Below, in pieces: positions 1 to 49,621 of a DNA stretch of 49,621 nucleotides. This stretch comes from Chloroflexota bacterium (GTDB lineage Bacteria > Chloroflexota > Anaerolineae > UBA4142 > SHND01): contig JAKOPZ010000161.1 of assembly GCA_029778615.1 (NCBI GenBank), forward strand, positions 1-49,621, read 5' to 3'. Positions within the stretch are counted from its first letter, which is position 1. The number at the start of each line of letters is the position of its first letter. Under the pieces are notes generated by a model. That model worked only from the letters and a program-made list of their open reading frames with translations. It had not been told where the DNA came from and searched no databases. The translations under genes and the position numbers were made by a program.

Positions 1-1
1 G

Positions 2-493
2 CGCGTGGACTATATCAGCAAAAATCTGAGTACGGTCATCGGCTGCCCGATTACGCCCGACCCGGTGGCGGGCACTGAATTTACCTCGCTCACCAAAGAT
101 GTACGCACGAATCCGCAATTGTCGCTCCAGCGTTGGGTGCAAGATTATCCGCATCCACAAAACTGGCTCTCGGCATATTGGAAGTGCGGCGCGTTCTCGG
201 CGCGTTACGGCTATTGCAATTTGTTCCTCGACCAGATTCTTGACCAGGCAGATGCGACAGCTGACATGGACCAGGCGCTCAAGCTGTACGAACTGGGCGA
301 AGACTTGCTGATTCAAGATATTCCGGGCGCGTTCTTTTACAATCCCGAAAATCTTCAGCTGGTCAAGCCCTATGTCATTGGACCGCAAGACAATTTATCT
401 TCGCAGGACGCCGGTTGGGCAGGTCAGTACGGTCCCGTTTGGGAATACGATATTGACTTGACGCGCGTTCCCGCGACGTATCCGAAAGAATAA
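2..493 (+). CDS. ABC transporter substrate-binding protein, family 5 (oligopeptide), C-terminal part
   Basis: This is the last ~163 codons of an extracytoplasmic solute-binding protein of the peptide/nickel family (SBP_bac_5); the reading frame is already open at the first base, so the gene starts outside the window. Family members bind di- or oligopeptides, sugars or metal chelates outside the membrane and hand them to a Dpp/Opp-type permease. Supporting sequence: the late motif WVQDYPHPQNWLSAYW, the YELGEDLLIQDIPGAFFYN stretch, and the closing lines with the VKPYVIGP pattern typical of the C-lobe in this family. It is followed after 11 bases by a secreted-protein gene. No permease or ATPase gene is present here; they may lie upstream. 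The substrate cannot be told from this fragment. The in-frame GTG at 5 is not a real start. Confidence 0.8.
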   Translation, partial: RVDYISKNLSTVIGCPITPDPVAGTEFTSLTKDVRTNPQLSLQRWVQDYPHPQNWLSAYWKCGAFSARYGYCNLFLDQILDQADATADMDQALKLYELGEDLLIQDIPGAFFYNPENLQLVKPYVIGPQDNLSSQDAGWAGQYGPVWEYDIDLTRVPATYPKE

Positions 494-504
494 GGGAGTC
501 GGAA

Positions 505-1485
505 ATGAAACTTGTTACTTTCGTCTCCCTGTTCGCAGTGCTCGTCTTGTTTGGCGCCGGTTTCGCCGAATCGCTAAATGCAGCGCCGAGCATCGAGACT
601 GTGTCTGCTGTTCCATATGTCGCCGTTCCGAACGCACAAGGTTGCAGTGGACAACCGACCGTTCAGTACGGCTATGCCAATCCCCCCGTCATCAATGCGG
701 GACAGGTGACGACGCTGTACTGGGGTCTTGTCGGCAATGCGAACGCCGCATACCTGCAATATCCGAACGGACAGCGTCAAGGCATCGGCACACCCGGTTC
801 CCAGCCAGTGAACCCCACGCAAACATCAACCTACTATGTTGTCGGCGTGTGCGGCGGGAATCAACAGCTCTTTCCGATTACCGTCACAGTCAACAATACG
901 CCGGGCTGTAATGGCACGCCGCAAATGAACGGCTTTACGGCGAATCCGCAAACAGTTCGAGCGGGGCAAGCCAGTACGCTGTCGTGGGGTCCGGTCTTGA
1001 ACGCGCAGTACGTGCAGCTCTCTTCGCAAAATCAAGGCGGCTCGGGTGTTCCCGCGCCGAGTTCGATTCAGGTCAATCCGAATCAAACGACGACGTACTA
1101 TCTGACTGCATGGTGTCAAACCAACACCGCGCAGCTGCAAGTGACGGTCAATGTTTCCAATCCTCCGCCGCCCACTCCGCCGCCAGCCGGAAATCGTATT
1201 ACGGGCATTTCAAAAAATGGCGGCTTGAGCAACAAGAATCAGTTGACCATTACCGTAAATTACTTTTGGAATGGACAGGACGCGCCCGCCAATATGCAAG
1301 CGCGCGCGTTCAATGGCGCGGGACAGCAGGTGGGGCAATCGAACGCAACGCGAATTGACCCCAACAAGAATTTTTACGCAAACTTGCTGTTCAAGCCATA
1401 CCCGTCCGGTGTAACGAGCGTAACCGCCTGCATGGTCGGCAGCAGCGGCACCGAACTCGTTTGTCAAAGCGCACCGATGCAATAG
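505..1485 (+). CDS. Secreted protein with two tandem Ig-like repeats
   Basis: A 326-residue exported protein of unknown role. Residues 1-27 form a signal peptide (Lys near the N terminus, hydrophobic core, AA sites before the mature part). Two homologous repeats of about 75 residues follow, at roughly 50-128 and 133-218. Each opens with a conserved Asn-Pro, then A/G-Q-x-T-L-x-W-G, and closes with an N-P-x-Q-T-[ST]-T-Y-Y line before a TVTVN strand. This is the pattern of bacterial Ig-like beta-sandwich repeats. A Pro-rich hinge (about 219-229) leads to a third, different beta-rich domain (about 230-326). Paired cysteines in each repeat could form disulfides outside the cell. GGGAGTCGG supplies a ribosome site before the ATG. 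The gene is 11 bases behind the binding-protein gene, so co-transcription is likely. It ends in a strong terminator. Confidence 0.75.
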   Translation: MKLVTFVSLFAVLVLFGAGFAESLNAAPSIETVSAVPYVAVPNAQGCSGQPTVQYGYANPPVINAGQVTTLYWGLVGNANAAYLQYPNGQRQGIGTPGSQPVNPTQTSTYYVVGVCGGNQQLFPITVTVNNTPGCNGTPQMNGFTANPQTVRAGQASTLSWGPVLNAQYVQLSSQNQGGSGVPAPSSIQVNPNQTTTYYLTAWCQTNTAQLQVTVNVSNPPPPTPPPAGNRITGISKNGGLSNKNQLTITVNYFWNGQDAPANMQARAFNGAGQQVGQSNATRIDPNKNFYANLLFKPYPSGVTSVTACMVGSSGTELVCQSAPMQ

Positions 1486-1486
1486 A

Positions 1487-1524
1487 AAAAAACCCAAGTC
1501 GAAAATGACTTGGGTTTTTTTTTG
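1487..1524 (+). terminator. Rho-independent terminator
   Basis: A 12-bp perfect stem (AAAACCCAAGTC / GACTTGGGTTTT) with a 6-base loop (GAAAAT) is followed by a run of T. It starts directly after the stop codon at 1485 and ends the binding-protein / Ig-like-protein unit. Confidence 0.92.
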
Positions 1525-1560
1525 CGAGTTCAAGTATAATTCGCAAGAATATTATTTTCA

Positions 1561-1703
1561 GGACTTGCGCTCAGATGTCATTTCGAGCCGTTCCCTCAAT
1601 GCTTCGGAACATGCTTTGCGAGAAATCTCAGTGGTACAGTGCAGGATTTCTCACAGAGTTTACCCCGAAGGATTGAGGGGTTCGAAATGACAAGCGCAAG
1701 TCC
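1561..1703. repeat. 143-bp imperfect palindrome, family A (TGTCATTTCGAG element)
   Basis: The ends are a perfect 11-bp inverted repeat (GGACTTGCGCT at 1561-1571 and AGCGCAAGTCC at 1693-1703). Inside, TGTCATTTCGAGCC and CCTCAATGCTTCGG are mirrored by CCGAAGGATTGAGG and TTCGAAATGACA on the far side, so the whole element can fold into one long hairpin. A second copy with the same internal blocks but different ends is at 10704-10839. No transposase is encoded, so it behaves like a non-autonomous palindromic repeat (MITE- or REP-like). It ends 23 bases before the aldehyde dehydrogenase start. Confidence 0.85.
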
Positions 1704-1726
1704 TAATTTGAAAAGTGAGAAATCGC

Positions 1727-3148
1727 ATGGACTATCAACTCTACATCAACGGCAAATGGATTGGCGGCGGCGAAACCACGCCCGTCTATAATAAATATGA
1801 CGATTCGCTCATTGGCACGCTCCCCACTGTGAATCAAGGTCAATTGGACGAAGCGATTGCGGCAGCAGAACGCGCGGCGAGTGTGATGGCAGACATGCCC
1901 GCGCACCAACGCGCGGCGATTTTGTTTCGCACCGCGCAATTGCTCCACGAACGCAAAGAAGAAATCGCGAAAACGATTGCAGCGGAAGCAGGCAAAGCAT
2001 TAAAGTTCGCGCGCATCGAAGTGGACCGTGCGGTCAGCACATTCACCATCGCGAGTGAAGAAGCGAAACGCATTCACGGCGAAACGATTCCGCTCGACGC
2101 CGTTCCTTCGGGGGAAGGATATTTCGGATTTTATGTGCGGCGTCCCGTCGGCGTCGTCGCGGCGATTACGCCGTTCAATTTTCCGCTCAATCTCGTCGCG
2201 CACAAAGTCGCGCCCGCGCTGGCGGCAGGCAATTCGCTCGTATTGAAACCTGCCGGAACGACGCCGCTCACGTCCGTGAAATTGTGCGAAGCATTGCAAG
2301 TCGCAGGTTTGCCGCCCGGCGCAATCAATTTGATTAACGGTTCAGGACGCACCGTCGGCGAATGGCTCGTGACTGACCCGCGCATTGCCAAAATTACCTT
2401 TACGGGCAGCGTTCCCGTCGGCGAACATATTTTGTCCGTTGCGGGCATCAAAAAAGTAACGCTCGAACTAGGCAACACCGCGCCCATCATCGTCGCCCCC
2501 GATGCCGATTTGGAAACGGTCGCGAAAAAAGCCGCCGTCGGCGCGTATTACAACAGCGGGCAAGTGTGCATCAGCACACAGCGCATTTACGGCGAACGCG
2601 CGGTGTATGAACCATTCACCGAAAAATTCGTTGCGGCGACAAACGCGATGGTCGTGGGCGACCCGCTCGACGAACGCGTGGATGTGGGTCCGATGATTGC
2701 GAAAAGCGAAGTGGAACGCGTTTCGGAATGGGTGAACGAAGCCGCAGCGGGCGGCGCACGCATTTTGACCGGCGGCAAACGCGAAGGCAACGTGTACTAT
2801 CCGACGGTCATTGTGGATGCGAAACCGGAAATGAAAGTGGTCGCGGAAGAAGTGTTTGGTCCCGTCGCGTCCGTCATTCGCGCAGATTCATTCGAGGACG
2901 CGTTAGAGCAAGCGGACAAAACATCGTTCGGTCTGCAAGCATCCGTTTTTACACGCGACATCAATCGCGTTTTTCAAGCGATTAAAAAATTGAACTTTGG
3001 CGGCGTCATCATCAACGACGTGCCGAGTTTCCGCGCCGACCACATGCCCTATGGAGGCAATCGCAACAGCGGTCTCGGACGCGAAGGTGTCAAATTTGCG
3101 ATGGATGAAATGACCAATATTCAAATGGTCGCGATAAAACTGAATTGA
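1727..3148 (+). CDS. NAD(P)-dependent aldehyde dehydrogenase
   Basis: A full-length (473 aa) aldehyde dehydrogenase superfamily enzyme, which oxidises an aldehyde to the acid with NAD(P)+ in the cytoplasm. Visible landmarks: the oxyanion-hole Asn motif PFNFPLN (about 143-149), the cofactor motif FTGSVPVG, the general base Glu247 in TLELGN, and the nucleophile Cys281 in GQVCIS. The Glu-Cys spacing of 34 is the usual one. The C-terminal FGPV and GGNRNSGLGREG motifs are also present. The start is set at the ATG at 1727 because MDYQLYINGKW is the usual N terminus; an in-frame GTG at 1715 would add four residues. Overall it resembles the lactaldehyde / glyceraldehyde-3-phosphate / semialdehyde branch, but the substrate is not fixed by sequence. 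It is transcribed alone between a palindromic repeat and a two-way terminator. Confidence 0.9.
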   Translation: MDYQLYINGKWIGGGETTPVYNKYDDSLIGTLPTVNQGQLDEAIAAAERAASVMADMPAHQRAAILFRTAQLLHERKEEIAKTIAAEAGKALKFARIEVDRAVSTFTIASEEAKRIHGETIPLDAVPSGEGYFGFYVRRPVGVVAAITPFNFPLNLVAHKVAPALAAGNSLVLKPAGTTPLTSVKLCEALQVAGLPPGAINLINGSGRTVGEWLVTDPRIAKITFTGSVPVGEHILSVAGIKKVTLELGNTAPIIVAPDADLETVAKKAAVGAYYNSGQVCISTQRIYGERAVYEPFTEKFVAATNAMVVGDPLDERVDVGPMIAKSEVERVSEWVNEAAAGGARILTGGKREGNVYYPTVIVDAKPEMKVVAEEVFGPVASVIRADSFEDALEQADKTSFGLQASVFTRDINRVFQAIKKLNFGGVIINDVPSFRADHMPYGGNRNSGLGREGVKFAMDEMTNIQMVAIKLN

Positions 3149-3171
3149 TTTGTCTCACTCGCGCAGCAAAT

Positions 3172-3218
3172 AAAAAACACGCGCCGCCAAAAATTTCGGC
3201 GGTGCGTGTTTTTTTTGC
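3172..3218. terminator. Bidirectional terminator between convergent genes
   Basis: AAAAAACACGCGCCGCC and its near-complement CGGCGGTGCGTGTTTTTTTT enclose a short AAAAATTT loop (one G-T mismatch in the stem). The A-run on one side and T-run on the other allow it to stop transcripts from the aldehyde dehydrogenase (+) and from the convergent lipoprotein gene (-). Confidence 0.92.
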
Positions 3219-3245
3219 GTGATGAACTGAAATGCCAAGGGCGCG

Positions 3246-4991
3246 TTACTTTATCGTCAGTATTGCAACTTTTCCATCCTGAACGATGGCGGAACTGTTG
3301 GAATATGTTCCCGCGCCGAAACCACTGACGGTTACGGTAAACGTAACGATGCCGCCCAAGTCTTGAACATTGCTTACCCGAAACGTCGTTCCGACTGTTT
3401 GCGCGAGTTGGAGATTTGAGCGCAAGTCATCTTTACCAATGCCGCTCGTCGTACCAATCGTGTACACAACGTCATCGCTCAAGTACGACAACGCGGTCTC
3501 TACATCATTTTTCGCGAGTGCATCAAACACCGCATTGACCATCGCGACACCTGACGCATCGGACGCAGATTCTGCGGTGGGTGTGGCGTTCGGCTCATCG
3601 GTTGCTTCAGCAGTCGCTTCGGTTGTCGGTTCGGCAGTCGCGTTCGATTCGTCCGGTGCGGAAGTGTGTTTTGCCGTCCACGTCGTCTCCGTATCCGTAT
3701 CGCCGCAGCTCGTCTTGCCTTTGATGGCAAGCGTCCCCGACGCGGCATTGTTGGAATCAAACGCGCCCGCAAACGTGAATTGCGTTCCACTGCTGTTGGT
3801 GAGAGTAAATGAGAATTTTTGATTTTGAATCGCGCCATCGTCCACTGACGTGCCGTACGCGCCGCCGACGGAACAACTGCCGCTGCTGATAGAGTAATTC
3901 AAATTCGCATACGTGATGGCATCGTTCTCGACGGTGAATTGAATCGGGCTCTCATCCGCGCTTGCCCCTTCCCAATCGCCCGCCAGCGAATTGAAATTTT
4001 TTGTTTCGGTTGGCTTGGTCGCTTCGGCGGTGGGAACAACACTGTTCGCGCCGCTCATCGGCACGGCATCTGCGGGCGCTTGAATCGAGATATTCGCGTC
4101 GTAATCGGAAATTTGCACGTCGAAGGTAAAGGAACCCTTGTCATTCGCATTCGCTTTCGAATGCGCGTCAAAATTGAATTTAATATCATGCACGTTTCCA
4201 TCCGGGCAAACGGTGATGGTAAATTCCGCGCGGTCAACGGTTTCGAGCGTGAGCGTTTCTTCATTCAGCAATGCCGATTGTGCGAGTGCGGGATAGACCG
4301 TATCGAACGCCGCGCGGCTGCCTGTATACACATCGCACGTTTGACCATTGCGCGTTTCCGTGCCGGTTTTGGAAAACGCGTTTGCGGGATACGTCGTCCC
4401 CGACATGGGTTGTACCAATTCGTGTGGAGAAAATTTCGTGTTGGCAGCATCTTGCGCGGGAATCTTGTACCAACGCGCTTGCGTTTCATTTTCGAGGGTG
4501 CCGCGCAGGAACAGTTCGTCGTTTACGCGGGTGAGTTCCAATTCCGTGCTGTCTTGAGCGAAACCTGAAAACACCGCAATCAACGAAGCAAGCACACCTT
4601 TGAGTTGATAATGCAGGTCTGCGCCGTTTTGCTCGCCCTCCATTGTAAAGATATTCGCCATCTGCGGGTCTTGCCCGGGCGCGGGCGTATAAGGCAATTG
4701 AAAAAAGAGTGGGCTGACGTTCGCGACGGCATTGAGACGAAATGCTTTGGCAGTGGTGAATTTGGTCAAAGCGTTTGGCACCGCGTTGGCTGTGTTACCG
4801 GATGCAGGTGCCGTCGTTGCGGTCGCTGTCGGCGCATTCGTAGGCGGAACGCTGGTCGGCGCGGCAGTTGGCGGAACCAGCGTGGGCACCGGCGTCGGGA
4901 CTGACGTGGGGGTCGGACTGCCGCCGCAGGACAGCAGCGCGGCAGCGCTTGAAACGAGCACGAGGCATACAAACAGAAAATGTGACTTCAT
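3246..4991 (-). CDS. Three-part lipoprotein with C-terminal SnoaL/NTF2-like domain
   Basis: A 581-residue lipoprotein. The signal peptide ends in the lipobox ALLSC with the lipidated Cys at 22, then a Thr/Pro/Ala linker to about residue 70. Residues about 75-310 resemble LppX/LolA-like lipoprotein domains: a long beta-rich region with VNDELFLRG, RWYKIP and a cysteine pair near DVYTGS and ITVCPDG. A second beta domain (about 330-440) follows. A low-complexity Glu/Thr/Ala linker (about 441-480) then leads to a final about 100-residue domain (VNAVFDALAKNDVETALSYLSDDVVY) with the alpha-helix plus cone-shaped sheet pattern of SnoaL/NTF2-like ligand-binding folds. AAGGAG lies 8 bases before the ATG and a TATAAT-like box at 5013-5018 (reverse strand) is a likely -10. 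The function is unknown; surface lipid or small-ligand handling is only a guess. It is divergent from the metal regulator. Confidence 0.72.
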   Translation of the reverse strand: MKSHFLFVCLVLVSSAAALLSCGGSPTPTSVPTPVPTLVPPTAAPTSVPPTNAPTATATTAPASGNTANAVPNALTKFTTAKAFRLNAVANVSPLFFQLPYTPAPGQDPQMANIFTMEGEQNGADLHYQLKGVLASLIAVFSGFAQDSTELELTRVNDELFLRGTLENETQARWYKIPAQDAANTKFSPHELVQPMSGTTYPANAFSKTGTETRNGQTCDVYTGSRAAFDTVYPALAQSALLNEETLTLETVDRAEFTITVCPDGNVHDIKFNFDAHSKANANDKGSFTFDVQISDYDANISIQAPADAVPMSGANSVVPTAEATKPTETKNFNSLAGDWEGASADESPIQFTVENDAITYANLNYSISSGSCSVGGAYGTSVDDGAIQNQKFSFTLTNSSGTQFTFAGAFDSNNAASGTLAIKGKTSCGDTDTETTWTAKHTSAPDESNATAEPTTEATAEATDEPNATPTAESASDASGVAMVNAVFDALAKNDVETALSYLSDDVVYTIGTTSGIGKDDLRSNLQLAQTVGTTFRVSNVQDLGGIVTFTVTVSGFGAGTYSNSSAIVQDGKVAILTIK

Positions 4992-5071
4992 TTAGTGGAC
5001 TCCTTGGGCTTGATTATAAACAATATTTGCAGATATACGGGCTGCGGACGCGCGAGGTAACAAACAGGGGC

Positions 5072-5099
5072 TTGACAAAATTCATCGCTTCGCTATAAT
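5072..5099 (+). promoter_or_regulatory. Consensus sigma-70 type promoter of the mntR-type regulator gene
   Basis: TTGACA (5072-5077) and TATAAT (5094-5099) are both perfect matches separated by 16 bp, predicting a start near 5106. The first operator palindrome begins about five bases after this start, so a bound repressor would sit over the initial transcribed region. Confidence 0.9.
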
Positions 5100-5110
5100 A
5101 GTTCCGTCGC

Positions 5111-5132
5111 AAATTTAGTCGCGACTAAATTT
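5111..5132. promoter_or_regulatory. Operator 1, perfect 22-bp palindrome
   Basis: AAATTTAGTCG followed immediately by its exact complement CGACTAAATTT. The core TTTAGTC-GC-GACTAAA has the size and dyad form of boxes bound by DtxR/MntR family dimers. Its place between the promoter and the regulator gene implies autoregulation. Confidence 0.85.
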
Positions 5133-5145
5133 TTTACCCAAACGA

Positions 5146-5161
5146 TTTAGTCTCGGCTAAA
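5146..5161. promoter_or_regulatory. Operator 2, imperfect copy of the same box
   Basis: TTTAGTCTCGGCTAAA matches the core of operator 1 with one mismatch between arms (TTTAGTC against GGCTAAA). The two dyad centres are 32 bp apart, about three helical turns, so two repressor dimers would bind the same face of the DNA. Confidence 0.75.
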
Positions 5162-5181
5162 CTCTAAATTTGGAGCCACTA

Positions 5182-5871
5182 ATGCCCAGCGCCTCCGTAC
5201 AAAATTATCTAAAGGCGATTTATCAATTACAGGAAACTTGCGAGACGGTGACGACCACCGCGCTCGCGCAGCATCTCGACATTTCCGCCGCGTCCGCGAC
5301 GAACATGATCAAGAAACTCGCGCGGCTGAAACTCGTCCGCCACTCGCCCTATCACGGCGTCGAACTCTCCACCGCCGGCGAAAAAATGGCGCTCGAAGTC
5401 ATCCGCCACCATCGCCTCATTGAACTCTTTCTTGCCGAAGCGTTGGGCGTGCCGTGGGAAGCGGTCCATGCCGAAGCGGAAAAAATTGAGCATGTGATTT
5501 CCGAAGACCTCGAAGACCGCATTGCAGATTTTCTCGGCGACCCCGGGCGCGACCCGCACGGTGACCCGATTCCCACCAAAACGGGTTTTGTCGAACGTCC
5601 GGCGTATCAATCGCTCTTTGATTTGAATGCGGGTCAATCGGCGGTTATTCGGCGTGTGAGCGACCAAAATCCCGATCATCTCAAACATTTCTTCAAGCTC
5701 GGACTCATTCCCGATGCCACAGTAGATGTTGTCCAGCGCGAACCGTTTCAAGGTCCCTTGCGCGTGCGCGTCGGTTCGGGGAGCGAACATACGTTGGATG
5801 AAACGCTCGCGCGTTCGATTTGGGTAACTCTTTCCGCAACACAGAAAAAATTATTCAAGGCAAAAAAGTAA
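5182..5871 (+). CDS. mntR: DtxR/MntR-family metal-dependent transcriptional regulator
   Basis: A 229-residue metal-sensing repressor. Residues 5-60 are the winged helix (SAASATNMIKKLARLKLVRH is the recognition part). Residues about 65-135 are the dimer and metal domain, ending in the family signature DPHGDPIP. The C-terminal 80 residues are an FeoA/SH3-like domain. Metal-site candidates are His77, Glu81, His96, Glu100, Glu103 and His104. Glu100 stands where DtxR/IdeR have a Cys, which is the MntR (manganese) pattern. However, positions equivalent to MntR Asp8 and Glu11 are Asn8 and Lys11, so the site is a hybrid and the metal is inferred mainly from the adjacent NRAMP gene. The ATG at 5182 is chosen because TTGGAG precedes it; a TTG at 5170 is in frame. 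Two operator palindromes lie just upstream. Confidence 0.88.
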   Translation: MPSASVQNYLKAIYQLQETCETVTTTALAQHLDISAASATNMIKKLARLKLVRHSPYHGVELSTAGEKMALEVIRHHRLIELFLAEALGVPWEAVHAEAEKIEHVISEDLEDRIADFLGDPGRDPHGDPIPTKTGFVERPAYQSLFDLNAGQSAVIRRVSDQNPDHLKHFFKLGLIPDATVDVVQREPFQGPLRVRVGSGSEHTLDETLARSIWVTLSATQKKLFKAKK

Positions 5872-5886
5872 AACAAAGGTGTCGGT

Positions 5887-7209
5887 ATGGCAAACACAGT
5901 ACAAACGCCGGGCGTGAGCAACGCAAGCCCACCCCGCGGCGATTCGCAAACCGTGCTGGCGGCGACGGCGGTATTGGAAGGCAAAAGCCAAAAAGGATTT
6001 TTCGCGCGGCTGCTCCCGTTTTTGGGACCCGCGTTCATCGCGTGCGTCGCGTATGTGGACCCCGGCAATTTTGCAACCAACATTTCGGCGGGCGCCCAGT
6101 ACGGGTATTTGTTGATTTGGGTCATTGTCGCGAGCAATCTGATGGCAATGTTGATTCAAGCCCTGTCCGCGAAACTCGGCATCGCCACCGGAAAAAATCT
6201 TGCGGAAGTGTGCCGTGACCAATTCCCACGTCCCGTCGTGTGGGCAATGTGGGGCGTGATGGAAGTGATGGCGATGGCGACCGACCTTGCAGAATTTCTC
6301 GGTGCCGCGCTCGGATTCAATTTACTCTTTGGCATCCCGCTCTTTGAAGCGGGTCTGCTCACCGCGCTCGCAACCTTTCTCATTCTCTCGCTCGAAAAGC
6401 GCGGCTTTCGTCCGCTCGAAGCGGTGATTACGGGATTCGTCGGCGTGATTGCGCTGTGTTATGTGATTGAAACAATTTTGGACCGTCCCGATTGGGGCTT
6501 GATTGGGTACCACATTGTGCTGCCGCAATTTCAAGGCACAGAAACGATTTTGTTGGCGACGGGCATTCTCGGTGCGACGGTGATGCCGCATGTGATTTTT
6601 TTGCATTCCGCCTTGACGCAAGGACGCATCGTCACGCGCGAACCCGCGCAATTGAAAAAACTCTTTCGGTTTGAATTGATTGACGTACTGGTCGCCATGG
6701 GACTGGCGGGTTTTGTGAACGCGGCGATGTTGATTATGGCGGCGTCCACGTTTCACGTGAGCGGCTTGACGAACGTGGGTTCGATTGAAGAGGCGTACAA
6801 AACGCTCGAACCCTTGCTCGGCGTCGCGGCGAGCGCGGTATTTGCGATTTCGCTGCTCGCTTCGGGTCTGTCCTCTTCGACAGTCGGGACGATGGCGGGG
6901 CAAGTCATCATGCAGGGATTTTTGCATCGCAAAATTTCCGTGTGGCTGCGACGGCTCGTCACCATTTTGCCTTCGCTCATTGTGATTTATCTCGGACTCG
7001 ACCCCACGCGCACGCTCGTCATTTCGCAAGTCGTTTTGAGTTTCGCGTTACCGTTCGCCGTTGTGCCGCTGGTGATGTTCACACGCCGCCGCGATTTGAT
7101 GGGCGTATTGGTCAATCACCGCTTCACCACCATCGCCGCCGTTGGTGCCGCGACACTTATTATCGGACTCAATATCTATTTGTTGTACCAAACCATTCTT
7201 GGAAGCTAG
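5887..7209 (+). CDS. mntH: NRAMP-family Mn2+/Fe2+ transporter
   Basis: A 440-residue polytopic membrane protein that imports divalent metal with protons. The metal-site motif DPGN is at residues 58-61 (first helix) and ATVMPH at 230-235 (sixth helix). The Met at 233 is the residue that favours Mn/Fe/Cd over Ca/Mg in NRAMP proteins. The following HSALTQGR is the family transport signature. A 40-residue Ser/Thr-rich cytoplasmic N-terminal tail is longer than in Escherichia coli MntH. It begins 15 bases after the regulator gene, with GGTGTCGGT as a weak ribosome site, so it is in the regulator's operon and presumably repressed when metal is plentiful. It opens the metal island. The transcript runs into heptad repeats at 7206. 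Confidence 0.92.
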   Translation: MANTVQTPGVSNASPPRGDSQTVLAATAVLEGKSQKGFFARLLPFLGPAFIACVAYVDPGNFATNISAGAQYGYLLIWVIVASNLMAMLIQALSAKLGIATGKNLAEVCRDQFPRPVVWAMWGVMEVMAMATDLAEFLGAALGFNLLFGIPLFEAGLLTALATFLILSLEKRGFRPLEAVITGFVGVIALCYVIETILDRPDWGLIGYHIVLPQFQGTETILLATGILGATVMPHVIFLHSALTQGRIVTREPAQLKKLFRFELIDVLVAMGLAGFVNAAMLIMAASTFHVSGLTNVGSIEEAYKTLEPLLGVAASAVFAISLLASGLSSSTVGTMAGQVIMQGFLHRKISVWLRRLVTILPSLIVIYLGLDPTRTLVISQVVLSFALPFAVVPLVMFTRRRDLMGVLVNHRFTTIAAVGAATLIIGLNIYLLYQTILGS

Positions 7210-7235
7210 AGACTAGAGATTAGAGATTGGAGACT
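7206..7235 (+). repeat. 7-bp tandem repeat array (TAGAGAT/TGGAGAC units)
   Basis: Four consecutive 7-mers, TAGAGAC TAGAGAT TAGAGAT TGGAGAC, begin at the stop codon of the NRAMP gene. An array in the opposite orientation lies at 7373-7403 just before the next gene, so the two can pair as the stem of a hairpin. Confidence 0.85.
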
Positions 7236-7372
7236 CATCACTCTGTTATTTCGTCTCACCATAAATGCTTAACACCGGCAATAGAATTTTGCGAAAAACG
7301 AGTCTATTTCGCAAGAATCGCGCTATGAAACTGCAAAGCAACTTTGGTGAGATGGAATAGGAATGACCCGTA
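7236..7372. other. Spacer between inverted heptad arrays
   Basis: This 137-base spacer separates the two inverted heptad arrays between the NRAMP and stress-protein genes. It holds no convincing ORF and no clear promoter. Confidence 0.5.
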
Positions 7373-7403
7373 CCCAATCTCTAATCTCCAATCTCCAATC
7401 TCC
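7373..7403 (-). repeat. 7-bp tandem repeat array, inverted partner of 7206-7235
   Basis: Read on the - strand it is GGAGATT GGAGATT GGAGATT AGAGATT. It ends three bases before the ATG of the universal stress protein gene and leaves no room for an ordinary Shine-Dalgarno sequence. Confidence 0.85.
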
Positions 7404-7406
7404 ACC

Positions 7407-8324
7407 ATGTTCCAACATCTCCTCGTTCCTCTTGACGGTTCGCGTCTCGCCGAAAGCATTTTGCCTGTCGTCCAAACGTTCGCCCGCGCGTTGGATGCCA
7501 CCGTCACCTTGTTGCACGTAGTCGAACCTGCACCGCCCGCGAGCATTCACGGCGAGCCGCATCTTGCAAATGCGGAAGAGGCGCGCGCGTATCTCGAAAA
7601 CCTCGCGGCAGTCCTGCGTACGGAAAATATCAACGCCGACATTCATATAGATGTTGCCGAAGGTGGGGATGTGGTGAGAGCCATTTTCGCGCACGGCGGC
7701 GAACTGCACGCGGACTTGATTGTCCTCACAAATCATGGACGCAGCGGTTTGAAACAAGCATTGTTTGGTTCCATCGCGCAGCAAGTTTTACAAAGCGGCG
7801 AAATTCCTGTGCTGCTCGTCAAAGCGGAACAAGCCGTACCGCCCGCGCCATACGCGTGTCAAAATATTCTTGTGCCGCTTGACAGCAGCGCGCTGTACGA
7901 AAAAGCGCTGGACGTGGCAGTCGCATTGGCGCGTGCGGTGGGCGCGACCCTGCACATCGCGCTCGTCGTACCTACAATGCGTACACTCTCGCCCGAACGC
8001 GCCGCGACGGGCACGTTGTTGCCTTCCAGTACGCGCGCCGTTTTGGATTTGGCAGAAAACGGCGCGGCGGAATATCTGGAACAAAAACGCGCGCAATGGC
8101 AAGGCAGCGGCGTAGAAATTCAGACCCAAGTTTTGCGCGGAGACATTCCCACCCAAATCGTCGCGGCGGAACAGCAGAACGCCGCCGACTTGATTGTGAT
8201 GGCAACTCACGGACGCGCCGGACTCGACGCGTTTTGGTCAGGCAGCATCGCCCCCAAAGTCTTGAACCGCGCGCACGCGCCGCTTTTGCTGCTGCGCGTG
8301 AGGGGAGAAGAACCAGTACGTTAA
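7407..8324 (+). CDS. Tandem universal stress protein (two Usp domains)
   Basis: A 305-residue cytoplasmic protein made of two UspA-type domains (about 1-142 and 150-300). Each starts with the strand motif [NQ][HI]LVPLD[GS]S and ends with an ATP-binding-type loop: NHGRSGLKQALFGS in the first and THGRAGLDAFWSGS in the second. Each loop is followed by a VLLVK / LLLLR strand. Proteins of this class bind nucleotides and modulate stress or transport functions; a specific partner is not known. The ATG at 7407 is preferred because MFQHLLVPLDGS is the canonical start. The frame is open further upstream to 7344, but that extension only translates the heptad repeats. The position between an NRAMP gene and a multicopper oxidase gene fits metal or oxidative stress. 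Confidence 0.85.
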   Translation: MFQHLLVPLDGSRLAESILPVVQTFARALDATVTLLHVVEPAPPASIHGEPHLANAEEARAYLENLAAVLRTENINADIHIDVAEGGDVVRAIFAHGGELHADLIVLTNHGRSGLKQALFGSIAQQVLQSGEIPVLLVKAEQAVPPAPYACQNILVPLDSSALYEKALDVAVALARAVGATLHIALVVPTMRTLSPERAATGTLLPSSTRAVLDLAENGAAEYLEQKRAQWQGSGVEIQTQVLRGDIPTQIVAAEQQNAADLIVMATHGRAGLDAFWSGSIAPKVLNRAHAPLLLLRVRGEEPVR

Positions 8325-8334
8325 AAGCCATAGT

Positions 8335-8388
8335 AACGATTTCAATCGTTCCACCGACTCGGACGAACGAAGCGATGGAGTGCATCGC
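8335..8388. repeat. Double small hairpin in intergenic space
   Basis: AACGAT-TTCA-ATCGTT (8335-8350) and GCGATG-GAGTG-CATCGC (8372-8388) are two short stem-loops between the stress-protein stop and the multicopper oxidase start. There is no T-run, so a repeat remnant or processing site is more likely than a terminator. Confidence 0.45.
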
Positions 8389-8409
8389 ACGTCACTACGA
8401 TTTACTCTT

Positions 8410-9489
8410 ATGAACGACAAAATCACACGACGAAAATTTTTCCAAGTAGGCGGCGCAACCGCCTTGAGCATCGCAGGCACAGCCGCATTGATTGACGCCT
8501 GCGCGCCCGGTACGGAACGCTCGCCGCAGCGTTCCCTCCCCGAACCGCAGCGTTCCGCGCCCGCGCCAACGCCAACACACGCGCAGCACACCGCGAACGG
8601 CGATGCAATGTTCATGCCCGGATTCGTGGGCGAAGTGAATCACGCGGCGAATGGTTTCAATCCAACGGACATTCTCACCGATTTCGATTACGGCACCGTG
8701 AGCACACTGCCGAATGGCCAAACGCTGCGCGAATATCGCATCAACGCGGTGACAAAAATGGTCGAGGTCGCGCCGGGCATTCAGTACGAAGCGTGGACGT
8801 ATAACGGACGCGTGCCGGGTCCCACCATTCGCTGCACCGAAGGCGACCGCATCCGCATCGAATTTGTGAATGGCACCGCGCATCCACACACAATGCACTT
8901 TCACGGCGTCCATCACGCGAACATGGACGGTGTGTACGAGCCCGTTCCCGTTGGCGGAACATTTGTGTACGAATTCGACGCCGAACCATTTGGCGTGCAT
9001 CAATATCACTGCCACGTGTTTCCGCTCGCGGAACACATCGCGCGCGGGTTGTATGGCGCGTTCATCGTGGACCCGAAAGAAGGTTGGGAAAAGGCGGAAC
9101 ATGAATTTGTGATGGTGCAAAACGGGGTGGACATTGATTTCGACGGCGCGAATGATTTTTACGCGGTGAACTTTATTCCGTTTCATTACGACAAACATCC
9201 GATTGTGATAAAGCAAGATGCGCTCGTGCGAATCTTTCTCATTAATATGCTCGAGTACGACCAAATCAATTCGTTTCACATTCACGCGAATTTTTTCCAT
9301 TACTATCCGACAGGCACGAGCCGCACGCCGAGCGAATACACCGATACGATTATGCAAGCGCAAGCACAGCGCGGGATTGTGGAATTCAAATACAAGTTCC
9401 CCGGCAAATACATGTTCCACGCGCACAAAACGGAATTTGCAGAGCTCGGCTGGACGGGCGTGTTTCAGGTGGAGGACCGTACAACATGA
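8410..9489 (+). CDS. Tat-exported two-domain multicopper oxidase
   Basis: A 359-residue oxidase that couples one-electron oxidation of a substrate (phenols or metal ions such as Fe2+, Mn2+, Cu+) to reduction of O2 to water. The twin-arginine signal TRRKFFQVGG (6-15) is followed by ALIDAC, which could be lipidated at Cys31, then a Pro/Ser-rich linker. Two cupredoxin domains follow. Four His-x-His pairs (163/165, 200/202, 290/292, 337/339) provide the trinuclear site. Cys201 with a His near 160 and His209 gives the type 1 copper, and its axial position is Leu214, suggesting high potential. The HxH set distinguishes it from copper nitrite reductase. The linker region contains a REP-like palindrome at DNA level. 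Start at 8410 is set by the Tat motif. The stop overlaps the next start (ATGA), so translation is coupled to the ZIP transporter. Confidence 0.9.
   Translation: MNDKITRRKFFQVGGATALSIAGTAALIDACAPGTERSPQRSLPEPQRSAPAPTPTHAQHTANGDAMFMPGFVGEVNHAANGFNPTDILTDFDYGTVSTLPNGQTLREYRINAVTKMVEVAPGIQYEAWTYNGRVPGPTIRCTEGDRIRIEFVNGTAHPHTMHFHGVHHANMDGVYEPVPVGGTFVYEFDAEPFGVHQYHCHVFPLAEHIARGLYGAFIVDPKEGWEKAEHEFVMVQNGVDIDFDGANDFYAVNFIPFHYDKHPIVIKQDALVRIFLINMLEYDQINSFHIHANFFHYYPTGTSRTPSEYTDTIMQAQAQRGIVEFKYKFPGKYMFHAHKTEFAELGWTGVFQVEDRTT
8514..8557. repeat. REP-like palindrome inside the oxidase coding region, family C
   Basis: GGAACGCT-CGCCGC-AGCGTTCC (8514-8535) is a perfect hairpin. A partial copy (GAACCGCAGCGTTCCG) follows at 8542-8557. 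The same unit is repeated four times at 13965-14036. Here it is translated as part of the ERSPQRSLPEPQRS linker. Confidence 0.85.
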
Positions 9490-10691
9490 CCATTCCAAAT
9501 GTCACGGCGAACGAAAACCCGCGCGCGACCGATACGCTAAAAACAATCGGACTGTTGCTCATTCCGATTCTTTTGCTTGCGGGCGTCATCGCGCTGTTTG
9601 TGTTCACGAGCGGCGCGGGCTTGAATGTGGAACCTGCCGCGCCGATTGAAAGCGTACAGTTCGAGCGTACCGTGTTAAAGCCGAGCGTGATTGAATTGCA
9701 AATCCAAAACACATCGCCGCAAGACATCACGCTCGCGCAAATCAACATCAACGACAGCATCGTTCCGTACAGCGTGACGCCGAGCGCGACGATACCGCGT
9801 CTCGGCAGCGCGACGATTACGATTCCGTACCCGTGGGTGCAGGCGAATCCGTACACGATTTCAATTTTTTCGTCGAACGCGATTCCGTTTGAAACGACGA
9901 TTGGCGCGGCAGCCGAAACGCGCGGCGTGGACGCGAATACGCTTTTGAGTTTCACACTCATCGGTTTGTACGTCGGCGTCATTCCAATTTTTCTCGGCAT
10001 CTTTTGGTTCCCCGCGCTGCGGCGTTTGGGCGCGCGCGCCTTCGCGTTTTTGATGGCGCTCACAGTTGGCTTGCTTTTGTATTTGGGGATTGACGCGACG
10101 AGTGAAGCATTGGAAATCGCAGGCGCATTGGGCGGACCGTTTCAGGGCGTTGGACTCGTCGGCTTTGGAATTCTCGGCGCGTTCCTTTTGCTGGAAGCCG
10201 TTTCCGCGCGGCAAAATCATTTAGGACGCAGTGAGGCGCAGCAGCGCATGGGCGTGGCGTTCATGATTGCGATTGGCATCGGCTTGCACAATTTGGGCGA
10301 AGGACTTGCGATTGGCGCGTCGTACAGCGTAGGCGCCGCCGCGCTCGGCGCGTTTCTCGTCATCGGTTTCATCATTCAAAACATCACCGAAGGTCTCGGC
10401 ATCATCGCGCCGATTGTCAAGGACAAACCGCAGTGGCTGAATTTTGCGCTGCTCGGACTCATCGGCGGCGCGCCCGCGATTGTCGGCGCGTGGATTGGCG
10501 GCTTGAGTTATTCCGCAGTTCTCGCCACCTTGTTTCTCGCCATCGGCGCGGGCGCGGTGCTCCAAGTCGCGTATCAAATTTCAAAAATGATTTTGCGCGA
10601 CAACACGAAACGTCCGATGCCATTCACGTTGCTCGCGGGCGTTTTGGCGGGAATGGCAGTACTGTATTTCACCGGAGTCATCATCAAATAA
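9486..10691 (+). CDS. ZIP-family metal permease with an N-terminal extracytoplasmic domain
   Basis: A 401-residue membrane protein. One N-terminal helix (about 22-40) precedes a beta-rich domain outside the membrane (about 45-145). Seven to eight helices follow with the ZIP signatures HNLGEG (helix 4) and QNITEG (helix 5). In typical ZIPs helix 5 reads HxxPEG; here the His and Pro are replaced by Gln and Thr, so one ligand of the binuclear metal centre is changed. ZIPs bring Zn2+, Fe2+ or Mn2+ into the cytoplasm. The ATG lies within the stop of the multicopper oxidase (ATGA), implying translational coupling and joint function, for example oxidising a metal outside the cell and importing it. 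I recall two-domain oxidases beside ZIP permeases in ammonia-oxidising archaea; this pair would be a bacterial parallel. Confidence 0.88.
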   Translation: MTIPNVTANENPRATDTLKTIGLLLIPILLLAGVIALFVFTSGAGLNVEPAAPIESVQFERTVLKPSVIELQIQNTSPQDITLAQININDSIVPYSVTPSATIPRLGSATITIPYPWVQANPYTISIFSSNAIPFETTIGAAAETRGVDANTLLSFTLIGLYVGVIPIFLGIFWFPALRRLGARAFAFLMALTVGLLLYLGIDATSEALEIAGALGGPFQGVGLVGFGILGAFLLLEAVSARQNHLGRSEAQQRMGVAFMIAIGIGLHNLGEGLAIGASYSVGAAALGAFLVIGFIIQNITEGLGIIAPIVKDKPQWLNFALLGLIGGAPAIVGAWIGGLSYSAVLATLFLAIGAGAVLQVAYQISKMILRDNTKRPMPFTLLAGVLAGMAVLYFTGVIIK

Positions 10692-10703
10692 AGAGGCAAA
10701 CCT

Positions 10704-10839
10704 AATGTGCAACACTTTTGTCATTTCGAGCGGAGCGAGAAATCTCGCAAGGCGCGAATGAGATTTCTCGCAAAACTTGTCCCGAAGCATTGAGGGAACG
10801 GCTCGAAATGACATTTGTCCCGCGAAAGAGTTGCACATT
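10704..10839. repeat. 136-bp imperfect palindrome, family A
   Basis: The outer arms AATGTGCAAC (10704-10713) and GTTGCACATT (10830-10839) are exact complements. The inner blocks TGTCATTTCGAG, GAGATTTCTCGC and CCGAAGCATTGAGG match the element at 1561-1703, while the outer arms differ. That points to a shared core with separately evolved or target-derived ends. Confidence 0.85.
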
Positions 10840-10851
10840 GAGTAGGCAAAC

Positions 10852-11445
10852 ATGGACGATACAATTTTTCGGATTTTGATTTTGGTTTTAATGGTCACGG
10901 CGTTGAGCATCTCGGCGTACTTTCGCCGTAAAGCACAACGCGAAGGGAGTGACAAAATTGACCGCACGCAAGAAGGCGTGCCGTTGATGCTCGTGCTGCG
11001 GGTCGCGGGCTTGGGACTTTGGTTGAGCGTACTCGTGTACGTTATCAATCCCGCGTGGATTCAATTCGCCGCGCTGCCGATTCCGGACGCGCTGCGTTGG
11101 TTCGGGTTCGCACTCTCGCTCATTGCCCTGCCGTTGATTGTGTGGATGTTTCGTTCGCTCGGCAGCAACATCACCGACACGGTGCAAACGCGGCAGAACG
11201 CGCAGCTCGTCGTGCGCGGTCCGTACAAACACATTCGGCATCCGCTGTATTCGTTTGGCATGTTGTTTTTCATCGGGCTGATGTTGATGGCGGCGAACGC
11301 GTTGATTATTTTCTTTGGCGCGGTGGCGCTGACGATGCTGCTTGTGCGTACTCCAACGGAAGAAAAAATGCTCGTCGAAAAATTTGGGGACGCGTATCGC
11401 GCATACATGACTCGGACGGCGCGCTTTATTCCGGGTGTCTTGTAA
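10852..11445 (+). CDS. Isoprenylcysteine carboxyl methyltransferase (ICMT)-like membrane protein
   Basis: A 197-residue integral membrane protein with about five helices. The C-terminal half has the ICMT/PEMT-type signature: GPYKHIRHPLY at 123-133, then EEKML (about 170) and FGDAYRAYMTRTARFIP near the end. In this superfamily these segments bind S-adenosylmethionine at the membrane face. Bacterial members do not have a proven common substrate; small thiols, lipids or metal-related targets have been suggested for different ones. It lies between the ZIP and CDF genes of the metal island and is joined directly to the next gene (its stop at 11445 precedes the next ATG at 11446), so it is probably translated with the CDF-like protein. 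The preceding element is a palindromic repeat ending 12 bases before the ATG. Confidence 0.78.
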   Translation: MDDTIFRILILVLMVTALSISAYFRRKAQREGSDKIDRTQEGVPLMLVLRVAGLGLWLSVLVYVINPAWIQFAALPIPDALRWFGFALSLIALPLIVWMFRSLGSNITDTVQTRQNAQLVVRGPYKHIRHPLYSFGMLFFIGLMLMAANALIIFFGAVALTMLLVRTPTEEKMLVEKFGDAYRAYMTRTARFIPGVL

Positions 11446-12069
11446 ATGAATCTCACCGCGCGCACACGTGACATCCAAACCGCACTCGGTTTGGAAATCT
11501 TTAACGTCAGTTATAACATTGGCGAAGGAATTCTCGCGCTCGCGTTCGGAATCGCCGCTGCCAGTCTTTCCCTCGAAGCGTTCGGTCTCGACAGCATCAT
11601 CGAGGTCACCGCAGGCGTGATTTTGATTTGGCGGTTAAATGTCGAACGACGCGGCGGTGATGACGAACAAGTAGAATTGGTGGAACACCGCGCGGAAAAA
11701 TTCGTCGGCATCACGCTCCTCGCGCTCGCGGCGTACATTGTCTTTCAAGCCGCGTACACATTGTTCACCCGGCAAGCGCCCGATGCAAGCGTCGCGGGAA
11801 TCATTCTCGCGTTCGCATCGCTAATCATCATGCCGCTCATCGCGCGCTGGAAATTGCGCCTCGCCGAACGCCTCGAGAGCCGCGCGTTGCGCGCCGACGC
11901 GTTCGAAACCATCGCGTGCGCGTATCTTTCGTTCACACTGCTGCTCGGGCTCGCCGCGAATTATTTTTTCGGCTGGTGGTGGGCAGACCCGCTCGCCGCG
12001 CTCGTGATGGTGTACTTTATTGTGCGCGAAGCGCGGGAAGCGTTGGGCGGACAAGAAAATGGAGAGTAG
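11446..12069 (+). CDS. Cation diffusion facilitator-like protein with altered metal site
   Basis: A 207-residue protein containing only the six-helix membrane part of the CDF family; the usual cytoplasmic C-terminal domain is absent. In Zn2+ exporters such as YiiP, the transport site is Asp-x3-Asp in helix 2 and His-x3-Asp in helix 5. Here helix 2 reads Asp49-S-I-I-Glu53, and helix 5, aligned through the shared R-A-D motif, reads Glu154-T-I-A-Cys158. So the His is replaced by Glu and the Asp by Cys. DPLAALV (181-187) keeps the family pattern. The changed ligands imply a different metal, a different role, or loss of transport. It is directly joined to the ICMT-like gene upstream. Family membership is clear; the activity is not. 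Confidence 0.8.
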   Translation: MNLTARTRDIQTALGLEIFNVSYNIGEGILALAFGIAAASLSLEAFGLDSIIEVTAGVILIWRLNVERRGGDDEQVELVEHRAEKFVGITLLALAAYIVFQAAYTLFTRQAPDASVAGIILAFASLIIMPLIARWKLRLAERLESRALRADAFETIACAYLSFTLLLGLAANYFFGWWWADPLAALVMVYFIVREAREALGGQENGE

Positions 12070-12102
12070 AGACGGGAGATTGGAGACTGGAGATTGGAGA
12101 TT
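12061..12102 (+). repeat. 7-bp tandem repeat array (GGAGATT/GGAGACT units)
   Basis: Six consecutive 7-mers (GGAGAGT AGAGACG GGAGATT GGAGACT GGAGATT GGAGATT). The first two overlap the last codons and stop of the CDF-like gene. An inverted array lies at 12205-12227 before the next gene. Confidence 0.85.
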
Positions 12103-12204
12103 CTGGGATAGTAGTCAGGACGCGTAGGATAGTGCCTTGTGCGCGCTTGTGTCGAATCTGACGCCCACAAGGGGCTATACTACCCCAACTGATGTAGGAA
12201 TTTG

Positions 12205-12227
12205 CTCTAGTCTCCAGTCTCTAGTCT
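12205..12227 (-). repeat. 7-bp tandem repeat array, inverted partner of 12061-12102
   Basis: On the - strand it reads AGACTAG AGACTGG AGACTAG AG. It stands seven bases before the start of the CDF exporter gene. The 102 bases between the two arrays hold no ORF or clear promoter. Confidence 0.8.
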
Positions 12228-12233
12228 TTCTGT

Positions 12234-13178
12234 ATGTCCTTGCACACGCATTCGCATTCGCACAGCGCGAACGTGAACGCCCGGCGCATGTTACTCGCGT
12301 TGGGCATCACGCTCGCGTTCGTGATTTTTGAAATCGCGGCGGGGCTTGTTGCCAATTCGCTCGCGCTGCTGACCGACGCCGCGCATAACGTGACGGATGT
12401 CATTGCGCTCGCGTTGAGTTGGTATGCGCTGCGGGTTGCCGCGCGTCCCGCGAACGAAAATAAAACATTCGGCTATCACCGCGTCGGGATTGTCGTCGCG
12501 CTCATTAACGGATTGTCGCTCGTTTTGATTTCGCTGTTTATTTTTTACGAAGCGGCGCAGCGGCTTTTGAATCCGCTCGTCGTCGAGGATTCGATTTTGA
12601 TTGGTGTCGCGGCGATTGCGTTTTTTGTGAACGCGGGAACAGCGCTTTTGGTTTTGCGCGGCAGTGAAAAGGACTTGAATCAACGCAGCGCGTTTTTGCA
12701 TCTCGCGGGCGATGCGCTCGCCACGCTCGGCGCGTTTGTCGCGGGCATCGGTATCGCGCTCACAGGGTGGAATTGGCTCGACCCGCTCGCGAGTATTTTG
12801 ATTGCGGTTTTGATTTTGTGGAATGTGGTGGGCATCGTGCGCGAGGCGCTCGACATTTTATTGGAAGCAACGCCGCGTGATGTGGACGTGCCCGCGTTGG
12901 TGCGCGCAATCAAAAATGTGCGCGGCGTGCGCGGCGTTCACGATTTGCATGTGTGGTCACTGGCGCAAAATCTCCGCGCGCTGTCCGCGCACGTTCTGAC
13001 CGACGATGTTACAATTAGCGAGGGCGCGCAAGTGCAGCGTGAGGTGAACGAACTTTTGCACGAACAGTACGGTATCGCGCACGCGACCTTGCAACTGGAG
13101 TGCGTGGGCTGCGAACCGGACGCGCTGTATTGTGAATTGGACGGGCACTCGCACGGAGGCAATCATGAACACGCGTGA
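12234..13178 (+). CDS. czcD: Cation diffusion facilitator (Zn2+/Cd2+/Co2+ exporter, CzcD/ZitB type)
   Basis: A 314-residue CDF exporter that moves divalent metal out of the cytoplasm in exchange for protons. Metal ligands are in canonical form: His51-N-V-T-Asp55 in helix 2 and His156-L-A-G-Asp160 in helix 5. The N terminus (HTHSHSHS) and C terminus (HSHGGNHEHA) are His-rich and probably hold metal. The cytoplasmic domain (about 215-300) has the HDLHVWSLAQN motif of the family. The ATG at 12234 is used because the His-rich start is typical; heptad repeats occupy the upstream leader. Its last 14 bases overlap the start of the Rieske-like gene. Together with the NRAMP and ZIP importers in the same island, it suggests two-way control of one or more metals. 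Confidence 0.9.
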   Translation: MSLHTHSHSHSANVNARRMLLALGITLAFVIFEIAAGLVANSLALLTDAAHNVTDVIALALSWYALRVAARPANENKTFGYHRVGIVVALINGLSLVLISLFIFYEAAQRLLNPLVVEDSILIGVAAIAFFVNAGTALLVLRGSEKDLNQRSAFLHLAGDALATLGAFVAGIGIALTGWNWLDPLASILIAVLILWNVVGIVREALDILLEATPRDVDVPALVRAIKNVRGVRGVHDLHVWSLAQNLRALSAHVLTDDVTISEGAQVQREVNELLHEQYGIAHATLQLECVGCEPDALYCELDGHSHGGNHEHA

Positions 13179-13683
13179 AAAATTATTTTTGCTGTGGGCA
13201 GTTTTGGCAAGTGTGCTTTTTCTCGGCGCCGCATTCGTCGTTGGACAAATGCTTTTGCCTCGCTTTGCGGACACGGCACAGCTGATGTATGCCGCTGAAA
13301 TGGAACCGGGAGCAACGGTACTTTACCAATGCAGTCGGGCGGCGAAACAATGCGCGCCCACCAATCAAGCCGCGCACTATGTGGAATTTGCGAATGCGGC
13401 GGGTAACGGCGCAATCGAAGACTATACCCTCCTTTGGGTTACGCACGATACGCCTACCGAGTGGCGCGCGTTTTCGCCGGTCAGCACGCATCTTGGCTGT
13501 TTCGTGATGTGGCAGCCAACGGTGGAGCAATTTCGAGACCCATGCGGCGGCGCGGCATGGGCGCGCGATGGCAAATATGAATTTGGTCCTGCCCCGCGCG
13601 ATTTAGATTCCTTTCCCGTACGCGTCCAGAATGGCGCTGTGTTCATCGAATTCAAATTGGTGCGCGGAAAAAATATCAATTAA
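13165..13683 (+). CDS. Membrane-anchored Rieske-fold protein lacking most [2Fe-2S] ligands
   Basis: A 172-residue protein with one N-terminal helix (8-32) and an extracytoplasmic domain. The region 105-165 follows the Rieske pattern closely: T-H-L-G-C with F-V-M-W after it, P-C-G-G, G-P-A-P-R and F-P-V-R-V-Q-N-G. Canonical Rieske proteins have CTHLGC and CPCHG. Here they are Ser107-T-His109-L-G-Cys112 and Asp125-P-Cys127-Gly128. Three of the four cluster ligands (Cys, Cys, His) are therefore Ser, Asp and Gly, while both disulfide cysteines (112 and 127) remain. The fold is likely kept without a cluster. The start at 13165 is set by GGAGG five bases upstream, and it overlaps the CDF exporter gene by 14 bases. 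The role is unknown; a structural or metal-binding partner in the metal island is possible. Confidence 0.8.
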   Translation: MNTREKLFLLWAVLASVLFLGAAFVVGQMLLPRFADTAQLMYAAEMEPGATVLYQCSRAAKQCAPTNQAAHYVEFANAAGNGAIEDYTLLWVTHDTPTEWRAFSPVSTHLGCFVMWQPTVEQFRDPCGGAAWARDGKYEFGPAPRDLDSFPVRVQNGAVFIEFKLVRGKNIN

Positions 13684-13704
13684 GCGGAAACCCGGAGTTA
13701 AAGC

Positions 13705-13959
13705 ATGGACGAATGTACGCATCTCGACCAAATTAAAAATGTAAAACCGAAAACGCGCGGCTGTGAAGAATGTTTGCAGATGGGCGATACGTGGGTGCAT
13801 TTACGAATGTGTTTGACGTGCGGACACGTCGGCTGCTGCGACCAATCGAAAAACAAACACGCGACAAAACATTTTCACGCGACGGGGCATCCCATCATTG
13901 AATCGCTCGAACCCGGAGAGGATTGGAGATGGTGTTATGTGGATGAGGATGTTGTGTAG
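13705..13959 (+). CDS. UBP-type zinc finger protein
   Basis: An 84-residue protein that is almost entirely a ZnF-UBP domain. Cysteines and histidines Cys4, His6, Cys20, Cys23, Cys36, Cys39, Cys44, His52, His56 and His62 follow the family spacing. The core line MCLTCGHVGCCDQSKNKHATKHFHATGHP is easily recognised when read against the family. In eukaryotes the fold binds the C-terminal tail of ubiquitin; stand-alone bacterial versions have no settled function and no ubiquitin system is visible here. It may act as a small zinc protein in the metal island, being the last gene of the + strand run. CCCGGAGTTAAAGC upstream of the ATG contains a GGAG ribosome site. Confidence 0.88.
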   Translation: MDECTHLDQIKNVKPKTRGCEECLQMGDTWVHLRMCLTCGHVGCCDQSKNKHATKHFHATGHPIIESLEPGEDWRWCYVDEDVV

Positions 13960-14067
13960 GGAACGCTCGCCGCAGCGTTCCCGCTCGCCGCAGCGTTCCC
14001 GCTCGCCGCAGCGTTCCCGCTCGCCGCAGCGTTCCCTCCGTGCGCGGAACGAAACGGCGTTCGTTCC
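13959..14067. repeat. Four tandem REP-like palindromes plus a related hairpin, family C
   Basis: The 18-bp unit GCTCGCCGCAGCGTTCCC occurs four times end to end at 13965-14036, so that each GGAACGCT arm can pair with an AGCGTTCC arm. A different hairpin (GGAACGA-AACGGCGT-TCGTTCC, 14046-14067) follows. The block starts at the stop of the zinc finger gene and lies between convergent genes, where it may also end transcription. Confidence 0.9.
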
Positions 14068-14075
14068 CTACAATT

Positions 14076-15206
14076 TCATTTCGCGTTCTTTACATGTTTG
14101 TTAAAAAACGCGACGACGCGTTGATTGAACAGCGTCCAGCCGGCGCCGATGAACGCGTGCGCTTGACGCGGATACGCATAAAATTCCACATACTTGTTGT
14201 TTGCTTGCAATTCATCGCGAATCGCTTCCGACCACGCGGGTTCCACCGTCGTATCAATCTCGCCGATGTGAATTTGTACCGGCGCGGTGACGTACTTGAA
14301 AAAATGGATAGGCGAAACGTCGTGAATCAATTGCGGATTGCGCGACCAAAAAAAATATGAATCGGTTAAATCCGCATCGCCCTGCCCCACTCCACTCAAT
14401 CCGCCTGTAAATCTCCGCACGCGCACATCCGCGCTCACGGGCGCATACAACACATGCGCTTTAATCAAATCACTCACCACCATCGCGCGCGTCGTGACGC
14501 CGCCGCCCATCGAATGCCCCCACATGCCAATTCGTTTCGGGTCCGCGTACGGTAATGATTTCACCGACGCCGCCGCGTTCAACGCATCAATCATGTAACC
14601 CGAACGAAATACATTCAGACCATTGTCCGAACGCGCGTACCCGCGAAAATCGGGACTGATAGTAAGAAACCCATTGCGCGCGAGAATGTCCGCCGCGCGA
14701 TACGTGTCGGAACCTGTAACGTACTGCGAAGGCGGAATATAACCGTGATTCAGAATAATCACGGGAAAGGGTCCTTGCCCAAACGGCACGTGCATCAATC
14801 CGCTGATGGTCAAACCGTCGGAAGGAAACGTAATGTACGTGCGCGTGTACGCATCGGTGACGGTAATGGTGTTCGTGATGCGAATTTGCCCGCCGCGATA
14901 TTCGCGTGCGCGCAAGCCATCAATCGTCACCGCTTGCAAATCGGGATGAATCGTCGGCGTGAAGGTTGGCGTAGGCGTGTTGGTGCGCGTTGGGGTGAAG
15001 GTTGGGGTGAAAGTTGGAGTAAAGGTGTTCGTCGGTGTTGCCGTTGATGTGGGCGCCGTCGTATTTGTGGGCGCGCTCGTCGCGGAGGGAATTGCTGCCG
15101 CGAGGGTGGCGACGGGCGGCGGCGGCGGCGGCGCGGGAGACGCGCACGCGGCGAGAGACACAAACGCGAACGCGGCGCAGACGGCAAGAATTATTTTGTT
15201 TTGCAT
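14076..15206 (-). CDS. Alpha/beta-hydrolase lipoprotein (dienelactone hydrolase / peptidase S9-like)
   Basis: A 376-residue exported hydrolase. The signal peptide ends in SLAAC (lipidated Cys near residue 21), followed by a long Pro/Thr-rich linker to about residue 90. The catalytic domain shows the nucleophile elbow GHSMGGG, the oxyanion region NHGYIPPSQY, the acid Asp in GEIDTTVEP and the base His in PRQAHAFIG. Such enzymes cleave esters or peptides at the cell surface; the substrate is unknown. It is a paralog of the gene at 16270-17298, with which it shares SDGLxISGLxxVPxG, GLNxFxSGxxxDAxNA, GHSMGGGxxTRxMVVSD and YAPxSA. It is the last gene of a minus-strand operon. The in-frame GTG at 15212 is two codons upstream; ATG at 15206 is preferred. 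Confidence 0.82.
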   Translation of the reverse strand: MQNKIILAVCAAFAFVSLAACASPAPPPPPPVATLAAAIPSATSAPTNTTAPTSTATPTNTFTPTFTPTFTPTRTNTPTPTFTPTIHPDLQAVTIDGLRAREYRGGQIRITNTITVTDAYTRTYITFPSDGLTISGLMHVPFGQGPFPVIILNHGYIPPSQYVTGSDTYRAADILARNGFLTISPDFRGYARSDNGLNVFRSGYMIDALNAAASVKSLPYADPKRIGMWGHSMGGGVTTRAMVVSDLIKAHVLYAPVSADVRVRRFTGGLSGVGQGDADLTDSYFFWSRNPQLIHDVSPIHFFKYVTAPVQIHIGEIDTTVEPAWSEAIRDELQANNKYVEFYAYPRQAHAFIGAGWTLFNQRVVAFFNKHVKNAK

Positions 15207-15244
15207 ACGCACTCATGAACAAGGCAAAGCGGAGCGGCTTTTTT

Positions 15245-16246
15245 CTAAAAAGAATTTTGCAGGATGTTTAATATTTTTTCGCGGACTCGTGGATGGCTGC
15301 GCAAATTGCGATGAATGGGCGCGGGCTCTCCATCACGCATCTGCACATGGGCGCGAATCGCACCGCGTCCGCCAAGCGCGACCTCAATCTCGTGCTGTTC
15401 GATTACGGTATCATAGCGCGCCGCTGCGTTCGGAATCGTACACGCGCTGTGAACGGAAACTAACAAATCGCCCAAACTTTTTTCGCGTATGAACGCGGGG
15501 CGATTTCCCAAATTCACCACCGCGCGTACGCGCACATCGCCTGCAAGGTTGAAATAGGCAATCTCGCGCGGCATCGCGCCGGGGCGATTTAGCGCGCGCA
15601 AAAATTCACTCTGGGGATGAAATTGTTCGTACGCGGCATCGCGCGATGACGCGCCAAACAATTGTTCGCGCTGCGCTTGATGCAGCGTTTTCATCGCGTG
15701 CCGCATTTCTTGGATGTCGTCCAAATCGGCTTTTGGAAACGCGGGATGCAAATGCGAGAGCGCCGCAAACACAAGCGGCGTCGGAAGCGGGTCGAGCGCG
15801 GCTTGAATGTCTACGCCTTGATGCGGCGTGCCCAACATAATCACGCGCGCCACATTGCCGCGATAGCGCGTTTGAAATTCGTCCTCCGTTTGGCAAGAGA
15901 GATAGTAACGCGCGATGAGTCCGCCGCTCGAATGGGCGATGATGGTGATTTTGGAAGGACCGCCGCGTGCCGCGCTGTCGCGTGAGAGTTGCTCCACTGC
16001 CGCCTGCCGCGTTTCCGGGTCGGCACTGTCCGCTTTGTCAAGCCGATGCGCGATCGCGCGCAGGTCGCCTGTGGCGTTGTAAATCGGCGCGCCATTCCCC
16101 TTTACATAGCCGTAACTAAAAAGACGAATGAGCGCGGGGTCAAAGCCGTGTGCGGCTAAAAATTCGGGAAAGCGGTCTTGGGCATCTGTCCAGTTCGCGG
16201 GCTGTCCGTTAAAGCCGTGAATGAGCAGGATTGGCAGAGGAATCAT
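15245..16246 (-). CDS. Alpha/beta-hydrolase, lipase/PGAP1-like
   Basis: A 333-residue hydrolase without a signal peptide. LLIHGFNGQPANW at the N terminus is the oxyanion-hole strand and loop. The nucleophile is in IIAHSSGGLIARYYL, and VIMLGTPHQG is the strand typical of lipases and of the PGAP1/triacylglycerol-lipase group. Later acid and His positions are less certain (the acid may lie in the GDLLVSVHSA region, and HxE or HRNL supplies the His). It probably cleaves ester or amide bonds of lipids in the cytoplasm, unless an unusual export route exists. The gene lies between the two paralogous hydrolase lipoproteins, with spacers of 23 and 38 bases, so it belongs to their operon. Start at the ATG at 16246. 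Confidence 0.75.
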   Translation of the reverse strand: MIPLPILLIHGFNGQPANWTDAQDRFPEFLAAHGFDPALIRLFSYGYVKGNGAPIYNATGDLRAIAHRLDKADSADPETRQAAVEQLSRDSAARGGPSKITIIAHSSGGLIARYYLSCQTEDEFQTRYRGNVARVIMLGTPHQGVDIQAALDPLPTPLVFAALSHLHPAFPKADLDDIQEMRHAMKTLHQAQREQLFGASSRDAAYEQFHPQSEFLRALNRPGAMPREIAYFNLAGDVRVRAVVNLGNRPAFIREKSLGDLLVSVHSACTIPNAAARYDTVIEQHEIEVALGGRGAIRAHVQMRDGEPAPIHRNLRSHPRVREKILNILQNSF

Positions 16247-16269
16247 TTTGCACGCGCGACGCGCGAAAG

Positions 16270-17298
16270 TTATTTCAAATTTGCGTCAAAAAATTTCAAC
16301 ACGCGCGCGTAAAATTCCGGACGCGCGTTTTCGTTAAACGAATGTCCCTGCCCTTGATAATCAAAATATTCAACCGTTTTGTTGGCGCGCTTTAATTGGT
16401 CGCGAATCGCGCGCGACCATTCTTTCGGCGTCACCGTGTCCGCCGTGCCGACGTGAATGCTCACGGGCGCGTTCACCCGGTTCAAAAAATTTATCGGAGA
16501 AATTTCGGCGCGGAATTTGGCATCGTCGAGCGCGGCAATGGTGGATTGAATCAAGTCCTGAGTGACGCCGGCGGGTTCGCCGCCGAACGGGTCCATGAAC
16601 ATGTCTTCCATGTTGGCGCTGATGGGCGCGTACAACACTGCCGCATCAAACACATCGCTCACCACCATCACGCGCGTGGCGATGCCGCCGCCCATCGAGT
16701 GTCCCCACAAGCCGACATGCTGCGCGTCCACCTGCGGCATTTTTTTCAGCGCGTTCCCCGCGTTGATGGCATCGGCAATCCAACCGCTGAGAAATAAATT
16801 CAGCCCATGGTCCGATTCCATATAGCCGCGCAAATCGGGCACGAGGGTGATGTAACCATGCCGGGTCAATTCGAGCGCGGGCGCTTGCGCGTCGAGACCG
16901 CGCGTGTATTGGTCGGGCGCGACAAAGCCGTGCAAAAAAACGACCGCCGGAAATTTTCCGTCGCCGCGCGGCACATTCAACAGTCCGCTAATTTTCAAAC
17001 CATCCGACTCGTACATCACAAGCGATGTGGTGAACGCGTCGGTGGCGGTCAATACTTGCGTTGTCCGGATTTCGCCGCTCGTGTAGGAACGTTCCGCCAA
17101 ACGCGGCAAGGTCGCATCGAGCAGCGCGGGTGCGAGCGTGGGCTGCGCGACAGGTATGGGTTGCGCGGTCGGCGTGGCGGGTATTGCAGTGGGCGACGGT
17201 GGTGGAGGCAGAGTTGGTAGAGGGGTTGGCGTAGGCAGAGGCGCACACGCGTTGGTGACAAGCAGCAGGATGCCGCAGAAAATGAAAACGAAACGCAT
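16270..17298 (-). CDS. Alpha/beta-hydrolase lipoprotein, paralog of 14076-15206
   Basis: A 342-residue exported hydrolase. The signal peptide ends at TNAC (Cys18), then a Pro/Thr linker to about residue 55. The catalytic domain contains FLHGFVAPDQY (oxyanion), LWGHSMGGGIATR (nucleophile Ser), the Asp in HVGTADTVTPKEW, and the His in YQGQGHSFNEN. It is clearly a duplicate of the other hydrolase lipoprotein in this operon, but the linker and surface segments have diverged. A shared surface role with different substrates is likely. It begins 26 bases after the PPOX-type gene. Its exact lipobox is slightly irregular (Thr-Asn-Ala before Cys), so lipidation is probable but not certain. Confidence 0.82.
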   Translation of the reverse strand: MRFVFIFCGILLLVTNACAPLPTPTPLPTLPPPPSPTAIPATPTAQPIPVAQPTLAPALLDATLPRLAERSYTSGEIRTTQVLTATDAFTTSLVMYESDGLKISGLLNVPRGDGKFPAVVFLHGFVAPDQYTRGLDAQAPALELTRHGYITLVPDLRGYMESDHGLNLFLSGWIADAINAGNALKKMPQVDAQHVGLWGHSMGGGIATRVMVVSDVFDAAVLYAPISANMEDMFMDPFGGEPAGVTQDLIQSTIAALDDAKFRAEISPINFLNRVNAPVSIHVGTADTVTPKEWSRAIRDQLKRANKTVEYFDYQGQGHSFNENARPEFYARVLKFFDANLK

Positions 17299-17324
17299 TG
17301 TGAAGATTTTCAGGTCGCCGCAGG

Positions 17325-17720
17325 TTAGGTTTCCGAAAACGAGTGTTCGGGCAAGATTTTATACGTGACGCGCACTTGCCCCGGACGCCGCGGAAATTCG
17401 TACTTGCCGTGATATTTTTCATTGAGCGCGCAAATCATTTCATAGCCGCCCTCTTCGGTTTCGTCCACCACGCGCCCGCGAATCAAAAGATATTTGTACG
17501 GGTCGTCCGCCGTAATGGTCATGGCAACGACCGGATGTTTTTTCAGAATCTTGTCTTTGACGCGCCCGCGCGCCGTGTTGAGAATAATGTGCGTGCCGTC
17601 CCAATCGAACCAAATCGGTGACACCTGCGGCGTGCCGTCTGACAAGACGAGTGCGAGATACGCGAACGCTTTGGTCTCGCGCGCAAAAAATTTCAACTCG
17701 TCGGCAGAAAATTCAACCAT
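17325..17720 (-). CDS. PPOX-class flavin/F420-binding protein (PNPOx-like)
   Basis: A 131-residue split-beta-barrel protein of the pyridoxamine-phosphate-oxidase-like superfamily. The line FAYLALVLSDGTPQVSPIWFDWDG and the following I-x-x-N-T-A-x-G-R-x-K-x-x-x-L motif fit the PPOX class F420-dependent enzymes common in Actinobacteria and Chloroflexota. VVAMTITADDPYKYLLIRGRV and the closing VRVTYKILPE complete the barrel. The cofactor could be F420, FMN or haem; sequence alone does not decide. The protein is cytoplasmic. GATTAGGAGTC gives a clear ribosome site. Its start is 12 bases after the LysM-CAP gene and 26 bases before the next hydrolase, so it is in the same operon, although its link to surface hydrolases is not obvious. 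Confidence 0.8.
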   Translation of the reverse strand: MVEFSADELKFFARETKAFAYLALVLSDGTPQVSPIWFDWDGTHIILNTARGRVKDKILKKHPVVAMTITADDPYKYLLIRGRVVDETEEGGYEMICALNEKYHGKYEFPRRPGQVRVTYKILPEHSFSET

Positions 17721-17732
17721 AACAGCTGACTC

Positions 17733-18527
17733 CTAATCGGAAAAAATTTGCGTGGCGACAATGCGCGTGCCGTCCACCGAAACGCCGAGCGCAATTCCCG
17801 TTTTGGCAAAATGCGGATTCAAAATATTGTCGCGATGTTCGCGGCTGTGAATCCAACCATCCACAAATTGATTGGCAATTTCGTCCGCGCCGTAACGCGA
17901 ATACACCGTCAACGCCACCGGCACCACCAAACCTTGATTTTTGATTTCGGCAATATTTTCGCCCGCAAACAAAAATTCGTACTGCTGCCCGCGTATCAAA
18001 TCTTGAAACGCAACACTGCCGCGCTGCGGATCATCGTGTGAAAAATACGCGCGGCGAATCATATCATTGCTGCGCGTTTGCGCGACGACGGCAAGACTGC
18101 TGTCGAATTTGAGGATGGGCAAATTGTTGACGGCGCGTTCATGATTGATGCCGCGCAAAATCAATTGCACAATCGCGTTGATTTTTTCATTTGGCGCAGC
18201 GGGCACATCGGGCGCGGGCGTGACCGGCGGACTCGACGCGGCAGCGATGCGGTCAAACCACTGCCCGATGCCCGCGTCGTTTTCTGTCGGAATCACCAGT
18301 TCAATGCCCACCGGCGGATTTTCCGGGTCAACGGCGAGCCCGGGATAGCGGTCTTGATTCGCCGCAATCAAATCACTGAGCGCAACTTGGTGAGCGAGCG
18401 CAATCTGCGGCAGCGAATCGCCCGACTGCACGATGTACGTTTGCGTGCCGCCGCAACTCGCGAGCAAAAAAAGCGCGTTCAAGGCGAGCGCGGCGCAAAT
18501 CAAAATCCTCTGATACAATTTCGGCAT
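17733..18527 (-). CDS. Lipoprotein with LysM and CAP (SCP/PR1-like) domains
   Basis: A 264-residue cell-surface protein. The lipobox LLASC puts the lipidated Cys at 25. A LysM domain (about 29-75, YIVQSGDSLPQIALAHQVALSDL) should bind peptidoglycan. After a Pro-rich linker, the CAP domain (about 115-263) shows INHERAVNNLPILKF, SNDMIRRAYFSHDDP, FAGENIAEI and WIHSREHRDNILNPHF, with the His and Glu residues of the CAP cavity in place. Bacterial CAP proteins are linked to envelope or spore surfaces; enzymatic activity is debated. It is the first gene of the minus-strand operon. The GTG at 18533 is in frame, but ATG at 18527 gives a normal signal peptide. Its 5' end overlaps the promoter region of the divergent SMR gene. 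Confidence 0.85.
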   Translation of the reverse strand: MPKLYQRILICAALALNALFLLASCGGTQTYIVQSGDSLPQIALAHQVALSDLIAANQDRYPGLAVDPENPPVGIELVIPTENDAGIGQWFDRIAAASSPPVTPAPDVPAAPNEKINAIVQLILRGINHERAVNNLPILKFDSSLAVVAQTRSNDMIRRAYFSHDDPQRGSVAFQDLIRGQQYEFLFAGENIAEIKNQGLVVPVALTVYSRYGADEIANQFVDGWIHSREHRDNILNPHFAKTGIALGVSVDGTRIVATQIFSD

Positions 18528-18548
18528 TCTCACACAAGGAGTCCCATT

Positions 18549-18872
18549 ATGGAGTGGCTTTTGCTGATTCTTGCCATCGTCACCGAAGTTGCCGGCACAT
18601 CGCTTTTGAAATATTCCGATGGGATGCGAAATTTATTTCCCACGCTCGGCTCACTCATGTTGTATCTCATCAGTCTCGCGCTGCTCGGACTTGCTTTGAA
18701 CAAACTGGAGGTGAGCGTCGCATACGCTATCTGGTCGGGGCTCGGCACCGCGCTCATTGTTATCATCGGCATCGCGTGGCTCGGCGAAGCAATGACATGG
18801 ACAAAAATTTTATTTATCGCGTTCATCGTGATTGGCGCGATTGGTTTGAATTTGACCGGCGAAGCGCACTAG
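18549..18872 (+). CDS. Small multidrug resistance (SMR) family transporter
   Basis: A 107-residue, four-helix protein of the EmrE/SugE/Gdx family, which exports cationic drugs, quaternary ammonium compounds or guanidinium using the proton gradient as a dimer. The essential Glu13 (in TEVAGTSLLKYSDG) and Trp62 (in AYAIWSGLGTA) are present. The WSGLGTALIVIIGIAWLGE line is the family signature. AAGGAGT lies 7 bases before the ATG. TACAAT at 18514-18519 is a possible -10, inside the 5' part of the divergent CAP gene. It is monocistronic and ends at an inverted repeat that separates it from the convergent flavin reductase. Which substrate class it carries cannot be told from sequence alone. Confidence 0.9.
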   Translation: MEWLLLILAIVTEVAGTSLLKYSDGMRNLFPTLGSLMLYLISLALLGLALNKLEVSVAYAIWSGLGTALIVIIGIAWLGEAMTWTKILFIAFIVIGAIGLNLTGEAH

Positions 18873-18873
18873 A

Positions 18874-18936
18874 GACAAAGGACGAATAACAAAGGCAAAG
18901 TATTCGTCGTTCGTCGTCCGTCGTTCGTCCTTTGTC
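18874..18936. repeat. Inverted repeat of 7-bp units between convergent genes
   Basis: GACAAAGGACGAA (18874-18886) pairs with TTCGTCCTTTGTC (18924-18936). The right side also contains tandem GTCGTTC GTCGTCC GTCGTTC heptads. It lies between the stops of the SMR and flavin reductase genes, so the hairpin may serve as a terminator both ways. Confidence 0.8.
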
Positions 18937-19486
18937 AAACGCCAAACGGTTCTCCCAGCATCGCGTACGCGCTTCCGCCGAGATGGTGTAACGGTTTCAC
19001 GCTTTCGTCCGCGAGCGTCCACCGTTCGCCGTCAAACGCGTGTTCGTCTGCCGACGCCGCAACAATTTCTGCAAGAAACAAAGTGTGATTCCCCGCGCGC
19101 ACGGTATCCACTACACCACATTCCAAATGTCCAACACATTCCACAATCAACGGCGCGTTGACTTGCTTGGCTTCGTACAACGTCAGTTTGTTAGCGAGGA
19201 ATTTGTCCACATCCTCACCCGACGTTTCAGAAATCTTTTTCACCTTTTCCAGCAACGGACGCGGCGGAATGTTTAACGCAAACTGTCCGCTCTTGATAAT
19301 CAAATCGTGTGTGAATCGCGCGGGAAACACCGCAAGCGCGACCATCGGCGGGTCGTTGCTAATGTTCGTCACCCACGCGGCAACGAACACATTCCCCTTG
19401 TTTTTGAATTTTGCGGTGACAAGCGCGATGGGTCCGGGTTGGAGGAGGCGCGTGGCGCGGGAGAGATCGAGTTCGAGTTTGGACAT
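18935..19486 (-). CDS. Flavin reductase-like FMN-binding protein
   Basis: A 183-residue protein of the flavin reductase-like (DIM6/NTAB) family, an FMN-binding split barrel. The core PIALVTAKFKNKGNVFVAAWV is the flavin strand pair. ISNDPPMVALAVFP, RFTHDLIIKSGQFALNIP and IVECVGHLECGVVDTVRAGNHTLFLAEIV follow the family order. It probably uses NAD(P)H to reduce FMN, or serves as the flavin carrier of another oxidoreductase in the cytoplasm. The ATG at 19486 starts MSKLELDL; the frame stays open to 19591, but that extension would cover the controller operator and terminator-like hairpin of the next unit. It is convergent with the SMR gene and divergent from the restriction-modification module. 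Confidence 0.82.
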   Translation of the reverse strand: MSKLELDLSRATRLLQPGPIALVTAKFKNKGNVFVAAWVTNISNDPPMVALAVFPARFTHDLIIKSGQFALNIPPRPLLEKVKKISETSGEDVDKFLANKLTLYEAKQVNAPLIVECVGHLECGVVDTVRAGNHTLFLAEIVAASADEHAFDGERWTLADESVKPLHHLGGSAYAMLGEPFGV

Positions 19487-19506
19487 TTCAAGACGGTGAA
19501 ACTGAA

Positions 19507-19534
19507 ACTCATTGCTTTTCGCAATGAGTTTTTT
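19507..19534 (+). terminator. Terminator-like hairpin ahead of the restriction-modification module
   Basis: ACTCATTGC-TTTTC-GCAATGAGT followed by six T. No + strand gene ends here, so it may shield the controller gene from read-through transcription. Confidence 0.7.
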
Positions 19535-19558
19535 ATTGTGACTGCTGGCAGTCACAAT
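19535..19558. promoter_or_regulatory. Controller operator, 24-bp palindrome
   Basis: ATTGTGACTGC-TG-GCAGTCACAAT is a perfect dyad 17 bp before the TATAAT box of the controller gene. It covers the expected -35 region, the classic location of a C-box. Confidence 0.88.
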
Positions 19559-19575
19559 ATTGAATATTGCTTTCC

Positions 19576-19581
19576 TATAAT
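19576..19581 (+). promoter_or_regulatory. -10 box of the controller gene
   Basis: TATAAT lies 12 bases before the ATG at 19594, with no ribosome site between. The transcript would begin almost at the start codon, as reported for several C genes. Confidence 0.75.
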
Positions 19582-19593
19582 ACCCGCACACTG

Positions 19594-19809
19594 ATGAACA
19601 TTGTTGGAAAAAATATAAAGCGTGTTCGTGAACGCAGAAATATTACTCAAGACCAGCTGGCTATCCGTCTCACCACATTGGGATGGAAAGTTGGCCGCTT
19701 TCTCATTTCCAAAATAGAACGCGGTGAACGCCAAGTAACGGATGTTCAAGTTACGCTGATTGCTGATGCGCTTCAAGTGAGGCTCAAGGAATTGTTTGGA
19801 CGCGAATAA
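19594..19809 (+). CDS. XRE-type controller protein (C protein) of a restriction-modification system
   Basis: A 71-residue protein made of one XRE helix-turn-helix domain. VRERRNITQDQLAIRL and VGRFLISKIERGERQVTDVQ hold the two HTH helices. Small XRE proteins of this length next to restriction genes are controller proteins. They bind C-boxes as dimers, first activating and later repressing their own gene, and so delay the nuclease until the DNA is methylated. The perfect palindrome at 19535-19558 is the expected target. The stop overlaps the first base of the nuclease start (TAATGA), so the two are translated together. Codon and base use are visibly less GCG-rich than in neighbouring genes, which suits recent transfer. 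Confidence 0.85.
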   Translation: MNIVGKNIKRVRERRNITQDQLAIRLTTLGWKVGRFLISKIERGERQVTDVQVTLIADALQVRLKELFGRE

Positions 19810-20696
19810 TGATTTCCGATTCCAGCGCAATTCAAAAAATTCTTGATACAGCTACAACACTCATTCAACAACTTGATGGTCAAGTTTTGGATGTCCTTGC
19901 TGTTTCCAAACCGCCCGATTTAGAGTACGCGCGTCACCTTGCGTTGGTCATTTCCAAACTTTCGCCGCTGATTGGAAACATGCTTGAATATTCGCTTGTG
20001 AGTATTCTCAATCAACACGATTGGTCGGCATATCGCGGCAAGTGGAAAAGGCAAGACCCTGGATTTCCAGATACAATTTTCAATTGGGATAATCCTATCA
20101 AGCCGGGCATCGAAGTTAAAACATGGTTTCCGTTGGCGACGGAAATCACCGCGCGCTTTCGCGATTCGCAAACCTATTTTCTGCGAGAACAAACGCGTGT
20201 TGCAATTATCGCGTGGCTGCCAGAATTTTTATTGTATGGCAAACCGAAACTTATTGGTGTTTTTACAGACACCGCTTCAAGTTTGGCAAATGCACGCGAC
20301 AAACATTATCACAATCCGCCCGACTATATCATCCTTGAACCGGAAGATACGCGTCATCGCACGGTAAATCTGCAACAAACCAATGTCATCGGCTACAAAT
20401 TTCAAGGCACAGCAAAACAACTTGCACAAGCGCAACGCTTTGTCTCAACGTGGGGCGAGAGTGGTAAGCATTATTCACACACGCCCGAGTATCAAAAACT
20501 GTTGCGGCAATTGCTCGGCAAGTATCCATATCGCATTGACACTAATTTTTCAAAAATAGACCGCATTCGTCATGTCGCGTTGGAACAATTCAAAACAAAA
20601 ATTTTGCAAGCAGAATTTTTCGGCGCACCAATTTCTGTTTGGGCGCGTCAACGCCTACGAACGGATGAAGGATTGCGCCAACTTTTACAATTCTAG
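19809..20696 (+). CDS. Type II restriction endonuclease, PD-(D/E)XK fold
   Basis: A 295-residue protein, not similar by eye to a named enzyme but with a clear nuclease core. Glu60 (GNMLEYSLV) is followed by Asp88 (PGFPDTIF) and Glu102-V-Lys104 (PGIEVKTW), the PD-(D/E)XK arrangement that binds Mg2+ and cuts DNA. The context is decisive: it directly overlaps a controller gene and converges on a DNA methyltransferase gene, with which it shares 12 bases at the 3' ends. The recognition sequence cannot be predicted here. The C-terminal region (about 190-295) is helical and basic, and may hold target recognition. The low GC resembles the controller. It would be toxic unless the methyltransferase is active. 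Confidence 0.85.
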   Translation: MISDSSAIQKILDTATTLIQQLDGQVLDVLAVSKPPDLEYARHLALVISKLSPLIGNMLEYSLVSILNQHDWSAYRGKWKRQDPGFPDTIFNWDNPIKPGIEVKTWFPLATEITARFRDSQTYFLREQTRVAIIAWLPEFLLYGKPKLIGVFTDTASSLANARDKHYHNPPDYIILEPEDTRHRTVNLQQTNVIGYKFQGTAKQLAQAQRFVSTWGESGKHYSHTPEYQKLLRQLLGKYPYRIDTNFSKIDRIRHVALEQFKTKILQAEFFGAPISVWARQRLRTDEGLRQLLQF

Positions 20697-21686
20697 CGTC
20701 GGCTGCGCTAGATGCCCTTGCACCCGTTTGATTGCTTCGCGATAGACATCCCCATTCACTTCCGCGCCAACATATTTGCGTTTGAGTTGATGCGCGGCGA
20801 TTGCTCCCGTGCATAAACCCCCGAATGGTTCCCATACCAAATCATCTACATCGGATGACATTTCAATAATCATCCGCGTCAACTTGAGCGGCTTTTGATT
20901 GAGGTGTAGCGCCTTTGTTCCATTCTTTAAGCGTTCCGAGCCGTTGAGCGGCGATTGTCGCCACACATTCGTCACACCCATCGGACAATAAAATTTCGCG
21001 CGTTGTTTTTCCCACTCGTATTTTGTCAGCGAATTTTTTCCATCTATCGAAAAATAGGGACGACCATCTGGCGCGCCGAATTGATTCGCGTACGCGACGA
21101 GTTTTTCAAATGCCTCTGCTGGCGGCATGTACCACAACCAATCGTCGGTGAACCACTTGCGTGTTGCGGCATTTTCAACGTCCGCCGCCGCGTTTGTTTT
21201 GGAAAACGGCAACCCCGTGCGTTTCCATTCGTAACGCAGCCAATCTTTCATCGAAAGCGTTTCGCCATTCGCGCGGAACATTGGCTTTTTTACGTACTGC
21301 ACACAAATTTCTGTAACGATTGGAAGTTGCCGCAGTGATTTCGTGTTCGAGTTCCCCGCGATGTGTTCAATCCCTTTGTCCCAAACATTGCACGCGCGAA
21401 ATTCCCACCCATATTTTTCGAGCACAGGATGTACTTTGACCCAACCGCGTTCAATCCCCCAAAACCATAGTGTCGTTTGCGGCGTCGCCTTTTCCGTCCA
21501 CTTGGCAACATGCGGTTCGTACCACTCATCCAATCCATCAGGCGTGTACAAATCGCCCTTGAATCCCTTCACACCATAAGGACCATCGCAAACAATGACT
21601 ATAGGTGAATCCCATTGGTCATAGAGATTCATCGCGTCGTCGTTGTAGATTTGGATTTGGTTTGAGTCAGTGCGATCTACCTTCAT
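20685..21686 (-). CDS. Site-specific DNA methyltransferase, beta class (N4-cytosine or N6-adenine)
   Basis: A 333-residue S-adenosylmethionine-dependent methyltransferase that modifies an amino group in DNA and protects the host from the partner nuclease. The catalytic motif IV is Asp34-Gly-Pro-Tyr37 (a variant of DPPY). The AdoMet motif I, EPFGGLCTGAIAA, lies near residue 286 at the C terminus. The order IV - target domain - I is that of beta-class enzymes. The middle part (about 60-270) is the target recognition region. The 3' end overlaps the nuclease gene by 12 bases on the opposite strand. It starts 11 bases after the DNA ligase stop and may be transcribed with it. TAGCC lies before the ATG, with GGAG further upstream. 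Confidence 0.9.
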   Translation of the reverse strand: MKVDRTDSNQIQIYNDDAMNLYDQWDSPIVIVCDGPYGVKGFKGDLYTPDGLDEWYEPHVAKWTEKATPQTTLWFWGIERGWVKVHPVLEKYGWEFRACNVWDKGIEHIAGNSNTKSLRQLPIVTEICVQYVKKPMFRANGETLSMKDWLRYEWKRTGLPFSKTNAAADVENAATRKWFTDDWLWYMPPAEAFEKLVAYANQFGAPDGRPYFSIDGKNSLTKYEWEKQRAKFYCPMGVTNVWRQSPLNGSERLKNGTKALHLNQKPLKLTRMIIEMSSDVDDLVWEPFGGLCTGAIAAHQLKRKYVGAEVNGDVYREAIKRVQGHLAQPTLEL

Positions 21687-21697
21687 TGGCTAAAGAA

Positions 21698-23437
21698 CTA
21701 CTCCTTCACCTCACTCCGCGTCTGCTTTTTAAACATCTCCAAAATCTCTTGCTCGGTCGTCGCGTCTTCGGGTGATTTGTCCTCGCGGTTGGGATTTACG
21801 ACGCGCGGAAATCGGAGCGCGTAGCCTGCTTCATCGCCGTACATGCCTGCGGTGTGAATCTGGCTGCGCGTGATTTCATCGGCTTGCACTTCCATCACAT
21901 ATTTCGGTTCCACCCACACATCGGGAATCATGTTTGAATCTACGCGCGCGTGCTTGTGTTCCAAAGCAATCGCGTTCAGTTTGTTGTAATACTCGGCAAA
22001 TTCCAATTCCGTGAGCCCCGAACCCACTTTGCCGACCGTGCGAAACCGGTCATTCTTTTTGTCATACACCGCGCACAACAACGCGCCCACGCCAAATTTC
22101 GCGCGCTGGCCGCGTCCACGCAAAAAGCCGACGACGACCACATCCACCGTATCGCGCAAATGTCCTTGATACGCGCGTTTGAATTTCATCCAATTGAAAT
22201 TGCGCGCGCCTGCTTGATACGTCGAATCGGGACGTTTCGCCATGATGCCTTCGAGTCCCGCTTCGATTTTTGCCATGAAAAATTCGTCAACCTGTTTTGG
22301 TTCCGTCACGTAAATTTGTTCGATGAGTTGAATGCTATTCCCTTCGCCAATCAATTTGCCCAAACGTTCGTGACGCTCTTTGTATGGCACGCCCGTCACA
22401 TCTTGACCATCCACCCACAATACATCGAACGCTAATAATTTCAACGGGTGCGATTGCGTCATTTCGTCAATTCCATATTTGCGGCGACGTTGACTTGTTT
22501 CTTGAAACGGCAAAAAGTCGCCCGTGTCAGGGTCATACGCAATCGCTTCGCCTTCGAGAATCGCGCGTTTCGCTTGAATCTGTTTTCGCACCGCATCCGC
22601 GACATCGGGAAACATCCCCGTCGTTTCTTCCAAGTTACGCGAAAACATTCGCACCTTGTCGCCGTCCTTGTGCGCTTGCACGCGAAAGCCGTCCACTTTT
22701 GGTTCGAGCGCGCACTCGCCCATACGCGTAATAATTTCCTCCGCGCTTTTCGCGCGTTCCGCGAGTTCCATGCGAATCGGTTTGCCGACGGTGATTTTTA
22801 GTTTCTTTAACCCTTTGACGCCATCCTTTTTGAACGTCGTCGCGACGAGTCCCAAATCGCTCGTAATGTTGTACGCGCGTTCCAAATCGGGGCGCAAACT
22901 CTTGTCGCCCGTTTCACTCCACGACAAACCATCCAGCACCGTCACATCGCCGACGCCCAAACGCAATCGTCCCATCGGCACGCGCAATAAATATCGCGCC
23001 TCGCGCGGACTTGATTGCTTTAACAACTCTGCGAGCAAGCCGACGCGTTTTTCGACAGTCCCTTCGCCGCTTGTCGTTGCGATTTCGCGCAATTTTTCAA
23101 AAACGTCTTCGACCTCTAATTTTTTACTTTTCGCTTTGCTCAATTCTTCAACAACGTTCCCGTAATCGCCGCGCTCTTTGTACAATTTTTTCACATCGGC
23201 GAGCGGTGTGTTGGTTGCCAGCGCGACGGACTGAGCAATCAATGCTTCGCCCATTCCAAATTCAATCGCTTCATAATTTGGCGCGAGACGTTCTTGCGTG
23301 AGATACACGATGGCTGCCATATCGTCCGCTTCGGCATGCTTGAACAAATCGCCCAGAATACGCGTCATTTCCAAACGCTTGCTCGTCGCTTCCAATTGCG
23401 CGAGATAATCTACGAGAGTGGAGAATTTCATTTCCAT
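21698..23437 (-). CDS. lig: ATP-dependent DNA ligase
   Basis: A 579-residue ligase that seals nicks in duplex DNA through an enzyme-AMP intermediate. The N-terminal about 200 residues are the DNA-binding domain of LigI/archaeal-type ligases. The adenylation motif EPKVDGFR has the reactive Lys near 247 (245 if the second ATG is used). Later nucleotidyltransferase motifs include LEGEAIAYD, KLLAFDVLW, EGIMAKRPDSTY and NWMKFKRAY. The OB domain follows, with WVEPKYVMEVQADEIT and LRFPRV. It has the size of replicative or repair archaeal-type ligases rather than LigD. Two ATGs six bases apart (23437, 23431) are possible starts; the longer open frame only translates a palindromic repeat. It may supply extra repair capacity besides an expected NAD-dependent LigA outside the window. 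Confidence 0.92.
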   Translation of the reverse strand: MEMKFSTLVDYLAQLEATSKRLEMTRILGDLFKHAEADDMAAIVYLTQERLAPNYEAIEFGMGEALIAQSVALATNTPLADVKKLYKERGDYGNVVEELSKAKSKKLEVEDVFEKLREIATTSGEGTVEKRVGLLAELLKQSSPREARYLLRVPMGRLRLGVGDVTVLDGLSWSETGDKSLRPDLERAYNITSDLGLVATTFKKDGVKGLKKLKITVGKPIRMELAERAKSAEEIITRMGECALEPKVDGFRVQAHKDGDKVRMFSRNLEETTGMFPDVADAVRKQIQAKRAILEGEAIAYDPDTGDFLPFQETSQRRRKYGIDEMTQSHPLKLLAFDVLWVDGQDVTGVPYKERHERLGKLIGEGNSIQLIEQIYVTEPKQVDEFFMAKIEAGLEGIMAKRPDSTYQAGARNFNWMKFKRAYQGHLRDTVDVVVVGFLRGRGQRAKFGVGALLCAVYDKKNDRFRTVGKVGSGLTELEFAEYYNKLNAIALEHKHARVDSNMIPDVWVEPKYVMEVQADEITRSQIHTAGMYGDEAGYALRFPRVVNPNREDKSPEDATTEQEILEMFKKQTRSEVKE

Positions 23438-23441
23438 CGCG

Positions 23442-23495
23442 TAGGGGCAAAGCATTGACTTGCGTTGCTCTGCAACGCCCAATGCTTCGCCCCTA
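23442..23495. repeat. Palindromic repeat, family B (TAGGGGCAAAGCATTG element)
   Basis: TAGGGGCAAAGCATTG pairs with CAATGCTTCGCCCCTA (one mismatch), and inside it GCGTTGC-TCT-GCAACGC forms the hairpin tip. It fills the whole space between the cupin-like gene end and the ligase start. A related element is at 31726-31796. Confidence 0.88.
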
Positions 23496-23499
23496 TCTT

Positions 23500-24030
23500 T
23501 CAATTGCGCGCGTAATCGTCCTGCAAACGCACAATGTCATTTTCATCCGATAAATTTTGCGGGTCCGTGTGAATCCAAATTTCCGCCACCGCGCCCCATT
23601 CATCCAAACCCACGAGGCGATGACGCGTGCCTTGCGCGAGTTCAATCGTTTCGCCCACGCGCAAAATAATTTTTGTTTCCGGCTGCGCGTCCGTCTCGCT
23701 CACGTACACGCCCACCGCGCCGCTGACCGCGCGCCAAAATTCCGCGCGGCGCGAATGATATTGCCACGAGAGCCGCCGTCGCGGCGCCACCAGCAAAATT
23801 TTCGGACTGCGTTCGCCGTGCCGCGCGTTCGCGGGAACATGAATGTCGCCGAAATATGTTTCGATGAATTTATCCGCTTGTTCGTTCCCCACGCGCAAAA
23901 ACGCGCCCCACGGACGCGACGCGTCCACTTCGGCGATGGAAAATCCTTGCGCGGCGAGATGCGCGCGAAACATTTCGACAATTTTTTCTTTCGACTCGTT
24001 TGAATTGATTTGCGGCACACGCGCCGACAT
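23500..24030 (-). CDS. Cupin-fold protein, type II mannose-6-phosphate isomerase-like
   Basis: A 176-residue protein with a jelly-roll cupin resembling the sugar isomerase domain of type II phosphomannose isomerase. WGAFLRV, LSWQYHSRRAEFWRAVSG, VYVSE, GETIELAQGTRHRLVG and AEIWIHTDP are in the family order. The His in QYH, Glu in RAEFW and His in GTRHR are the usual metal ligands. Family members interconvert sugar phosphates or act as sugar-binding modules; this one lacks the guanylyltransferase part, so a free-standing isomerase or sensor is more likely. GNEQADKFIETYF near the start may help with substrate. It precedes the ligase gene on the same strand, separated by a palindromic repeat. Start at the ATG at 24030, 14 bases after the TPR gene. 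Confidence 0.78.
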   Translation of the reverse strand: MSARVPQINSNESKEKIVEMFRAHLAAQGFSIAEVDASRPWGAFLRVGNEQADKFIETYFGDIHVPANARHGERSPKILLVAPRRRLSWQYHSRRAEFWRAVSGAVGVYVSETDAQPETKIILRVGETIELAQGTRHRLVGLDEWGAVAEIWIHTDPQNLSDENDIVRLQDDYARN

Positions 24031-24044
24031 GCGTTGCCCCCCAC

Positions 24045-25496
24045 TTAGGTAACCGAACTCACGAATGGTTCAGAGCGCACACTCCCGCGCAGCGCGTCGC
24101 GAAAATAAGCCGCGTCGTCGCGCGTCGCGTTGTGCGCGCCCACTTGAAATTGTTCCCTCGCCGCGGCGCGTTTGCCCTCGCGCTCCAACGCCAAGCCCAA
24201 ATTGTAACGACTGATATTGGTGAACGGGTCGAGCGCCACCGCGCGGCGGAACGCGCGTTCCGCATCCTCAAATTTGCGCTGCGCGAAATACACCGCGCCC
24301 AAATCATTTTGCGCCATCGCGTCTGCCGGATTCACATCCAAAATTCGGAAATACGCGTCTTGCGCCGCGCTCCAATTGCGCGCATTGAACAATTGACGCG
24401 CCTGCCGAAACAGACCGGCTAAATCTTTTTGATCCGCAACCTGCACTTCGACTTGCTTGATTTCTTGCATCGCCGTTTCGGACGCGCGCGGCGCATCCGC
24501 CGTGTAACCCAACGGCATCATCGAAGGCATGTTCAACGCAGGTCCGGTGGATAACAGCGACGGCATTTCCGGCATTGTCAAAAGCGGCGGCATCGAAAAA
24601 CCGAACATCGGCTCTTGGGATTGAATCGCCGCCGCGTCGCCGAGACGCGCGGACACTTGATTCGCTGCGGCTTGCTGCGTCGTAAGTCGTTCACTTGCCT
24701 GCCGATATGGCGCCGCTGCCGCGCGTTCGCCCGCGCTCAAGCGCGCTTGGGCTTGTGCATCGGATTCAAACGCATTGACGCGGTCGGCGGCGAGGCGTTC
24801 ACTCGCGCGCGCAAAGGGGTCATCTGCCGCGCCGCGCGCGTTGGACAATTGCGCGGCGCGCGCGCCGGCGGCGGGTTCCGAAATGGATTGCACAAAGGCG
24901 CCGAGATTTTCAAACAACGAGCCCATCACCACAGTTGGCGTGTAGGTCATGGTCGCGTCGGGTGCAGGCGCGGCGGTTTGTTCTGCGCGCACGGGGCGGT
25001 TTAAAATCGCGCTCACGCGCTGTGCCAACGCGTCCATCTCTGCGCGCGTGCCGCGCTCATTCACCACAAGCGTCGAACCATCCGTCCCTTGCAAGACCGT
25101 TTGCCAAACCGGAAAGGTATCCAGCGCGAACGCGGTCGAGGCACCGGCGCTCGTGACCTGAACATCGCGAATCAAATTGAACGAAATTTCTTGACGGCGC
25201 GTCGGAACGAAAAAAATCGAATCGGTGCGGCGGGCAATTGCCTGACGCGCGTCCAAAACGACGCGCGTCATTGCCAACGCCTGCGCCAACGAATTGAGGA
25301 TGACCAATCCAATGACCAGAAAAATCACAATCATCACCGGATTGATTTCACCGCCATCGTTCAAGAGCGCGCCCATGCCCGCACACGCGACCACGCCAAA
25401 AATAAGCGTGCCCACCACTGCGCCCAGCGCGTTGCCGCCGCCTTTGCCCAGCGTAATGCGGTCCGGTTCTTCGTTGAGAATTTTTAGAGCAGCCAT
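24045..25496 (-). CDS. Membrane protein with PH-like N-terminal and C-terminal TPR repeats
   Basis: A 483-residue protein of unknown function. Two membrane helices (about 24-46 and 52-72) precede a beta-rich segment (TRVVLDARQAIARR, about 75-155) with the look of bacterial PH/DUF-type domains. A long Ala/Glu/Arg-rich linker (about 185-345) has Pro/Met-rich stretches. The C-terminal 120 residues hold TPR repeats: LFRQARQLFNARNWSAAQDAYFRIL, AQNDLGAVYFAQRKFEDAERAF and SRYNLGLALEREGKRAAAREQF. TPRs usually bind other proteins, so a membrane-attached scaffold is likely. A TATAAT box (reverse strand, 25505-25510) stands eight bases before the ATG and there is no ribosome site, so the mRNA may be leaderless. 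It is divergent from moaC. Confidence 0.7.
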   Translation of the reverse strand: MAALKILNEEPDRITLGKGGGNALGAVVGTLIFGVVACAGMGALLNDGGEINPVMIVIFLVIGLVILNSLAQALAMTRVVLDARQAIARRTDSIFFVPTRRQEISFNLIRDVQVTSAGASTAFALDTFPVWQTVLQGTDGSTLVVNERGTRAEMDALAQRVSAILNRPVRAEQTAAPAPDATMTYTPTVVMGSLFENLGAFVQSISEPAAGARAAQLSNARGAADDPFARASERLAADRVNAFESDAQAQARLSAGERAAAAPYRQASERLTTQQAAANQVSARLGDAAAIQSQEPMFGFSMPPLLTMPEMPSLLSTGPALNMPSMMPLGYTADAPRASETAMQEIKQVEVQVADQKDLAGLFRQARQLFNARNWSAAQDAYFRILDVNPADAMAQNDLGAVYFAQRKFEDAERAFRRAVALDPFTNISRYNLGLALEREGKRAAAREQFQVGAHNATRDDAAYFRDALRGSVRSEPFVSSVT

Positions 25497-25600
25497 ACGC
25501 GCTGATTATACCATCATCACTCTATGCGACGATTGCTGTTTCGTTGCGGCGAATGGAATTTGCGGATTGGGCGCGCGGATATGTTGTATAATCCAAAAAT

Positions 25601-26083
25601 ATGCTGACTCATCTCGACGCGCAGGGACGCGCGCAGATGGTGGACGTGAGCGCCAAAGCGGACACCGAACGCGTGGCAATTGCCAAAGCCAATGTGATTT
25701 TGTTAAAAGAAACGCGCGCGTTGATGGCGCAAGGCGCGCTGGAAAAAGGCGATGTGTTCGCCGTCGCGCGCGTTGCGGGCATCTTGGCGGCGAAACGCAC
25801 ACACGAATTGATTCCGCTGTGTCATCCTCTTTTGCTCACCGATGTTGAGGTGCAGTTTCAAGATACGGCTCCCCCCGACGACGCGCACGCGCAAATCGAA
25901 ATCACCGGGATTGCAAAGAATGTCGGCAAAACGGGTGTCGAAATGGAAGCGCTTGTCGCCGTCGCGAACGCCGCGCTCACTCTTTACGATATGGTCAAAG
26001 CAATTGACCGCCGCGTGCGCATTGACAATATCCGCCTTGTCTATAAAGCGGGCGGGAAAAGCGGTGAATTAAAACTCGAATGA
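25601..26083 (+). CDS. moaC: Cyclic pyranopterin monophosphate synthase MoaC
   Basis: A 160-residue enzyme that, after MoaA, forms cyclic pyranopterin monophosphate, the first stable intermediate of molybdenum cofactor synthesis. All main residues are visible: Lys49 (LEKGDVF), His75 (LIPLCHP), the Glu114-Met-Glu116 motif (GVEMEAL), Asp130 and Lys133 (YDMVKAIDR). The length fits the family. No other moa gene is in the window, so Mo-cofactor genes are scattered. TATAAT at 25587-25592 stands only eight bases before the ATG and no Shine-Dalgarno sequence is present, so the mRNA is probably leaderless. It is divergent from the TPR gene. Confidence 0.95.
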   Translation: MLTHLDAQGRAQMVDVSAKADTERVAIAKANVILLKETRALMAQGALEKGDVFAVARVAGILAAKRTHELIPLCHPLLLTDVEVQFQDTAPPDDAHAQIEITGIAKNVGKTGVEMEALVAVANAALTLYDMVKAIDRRVRIDNIRLVYKAGGKSGELKLE

Positions 26084-26090
26084 ATAATGC

Positions 26091-26160
26091 TCAATGCACA
26101 ATGCACAATTTTGAAATCTGATTTCGTTGCGCCTTGTGCATTCTTCATTGTGCATTGTGG
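26091..26160. repeat. Inverted 7-bp tandem repeat pair (CACAATG units)
   Basis: CTCAATG CACAATG CACAATT on the left and TTGTGCATTC...CATTGTGCATTGTGG on the right are inverted copies. The element fills the spacer between moaC and the SEC-C gene and ends right at the ATG at 26161. Confidence 0.85.
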
Positions 26161-26772
26161 ATGTTACCTCAATACGAATCCTTTCTCGACGCCACGCCGG
26201 AAAAAGGCGTCATCATTGTCGAATTCTGGTGGCAAGCGCCGAATCGTTTGCAGCGCGGCACGCGTCATGTTGCAGGCATGTCCATCGGGACAAAAACGTC
26301 CATGATTTTTTTCAAGCGCGTGCTCGCGTCGGAAAAATGTTGGTGCGGCAGCGGCAGAGCATTTGGTAAATGTCATCGTCGCGACGACGATTGGACCTAC
26401 GTTTCGCTCGACCCCGACCGCCACACGTACAGCCCGGTTATTTTGCTCGAACGCGTTTTCCCCCACATCAATTTCGCGCACGCGCGCGAACATTTGCGTA
26501 ACGATAAACGTCTGCTGTGCATTGATTATCAAACCGAGCGCGCCGAGTGGGCAATACCCGCGCATCCGCCAATTGTGAATGAGATTGGACAGCTCGTCCT
26601 CGGCACAATTGAAATCACGCCACATGGTCTGCGGATTGAAACCAACAGCGAGAAACGGCTGGAACATCTCACCGGTTTGGTCACACAGCTGCTCGGCGCG
26701 TTGGGTAAAAGCGAAACGCGTCGCGCCGAACCGCAAAAAACGTTTGCCGTCCCCGCGCGGGGGCACCGATGA
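26161..26772 (+). CDS. SEC-C motif protein of unknown function
   Basis: A 203-residue protein with one recognisable element, the SEC-C zinc motif CWCGSGRAFGKCH near residues 60-72 (Cys-x-Cys-x8-Cys-His), as found at the end of SecA and in many small proteins. The rest (RHTYSPVILLERVFPHINFAHAREHL and the C-terminal LEHLTGLVTQLLGALG) is not recognised. It overlaps threonine synthase by four bases (ATGA), so translation is coupled. The open frame starts further upstream at 26134, but only by reading through the inverted heptads; ATG at 26161 is preferred. A role as a small zinc-dependent adaptor is conceivable, but there is no evidence for it here. Confidence 0.7.
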   Translation: MLPQYESFLDATPEKGVIIVEFWWQAPNRLQRGTRHVAGMSIGTKTSMIFFKRVLASEKCWCGSGRAFGKCHRRDDDWTYVSLDPDRHTYSPVILLERVFPHINFAHAREHLRNDKRLLCIDYQTERAEWAIPAHPPIVNEIGQLVLGTIEITPHGLRIETNSEKRLEHLTGLVTQLLGALGKSETRRAEPQKTFAVPARGHR

Positions 26773-27869
26773 ACATTCGTTGCGCAAACTGCGGCGCGCA
26801 GTATGAATTGAATACGCGCGCGTGGAAATGTGAAACGTGCGGCGGACTCGTACAAATTGTGGGTGCGCCCAAATTTGATGCAACGCAAATCGCGCGTCAA
26901 GACACCACCCTCTGGCGTTATCGCGCCCTCCTGCCCCTTCCCGAACACGCGACCCCGATTTCACTCGGCGAAGGTTGGACGCCGCTCATCCCCCTTCCCT
27001 ATCGTGAACGTAACATTTATTGCAAACTCGATTTTCTCAACCCGACGGGCTCGTTCAAAGACCGCGGCACAAGCGTCATCGTCAGCGCGGTGAAAGCATT
27101 CGGCATTGAACACGTGGTCGAAGATTCGTCGGGCAACGCGGCGGCTTCGCTCGCGGGATATTCCGCGTACGCGAATTTGCGCGCGACAATTTTTGTGCCC
27201 GCGCACGCGTCGCCGATGAAACTCGCGCAGATTCAAGTGTACGGCGCGGAATTGAAAAAAATCGAGGGCGTGCGCGAAAAATCGGCAGAGGCGGCACAAG
27301 ACGCGGTAACCCATCAAGGCGCGTACTATGCATCGCATTATTACAATCCATTTTTTGTCGCGGGCATGCAAACGACGGCGTGGGAAATTTGGGAACAGCT
27401 CGGGCGCGCGCCGGATGTGATTGTCATGCCGGCGGGACAGGGCACGAATATGGTTGGCATGTATCGCGGTTTCGCCGCGCTGCATGATGCAAACTTGATA
27501 CCCGCGCTGCCGCGTTTCATTGCCGCACAAGCCGCGCTGGTCGCACCCCTCGCGCTCGCGTACGAACGCGGCGCAAGTGAACCCGCGCGCGTGGAACCAC
27601 AGAACACCATCGCCGAAGGCATTGCGAATACGCAACCCGTGCATGGACACGAGTTGTTACGTATTGTACGTGAAACGAACGGCGCGGCGATTGCGGCAAG
27701 CGAAGATGAAATCCGCGCCGCGCGCGTGAACTTGGCGCGACTCGGCATTTTCGTAGAACCGACGAGCGCGACCGCGATGGCGGTGTTGGAAAAAATTTGG
27801 GACAAATTTGGTAATGCGGAAACCGTTGTTGTGAGTTTGACGGGGAACGGCTTGAAAGCGCCAGTATGA
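26769..27869 (+). CDS. thrC: Threonine synthase with N-terminal zinc ribbon
   Basis: A 366-residue pyridoxal-phosphate enzyme making threonine from O-phosphohomoserine. A zinc ribbon formed by Cys5, Cys8, Cys21 and Cys24 is found in the archaeal/Chloroflexota form. The cofactor Lys97 is in NPTGSFKDRG. The phosphate-binding SSGNAAASLAGY follows (near residue 120), and AGQGTNMVGMYRGF and SLTGNGLK complete the fold II features. The protein belongs to the fold-type II family together with cysteate synthase, which is an alternative call that sequence cannot fully exclude. It is coupled at both ends: ATGA overlaps with the SEC-C gene before it and with the PhzF gene after it. Confidence 0.9.
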   Translation: MNIRCANCGAQYELNTRAWKCETCGGLVQIVGAPKFDATQIARQDTTLWRYRALLPLPEHATPISLGEGWTPLIPLPYRERNIYCKLDFLNPTGSFKDRGTSVIVSAVKAFGIEHVVEDSSGNAAASLAGYSAYANLRATIFVPAHASPMKLAQIQVYGAELKKIEGVREKSAEAAQDAVTHQGAYYASHYYNPFFVAGMQTTAWEIWEQLGRAPDVIVMPAGQGTNMVGMYRGFAALHDANLIPALPRFIAAQAALVAPLALAYERGASEPARVEPQNTIAEGIANTQPVHGHELLRIVRETNGAAIAASEDEIRAARVNLARLGIFVEPTSATAMAVLEKIWDKFGNAETVVVSLTGNGLKAPV

Positions 27870-28735
27870 CACATCCTTTTTATATCGTTGATGTTTTTGC
27901 CGAACAAAAATATGCGGGGAATCAACTCGCGGTTGTGCAGCACGCCTCCGACCTGGACGCGCAGACGATGCAGCGCATTGCCCGCGAAATGAATTTTGCC
28001 GAGACGACGTTCATTCTCTCCGACGAGCCGCGCAACGGCGGCTATGATGTGCGAATTTTTACACCGCGCGCCGAAGTGCCGTTTGCCGGACATCCGACGC
28101 TCGGGACCGCGTTTGTGATTGAGAATGAAATCGCGCCGCGCGACACGCGTCCGATTGTGTTGAATTTGCAAGTCGGACAAATTCCGGTGACATTCGACGG
28201 CGATGTATGGTGGATGAAACAGAACGCGCCGACGTTCGGACAAGTTTGTACTCCATCGCAGTTGACGAGCGTATTGAATTTGCAGGAAGCGGATTTTGAT
28301 GCGCGCTTTCCGATTCAAGAAGTTTCAACCGGTTTGCCATTCCTTCTCGTCCCGTTGAAAAATCTCGATGCAGTGCGTCGCGCGCAGATCCATTTGGCAG
28401 CGCTCAAAAATTTGATTGCGCCGCTCGAAGCGAAAATGATTTTTCTGTTCAGTCCCGAAACGTACGCGCCGGAAAATCAATTGAACGCGCGGATGTTTGG
28501 CGATGAATATGGCGTGAGCGAAGACCCGGCAACGGGCAGCGCGAATGGTTGTCTCGCGGGCTATTTAGTCAAATATAACTATTTCGGTCCGTCCGAAATT
28601 AATCTGCGCGTCGAACAGGGTTATGAAATCAATCGCCGCTCGTTGTTGCGGCTGCGCGCGTCCGAACGCAACGGGGCTTTTGATATCCATGTCGGCGGCA
28701 AAGTGTTTCCCAGCGCGCGCGGTGAATTGGTCTAG
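27866..28735 (+). CDS. PhzF-family isomerase/epimerase
   Basis: A 289-residue protein of the PhzF family, cofactor-independent isomerases with two diaminopimelate-epimerase-like halves. Family landmarks: FYIVDVFAEQKYAGNQLAVV at the start, the Glu in MNFAETTFIL that serves as proton donor in PhzF, FAGHPTLGTAFVI and EDPATGSANGCLAGYL (the Asp-x-Ala-Thr-Gly line). Only some members take part in phenazine synthesis; no other phenazine gene is present, so the substrate is unknown, possibly a small amino-acid derivative. It overlaps the threonine synthase gene by four bases, which hints at amino-acid metabolism. Start at ATG 27866. Confidence 0.88.
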   Translation: MTHPFYIVDVFAEQKYAGNQLAVVQHASDLDAQTMQRIAREMNFAETTFILSDEPRNGGYDVRIFTPRAEVPFAGHPTLGTAFVIENEIAPRDTRPIVLNLQVGQIPVTFDGDVWWMKQNAPTFGQVCTPSQLTSVLNLQEADFDARFPIQEVSTGLPFLLVPLKNLDAVRRAQIHLAALKNLIAPLEAKMIFLFSPETYAPENQLNARMFGDEYGVSEDPATGSANGCLAGYLVKYNYFGPSEINLRVEQGYEINRRSLLRLRASERNGAFDIHVGGKVFPSARGELV

Positions 28736-28837
28736 CCATCGCGATGGGTCAAATGTAAGATTGCCAAGTGAAATGAATCAGAGTATCAACAACGCAAGTC
28801 TTTTTTTGCTCGATCTCGTACTGGGCGCATCGGCTTT

Positions 28838-28865
28838 TTGGCAGTCGGCAGCATTTTGATATAAT
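28838..28865 (+). promoter_or_regulatory. Promoter of the small membrane protein gene
   Basis: TTGGCA (28838-28843) and TATAAT (28860-28865) with a 16-bp spacer. GAAAGGAG follows 15 bases downstream as the ribosome site. Confidence 0.8.
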
Positions 28866-28896
28866 CTCTGTCGTTGGACAGAAAGGAGACGACCGC

Positions 28897-29172
28897 ATGA
28901 AAAAGTTTTATCTCGGCTTGAGCATCGTCGGCTTGACGTTGCTGCTTTTCGCGACGGCGTTTGCGTTTTCGCTGCTGCTCCAGCGATTGCATGTGAGCAC
29001 GTTCAGCATGGCAGAACCGGCGGCGCCGGTCGTCATTGCCGCGCCGATGACCTCGGCGGACGAAGCACAAATCGCGTCTCCCCGTTCCGACACGGTGCGA
29101 ATGGAAGAATATCTGACGCCCGACCATTTGTGCCAGAAAAAAGAGCAATCAGACCGCATCACCGATTTCTAG
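28897..29172 (+). CDS. Small membrane protein, unknown
   Basis: A 91-residue protein with a positively charged start (MKKFY), one hydrophobic helix (about 6-29) and a mostly hydrophilic tail. It could be a single-pass anchor or an uncleaved signal. The tail has no recognised domain. A clear promoter (28838-28865) and the strong ribosome site GAAAGGAG, eight bases before the ATG, argue that it is a real gene. A large hairpin with a T-run downstream (29204-29268) would end its transcript. It lies alone between the PhzF gene and selD. Confidence 0.6.
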   Translation: MKKFYLGLSIVGLTLLLFATAFAFSLLLQRLHVSTFSMAEPAAPVVIAAPMTSADEAQIASPRSDTVRMEEYLTPDHLCQKKEQSDRITDF

Positions 29173-29203
29173 TTTTCGCGCGTTTCTTTCGCTGCGCCTT
29201 TTA

Positions 29204-29268
29204 CTCACGCAAGACTTGGCGGACAAAGACCTGTCTTTGTGCGTTGAGGTTTGGCGTGAGATTTTTTT
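29204..29268. terminator. Large hairpin with T-run
   Basis: The outer arms CTCACGC (29204-29210) and GCGTGAG (29254-29260) and the inner stem ACAAAGAC-CT-GTCTTTGT (29223-29240) form a long hairpin, followed by seven T. It could end the small membrane protein transcript. Its right arm also overlaps the TTGGCG of a possible selD promoter. Confidence 0.65.
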
Positions 29269-29279
29269 CCCTGTATGAT
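29251..29279 (+). promoter_or_regulatory. Likely promoter of selD
   Basis: TTGGCG (29251-29256) and TATGAT (29274-29279) with a 17-bp spacer. The -10 is six bases before the ATG, so the transcript would be leaderless. Confidence 0.55.
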
Positions 29280-29285
29280 GCAACC

Positions 29286-30335
29286 ATGACCACGGCGAAA
29301 CAGATTCGTCTCACCGCTTACGCCGCATGTGCGGGCTGAGCTGCCAAGCTCGGCGCTGCCGAATTGGCGCAAGTTTTGCGTCCGCTCTCCGGTATGTTTG
29401 ACGCGAGTCAATTTCCCAATTTGCTCGTGGGACTAGGCGCGCCCGATGACGCCGCCGTGTACCGCGTGGCAGATGACCGCGCCATAATTCAAACGATGGA
29501 TTTTTTTCCGCCGGTGGTTGACGACGCGTATGCGTTCGGCGCCATCACGGCGGCGAATGCGATGAGCGATGTGTATGCGATGGGCGGCCAAGTGCTGTTT
29601 GGTTTGAACATTGTCGCGTGGCGCGAAGATTTGCCGCTGGAATTATTGTCGGAAATTTTGCGCGGCGGCGCGGAAAAGATGCGCGAGGGCGGCGGCGTGA
29701 TTGCGGGCGGGCACACCATCACGGACCAGGAACCCAAATATGGTATTGCCGTAACGGGCGTGGTGAATCCGCAGCAGCTATTGACCAAAGGCGGCGCGCA
29801 GCCGGGCGATGTTTTGCTTTTGACGAAACCGCTCGGCACAGGTATTCTCACGACGGCGGGCAAACGCGGCATCGCCTCTGAACAACATCTCGAAAACGCG
29901 ATTCGCTGGATGATGCAATTGAATCGCCATGCCTCGCTCGCGGCGCGCGCCGTCGGAATTCAAGCGGCAACGGACATTACGGGATATTCGTTGTTAGGAC
30001 ACGCGTACGAGATGGCAGCCGCGTCGGGAGTTCAATTTTGTTTTGAACTGGACGCCCTGCCAATTTTGGATGGCGCGCTCGAATTGGCAAAACTGGGCAG
30101 CAGTCCGGGCGGCACCGCGCGCAACCGTGACTATTTACGCGACAAGGTGTTATTACCAGAGACTTTGTCGGACGAAGCGGAAGCGCTTTTGTTTGACCCG
30201 CAAACGTCGGGCGGATTGTTAATGGCGGTGCCGGGTGAAAAAGTGGACGCGCTGAACCGAGAATTTCATGCGCGCCAAGTACAAGCTTGGACGGTTGGCA
30301 AAGTCGTAGACGGAACAGGTATCCGCATAGCGTAA
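29286..30335 (+). CDS. selD: Selenide, water dikinase (SelD), itself a selenoprotein (UGA = Sec)
   Basis: SelD makes selenophosphate from selenide and ATP for selenocysteine and selenouridine synthesis. The gene has an in-frame TGA at 29337-29339. Read as selenocysteine it gives a full-length 349-residue protein starting MTTAKQIRLTAYAACAG-U-AAKLG, so Sec18 stands where Escherichia coli SelD has the catalytic Cys17 and Lys21 matches Lys20. Downstream, the ATP-binding and core motifs DDAAVYR, TMDFFPPVVDDAYAFG, AANAMSDVYAMGG, GGHTITDQEPKYG and FDPQTSGGLL are intact. An automatic caller would start after the TGA at about 29364 and lose the active site. A hairpin just after the UGA (29343-29368) fits a bacterial SECIS. 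selA, selB and selC are not in the window. No ribosome site is seen; a -10 lies six bases before the ATG. Confidence 0.93.
29343..29368 (+). promoter_or_regulatory. Putative bacterial SECIS element
   Basis: GCCAA / TTGGC and TCGGC / GCCGA form two stacked stems around a GC/A bulge with an apical GCT. The apex is about 16-18 bases after the UGA, within the spacing used by bacterial SelB. Confidence 0.6.
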
Positions 30336-30358
30336 ACAGAATTTACTTTGAGGTATTC

Positions 30359-31645
30359 ATGAATCCTAACGGGCATCACGATGGGCGCGACGACCAACGC
30401 GTCGTCATTACAGGTATGGGCGTTGTTTCGCCGCTCGGACATACAGTAGAAGATTTGTGGCAAAATTTGTTGGCGGGAAAATCTGCCGCGCGCAAGATTG
30501 ACCGCTTTGACGCGACACATTTCGCCGTCCAGATTTGTTCGGATATTGGCGAACACATGTTTGATATTGACCAATACGCCGACGTGATTGACAAAAAAGA
30601 AGCGCGGCGGCTCGACCCTTTTGAACAATACGCGGTGGTCGCGACAAGTCAAGCATTGAACCAAGCAGGACTCACGATTGACGATGACAACCGCGATGAG
30701 ATTGGTGTGCTCATTGGCACGGGGCTCGGCGGTCTGATTGTGATTGACAACGGCTACAAGGCGTTGAACGAAAAAGGTCCGATGCGCGTCAGTCCTTTTA
30801 CGGGCGCGTTGATGATTCCCAATATGGCAGGCGGACAGGTTGCCATTACGTTCGGTGCGCGCGGTCCGAATTTTTGTGTGGTGTCAGCGTGCGCGACGGG
30901 TTCCAATTCTATCGGCGAGGCGTACGAAATTATTCGGCGCGGCGACGCGTTGGCAATGATTACCGGCGCGACGGAAACGATTATGACGCCGTTCGCGTTA
31001 TCCGCGTTTCATCGCACCCAAGCCATGTCTACGCGCAACGATGACCCTACCCACGCGTCGCGTCCCTTTGACGCGAAACGCGATGGGTTTGTGTATGGGA
31101 ACGGCGCGGGGATTTTGATTTTTGAGCGCCTCGATTTTGCCAAACAGCGCGGCGCAAAGATTTTGGCAGAAGTTATCGGTTATGGCGCGACGGATGATGC
31201 ATACCATATCAGCGCGCCAGTCCCCGATGGCAACGGCGCGCGCCGCGCCATTCGCCGCGCGCTGCAAAAAGCGCAAATCAAACCGGAACAGGTTGACTAT
31301 ATCAACGCACACGGCACGTCAACGGTGCTCAACGACGCGGCAGAAACAGCAGCCATTAAAGATGTGTTCGGCGAATACGCGTACGCCGTGCCTATCAGTT
31401 CTTCCAAATCCATGCTCGGACATCTCATGGGTGCGGCGGGCGCGGTGGAAGCGGTGATTACGGTCAAGACGATGCAGGAAGGGTGGATGCATCCGACCGT
31501 CAATTACGAGTATCCGGACCCCGCGTGCGACCTTGACTATATTCCCAATACGCCGCGCCAAAAAGAGGTAAATATCGCCATGTCCAATTCGTTCGGCTTT
31601 GGCGGACACAACGCGTGCGTGATTTTTGCCAAGTGGCAAAACTGA
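30359..31645 (+). CDS. fabF: Beta-ketoacyl-ACP synthase II
   Basis: A 428-residue condensing enzyme that extends fatty-acyl chains with malonyl-ACP. The catalytic triad is visible: Cys178 (VSACATGSNS), His318 (NAHGTSTVLND) and His355 (MLGHLMGAAG). The N-terminal VVITGMGVVSPLG and the C-terminal SNSFGFGGHNACVIF are family ends. A short His/Asp-rich N-terminal tail (NPNGHHDGRDDQ) is unusual. TTTGAGGT, five bases before the ATG at 30359, provides the ribosome site. It is 23 bases after selD but has its own strong terminator (31675-31718), so it may be co-transcribed with selD. No other fab genes are in the window. Confidence 0.95.
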   Translation: MNPNGHHDGRDDQRVVITGMGVVSPLGHTVEDLWQNLLAGKSAARKIDRFDATHFAVQICSDIGEHMFDIDQYADVIDKKEARRLDPFEQYAVVATSQALNQAGLTIDDDNRDEIGVLIGTGLGGLIVIDNGYKALNEKGPMRVSPFTGALMIPNMAGGQVAITFGARGPNFCVVSACATGSNSIGEAYEIIRRGDALAMITGATETIMTPFALSAFHRTQAMSTRNDDPTHASRPFDAKRDGFVYGNGAGILIFERLDFAKQRGAKILAEVIGYGATDDAYHISAPVPDGNGARRAIRRALQKAQIKPEQVDYINAHGTSTVLNDAAETAAIKDVFGEYAYAVPISSSKSMLGHLMGAAGAVEAVITVKTMQEGWMHPTVNYEYPDPACDLDYIPNTPRQKEVNIAMSNSFGFGGHNACVIFAKWQN

Positions 31646-31674
31646 AACGCAAACCGTTCCGGCAACCAGAATCG

Positions 31675-31718
31675 GACTGATGTGTGATATAGTAGGTTGC
31701 ACATCAGTCTTTTTTTTG
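31675..31718 (+). terminator. Rho-independent terminator after fabF
   Basis: GACTGATGTG (31675-31684) pairs with CACATCAGTC (31700-31709), followed by a run of eight or nine T. Confidence 0.9.
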
Positions 31719-31725
31719 TACATGC

Positions 31726-31796
31726 GTAGGGACAAAGCATTTGCATTCGCGCAGGGCATTCGCGCCGATTGCAGAATGTAAATGCTTTGCCCTTAC
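31726..31796. repeat. Palindromic repeat, family B
   Basis: GTAGGGACAAAGCATTTGCATTC on the left and GAATGTAAATGCTTTGCCCTTAC on the right are inverted, with a GCGC-rich centre. It shares the AGGG(G/A)CAAAGCATT arm with 23442-23495 and again ends just before a gene start. Confidence 0.87.
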
Positions 31797-31805
31797 CCCC
31801 AACGA

Positions 31806-32594
31806 ATGCTTGGAATGAATTTGGCTGATTTGGAAGCCACCCTCGGTTTTGTCTTTGACGACAAATCACTTCTTCAACGCGCGCTGACGCATCGTTCTTT
31901 CCTCAACGAAAATCCCGATTTGCCGTGGCTCGACAACGAGCGTTTGGAATTTCTCGGCGACGCGATTCTGGGATTTATCACCGCCGAACATCTCTATCAT
32001 CGCTTTCCGGAAATGAAAGAAGGCGACCTCACCTCTCTGCGCGCGGCGCTCGTGCGCGGACAAACGCTCGCCGAATTTGCGACGCAGCTAAATGTCGGTC
32101 CGTACCTGCTCATTTCGCGCGGTGAAGAGGCGGGACGCGGACGCGCGCGCCCTGCCCTGCTCGCCGCGACATTTGAGGCGATTCTTGGCGCGTTGTATCT
32201 GGACCAAGGACTGCACGCGGCGCGCGAGCTGGTGGTGCGAATGGTGGACGCGAAAACGGAAAGAATTTTGCAGGAACGGCTCGACCGCAATGCCAAAAGT
32301 TTGCTGCAAGAATTGAGTCAAGGGCAGCTCAAAGTGACGCCGGTGTATCGCCTCGTCGAAACACGCGGACCCGACCACGCGCGCGAATTTACGGTCGAGG
32401 CGGTGTTGGGAGAAACGGTGTACGGCATCGGACGCGGGCGCAATAAACAAACGGCGGAACAAGAAGCCGCGCTCCATGCGATTGAACGTTTGCAAGAACA
32501 AGTGCATACCAGCGCGGAAGAGGACGCGCGCGCCGCGCTCGACGAAATCGCAAAGCAAAATCAAGAGACTGAACCGGCGGGCGATGATTCGTAA
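31806..32594 (+). CDS. rnc: Ribonuclease III
   Basis: A 262-residue double-strand-specific RNase for rRNA and mRNA processing. The signature NERLEFLGDAILGF carries Glu45, Glu48 and Asp52. The second catalytic segment reads LLAATFEAILGALYLD, with Glu124 kept but Ala121 where Escherichia coli has Asp114, one of the metal ligands. The dsRNA-binding domain occupies about 165-240 (KSLLQELSQGQLKVTPVYRLVETRGPDHAREFTV and NKQTAEQEAALHAIERL). An acidic tail follows. Two ATGs (31806, 31815) could start it, neither with a good ribosome site; the palindromic repeat is directly upstream. The stop overlaps the next start (TAATG), so a downstream membrane gene is coupled. Confidence 0.92.
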   Translation: MLGMNLADLEATLGFVFDDKSLLQRALTHRSFLNENPDLPWLDNERLEFLGDAILGFITAEHLYHRFPEMKEGDLTSLRAALVRGQTLAEFATQLNVGPYLLISRGEEAGRGRARPALLAATFEAILGALYLDQGLHAARELVVRMVDAKTERILQERLDRNAKSLLQELSQGQLKVTPVYRLVETRGPDHAREFTVEAVLGETVYGIGRGRNKQTAEQEAALHAIERLQEQVHTSAEEDARAALDEIAKQNQETEPAGDDS

Positions 32595-34000
32595 TGCGTC
32601 GGATGGGGCGAACGCTTGAACGATTCTGGCTGCGCGCGGCGTTGATTGGACTCGGCGCGCTGTTTTTGTTATGGACGCCGCTGCTGAACAGATACCCCTT
32701 TATTTATTCCGACAGCGGCGCATACATTTATTCCGGCGCGCTGATGTACGTTCCACCGGACCGTTCCATCGGTTATGGAATTTTTCTTGCGCGCATCAAT
32801 TTGCTTGCATCGTTGTGGGCAGTCGTTGTACTTCAAGCGCTACTTCTCGGCGGGCTGATGTTTCGCGCCGCCGAACTTGTCCTCGCATCCGTTCCCGCAC
32901 GCGCGCGTTCATGGCTTGCCTTTGGCATCATCGTCGTCACCGCATTGACCACCACCGTTTCGACATTTGTCGGATTCATTTCGCCGGATATTTTTACGAG
33001 CTGCCTTTTCTTGAGCGGACTCGTTTTTGTTTTAACGCCGCATCGTGACGAGAGAATCGTCGCCGCCGCATTGATTGCGCTCGCGCTGTGGGTGCATAAC
33101 AGCCATCTCATTCTCGGCGCGGCAATGCTTTTGCTGCTGGCGCTCGCCGGCTCGTTGGTTTGGCGCAAGCGCATCATTTTCCGCCGAATCGTCATGTTGA
33201 GTATCGTCGTCGTGGGCGCGTTCGTTGCCATGGCGGCGACCAATTTTTATTTGCGCGCGGGCTTTACCATCTCGCGCGGCGGCACCACAATTTTGCTCAA
33301 TCGTTTTGTGGCGGCGGGCGTACTCGCGGAAACACTGGCAACGTACTGCGGAGAACAACAATGGGTCTTGTGCGATTATCAAGCCCAGCTGCGTCAACCA
33401 CACGACCAACCGGATTGGTATTTATGGGGCAACGATAGCCCAATCAAACTGGTGGGTTGGGACAAGAACGAACCGGAACAACGCGCGCTGCTTGGGCACG
33501 CGTTTCAATGTTGCGCCGCGCGCATTCTTGTCACGAGCGCGGCGGAAGCATGGAAACAATTCTGGCTCTCGACCACCGGCGACCAGATTACCTTTTTGGG
33601 AAACGAATGGAACGCCGTGACGGCGCTTGCGCGTTTTTATCCGAATGAAGTTGCGGCGTTTCAATCCAGCGCGCCGCAGCGACAAACACGTCCGAAACTT
33701 TCGCTCTTGCCTTTTCCGGAGGCGCCCACCCAATTCACATTTCTTGTCTTGTGCGTTGGTTTGACCGCGCTCGCCGCGCGCAGAAAAGAATCTACGCTCG
33801 CGCTGACGATGGGCGCGCTCTTGCTTTTTCTCGCGCTCAATGCCGCACTTGTCGGCGCGCTGAATGGCGCATCCGGACGCTATCAGGCGCGAATTGTTTG
33901 GCTCGTGCCGTACTGGACGTATGTTGCAGCGGCAACGTTTTTGTACCCTGTTGTGGCGCGAATCCTCGCGCGCAGCCATTCCTCAGGAAATTGGAAATGA
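32594..34000 (+). CDS. Polytopic membrane protein, possible GT-C-like glycosyltransferase
   Basis: A 468-residue integral membrane protein with about ten to eleven hydrophobic helices. The first loop after helix 1 holds an acidic motif, YSDSGAYIYSGAL (about 38-50), reminiscent of the first-loop acidic site of GT-C enzymes that use lipid-linked sugars, but the family is not recognised. A large extracytoplasmic loop with several cysteines (YCGEQQWVLCDYQAQLRQ and FQCCAARIL, about 255-325) could form disulfides. Two final helices lead to a basic tail. It overlaps the RNase III stop by one base (TAATG) and precedes an SDR by four bases, so the three are one transcriptional unit. The function remains uncertain. 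Confidence 0.6.
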   Translation: MRRMGRTLERFWLRAALIGLGALFLLWTPLLNRYPFIYSDSGAYIYSGALMYVPPDRSIGYGIFLARINLLASLWAVVVLQALLLGGLMFRAAELVLASVPARARSWLAFGIIVVTALTTTVSTFVGFISPDIFTSCLFLSGLVFVLTPHRDERIVAAALIALALWVHNSHLILGAAMLLLLALAGSLVWRKRIIFRRIVMLSIVVVGAFVAMAATNFYLRAGFTISRGGTTILLNRFVAAGVLAETLATYCGEQQWVLCDYQAQLRQPHDQPDWYLWGNDSPIKLVGWDKNEPEQRALLGHAFQCCAARILVTSAAEAWKQFWLSTTGDQITFLGNEWNAVTALARFYPNEVAAFQSSAPQRQTRPKLSLLPFPEAPTQFTFLVLCVGLTALAARRKESTLALTMGALLLFLALNAALVGALNGASGRYQARIVWLVPYWTYVAAATFLYPVVARILARSHSSGNWK

Positions 34001-34004
34001 CTCT

Positions 34005-34853
34005 ATGCGAACACTCTTGACAGGCTCCAGCGGTTATCTCGGCACCGCGCTGTTGCGCATCCTGCCCGCGCAGCGTCCCGATTGGGACTTGCACATCACC
34101 CTGCATTCCATCGAACCTTCGGACGCAATGCCGAACGCGCATCATTTGGAATTGCGCGATGCAAATTCCATTGCGCGCGTGATGGACAAGGTGCAGCCCG
34201 AAATTATTTTTCACACCGCCGCGTTGACGGCGGGCGACGCGCGCGAAATGTACGAAACGAACGCGGGCGGCAGCGGCGAACTTGCGCGTCAAGCGAAAAA
34301 ATATAACGCGCGGTTCATTCATTTGTCGAGCGACGTGATTTTTGACGGCGAGCGCGGAATGTACGTGGAGGACGACGCGCCAAATCCGATTACGCCGTAT
34401 GCGGTTTCCAAAGCGGACGCGGAAAAAAATGTCTTGGCGAGTGACGCCAACGCGGTGTTGGTACGCACGTCGCTCATTTATGGATTCAAGCCGCTTGACC
34501 CGCGCACGCGTTCGGTACTGCGCGGTGAGATGCCAAACTTGTTCACCGACGAAATGCGCTGTCCGATTTGGGTGGACAATTTGTGCGCGGCGTTATTGGA
34601 ATTGGCAGAGCATGACTATTGTGGAATTCTGAACGTTGCGGGAACGCAAGCGTTGAGTCGTTACGATTTTGGAGTGAAATTGATGGGCGCGCTCAATGCG
34701 GACGCGTCCCACCTCATCCCGACCGCTTCCACACAAAGCGAAATGGTTCGCCCGCGTGATTGCACACTCAATGTTTCACGCGCGCAGCAGGTACTGCGAA
34801 CGAAATTGCTCAGTGTGGATGAGGTGATAGAGAAAAACAAAAAATCGCGATAG
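34005..34853 (+). CDS. Extended SDR, RmlD-like nucleotide-sugar reductase/epimerase
   Basis: A 282-residue NAD(P)-dependent extended short-chain dehydrogenase. The dinucleotide motif GSSGYLGTALL starts at residue 7. The Ser/Tyr/Lys site is HLSSDVIFDGERGMY and YAVSKADAEK. The DNLCAALLELAE segment is typical of RmlD / dTDP-4-dehydrorhamnose-reductase-like members. The most likely substrates are nucleotide sugars, in keeping with the membrane protein upstream, which might use a sugar. The ATG at 34005 is preceded by GGAAATGA; the longer open frame overlapping the preceding gene is ignored. It ends before a stacked repeat and terminator (34873-34938). Confidence 0.82.
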   Translation: MRTLLTGSSGYLGTALLRILPAQRPDWDLHITLHSIEPSDAMPNAHHLELRDANSIARVMDKVQPEIIFHTAALTAGDAREMYETNAGGSGELARQAKKYNARFIHLSSDVIFDGERGMYVEDDAPNPITPYAVSKADAEKNVLASDANAVLVRTSLIYGFKPLDPRTRSVLRGEMPNLFTDEMRCPIWVDNLCAALLELAEHDYCGILNVAGTQALSRYDFGVKLMGALNADASHLIPTASTQSEMVRPRDCTLNVSRAQQVLRTKLLSVDEVIEKNKKSR

Positions 34854-34872
34854 GCATGTGTTTTGGATGGAC

Positions 34873-34938
34873 ACGCTTTTGGGTGGACACGCAACGCTTT
34901 TGGGTGGACACGGAACCGCGTTCCGTGTCCATTTTTTT
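34873..34938 (+). terminator. Duplicated 17-bp unit leading into a strong terminator
   Basis: CGCTTTTGGGTGGACAC occurs twice (34874-34890 and 34896-34912). The second copy enters a perfect stem GGACACGGAAC-CGC-GTTCCGTGTCC (34906-34930) with a T-run. It stands between convergent genes (SDR and metallophosphoesterase). Confidence 0.87.
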
Positions 34939-35803
34939 ACCCCGTCGTCAACGTCAATAACGTAATCTCCGGCGGACAATTGAAACGCACTGCCGGCGGT
35001 AACACACCGATGCCGCGCGTCGTGTATAATCGCGTAAAATTTCCCACGCGATATAGTCCCATCGGATATTTTTCACCATACTTGGGCAGGACGAGCGGAC
35101 CGAAAAATGGTACGCGTACCTGCCCACCGTGCGAATGTCCCGACAATTGCAAATCAATTTCGTGACGCGCGGAAATGTCCACAAAGTCCGGTTCGTGCAA
35201 GAGCGCGATTTTGCACGCGTTGTTTGGCACACTTTCCAACGCGCGATTCATATTCCCGAGATGCAACCACATGTCGTCAATGCCGGCAAGATATAACGTG
35301 GAACGCCCGCGCGTCAATGGCACGACCTGATTCCGCAACAAATGGACGCCCGCTTTTTTAATAGACGCTAACGTCAAGTTCAAATAGCCGACCCAATAAT
35401 CGTGATTGCCCAACACCGCATAGACGCCGAGCGGCGCGTCGAGTTTGGAAATAATTTCCGCGCACGGCTCGATGTAACGCCACGACGAATTGACCAAATC
35501 GCCAATCAACACAATCACGTCCGGTTCCAACGCGTTGGTCATTTGCACCGCGTTGGCAATGTGCGCTTCGGTCACATACGGACCCAAATGCAAATCGCTC
35601 AGCTGCGCGATGGTCAAGCCGTCGAACGCGCCCGGCAAACGCGGCAGCGCCACCTCAACACGTTCCACTTGCAGTTGATTCGGTTCGATGTTGTACGCAT
35701 ACGCGGTGCCCAGCACGCTCGCGCCTGTGGTCACACCGAGCGCGCCCATCCATTTGAAAAAGGCACGGCGTGTCATGCGCGACTGTGAAAACCTATTTGT
35801 CAT
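34937..35803 (-). CDS. Tat-exported metallophosphoesterase (YkuE-like)
   Basis: A 288-residue calcineurin-like phosphoesterase. The twin-arginine signal MTRRAFFKWMG (9-19) indicates export of the folded metalloenzyme. Active-site blocks in order: SDLHLG (Asp, His), GDLVNS (Asp), GNHDYW (Asn, His), LLHEPD and LSGHSHGGQ. These bind two metals, usually Fe/Mn/Zn. YkuE-like proteins hydrolyse phosphate esters at the outer face of the membrane, perhaps of UDP-sugar lipids or glycolipids; the exact substrate here is unknown. TTGGCG-16-TATAAT (reverse strand, 35813-35840) lies directly upstream, with the -10 nine bases before the ATG and no ribosome site, so translation may be leaderless. Confidence 0.88.
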   Translation of the reverse strand: MTNRFSQSRMTRRAFFKWMGALGVTTGASVLGTAYAYNIEPNQLQVERVEVALPRLPGAFDGLTIAQLSDLHLGPYVTEAHIANAVQMTNALEPDVIVLIGDLVNSSWRYIEPCAEIISKLDAPLGVYAVLGNHDYWVGYLNLTLASIKKAGVHLLRNQVVPLTRGRSTLYLAGIDDMWLHLGNMNRALESVPNNACKIALLHEPDFVDISARHEIDLQLSGHSHGGQVRVPFFGPLVLPKYGEKYPMGLYRVGNFTRLYTTRGIGVLPPAVRFNCPPEITLLTLTTG

Positions 35804-35812
35804 ACGTTTGCG

Positions 35813-35840
35813 ATTATAACACTCTCACTTGTGCCGCCAA
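35813..35840 (-). promoter_or_regulatory. Promoter of the metallophosphoesterase gene
   Basis: On the - strand TTGGCG (35840-35835) and TATAAT (35818-35813) with a 16-bp spacer; the -10 is nine bases before the ATG. Confidence 0.75.
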
Positions 35841-35930
35841 GCAAAACAAAGCCAAGCATCGCCGCGTTCCCGACGCGCGGGATCCATTTATGCAAATTGT
35901 GCGTATGGGTGGGAGAAAGGAGAAAACGCG

Positions 35931-36641
35931 ATGGGACAAAAATCGGAACAGCTTGGCGCTTTGCTCAACGCGGCGCGCGCGGAATTGGAAACCGCTTATG
36001 CGCAGCTGCCGGAAGCGGAGCGCACTGCAAACGGCACGTGGGAATCATGGGCGCCCAAAGATTTTCTTGGACACTTGAATTTTTGGCAAAATAATCTTTT
36101 GGGGATTTTCGCTTCCCTCGACCAGCCGCCGCCGCAACTAGAACCGTTCGAGGTTCGCAACGAGCAAAATTATCGTCATTACGAAGCTCGTCCCTACGCC
36201 GAGTGTTATGCGGACTATACGAGCTCTTTTGAAAAAATTCTCGAACGCGTCAAAACCTTGAGCGATGCGGACTTGGGCGAAACAACGTTTCCGCGTTTGC
36301 CGCAGGGTACGCTGGAGGCGACGATTCTCGGCAATGCCTACACGCACACCATCGGTCATCTCGCGGAGCTGTATCGCAAACTGGGCGATGACGCACGCGC
36401 GCACAAAATTCAAGAAGATGCGGCGACGAATGTGCTGGCATACGACCCCTCGCCCCGCACCAAAGGCGTGACCTTGTACAATCTCGCGTGTGCGTACGCG
36501 TTGGAAGGGAATGTCGCGCGCGCCGTCGAACTGTTGCGCGAAGCGTTTCCTGCGCGTCCGGACTTGATTGAATTCTCCAAACAAGATACGGATTTTGACC
36601 GTGTGCGCGAACGTCCCGAATTTCAAGCATTGTATAATTGA
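35931..36641 (+). CDS. DinB-like protein with C-terminal TPR-like part
   Basis: A 236-residue protein. The first 150 residues look like a DinB/DUF1706-type four-helix bundle: the His in KDFLGHLNFWQNN (about 47) and two His in YTHTIGHLAELYRKLGD (about 143-147) would hold a metal. The remaining 80 residues are helical and TPR-like (TLYNLACAYALEGNVARAVELLREAF). Superfamily members are often thiol-dependent transferases using bacillithiol or mycothiol, but this is not shown here. AAAGGAG, eight bases before the ATG at 35931, sets the start. Monocistronic, ending in a strong terminator. Confidence 0.78.
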   Translation: MGQKSEQLGALLNAARAELETAYAQLPEAERTANGTWESWAPKDFLGHLNFWQNNLLGIFASLDQPPPQLEPFEVRNEQNYRHYEARPYAECYADYTSSFEKILERVKTLSDADLGETTFPRLPQGTLEATILGNAYTHTIGHLAELYRKLGDDARAHKIQEDAATNVLAYDPSPRTKGVTLYNLACAYALEGNVARAVELLREAFPARPDLIEFSKQDTDFDRVRERPEFQALYN

Positions 36642-36682
36642 AAAAACCTGCGCGGTTTTGAAAACCGCGCAGGTTTTTTTTT
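36641..36682. terminator. Bidirectional terminator
   Basis: AAAAAACCTGCGCGGTTTT and AAAACCGCGCAGGTTTTTTTT pair perfectly around one G. It serves both the DinB-like gene and the convergent rsmG gene, whose stop it touches. Confidence 0.93.
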
Positions 36683-37395
36683 CACAATGGTTTGCGTTTG
36701 GGCAAGCCCCCCGCGCGCGGATACACTTTGGGCGTGGGTGCGCGTTTATCCATCACCACCAACTGCCTCACATCGTCCAGCTTGGCGAGTTTGACCGAAA
36801 CGATTTCGCGCAATCCGCCACCCAAAATTTCAATTCCGTTTTTCGCCGCGTCGGTTTCCGCGTGTGCCTCGACCGCTTTATAAGCGATGCAAGTTCCGCC
36901 AACGCGCGCAAACGGCAGCATATATTCCACCAAAGTTGGCAGCGGCGCCAACGCGCGCGCGACGACGAAATCATACTGTTCGCGCTGTTTTGGGTCATGC
37001 GCGAATTCTTCGGCGCGCCCGTGCACGTTGTTTACATTGTCCAAGCCCAGCTCGCGCGATACCTCGTCGAGAAAGCGCACCTTTTTTCCCGTCGCTTCGA
37101 GCAGCGTTACGCGTAAATCGGGAAATGCAATCGCGAGCGGCATTCCGGGCAAGCCCGCGCCCGCGCCGAGGTCAATCAAATTTTTTCCGGCAACCCCGGC
37201 GCGCTGTAAAATTTTTACCGCCGAAAGTGAATCGAGAAAGTGTTTGAGTTGAACGCTTGTGTAATCCGTAATCGCGGTGAGATTGAATTTCTCATTCCAT
37301 TCCACGAGCAGGCGATAATAGCGTTCAAACGCGTCCAACTGCGCGGGCACAAGTTCAACGCCAAAGTCGCGGGCGTGTTGATAAAGGAGTGACAT
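36682..37395 (-). CDS. rsmG: 16S rRNA (guanine527-N7)-methyltransferase
   Basis: A 237-residue AdoMet-dependent enzyme that methylates G527 in 16S rRNA. Motif I is NLIDLGAGAGLPGMPLAIAFPDL (about 72-94). The VTLLEATGKKVRFLDEVSRELGL segment and the YDFVVARALAPLPTLVEYMLPF catalytic neighbourhood are all typical of GidB/RsmG. The C-terminal basic tail (VYPRAGGLPKRKPL) is the usual end. It overlaps the DUF4340 gene stop by one base (the A of the rsmG ATG is the last A of TAA), and is thus the last gene of the Gld-like ABC operon, an uncommon place for rsmG, which usually sits near mnmG or parAB. Confidence 0.94.
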   Translation of the reverse strand: MSLLYQHARDFGVELVPAQLDAFERYYRLLVEWNEKFNLTAITDYTSVQLKHFLDSLSAVKILQRAGVAGKNLIDLGAGAGLPGMPLAIAFPDLRVTLLEATGKKVRFLDEVSRELGLDNVNNVHGRAEEFAHDPKQREQYDFVVARALAPLPTLVEYMLPFARVGGTCIAYKAVEAHAETDAAKNGIEILGGGLREIVSVKLAKLDDVRQLVVMDKRAPTPKVYPRAGGLPKRKPL

Positions 37396-37991
37396 TACGG
37401 TGTCGGCGTCGCTTGCGGCGTGGCGGTCGCTTCAGGCGTCGGGCTCGGCGTGGGCGTGTACGGCGGTTCGTTTACAAATTTTGTGATGGTGTCGCCGATG
37501 GATGAATCAATCAGATACAGCGCGCTGTCGCCATTTTTCAATGCATAGTACGCATTGCCTTCAGGATTTTCACTGCCGAGCAAAAGATTGATTGTGCTTG
37601 CATCATTCAACGAAATTTCCACCGCGTACTGCGGCGGGTTCAAGCCAAACGGCGTGAGGTCACTTTGCGGCGCCAGTTTGCGTTCGGCGGAAATGCGCGT
37701 CAAAGCAAAAACCAAATCCTGCACGCGCACAAGGTACGCGTCGCCCTGCGCGGGCTGTTCCATTTTCCAATTTTCGCCATCGCGAACGACGCGCGTGATT
37801 TTGGAATTCTTGACGTCAGTTACCTGGACGGCTTGTACCTTGTCCTGAGGAACGGTGAGAAACAAAATTTCTGTAGGTTCCGGTGTTGTGGGCGCGACCG
37901 GCGGCGCGCCTTCGCGCAAAAACGTGTACCAAATATAGCCGCCGAGCAGCGCCAACACGACAACAACAGCAATGGTAATACGACGGTCCAT
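37395..37991 (-). CDS. DUF4340-domain membrane-anchored protein
   Basis: A 198-residue protein with an N-terminal helix (about 6-25) and an exported domain resembling DUF4340. VPQDKVQAVQVTDVKNSKITRVVRDGENWKM is the repeated beta module of the family. The C terminus is a Thr/Pro-rich tail. DUF4340 proteins commonly travel with GldA/F/G-type ABC systems, and that is the case here (GldG-like gene upstream, rsmG downstream). The tail could span the wall or be glycosylated. The start is the ATG at 37991, which touches the inverted repeat at 38001-38062 in its leader. Confidence 0.82.
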   Translation of the reverse strand: MDRRITIAVVVVLALLGGYIWYTFLREGAPPVAPTTPEPTEILFLTVPQDKVQAVQVTDVKNSKITRVVRDGENWKMEQPAQGDAYLVRVQDLVFALTRISAERKLAPQSDLTPFGLNPPQYAVEISLNDASTINLLLGSENPEGNAYYALKNGDSALYLIDSSIGDTITKFVNEPPYTPTPSPTPEATATPQATPTP

Positions 37992-38000
37992 GTCAGTCAG

Positions 38001-38062
38001 TTGGACGGTCGGATGGTCGGATATTACATGTGCTTGACGACCCGACTATCCGACCATCCGAC
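38001..38062. repeat. Inverted 8-bp tandem repeat pair (GTCGGATG units)
   Basis: GTCGGATGGTCGGATA (38008-38023) and TATCCGACCATCCGAC (38047-38062) are exact inverted repeats, each made of two 8-bp units, around a 23-base loop. It lies between the GldG-like stop and the DUF4340 start. Confidence 0.9.
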
Positions 38063-38069
38063 AATTAGA

Positions 38070-39650
38070 CTATCTCCTGCGCCACCACAACAACCCGCCG
38101 ATGACGAGCGCGGCGAGCGGAACGAGTCCGACGCTGGTGATGAAAATTAAATTGATTTCGCTTTCGGTGAGAACGCCCAGCCGCCGCACGCTGGTATCGC
38201 GCGGCGGAATCGCAATGAGCTGTTCTTGCCCCGCCAACCAGTTAATCATATTGCGAATGATTTGTTGATTGCCTGCGGCGTCGGGATTGTTCAACCATTG
38301 ATTCGTCGAAAACGTCGCGTTGCCCAAAACAATCAACCGCGCGCGCGCGTCGGGATGTGCGCCGCCGCTCCCCGCGCCCTCAATCGCATAACCAACATCA
38401 AAAGGTCCTTGCGCGTCGCCGTCCGCACATTGCAGCTGCGTTTGGTCCGTCAATTTTGCAAAGTCCGTTTTCGCGCACGCTTGCGCGGTGGTGGTAAAGA
38501 GCGCGGTGAGGTCTTTGTCGGTGCCCTCTACTTTTTTCATGGAACGCGCGCCGGGGAAAAAGACCGCCAGTCCCTGCATGTCTTTGGTCACGGGCGAATC
38601 GGGAAATTTTCCGAATACGGGAATGGGCGCGTTGCCGTAATAATTTGCTTTGGGTTCCAGCACCAAATCGTTTTCGAGTTGAACGCCCCACGCTTTGAGC
38701 GTTTCGTCAAGCCCGAGGTCGGTGTTTGGATTCATCATCAACAACACGCGTCCGCCGCCGTTCAAATAAGCATTGAGAAGTTTGTCATTCTCGGGTGAAA
38801 ACTTTTTGGTTGGTCCCGCAATGATGACCGCGCTGGTGTCCGCCGGCAGAGTGTCGCTGATGGTGGCGAGATTGAGCACATCCACTTTGTAGTTGATTTG
38901 CTTGAGATAATCTTCCACCGCGCTCAAACCGCCGTTCTGAAAATCTTGCGGATTCAATTCGCCGTGTCCCGTCGTGAAATAAATCGCGGGCTGCGTCGTC
39001 TGCGTCACTTTTAAAATCGCGTTGGTGAATCCGTTTTCGTCGAACGGTTGGTACACTTTTTCCGTGCGCGGACTGCCGCCCGTGTTCGATTCAAAGACCA
39101 ACGTGCCGGGCAGCGCGTTGTCGTATTTTTGCGCGAGCGCGGGATTTTCGTCGGGGTCAACGTACTGTACGTTGAGATTGCTCGTTTTGAGCTGATACTC
39201 TTTGAGCAAGTCCTCCGCTTGCTGGCGTTCGCTCAAGGTTTGCGGCGTAAAAAAGCCCGTCACGAGTACGGGTTGCTTGAGACCTTGCAAAACTTGAACC
39301 GTCTGCTGTGAAAGCGTATGCGCGCGGTTCGCGGTCAAATCCAGGCGCTGGGGAAATTGTTTGACGGCGATATAGTTGATGGCAATGATGATGCCGATAA
39401 ACGCGAGCGCGAACAACACGACATTAAAGCCCTGCGAAGCGACGCGAAAATTCGCCGTCTGCCGCGACGCGTCACGCGGGCGCGTAACCACATAAAAGCC
39501 AACCAACACAATGCCGATGCCGCCGAGCAGCAACAAAATATCGGTGCGAATGTCAATCACCACGCGCAAGAGCAGCGCGACGACAATGAGCCCGATGCCG
39601 AGCGCGCCGATGGGCGTCGCCCATTTTTCAAAACGTTGCATCAGCGCCAC
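38070..39650 (-). CDS. GldG-like ABC-system auxiliary protein
   Basis: A 526-residue protein: helices near 15-55 and 77-98, a large exported middle region (about 105-485) and a C-terminal helix (about 500-522) with an Arg tail. The exported part resembles the ABC-transporter auxiliary (DUF7088 / GldG) domain: LDLTANRAHTLSQQTVQVLQGL, VTGFFTP, YTTGHGELNPQDFQNG and LLMMNPNTDLGLDETLKAWG. In Bacteroidetes GldG joins GldF and GldA in gliding; elsewhere the set is of unknown function, probably moving a surface or envelope compound. It overlaps the permease gene by 10 bases, so it is tightly coupled to it. Confidence 0.87.
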   Translation of the reverse strand: MALMQRFEKWATPIGALGIGLIVVALLLRVVIDIRTDILLLLGGIGIVLVGFYVVTRPRDASRQTANFRVASQGFNVVLFALAFIGIIIAINYIAVKQFPQRLDLTANRAHTLSQQTVQVLQGLKQPVLVTGFFTPQTLSERQQAEDLLKEYQLKTSNLNVQYVDPDENPALAQKYDNALPGTLVFESNTGGSPRTEKVYQPFDENGFTNAILKVTQTTQPAIYFTTGHGELNPQDFQNGGLSAVEDYLKQINYKVDVLNLATISDTLPADTSAVIIAGPTKKFSPENDKLLNAYLNGGGRVLLMMNPNTDLGLDETLKAWGVQLENDLVLEPKANYYGNAPIPVFGKFPDSPVTKDMQGLAVFFPGARSMKKVEGTDKDLTALFTTTAQACAKTDFAKLTDQTQLQCADGDAQGPFDVGYAIEGAGSGGAHPDARARLIVLGNATFSTNQWLNNPDAAGNQQIIRNMINWLAGQEQLIAIPPRDTSVRRLGVLTESEINLIFITSVGLVPLAALVIGGLLWWRRR

Positions 39651-40357
39651 CTCCGACTGCTGACGACCAATGTCGTCACGACAATAGAAATGAGCGCGAG
39701 CGAAACAAAGTACAGCAAATTCTGTGAATCGAGCACGCCGCTAAAGAAATCTTGAAACCGCGTGGGCAGTGTCACCTGCCGCAGAAAATCCGCGATGACA
39801 TTCGATTGCCCCATCGCGTTCGCGGGCGCATCCGCCACCCACAAGAACAACAGAATAATCATGCCAATCATGTACGCGACGAATTGGTTTTGGGTGAGTG
39901 CAGAGGAAAACATCCCCACACCGACGAACGCCGCCCCCAAAAGCAAGGTGCCCAAATAGCTGGAACTGATAACGCCCAAATCGGGTTCGCCATAACGCTG
40001 CAAAATCAAAACTTGCCAGAGCGTGGGCACGAGCAGAATGGCAAAGCCAATCCACGCGGCAAGAAATTTCCCCAGCACAATTTGCCAATCGCGCGCGGGC
40101 GCGGTGAGCAAGAGTTCCATCGTGCCGAGTTTGTACTCTTCCGAGAAAAGCCGCATCGTGAGCGCGGGCGTCAGAATCAACGCGAGCACCGCAATCCAAC
40201 TAAACATCGGCGACAAGTCCGCCACGCGCGACGCGACCAAAATTTGCACAAAGATAAAGCCCGTGAAAAACGCAAAGAGCGCAATGATAATCCACGCGAG
40301 CGGTGAAACAATATACGCGCGCAGTTCGCGCCCCGCAATCGTCAACACATTATTCAT
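39641..40357 (-). CDS. ABC transporter permease, GldF-like (ABC-2 type)
   Basis: A 238-residue membrane protein with six helices. The N terminus AGRELRAYIVSPLAWIIIALFAFFTGF and FSEEYKLGTMELLLTAPARDWQIVLGKFLAAW are classic for ABC-2 / GldF permeases: the second segment is the cytoplasmic coupling helix, and the conserved E and P positions are visible. It should form the channel with the ATPase gene just upstream, with which it overlaps by eight bases, and the GldG-like protein downstream. Transport direction is probably export; the substrate is unknown. Confidence 0.9.
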   Translation of the reverse strand: MNNVLTIAGRELRAYIVSPLAWIIIALFAFFTGFIFVQILVASRVADLSPMFSWIAVLALILTPALTMRLFSEEYKLGTMELLLTAPARDWQIVLGKFLAAWIGFAILLVPTLWQVLILQRYGEPDLGVISSSYLGTLLLGAAFVGVGMFSSALTQNQFVAYMIGMIILLFLWVADAPANAMGQSNVIADFLRQVTLPTRFQDFFSGVLDSQNLLYFVSLALISIVVTTLVVSSRRWR

Positions 40358-41342
40358 CGTTCGTTTCCTCTGATGGAGCGGTTATGTATTCGGTCTCTTC
40401 TTCGGAAGTGGTCAATTGCAAAAAGACTTGTTCCAGTGACATACGCACCGGACGCAGTTCGAGCACGCCCCAGCCGCGCTGCACTGCCATTGCCGCAATG
40501 TCGGCGCGCCGGTCGTGATTGACGGTGGTCTCGATTTCAAATTGCCCGTCGTCTTGAATTTTGCGGACCGCCAAAACGCCTTGAATTTTTTCCAGTTCGG
40601 CGGGAATTTCATCCGCCACCTGCGCGACTTGGAGATGAATATGTTCGCTCTGCGACATGCCCGCGCCGAGACGCTGCGGCGTATCTTCGGCAACAATCTG
40701 CCCCTCGCGGATAATCAAGACGCGCGTGCACGTCTGCGACACTTCGGGGAGAATATGCGTCGAAAGAATAATCGTGTGTTCTTTGCCGAGCGCGCGAATC
40801 AAATCGCGCACTTCAATAATTTGACGCGGGTCGAGTCCAATCGTGGGCTCATCCAAAATCAACACATCGGGTTCGTGCGCGATGGCTTGTGCGATGCCGA
40901 CGCGCTGGCGATACCCTTTGGACAATTTGTTGATGGTGCTGTCTGCGCGGTCGGTGATGTTCACCAACTCCATCGCGCGTTCCACCGCCGCGTCCACATT
41001 TTTCACATGATGCAGTCGCGCCACAAACGCCAAATAGTCCGCAACCGTCATGTCGAGATACAACGGCACATTTTCGGGCAGATAGCCAATATGCGCGCGC
41101 ACGTCGAGCGAATTTTTGGATACGTCGTACCCCGCCACCCGCGCGCTGCCGGATGAAGGCGGCATGTAACCCGTAAGAATCCGCATCGTCGTCGTTTTGC
41201 CCGCGCCGTTCGGTCCCAAAAAACCAAGAATTTCACCGCGCTTGACAGTGAAATTCAAATTTCGTAGCGCTTGGCGCTCGCCATAGAACTTGTTGAGGTT
41301 TTTTACCTCAATCGCATATTCGCCGTTCGATGAATCATTCAT
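40350..41342 (-). CDS. ABC transporter ATP-binding protein, GldA-like
   Basis: A 330-residue ATPase. The Walker A GPNGAGKTT (about 41-49), Q-loop region GYLPENVPLY, signature LSKGYRQRVGIAQA, Walker B VLILDEPTIGLDP and switch His in LSTHILPEV are all present. The C-terminal extension (about 225-330, with QLGAGMSQ-like and RRADIAAMAVQRGWGVLELRPVRMSLEQVFLQLT segments) is usual in exporters of the GldA / NosF type. The start at 41342 has GGAGCAG upstream; the open frame is longer by 14 residues without support. It heads a minus-strand operon of ATPase, permease, GldG-like, DUF4340 and rsmG. Confidence 0.93.
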   Translation of the reverse strand: MNDSSNGEYAIEVKNLNKFYGERQALRNLNFTVKRGEILGFLGPNGAGKTTTMRILTGYMPPSSGSARVAGYDVSKNSLDVRAHIGYLPENVPLYLDMTVADYLAFVARLHHVKNVDAAVERAMELVNITDRADSTINKLSKGYRQRVGIAQAIAHEPDVLILDEPTIGLDPRQIIEVRDLIRALGKEHTIILSTHILPEVSQTCTRVLIIREGQIVAEDTPQRLGAGMSQSEHIHLQVAQVADEIPAELEKIQGVLAVRKIQDDGQFEIETTVNHDRRADIAAMAVQRGWGVLELRPVRMSLEQVFLQLTTSEEETEYITAPSEETNDE

Positions 41343-41506
41343 AGTCTGCTCCAGCAATCCAAATCGAATATAGAGGATACGCACCGCAGATTAACTCGCC
41401 CTGAAAAGCGTATTAAAACGCGGCGCGGCGTCCCGCCTCGCAAAGACAGACTGTATAACCGAGTTTGCCGCAATGCAAATTGTCGCCTTGTGCTAGAATA
41501 AAAGAC

Positions 41507-42016
41507 ATGCCATTCAATTTTTGCCCGCGCTGCGGCGGCGAACTCGTTCTCCGCGAAAAAGATGACGGGCGCTTGCGTCCCGTCTGTGCGCGCTGCGGCT
41601 ATACGCTGTATGCGAATCCCGCGCTCGCCGTCGGCGTAATTGTGACCGACGAACAAAATCGCGTTTGTTTGATTGAACGCGGCGAAGAACCGCGCAAAGG
41701 ATTTTGGGGCTTGCCCGCCGGATTCATGGAAGGCGACGAATCGGCGGAAGAGGGCGCGGTGCGCGAATGTTTGGAAGAGACAGGGTTAGAGGTCGCGCTG
41801 GATGGGCTGCACGCAGTGTACTCGTACCAACACGCGACGCGCAATACTTCGGGCTTGCTCATTTTGTATCGTGCCCATATCATCGGTGGCGAACCGCGTG
41901 CGGGAACCGACACAACGGACGTAAAATTTTTCGCGGCAGATGAAATTGATGTCGGGTTGCTCGCGTTTCACACGCACCGCGAAGCATTGGAAAAATGGCG
42001 CGCGGAATTCGCGTAG
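41507..42016 (+). CDS. Nudix hydrolase with N-terminal zinc ribbon
   Basis: A 169-residue pyrophosphohydrolase. A zinc ribbon is formed by Cys6, Cys9, Cys27 and Cys30 (FCPRCGG and VCARCGYTLYANP), as in NudC-like and related Nudix proteins. The Nudix box GFMEGDESAEEGAVRECLEETGL (about 69-92) has the metal-binding Glu set. It probably cleaves a nucleoside diphosphate derivative; the short size and missing NudC C-terminal SQPWPFPxS motif make an NADH pyrophosphatase less likely. TAGAAT at 41494-41499 is seven bases before the ATG, with no ribosome site, so it may be leaderless. A perfect hairpin at its 3' end (42015-42037) separates it from the GS-like gene. Confidence 0.88.
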   Translation: MPFNFCPRCGGELVLREKDDGRLRPVCARCGYTLYANPALAVGVIVTDEQNRVCLIERGEEPRKGFWGLPAGFMEGDESAEEGAVRECLEETGLEVALDGLHAVYSYQHATRNTSGLLILYRAHIIGGEPRAGTDTTDVKFFAADEIDVGLLAFHTHREALEKWRAEFA

Positions 42017-42037
42017 GGCAAATTTGCAATTTGCCCT
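42015..42037. repeat. Perfect 10-bp hairpin (AGGGCAAATT-TGC-AATTTGCCCT)
   Basis: This hairpin lies between the Nudix and glutamine-synthetase-like genes; no T-run follows. It may be a short palindromic repeat or a processing site. Confidence 0.75.
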
Positions 42038-42057
42038 CATCTCGGAGAGTAACCACC

Positions 42058-43425
42058 ATGCCAAAACCTTCAACCAACAAAAACATTTTGAAACAAACAA
42101 GCGACCTTCAACTCGTGCGTTTTTTGTATTGCGATTTGGGCGGCATCATTCGCGGCAAAGCCACACACGTGGACCATCTCGCGTCGCGCATGGAGAGCGG
42201 CATCGGTTTGGTCAAAGGAATGATTTCGATGACCTCGCTCGATTTTCTCGCGCCCGGCGCATCGTTCGGTCCTGTCGGCGAAGTGCGTTTGATTCCCGAT
42301 GCCAGTACGTTCGCGCGTTTGCCGTACGCGCCGCGCAGCGCGCAAATGATGTGCGATATGTTGGAATTGAACGGCGACGCGTGGGCGCTCGACCCGCGTT
42401 CGTTCCTCAAACGCATGACCGCGCGCGCGGCAGAACATGGCATGTACATTGACGCCGCGTTTGAAAATGAATTTTATCTGTTACGCAAAACCGATACGGG
42501 CATGTCGCGCGGCGTTGAACCGCTTGACAATAGTTTGTGCTTTAGCGGAATCGGCATGGATTCGGCGGAACGCGTGATGCAAGACATTATCGCCGCGCTC
42601 ACCGCGCAAAATCTCGTCGTCGAACAATACATGCCCGAACTCGGACCGGGGCAACAAGAACTCTCAATCCGTCACGCGGACGCACTGCGCGCGGCGGACA
42701 ATCAAATCACGTATCGCCAAACCATTCGCGCCGTCGCCGCGCAGCATGACCTTATCGCGTCGTTCGCGCCCAAACCTTTCGCCGACCAGGCAGGCAACGG
42801 CGCGCACATTCATTGGAGCGCGTGGAACAAGAATCACACCAAAAATCTTTTCGCGGACGCGCGCGATGCGAACGGCTTGAGCAAACTCGCATATCATTTT
42901 ATCGGCGGCGTGTTGAAACATCTGCCCGCGCTCCTCGCCATCACAACGCCCACGACAAATTCCTTTCGCCGATTGCAGCCGCACTTTTGGAGTTCCGCGT
43001 ACACCGCGTGGGGTTTGGAAAATCGTGAAGCCGCCGTGCGCGTGCCGACGCGCTATTGGGGACACGAAATCGAATCCACCAATTTGGAATTGAAAGCCAG
43101 CGACCCGAGCAACAATCCGTATCTCGCACTCGGCGCGCTGCTCGCCGCCGGTTTAGACGGTGTGGAAAATTCGCTTGCGCCCGGCGATGCAGTGGAAATT
43201 GACCCCGGCAACTGGAGCGACGACGAACGCGCGGCACGCCACATTCAACGCTACCCCACCACCTTGTCCGCCGCACTCGACGCGTTGGAACAGGACGACG
43301 CTTTACGTGAGGCGCTCGGCGCGCCGCTCGCCCAAGAATATCTCGTCGTGAAACGCGCCGAAGCCGAACACTTTGAAGGCAAAGGGGACGGGTACGAGCT
43401 GACGCAATATCGGTTCAAGTTCTAG
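42058..43425 (+). CDS. Glutamine synthetase-like ligase
   Basis: A 455-residue enzyme of the glutamine synthetase superfamily. The beta-Grasp N terminus (RFLYCDLGGIIRGKA) and catalytic blocks are present: FENEFYLL (metal Glu), EQYMPELGPGQQELSI (metal Glu), AGNGAHIHWSAW (ammonia/His loop), SFRRLQPHFW (Arg site) and GLENREAAVRVPT (ATP and metal). Typical GlnA hallmarks at the adenylylation Tyr are not seen. It is immediately followed by an amidohydrolase gene; a fusion of the same two parts is known as FluG (fungal) and NodGS (plant). The pair might make or split a gamma-glutamyl amine. GGAGAG before the ATG sets the start at 42058. The gene ends at heptad repeats. Confidence 0.9.
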   Translation: MPKPSTNKNILKQTSDLQLVRFLYCDLGGIIRGKATHVDHLASRMESGIGLVKGMISMTSLDFLAPGASFGPVGEVRLIPDASTFARLPYAPRSAQMMCDMLELNGDAWALDPRSFLKRMTARAAEHGMYIDAAFENEFYLLRKTDTGMSRGVEPLDNSLCFSGIGMDSAERVMQDIIAALTAQNLVVEQYMPELGPGQQELSIRHADALRAADNQITYRQTIRAVAAQHDLIASFAPKPFADQAGNGAHIHWSAWNKNHTKNLFADARDANGLSKLAYHFIGGVLKHLPALLAITTPTTNSFRRLQPHFWSSAYTAWGLENREAAVRVPTRYWGHEIESTNLELKASDPSNNPYLALGALLAAGLDGVENSLAPGDAVEIDPGNWSDDERAARHIQRYPTTLSAALDALEQDDALREALGAPLAQEYLVVKRAEAEHFEGKGDGYELTQYRFKF

Positions 43426-43451
43426 AGATTGGAGATTAGAGACTGGAGATT
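43423..43451 (+). repeat. 7-bp tandem repeat array (TAGAGAT/TGGAGAT units)
   Basis: Four 7-mers TAGAGAT TGGAGAT TAGAGAC TGGAGAT begin with the stop codon of the GS-like gene and fill the spacer before the amidohydrolase ATG at 43455. Confidence 0.83.
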
Positions 43452-43454
43452 GCA

Positions 43455-44588
43455 ATGTCCCTCGAGCTCTCGTCCATCCCCCTCATTGACAATCACTGTC
43501 ATTCGCTTTTGCGAAATCAACCGCAGAGCGTTTTGGAATGGCGCGCGTGTTTTACGGAATCGTATTTTGCGGAAATTGCGCGCGAGCATGTGCCGCATAC
43601 GATTTTTTATCAATGGGCATTACGCGAGCTCGGCGCGTTGTATGAATGTGAGGCAGACGAAAACGCGATTTTGGAAAAATGCAACGCGCTCGATTTGAAA
43701 ACCCGCGCGCAAAACATCAACAGCGCGGCGAATATCGAAGCGTGGCTGGTAGATTACGGCTATTCGACCACACACACCTTCGCGCATGAGGAATTGCAAA
43801 ACATCGCGGGCGTGCGCGTAGAAAACATCTTGCGGCTCGAACCGTTCATCGAACACTTGATTCTCGAATCTGCGACATTCCCAATTTTGTATGACGCGTT
43901 CGTAAATGAATTGCAAAATCTGCGCGCGCAAAAGTATGTGGCACTGAAATCCATTCTCGCGTATCGCGTGGGATTGAATTTGAGCGACGCCACCCGGGAC
44001 GACGCGCGCGACGCGTTCCCCGCGTTAAAAGAACGCGCGATGCGCGAGGGAAAATTGCGCGTCGCTTCCAAACCACTGCTCGATTATTTGATTCCGCGCG
44101 CCGTCGAAATCGCCGCGCAGCAAGAATTTCCGATTCAATTTCACACCGGTTTCGGCGACCCCGACCAAGATTTGTTGACAAGCAATCCCGCGCTCCTGCG
44201 CCCATTGTTCGCGGAAAAATATCGCGGCGCAAAAATCATTTTGCTGCACGCGGGCTATCCGTACACGCGCGAATTGAGTTATCTCGCGTCTGTTTATCCG
44301 AATGTGTACGCCGATTTTGGTCTGGCGATTCCGTTCGTCACAAGCCAAGCGCGCGAAATTCTGCGCCAATTGTTGGGACTCGCGCCCGCGTCGAAAATTC
44401 TCTACAGTTCCGACGCATTTCACATTCCCGAATTGTATTATCTCGGCGCGGTGTTGGGGCGCCGCGCGTTGGGACAAGTGCTGGAAGAATTTATTGGAGC
44501 GGATTTGATTGAGGCGAGACGCGCGGAAAAGATGGGAGAGATGATTTTGCGAGGGAACGCGCGGGATGTGTATGAATTGGATGATTGA
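43455..44588 (+). CDS. Amidohydrolase (amidohydrolase 2 / FluG N-terminal type)
   Basis: A 377-residue metal-dependent hydrolase of the TIM-barrel amidohydrolase superfamily. The first metal motif is His14-Cys-His16 (IDNHCHS). Further ligands fit IQFHTGFGDPDQ, LLHAGYPYTRE and the Asp in YSSDAFHIPE. FluG-like proteins have the same set of strands, including the alternating YLASVYPNVYADFGLAIPF line. It is next to a glutamine-synthetase-like gene, spaced only by heptad repeats, so they may form a two-enzyme route. The substrate is unknown. There is no strong ribosome site. It ends in a terminator-like hairpin at 44594-44622. Confidence 0.87.
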   Translation: MSLELSSIPLIDNHCHSLLRNQPQSVLEWRACFTESYFAEIAREHVPHTIFYQWALRELGALYECEADENAILEKCNALDLKTRAQNINSAANIEAWLVDYGYSTTHTFAHEELQNIAGVRVENILRLEPFIEHLILESATFPILYDAFVNELQNLRAQKYVALKSILAYRVGLNLSDATRDDARDAFPALKERAMREGKLRVASKPLLDYLIPRAVEIAAQQEFPIQFHTGFGDPDQDLLTSNPALLRPLFAEKYRGAKIILLHAGYPYTRELSYLASVYPNVYADFGLAIPFVTSQAREILRQLLGLAPASKILYSSDAFHIPELYYLGAVLGRRALGQVLEEFIGADLIEARRAEKMGEMILRGNARDVYELDD

Positions 44589-44593
44589 CCTAC

Positions 44594-44622
44594 GGACGAG
44601 TCGCTCTCGACTCGTCCCTTTT
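44594..44622. terminator. Terminator-like hairpin between convergent genes
   Basis: GGACGAGTCG-CTCT-CGACTCGTCC is a perfect 10-bp stem, followed by CTTTTG. It could end the amidohydrolase transcript. Confidence 0.75.
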
Positions 44623-44623
44623 G

Positions 44624-44980
44624 TTATGTCTGCATTTTCTTTTTCTTGCGCGCGCCATTCGTTCGTCCTGTCTGCCGCTTCGATTTTGGCGCGGCGCTCA
44701 ACTTTTTTGGCGTGATGCGAATTTCGACTTGTGCATCTAATGCCTCCGCGACTTTTTTGAGAAAGGTCAGATTGCGAAATCCATAGCCGCTTTCGAGCCG
44801 CGCGATGCTGGGCTGGCGTGTCCCAACCTTGCGCGCGAGTTCGGCTTGCGAAAGTTTTTTGAGGATGCGAAGACGTTTGAGTTCGTAAGCGGGTTCGGAT
44901 TCTTCCCAAGCCGCGCGAAACGCGGGGTCTTGCAACTGTTCATTCAAGTATTCCTCAAGCGTTAACAGATTTTCTCGCAT
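44624..44980 (-). CDS. HigA/XRE-type antitoxin
   Basis: A 118-residue DNA-binding protein. The helix-turn-helix (about 37-90) is LKKLSQAELARKVGTRQPSIARLESGYGFRNLTFLKKVAEALDAQ. A Lys/Arg-rich tail (KSKRQTGRTNGARKKKKMQ) could be disordered and bind nucleic acid. Located just after a HigB/RelE-like toxin gene (one base between the toxin stop and this start), it probably neutralises that toxin and represses the pair. In the usual hig order, the toxin gene precedes the antitoxin gene, as here. Confidence 0.87.
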   Translation of the reverse strand: MRENLLTLEEYLNEQLQDPAFRAAWEESEPAYELKRLRILKKLSQAELARKVGTRQPSIARLESGYGFRNLTFLKKVAEALDAQVEIRITPKKLSAAPKSKRQTGRTNGARKKKKMQT

Positions 44981-44981
44981 A

Positions 44982-45341
44982 TCACTCCTTGTTCAGAACC
45001 GCGCGCAACCGCTTGGTGGCTATCGCCAGTTCTTGCCGCGGGGTCTTGGAAGTCTTTTTGATAAAACCATGCAAGAGAATGAATTGACGCCCGCGTTGCG
45101 CGACATAAAAAATCCGCACCGCGCCATCCACCGTCTTGGTTCGCAGCTCCCATAATTTGCGGACTCCTTCGACGGGGCGCACAGTTGGAAAGCTGACCGC
45201 AATTCCAAATTCGCGCAAGAGGGTCATGTCACGGACAACGGCAGTGCGCGCGTCCTCCGACAGCGTTGCCAAAAATTCTGAAACGGGACGCCTCCCCCGC
45301 TCGTCCTCATAAAAGACAACAGACCAAGATTCTTTTTGCAT
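44982..45341 (-). CDS. HigB/RelE-type toxin (phage-derived Gp49-like)
   Basis: A 119-residue mRNA-cleaving toxin of the HigB/Gp49 family. VVFYEDERGRRPVSEFLATL opens the fold. VRPVEGVRKLWELRTKTVDGAVRIFYVAQRGRQFILLHGFIKKTSKTP is the conserved stretch, with basic residues typical of ribosome-dependent RNases. The start ATG at 45341 has a promoter (TTGACG-17-TATACT, reverse strand) directly upstream, with the -10 ten bases before it; no ribosome site. The longer open frame covers the promoter. Together with the next gene this forms a HigBA-like toxin-antitoxin module. Confidence 0.88.
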   Translation of the reverse strand: MQKESWSVVFYEDERGRRPVSEFLATLSEDARTAVVRDMTLLREFGIAVSFPTVRPVEGVRKLWELRTKTVDGAVRIFYVAQRGRQFILLHGFIKKTSKTPRQELAIATKRLRAVLNKE

Positions 45342-45351
45342 GAATGAACAT

Positions 45352-45380
45352 AGTATAACAAAATGGTTATGGAGCGTCAA
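45352..45380 (-). promoter_or_regulatory. Promoter and operator of the HigBA-like module
   Basis: On the - strand TTGACG (45380-45375) and TATACT (45357-45352) are 17 bp apart. The dyad ATAAC-AAAATG-GTTAT (45355-45370) lies in the spacer and overlaps the -10, a good site for antitoxin autorepression. Confidence 0.8.
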
Positions 45381-45549
45381 ACGCGAGTAGGGAAGATTGC
45401 CAGCGGATTGTGAAAGCGGATGAGTGGATGTGCGCACCGCTATCCGTTTATGGCGATGTATTCATCGCGGCTTTCATTATCCGATAGTAAAGAGGATGGG
45501 AATGAGTGCGAGTTAGGAAGTTGATGGGGTTGGCGGGCAAAGGCGCAAA

Positions 45550-45583
45550 ACAAAACGACGAGCTCGCGGGCTCGTCATTTTTG
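45550..45583. terminator. Bidirectional terminator
   Basis: GACGAGC-TCGCGG-GCTCGTC (45557-45576) is flanked by an A-rich side and by ATTTTTG. It could end the lipoprotein transcript on the - strand. The 100 bases between it and the HigBA promoter hold nothing I recognise. Confidence 0.75.
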
Positions 45584-45624
45584 TGTCTGCATCTTTTTCT
45601 TGGTATCCGTTTGGTATCAAGTCG

Positions 45625-46235
45625 CTACTGGCAACTCGCATCAAAATCAGCGTTTACGAGACTGTTATTTGTAACTGTGATTTCTGGTCCTATGGAAATA
45701 ATAAAAGTCTCGCCCTGTTTATTACTGGCGGTCATAGATAAGGCTTGGCCGCTGAAAGCCGAAGGGATCTTGACTGCATATTGCTGACAATGGCGCTGCG
45801 CCTTACTGATATTCCATGCAAGGCTAAGCATATAAGTGCCGGGTGCCAAATTTTCAAACGAATACTTGCCCTCGGCATTCGTCGTTACCTCAATCCTATT
45901 GTCCGCACCATCTTTCGTCAAAGCAATTTCAAAATCGGGAATAGGTTCATCATCGCTGCCCCAAAACACACGACCTGTCAGCCCACTTGCTGCTGGCGTT
46001 GCAGTTGATGGCTGGGGTGTTGCGCTCGGCTTGCGCGTTGGCGTCGCTGTTGGCGGAATGGGTGTTGATGTCGCCGTCGGTGGAACAGGCGTTGGTGTTA
46101 CTGTTGGAGGTACCACTGTTGGCGGAACAGGCGTAGCCGATGTTGTGGGTGGAACAGGCGTTGGCGTTTCCGCAGGCGCGCAACTCGCGATTATCACGAC
46201 TACAATTGCGATGACAATTTTGTAAAATTGAACAT
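45625..46235 (-). pseudogene. Lipoprotein with carboxypeptidase-regulatory-like domain; one-base frameshift in the signal peptide
   Basis: The continuous frame from 46197 encodes a Thr/Pro-rich linker after the lipobox IIASC and a C-terminal beta domain (about 85-190) like carboxypeptidase-regulatory/SdrB-type folds (LTGRVFWGSDDEPIPDFEIALTKDG, YSFENLAPGTYMLSL). No proper start fits it: GTG at 46197 leaves only five residues before the Cys. Upstream at 46235 an ATG with AGGA before it begins MFNFTK but then meets a stop. Adding one A to the AAAA run near 46218-46222 would join them into MFNFTKIVIAIVVVIIASC, a perfect lipoprotein signal. So either a real disabling mutation, an unusual frameshift, or a sequencing error is present. 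Function of the mature protein: surface binding or structural, unknown. Confidence 0.75.
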
Positions 46236-46274
46236 GATGTCCTACTTGTAGAAAATTTTTTCGCTACGATAAAC

Positions 46275-46320
46275 AAAAAACACCCGTCCTCACGCGCACG
46301 CGCGCGTAACGACAGGTGTT
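46275..46320 (-). terminator. Hairpin terminator on the - strand
   Basis: On the - strand AACACC and GGGTGTT enclose a GC-rich loop (with an inner ACGCGC/GCGCGT stem) and are followed by TTTTTTG. It is 170 bases after the Cas4-motif gene. The rest of 46236-46489 contains a G8 run (46371-46378) and no clear gene. Confidence 0.65.
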
Positions 46321-46489
46321 CTATTTTCCGAAACGAAAATCGAATTACCGTTATTTAGAACAAGCGTTCCGGGGGGGGTACAGGAATATGTTGCGCGAAA
46401 TTTTGCTGCATGGGCATCTACTTCCGCAAAAGATACAGAAATGCAAAACAAATCATAGCAGAAAAATCAGAGACCCGCGCAATGAATTT

Positions 46490-46753
46490 TCAAAGCAAAT
46501 TCAACACGCGCAGCGCCAACAGCATCAACGCCCCCACTGCAATCATCACGAAAATCCACGCGGAATACTGCAACATCACCGCGCGCCAAACTCGCTGCCC
46601 GTGCGCGCGATGACGTTCCGTTCCCGCGTCGAGCCACGCGCGATTCGCGTTCTCAACACCGACCACGCGTCCTAACCACCACGCGCGATTGCAATGTACG
46701 TACTCGCCAATTTCGCTCGCGCGAATCACATCGTCATTGACTCTTTCAGACAT
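46490..46753 (-). CDS. Small membrane protein with a Cas4/RecB-type N-terminal motif
   Basis: An 87-residue protein. Residues about 10-50 (ASEIGEYVHCNRAWWLGRVVG, then GTERHRAHGQRVW) closely resemble the N-terminal half of Cas4/RecB-like nucleases, including the Cys of the Fe-S cluster region and the HRAHG block. It lacks the PD-(D/E)XK catalytic core and the three C-terminal cysteines. One hydrophobic helix (about 66-84) ends the protein. It may be a remnant or an unusual single-domain derivative anchored in the membrane; no CRISPR array or other cas gene is present. The ATG at 46753 coincides with the first T of the TTGACA promoter of the divergent HicBA-like pair. Confidence 0.62.
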   Translation of the reverse strand: MSERVNDDVIRASEIGEYVHCNRAWWLGRVVGVENANRAWLDAGTERHRAHGQRVWRAVMLQYSAWIFVMIAVGALMLLALRVLNLL

Positions 46754-46781
46754 TGACACAAATCTCTCCACTGACTAGAAT
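46753..46781 (+). promoter_or_regulatory. Promoter of the hicBA-like pair
   Basis: TTGACA (46753-46758) and TAGAAT (46776-46781) are 17 bp apart. GGAGG follows, 15 bases before the ATG. Confidence 0.85.
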
Positions 46782-46800
46782 CAGGTTGGAGGAAAAGAAA

Positions 46801-47013
46801 ATGAACTATACCGTTGTTTTGGAAGAAGCAGAGGAAGGTGGATACACCGTCACAGTGCCTGCCTTGCCCGGCTGCATTTCCGAAGGCGACAACTACGATG
46901 AGGCGCTTGAAAATATCAAAGACGCAATTCAATTGTATTTGCGCGCAGTGGCGAAAGAGGTTGAGCAACTCAAAAAACAAAAGAACCTGAAGCTCGCGCA
47001 GGTCTCAATCTAA
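46801..47013 (+). CDS. hicB: HicB-type antitoxin
   Basis: A 70-residue protein with the HicB half-RNase-H-like fold: YTVVLEEAEEGGYTVTVPALPGCISEGDNYDEALENIKDAIQLYL. There is no C-terminal ribbon-helix-helix or HTH DNA-binding part, so it is a short form. It should bind and block HicA. TTGGAGGAAAAGAAAATG gives a strong ribosome site, and a consensus promoter stands upstream. The order here is hicB before hicA, with the stop and the next ATG directly adjacent (TAAATG). Confidence 0.92.
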   Translation: MNYTVVLEEAEEGGYTVTVPALPGCISEGDNYDEALENIKDAIQLYLRAVAKEVEQLKKQKNLKLAQVSI

Positions 47014-47250
47014 ATGCGCCCACTCCCTCGCGTTTCGGGAAAACAAGTCATTCGCGCGCTAAAAAGCGTCGGCTTTGAAGAGTTTGACCAATCGGGCAGT
47101 CATGTGTATTTGCATCGCTGGACAGGCGAACGCTGGTCAGACCGTGTTACAGTCCCCGTTCATGGAAACAAAATACTGAAACTTAAAACACTCAAGAGCA
47201 TTTTGAAACAGGCAAATCTAACTGTTGATGAATTTGCTGACCTTTTGTAG
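47014..47250 (+). CDS. hicA: HicA-type mRNA interferase toxin
   Basis: A 78-residue protein of the dsRBD-like HicA family. The motif GKQVIRALKSVGFEEFDQSGSHVYLHR contains the conserved Ser-His (GSHV) with the catalytic His. VTVPVHGNKILKLKTLKSILKQANLTVDEF completes the fold. HicA cleaves mRNA on and off the ribosome; the partner HicB upstream binds it. It is longer than many HicA proteins because of an insert (WTGERWSDR) between the strands. No terminator is evident; a T/C-rich spacer with 8-bp repeats follows. Confidence 0.92.
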   Translation: MRPLPRVSGKQVIRALKSVGFEEFDQSGSHVYLHRWTGERWSDRVTVPVHGNKILKLKTLKSILKQANLTVDEFADLL

Positions 47251-47299
47251 AGAGTCGCCTATTTCTCTCATCTCCATTATTTCCTTCTCTCATCGCGCT

Positions 47300-47331
47300 T
47301 TCACCCGTTCACCTCTTCACCCGTTCACCTT
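47300..47331 (+). repeat. 8-bp tandem repeat array (TTCACCCG/TTCACCTC units)
   Basis: TTCACCCG TTCACCTC TTCACCCG TTCACCTT, four units. It includes the last codons and stop of the convergent translin-family gene. Confidence 0.8.
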
Positions 47332-47949
47332 CCCCTCAAACTCCCGCAACCTCTCTTCCAACTTTTCCTGCCGCCACGCCACCGTCAAATCGCCGCGCGT
47401 TTTTTCCAGCACGCCGCGCACAATGTCCGTTTGACGCCGCAAGCCGCCCGTGAGTGCGTCGGGAAAATCCATCGTCACGAGCATCGAATAAATATCGTCC
47501 ATCGCTTGCAACATCGCCTCACTGCGTTCGAGTTGTTCGTGTCGAATAATGTCGAGAATGTAGCGACGCATTTCCGTTGCCGCTTCGCCGAGTCCGTTCA
47601 AGTACGCGGCGTAATCCACACCCAACGCGTCGGGGTCAGGAATCGGTTGGTTCGTCAAGAGCGCGTGGACAATGTGCGCTTCGGCAACTTCTTTGAGCGC
47701 GTCCTGCACATAACCCGTGTAGTGCAAATCGGGATATGGCGCGACGTCCGCTTTCATCGCGTCTGCCACACTGCGCGCCGTTTCCAAAATTTTAGCGGCG
47801 TTATCATATTCCGCGCGATGCGACGCGCGAATCGAAAGCGAGCAGTGCCGAATCACTTCACGCGATTTCGCCAATGCCGCGTCGCGCGCCGCGTTCTTTG
47901 CCACAAATGTTTGTCGGATTTTTTCTTCGATGGCTTCTAAACCTTGCAT
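47317..47949 (-). CDS. Translin-family protein
   Basis: A 210-residue all-helical protein resembling translin / TRAX, the eukaryotic and archaeal nucleic-acid-binding proteins that form octamers and cleave small RNAs (TRAX) in the C3PO complex. LAKSREVIRHCSLSIRASHRAEYD is the first helical pair. YTGYVQDALKEVAEAHIVHALLT holds acidic residues that match the TRAX active-site region, and EAMLQAMDDIYSMLVTMDFPDALTGGLRRQTDIVRGVLEKTRGDL is the conserved C-terminal part. Archaeal relatives are often labelled haloacid dehalogenase wrongly. Start at ATG 47949; AGAGGTC is the ribosome site and the leader carries heptad repeats. A role in RNA binding or cleavage is plausible but not shown. Confidence 0.82.
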   Translation of the reverse strand: MQGLEAIEEKIRQTFVAKNAARDAALAKSREVIRHCSLSIRASHRAEYDNAAKILETARSVADAMKADVAPYPDLHYTGYVQDALKEVAEAHIVHALLTNQPIPDPDALGVDYAAYLNGLGEAATEMRRYILDIIRHEQLERSEAMLQAMDDIYSMLVTMDFPDALTGGLRRQTDIVRGVLEKTRGDLTVAWRQEKLEERLREFEGKVNG

Positions 47950-47964
47950 GTGACCTCTTGAAAG

Positions 47965-48000
47965 TGGAGATTGGAGATTAGAGATTAGAGATTGGAGATT
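47965..48000 (+). repeat. 7-bp tandem repeat array (GGAGATT/AGAGATT units)
   Basis: Five consecutive 7-mers, GGAGATT GGAGATT AGAGATT AGAGATT GGAGATT, in the leader of the translin-family gene. No inverted partner is evident nearby. Confidence 0.85.
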
Positions 48001-48049
48001 GATGTTTGACGTCTTGCGTTTTATTTTAACGTTATAGCACAGAGCAGCT

Positions 48050-49621
48050 TTATGCGCCAAGCGACGGGGCGCGTGCGCCATAGCCGCGCAAACGTCCTGC
48101 CGAAATCGTTTCGAGCGCGCTTGCACGCCCCAAATAGCGCACGAGCAAATCCTGAAAATCGTGCGCCGTCAACGTCAAGAGTTCGGTGGGTTCGAGTGCG
48201 CGCGCGGTGGCGGTGCGCGGAATGTTGTACAGCAGCGCAATTTCGCCAATCGCTTCGCCTGCGCCGCGCGTGGCAACGGTCCGCCCGTTTTGTGTAATTT
48301 CGATGCGCCCTTTGTGAATAATATAAAAACGGTCGCCCGGTTCGCCTTGCTGCATGATAATTGCGCCCGCGTCAACCGTTTGCGGCTGCAATTTCGTCAA
48401 CACCAAATCCAATTCGCTCGGCGTCAATTCTTGAAACAACGGCAGCGCGGCAATTTCCGCGCGATACCGCAGCGCCGATTCCAATTTGTGCTTGGTGTGG
48501 AGGTCGTGCGCCAACAACGCGTTGAACGTTTTCGCGTCCAGAACAAACACGCGGCTTGGTTCCACCGCAATCACTGTGGCATTGCGCGGCGCGTGCGTGA
48601 GCAACGCCATTTCTCCAAAATAATCTCCGCGTGCAAGTCGTTCTACAAATACACCGTCCACATTCACATCGAACGCGCCGCGCGCAATCACATAAAATGT
48701 CTCGCCCATCTCGCCTTGTCGCACAACCGCCGTCCCCGTCGAGATAGTTTGAACCCGCATGGCGCGCGCAATTTCCAATAACCGCGCATCGGGCAAATCT
48801 TGCCAGAGGGGAATCGCGCGCAGCGCGTCGAGCGCCGCGCGATGCACCAATTTTTCCGTCCGCGTGTTCAAGGCGCCCACGCGTGCGCGGACTTGGACCA
48901 CCAACGCGCGTCCCCACACGTACAACACAAGCGCCAACGGAATCGTCAACAGCGTCGCAAGCAAAAGCACCGCGCTTTGCGCGAGAATGTTGGCGCCGGT
49001 GAATGCTTCCCCCGCGATCGAGGCGAGGCGCAAACGCCAAAATTGAAGCGCCAGCAAGAGCGCAAACACCGAATAACCGAGCGAGGCAATGCCAAACACC
49101 GCAAAAAAAATTTCCTCGCGCGAAAATTTGCGGCGCGCGCGAATTTTTTCCCACATGCCGCCGCGCACAAAACTCATCGCCCGCGCGCGCAGGGCGGGTT
49201 TCTCCAACCAATCCACCAACAAATAATAACCGTCGAGTTCGAGCAAAGGATTGAAATTGAACAAGGTATTGATGAGCAAGACCAAACCCCACGCGAACAA
49301 CAACGCGCCCAACACACCGTGCGGCAAAAAAAATGCGCCCAGCGCGCACACCCCGCCCAATACCAAACCCGTGTACGGACCCGCAAACGACGTAATCAAA
49401 CGCGCGCGGCGCGGCGCCATCCAAATATCGGTCGTGTCCACAAATCCTGCCGGAAAACCGTAATACACCATAAAGCCGCCGCGCGGCACGGTACGGCCCG
49501 CGCGTTTTACCGCCATCGCGTGCCCGAGTTCGTGAATGATGAGCGTTACGAATTGAAAGATAAAAAACAAGCCGAACGCGGCGAGGTACGAATCGCCGAA
49601 TTGCAGTACCGGATAACGCCC
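48050..49621 (-). CDS. M50-type peptidase with two cyclic-nucleotide-binding domains (5'-partial)
   Basis: A membrane protein that continues beyond the right edge (at least 523 residues visible). The zinc motif HELGHAMAV lies in the first visible helix. The second motif, FNFNPLLELDGYYLLVDWLE, has the N-P-x-L-x-L-D-G-Y-Y pattern of the 'putative peptide zinc metalloprotease' group of M50. Several helices follow to about residue 235. The C-terminal half has two cyclic-nucleotide-binding domains (about 265-385 and 395-505), with RGDYFGEMALLTHAPRNATV and GEAIGEIALLYNIPRTATA as the phosphate-binding cassettes. The second keeps the GE and R-x-A-T elements. So protease activity at the membrane could be gated by cAMP, cGMP or c-di-nucleotides. 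No neighbour identifies the substrate. The TTG at 49570 is not the start, because the frame is open to the edge. Confidence 0.9.
   Translation of the reverse strand, partial: GRYPVLQFGDSYLAAFGLFFIFQFVTLIIHELGHAMAVKRAGRTVPRGGFMVYYGFPAGFVDTTDIWMAPRRARLITSFAGPYTGLVLGGVCALGAFFLPHGVLGALLFAWGLVLLINTLFNFNPLLELDGYYLLVDWLEKPALRARAMSFVRGGMWEKIRARRKFSREEIFFAVFGIASLGYSVFALLLALQFWRLRLASIAGEAFTGANILAQSAVLLLATLLTIPLALVLYVWGRALVVQVRARVGALNTRTEKLVHRAALDALRAIPLWQDLPDARLLEIARAMRVQTISTGTAVVRQGEMGETFYVIARGAFDVNVDGVFVERLARGDYFGEMALLTHAPRNATVIAVEPSRVFVLDAKTFNALLAHDLHTKHKLESALRYRAEIAALPLFQELTPSELDLVLTKLQPQTVDAGAIIMQQGEPGDRFYIIHKGRIEITQNGRTVATRGAGEAIGEIALLYNIPRTATARALEPTELLTLTAHDFQDLLVRYLGRASALETISAGRLRGYGARAPSLGA

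Follow-up and report, generated by a model that had tools for sequence, protein, structure and literature searches.

A Rieske-type protein lineage of one Chloroflexota genus that lacks cluster ligands and the twin-arginine motif and keeps its disulfide cysteines

Is a Rieske-type protein that has lost most of the residues holding its [2Fe-2S] cluster a decaying copy or a fold put to another use, and what might it then do? The question is raised by a gene in a stretch of 49,621 nucleotides (here called the window) of contig JAKOPZ010000161.1 from the Chloroflexota assembly GCA_029778615.1. The features of the locus are listed in Table 1.

Table 1. Features of the clusterless Rieske locus, in window coordinates.
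Feature	Position	Strand	Basis
CDF cation exporter with Cation_efflux and ZT_dimer domains; shares 14 nt with the Rieske gene; neighbourhood only	12234..13178	+	Pfam
GGAGG ribosome-binding site, 5 nt before the ATG, within the CDF gene	13155..13159	+	Sequence
Clusterless Rieske-fold protein, 172 aa: N-terminal membrane helix and Rieske domain	13165..13683	+	Translation, homology, AlphaFold, fold matches
Predicted membrane helix, residues 3-30	13171..13254	+	AlphaFold model
Extra Cys56/Cys63 pair, predicted to lie on a strand-turn-strand and lacking in the sister family	13330..13353	+	Alignment, model
STHLGC, residues 107-112: ligand Cys replaced by Ser107; ligand His109 and disulfide Cys112 retained	13483..13500	+	Translation, alignment
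DPCGG, residues 125-129: ligand Cys replaced by Asp125, ligand His by Gly128; disulfide Cys127 retained	13537..13551	+	Translation, alignment
GPAPR, residues 141-145: Pro-loop motif of bc/b6f-type Rieske proteins, intact	13585..13599	+	Translation, alignment
FPVRVQNG, residues 150-157: C-terminal strand motif, intact	13612..13635	+	Translation, alignment
Small zf-UBP zinc-finger protein, 21 nt downstream of the Rieske gene; neighbourhood only	13705..13959	+	Pfam

The gene has an unbroken frame from its ATG (13165) to a TAA (13683), and its product contains the segments ...SPVSTHLGCFVMW...RDPCGGAAWARDGKYEFGPAPRDLDSFPVRVQNG... The first-pass annotation of the window had read CTHLGC as changed to STHLGC and CPCHG as changed to DPCGG, with three of the four ligands gone; translation and alignment bear this out, and of the C-x-H / C-x-x-H ligands only His109 is left. 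The codons at the ligand positions are AGC (Ser107), CAT (His109), GAC (Asp125) and GGC (Gly128), and those of the disulfide cysteines are TGT (Cys112) and TGC (Cys127). Asp125 and Gly128 are each two base changes away from any Cys or His codon, more than a single base error can account for, and sequencing error was ruled out as the origin because two of the three replacements require such double changes. The same annotation was also right that GPAPR, FPVRVQNG and both disulfide cysteines are kept, and that the gene overlaps the exporter gene and starts behind a strong GGAGG. An Rfam search of the window gave no match.

By profile and sequence searches, the homology of the protein to Rieske proteins is well beyond chance: it matches the PetC model NF045928 (cytochrome b6-f Rieske) with an E-value of 3.5e-13, and its best sequence match in the PDB is the Rieske protein 8hn2 (E 6.6e-11). 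The Pfam Rieske model gives 12.8 bits, below its cut-off of 20.3, as is expected when ligands have been lost. Built from the protein and 24 relatives, an AlphaFold model reaches a mean pLDDT of 84.3, with more than 90 in the Rieske core; because canonical Rieske proteins are part of the alignment behind it, the model is not evidence separate from the homology. In Foldseek and VIA-align comparisons Rieske proteins rank first, the best match being 9rk4 (Z 12.4, rmsd 2.6 over 101 residues), and PetC3 (5cxm) reaches Z 11.6. Structure prediction thus agrees with the Rieske fold that had been proposed from the sequence, and the predicted model of a sister protein (described below) is a Rieske fold as well. 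On the model, Cys56 and Cys63 could make a second disulfide, which the sister family lacks.

The nearest relatives of the window protein are a family of 180-aa proteins present in five of the six sampled species of the genus. One of them is a second clusterless copy, and hence a paralogue, in the window's own genome (G000, contig C250); G001 has two copies, one of them cut, G004 and G005 also carry the gene, and G003 has a 42-aa fragment at a contig edge. The gene was not found in G002, the genome of which is only 79% complete. The two very similar G001 copies lie at contig ends (L034, L035) and may be a tandem duplicate or strain variants. Full-length sister proteins start with MENYS and are about 66-68% identical to the G000 copy. 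All copies long enough for the motifs to be read (G000, G001, G004, G005) have none of the four ligands, the positions being occupied by Ser, by Asn or Arg, by Glu, and by Gly or Ala, and both disulfide cysteines, which are invariant across all relatives compared. The sister family has an eight-residue insert in the first cluster loop; the window copy has a short loop. The possibility that close homologues all carry four ligands, raised in the first-pass annotation as grounds for dismissing the gene, was thus checked, and the closest homologues turned out to have lost all four. With ligandless copies in several species, a lone misassembly or the decay of a normal Rieske gene was ruled out for the family.

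A family profile that includes the window copy scored members at 216-338 bits (the window copy at 216, the 42-aa fragment at 69); across 396 genomes of the class, non-members reached at most 58 bits and nothing comparable was found. An alignment scan of contigs from about 85,000 species detected the family in only five contigs of four genomes, all of this genus, and the same kind of scan with the window protein alone as query gave no match. A plasmid search returned ten weak matches (<60% identity), whose annotations name Rieske or cytochrome b6-f iron-sulfur proteins. A Rieske variant with the motifs DPHLGC ... NPCHG was queried in the window's phylum and in that of genome G661 and was discarded, as the hits with motifs read had canonical ligands. 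The sister family has no Pfam match, and similar apo-Rieske proteins may therefore be overlooked elsewhere.

A branch with an SH-aLRT support of 98 sets the six ligandless proteins apart in a tree of 129 Rieske domains; when the ligand columns and the insert were masked, the group was still recovered, with support falling to 78/48. The window copy and the sister proteins accordingly group, by alignment and tree, as a genus-restricted clusterless family, in which the ligands were probably lost once. With its short loop and different neighbours, the window copy represents a separate branch of this family, and a long one (0.72-0.88 replacements per site). Its short loop and its one retained ligand His may place it nearer to the ancestral state.

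Codon comparisons show purifying selection on the sister family. The two G001 copies differ by 4 nonsynonymous and 16 synonymous changes (dN/dS about 0.07), and other pairs between species have dN of 0.24-0.31 and dS from 1.2 to saturated; with dN far below dS, the sister family is maintained by selection although it has no cluster ligands. The window copy itself is a different case, since no orthologue was found in the genomes examined and it is known from one species only. It could be a duplicate within the clusterless family that is decaying or was inactivated not long ago and that serves no function itself, a reading that we consider unlikely. Its restriction to one species (the CDF orthologues of sister species lack it), its long branch, a weaker codon signature and a GC3 lower than that of most neighbours would all fit decay. 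On the other side, the frame is unbroken, the GGAGG and the overlap with the upstream gene are present, its own frame carries the strongest coding signal among the six, and the residues that define the fold are kept (GPAPR, the L-D-F residues, the first-loop Trp and both disulfide cysteines). An unbroken frame after so many replacements is also unlikely under drift: simulated neutral change over the window branch, with indels ignored, left the frame free of stops in only 1-2% of runs. The earlier claim of a functional, repurposed fold therefore stands as far as the retained fold and the ligandless relatives with low dN/dS are concerned; for the window copy itself function does not follow directly, and selection on it is what we infer.

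The loss of ligands is paralleled at the N-terminus. A twin-arginine (Tat) motif, defined leniently as RRxx-hydrophobic upstream of the domain (in some open frames this upstream part may be untranslated), was found in 183 of 184 ligand-bearing Rieske homologues, with RRxF-hydrophobic in 152, in a set of distinct homologues that was gathered by similarity to the window protein, includes three-helix actinobacterial Rieske proteins and is not an unbiased census. The sole ligand-bearing exception is a protein cut at its N-terminus. By contrast, none of the six ligandless proteins has the motif, and five of these have complete N-termini; in the window copy, MNTREKLFLLW precedes the helix. As the six are probably one clade, the contrast counts as one event and not six. 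The loss of the ligands and that of the Tat motif thus appear to be coupled, in keeping with a domain that has no cluster, is exported unfolded and has its disulfide closed outside. In Shewanella, export of the Rieske protein via Tat has been demonstrated experimentally and needs both arginines (PMC3623810), and in a Streptomyces Rieske protein Tat is required for the last helix (PMC5449189). The window's genome encodes TatC. With no cluster to load in the cytoplasm, a clusterless protein would have lost its Tat motif and would be inserted by the Sec route, to be oxidized outside. The same genome encodes VKOR, a disulfide-forming enzyme.

The genes on either side offer no conserved partner. 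The upstream gene, named a Zn exporter in the first-pass annotation, is a cation exporter by its Pfam domains, with zinc as one possible metal. Its orthologues in three sister species (77-86% identity) have no adjoining Rieske gene, nor do orthologues of the zf-UBP gene elsewhere, and a functional link of the window protein to either gene was set aside as unsupported. The G003 orthologue of the CDF gene (L160, 86% identity) was reported with one in-frame TAA. Just past the zf-UBP gene, at 13964-14036, lies a perfect 18-bp tandem repeat of 4.1 copies (CGCTCGCCGCAGCGTTCC), and positions 5887-13178 hold a metal-related run of NRAMP, universal stress protein, multicopper oxidase, ZIP-like permease, methyltransferase and two CDF exporter genes.

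This setting gives some colour to the idea that a single metal ion, such as Zn or Cu, is bound in the window copy where the cluster once sat, by His109, Asp125 and residues close to them, and that the protein handles metal beside the CDF exporter. His109 is retained in this copy alone, an Asp stands at a former ligand position, and the gene overlaps a CDF gene in a stretch that also has NRAMP, ZIP-like, multicopper oxidase and a further CDF gene. However, the gene order is not conserved, and Asn or Arg takes the place of this His in the sister family, so that metal binding is not a family trait; we regard this idea as improbable.

The sister genes have a more stable setting. In G000, G001, G003, G004 and G005 they adjoin a DUF4872 gene, an AI-2E-type permease gene and a GAF-HD-GYP gene, none of which neighbours the window copy. 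Its occurrence beside sister genes in five species makes the DUF4872 gene the first candidate partner of the sister protein. The DUF4872 neighbours (L039:8167-8847, L037:6289-6909, L038:5005-5622) have kept no more than a short stub of the BtrH N-terminal domain, and the DUF4872 protein is possibly another one with a lost catalytic part. The window's genome also has canonical Rieske genes, one adjoining cytochrome b and c genes and one close to genes for cytochrome b and multihaem cytochromes, as read from the sequence of their neighbours, whereas the window gene is not beside cytochrome b. The electron-carrying job is thus filled by others.

The best explanation, held with somewhat better than even confidence, is that the window protein is a paralogue of the bc/b6f-type Rieske subunit that holds no [2Fe-2S] cluster, is exported by Sec, is tied together by its disulfide and serves as a non-redox scaffold or docking domain. 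One N-terminal helix would anchor the protein with its Rieske domain outside the cytoplasm, and a disulfide between Cys112 and Cys127 would tie the two former cluster loops together. Holding no cluster, the protein would be unable to carry electrons, and a scaffolding or docking role on the outer membrane face is the most economical and most likely reading. Two facts count against it: the window copy has no conserved partner gene, and it keeps a ligand His that a pure scaffold does not need.

Two further readings keep a chemical role for the former cluster loops. The retained cysteine pair might be redox-active, in a module for thiol-disulfide exchange or sensing, as could be argued from the invariance of both cysteines in all relatives compared and from the second pair, Cys56/Cys63, of the window copy; yet disulfides at these positions are structural in bc/b6f Rieske proteins, and the protein has neither a CxxC motif nor a thioredoxin-like fold, which leaves the idea with little probability. 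Less probable still is that the window protein binds a [2Fe-2S] cluster with an unusual set of ligands, in which Ser107, His109 and Asp125 are joined by one further residue. Iron can be coordinated by Ser and Asp, and a Rieske subgroup of the Anaerolineae has Ser in place of one cysteine ligand, but Gly128 contributes no side chain, Asn/Arg and Gly/Ala occupy the two His positions in the sister family, and the Tat motif is gone.

For the family as a whole, we tentatively propose, at somewhat less than even confidence, that a bc-type Rieske lineage lost its cluster, Tat export and redox role together, and that selection has kept the disulfide-locked, Sec-exported scaffold for a non-redox task in one genus. 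The clade is a natural test of why Rieske proteins take the Tat route, since ligands and twin-arginine motif should be missing jointly if nothing but the cluster makes folded export necessary, and it suggests that a two-loop, disulfide-tied Rieske domain can persist without metal.

Ligand substitution of another kind was seen in ten distinct Rieske proteins of the same class (L017, L024, L182, L185, L187, L188, L189, L190, L200, L214), which read CTHLGC ... SPCHDG or SPCHEG: the second cysteine ligand is Ser, whereas the disulfide cysteines and the remaining three ligands are kept. These proteins are spread over several families and resemble a conserved variant with Ser replacing a Cys ligand.

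Among known systems, the closest is the bc/b6f-type Rieske subunit (PetC/QcrA/PetA; PF00355, NF045928), with which the window protein shares the N-terminal helix, the Rieske fold, the two disulfide cysteines and the GPAPR loop. It differs in having one of four ligands (none in the sister family), no Tat motif, no adjoining cytochrome b gene, and a Pfam score below the cut-off (or no match, for the sister family). The small subunit of arsenite oxidase, AioB, is matched in fold (Z 11.5); unlike the window protein, AioB binds a cluster and pairs with AioA, and the identity is only 13-18% in the aligned core. NirD, the small subunit of nitrite reductase and partner of NirB, is alike in being a Rieske-type protein that in some members is without cluster ligands, with substitutions persisting in several species, whereas the window protein is of the membrane-anchored, disulfide-bearing bc type. 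The NirD model was not among the Pfam and NCBIfam matches of the window protein up to E 1, and no NirB-like gene was found among the window neighbours scanned. In the NirD of Bacillus bataviensis two ligand residues are substituted, a trait common to related species (PMC3475470). The literature searched described no clusterless disulfide-bearing Rieske family, which is weak evidence of absence as subscription papers fell mostly outside the search. Rieske-type proteins with substituted ligands are thus already known, and what is new to the literature searched is a membrane-anchored, disulfide-bearing bc-type lineage without ligands and Tat motif.

Follow-up and report, generated by a model that had tools for sequence, protein, structure and literature searches.

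The window, the whole stretch of 49,621 nucleotides that was analysed, carries selD in a frame that runs from an ATG at 29286 to a TAA at 30333-30335 and contains a single internal stop, the TGA of codon 18 (Table 1). The neighbouring genes are ordinary: upstream of selD lie genes for MoaC, a PLP-dependent enzyme and a PhzF-like protein, and downstream lie genes for a ketoacyl synthase and RNase III. Those sequence matches that have a named source are to metagenome-assembled genomes of Chloroflexi/Anaerolineae.

Table 1. Features of the selD locus and related genes on other contigs of the same genome
Feature	Location	Strand	Details and basis
Gene for a small protein of 91 residues, directly upstream of selD	28897-29172	+	No Pfam match; conserved at this place in 6/6 genus genomes
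Long terminator-like hairpin and T-run directly upstream of selD	29204..29268	+	Linked feature
selD, selenophosphate synthetase, 349 residues with Sec at residue 18	29286..30335	+	Translation with TGA=U; TIGR00476
In-frame UGA (Sec18), catalytic Cys position	29337..29339	+	Translation, alignment with 3u0o, relatives' codons
Putative bacterial SECIS hairpin	29340..29370	+	Apical loop GCU at 29355-29357; MFE -16.7 kcal/mol for 29337-29375
Conserved Lys21 codon, three residues past Sec	29346..29348	+	Translation, alignment with 3u0o
tRNA-Sec (selC)	C103:81663-81755		Anticodon TCA; 68.4 bits, Rfam cut-off 47
selA	C262:30606-31940		578.7 bits
AhpC-TSA family gene with one in-frame TGA	C158:26263-26661 (L076)		...AFTATUDRQ..., TGA at active-site position
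AhpC-TSA family gene with one in-frame TGA	C285:7515-7880 (L077)		...FTUPHC..., TGA at active-site position

The read-through translation matched the TIGR00476 selD profile with 370.2 bits (cut-off 125) over profile positions 1-309 of 311. Moreover, residues 5-345 could be aligned with E. coli SelD (PDB 3u0o), residue 18 matching the Cys within AGCGCK, while the catalytic motif UAAK paired with CGCK in 3u0o and with CAAK in 2yye. The alignments with E. coli SelD and with PDB 2yye/2zod, SelD of Aquifex aeolicus, extend over nearly the full length and include the catalytic loop and the Lys; by contrast, the chains in these structures have Cys at the position of Sec. The original prediction had placed the UGA at the catalytic Cys position, three residues ahead of the essential Lys, with an intact frame behind it, and its coordinates are right on each of these points. 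In total, we conclude from the sequence that the product of selD is a selenophosphate synthetase, with predicted activity.

A SelD protein match was found in 279 of the 298 genomes of the class, and among the matches listed for these 298 genomes, counted by hand, 145 of 150 contained exactly one internal TGA while none contained TAA or TAG. Closer inspection of 48 loci, mostly from independently assembled genomes and including some genomes taken twice, from two collections, shows TGA at the Sec position in 46 and a Cys codon in two, once TGC and once TGT. TGA thus recurs at this exact place far beyond chance expectation, and the prospect that relatives might carry a different stop or sense codon there without conservation, which would have spoken against Sec, did not materialize. 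Five SelD matches among those listed lack the TGA; one of these begins only at residue 30, and the other four are full-length (G270, G107, G242 and G222). G242 has kept selA, selB and tRNA-Sec, and G222 has kept tRNA-Sec with no selB over the cut-off. G270 and G107 have neither a selB over the cut-off nor a convincing tRNA-Sec, which fits Sec decoding.

Downstream of the UGA, the comparison of this genome (G000) with the genus relative G237 gave 46 codon changes at third positions versus 18 others, and the frame past the UGA is intact and under protein constraint. These data bear on the reading that selD is a decaying pseudogene or that its TGA stems from faulty sequencing or assembly, which could be entertained given that the sequence comes from a single metagenome-assembled genome (6.0 Mb in 372 contigs, 95% complete); with the TGA recurring in mostly independent assemblies, Cys codons in the two exceptions and a constrained frame behind it, we regard this reading as already refuted by conservation and give it hardly any credence.

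The mechanical list of open reading frames shows selD only as a 323-aa frame starting at TTG 29364, as expected from the original prediction that gene callers would truncate the gene, and this listing is what speaks for translation from that downstream start, with a shortened protein and an untranslated upstream stretch. Such a protein would lose the catalytic loop; moreover, the residues ahead of the TGA, MTTAKQIRLTAYAACAG, are conserved among relatives; of the 9 codons in that stretch that differ from G237, 8 carry synonymous changes. Translation from TTG 29364 is therefore extremely improbable.

In 40 of the 48 SelD loci (L022-L069), a Cys is found three residues ahead of Sec (CAGU, a CxxU motif; Cys15 here), where E. 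coli SelD has Gly. A selenenylsulfide could form between Cys15 and Sec18.

Starting at the UGA, 39 bases fold into a hairpin whose 3-nt loop corresponds to bases 16-18 past the UGA, exactly where its apex had been predicted. Compared with the bacterial SECIS model in Fig. 2A of PMC13188914, the hairpin is similar in having a 3-nt loop beginning with G, a 5-bp upper stem and an energy below -7.5 kcal/mol, but differs in the UGA-loop spacing, which is 15 nt here versus 16-37 in the model. Among 200 dinucleotide shuffles, 15 folded as well (z -1.64), as did a fraction of 0.0245 of 2000 synonymous recodings; thus, the hairpin is only marginally more stable than expected by chance, which by itself is weak evidence. 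The same fold recurs in most order-level relatives, with very little variation in its pairs, but not in more distant ones. Comparison of the relatives' loci gave no compensatory changes in the hairpin, and the search of 28700-30400 against Rfam gave no credible RNA element and only one match at chance level. The hairpin roughly fits the bacterial model and is a plausible SECIS; alone, it is insufficient to carry the claim that SelD contains Sec.

The genome encodes a single convincing tRNA-Sec as well as selA, which is above its cut-off in 245 of the 298 genomes of the class. In a profile search of the genome's contigs, no full-length selB scored over the cut-off, since contig ends interrupt the gene: the N-terminal 52 residues lie at the end of contig C160 (L018) and are 85-94% identical to SelB of five genus relatives, the C-terminal 245 residues lie at the end of contig C144 (L019) and are 55-62% identical to the same proteins, and about 330 residues of the middle are missing from the assembly at the contig break. 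SelB is intact in all five of these relatives (345-359 bits). Thus, with selB split over two contig ends, a full-length search wrongly suggests that it is absent. The original prediction held that UGA is decoded as Sec with selA, selB and selC elsewhere in the genome, and would have fallen had no Sec machinery been present; the machinery is there. In total, we conclude that the genome, as judged from its gene content, carries the Sec-decoding trait, with tRNA-Sec, selA, a selB that is incomplete in the assembly, and further likely selenoprotein genes.

These further genes are two members of the AhpC-TSA family, each with one in-frame TGA (Table 1), and both are likely selenoprotein genes. TGA-bearing matches to this family recur across the genus. 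A third TGA-bearing type of the peroxiredoxin family, with GYSUGAC, was observed in the relative G237 (L085, L086). In some species SelD is reported to be the only selenoprotein (PMC1794560); for this genome, that SelD would be the sole selenoprotein was rejected on account of the two peroxiredoxin-family genes, and the tally of at least SelD and these two is a lower bound. Formate dehydrogenase was rejected as the main selenoprotein since the best match to its alpha subunit in the genome lacks an internal TGA. Similarly, a role of selD in selenouridine synthesis was rejected because mnmH/ybbB, encoding selenouridine synthase, was not found in the genome. Finally, the single HesB-like copy in the genome has no TGA. 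Selenophosphate would therefore go into Sec synthesis, for SelD itself and for two or more peroxiredoxin-like proteins.

Sec insertion at codon 18 is a prediction, and the UGA might instead be read as Cys or Trp or be passed by near-cognate readthrough. The genome encodes tRNA-Sec, SelA and SelB, other genes in the window terminate at UGA, and G270 and G107, with their TGA-free SelD, are the genomes without selB over the cut-off or a convincing tRNA-Sec; against this background, we rate a reading as anything other than Sec as most improbable. General reassignment of UGA is excluded, as the codon serves as an ordinary stop for further genes of the window, for instance in the ATGA overlap at 27866-27869.

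Altogether, these observations support the original interpretation, and we conclude that selD is almost certainly a standard gene for a Sec-containing selenophosphate synthetase. Taking the gene, its codon, the conservation of that codon and the machinery observed here together with what is known of these families, we propose that SelB carrying Sec-tRNA-Sec would bind the hairpin just past the UGA, acting as a SECIS, and direct the ribosome to insert Sec18 instead of stopping. Sec18, in a mobile N-terminal loop, would then act with Lys21 in the ATP-dependent synthesis of selenophosphate, which in turn would be the selenium donor for SelA in making Sec-tRNA-Sec. Because SelA needs selenophosphate to make Sec-tRNA-Sec, SelD would need its own product in order to be made.

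Upstream of the gene for the 91-residue protein there is a strong promoter-like site (28838-28865). The protein itself has one probable membrane helix and is probably membrane-anchored. Between this gene and selD, the arrangement of hairpin and T-run is found in 6 of 6 species of the genus (L022-L027) with differing stem sequences, the T-run ending 0-21 bases before the ATG; an outer GCGTGA arm is common to five of the six, and in its strict form the pattern is almost confined to selD in these genomes. It is conceivable, though doubtful, that this leader hairpin is a transcription attenuator controlling selD in the genus; it may equally be a mere terminator of the small upstream gene. If it answers to selenium or to the supply of Sec-tRNA, it would place feedback control on a self-dependent enzyme.

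Sec-containing SelD is well known in bacteria. SelD is the second largest prokaryotic selenoprotein family (PMC13188914), and a survey of 223 genomes found Sec in 19% of SelD genes (PMC4561486). Among bacterial selenoprotein families, SelD is one of the two most abundant, the other being FdhA, and Sec-to-Cys conversions occur in both (PMC1794560). The selD described here resembles the Sec-containing bacterial SelD of PMC13188914 and PMC4561486 in family, in the position of Sec and in the arrangement of UGA and downstream hairpin. Nothing essential differs from these accounts, except that the Sec form is nearly universal in the class here and not a minority. The passages of these papers that were considered do not name the lineage, and no paper on selenoproteins of Anaerolineae was found by title or abstract in the literature searched.

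The finding is thus real, correctly read and already explained; it is an ordinary one that needs no new concept. It leaves knowledge of SelD unchanged and matters for annotation more than as a discovery: a mechanical gene caller would drop the catalytic loop, and SelD would be listed in shortened form. It also points to decoding of UGA as Sec in this lineage and to Sec-containing SelD as the normal form in the class.
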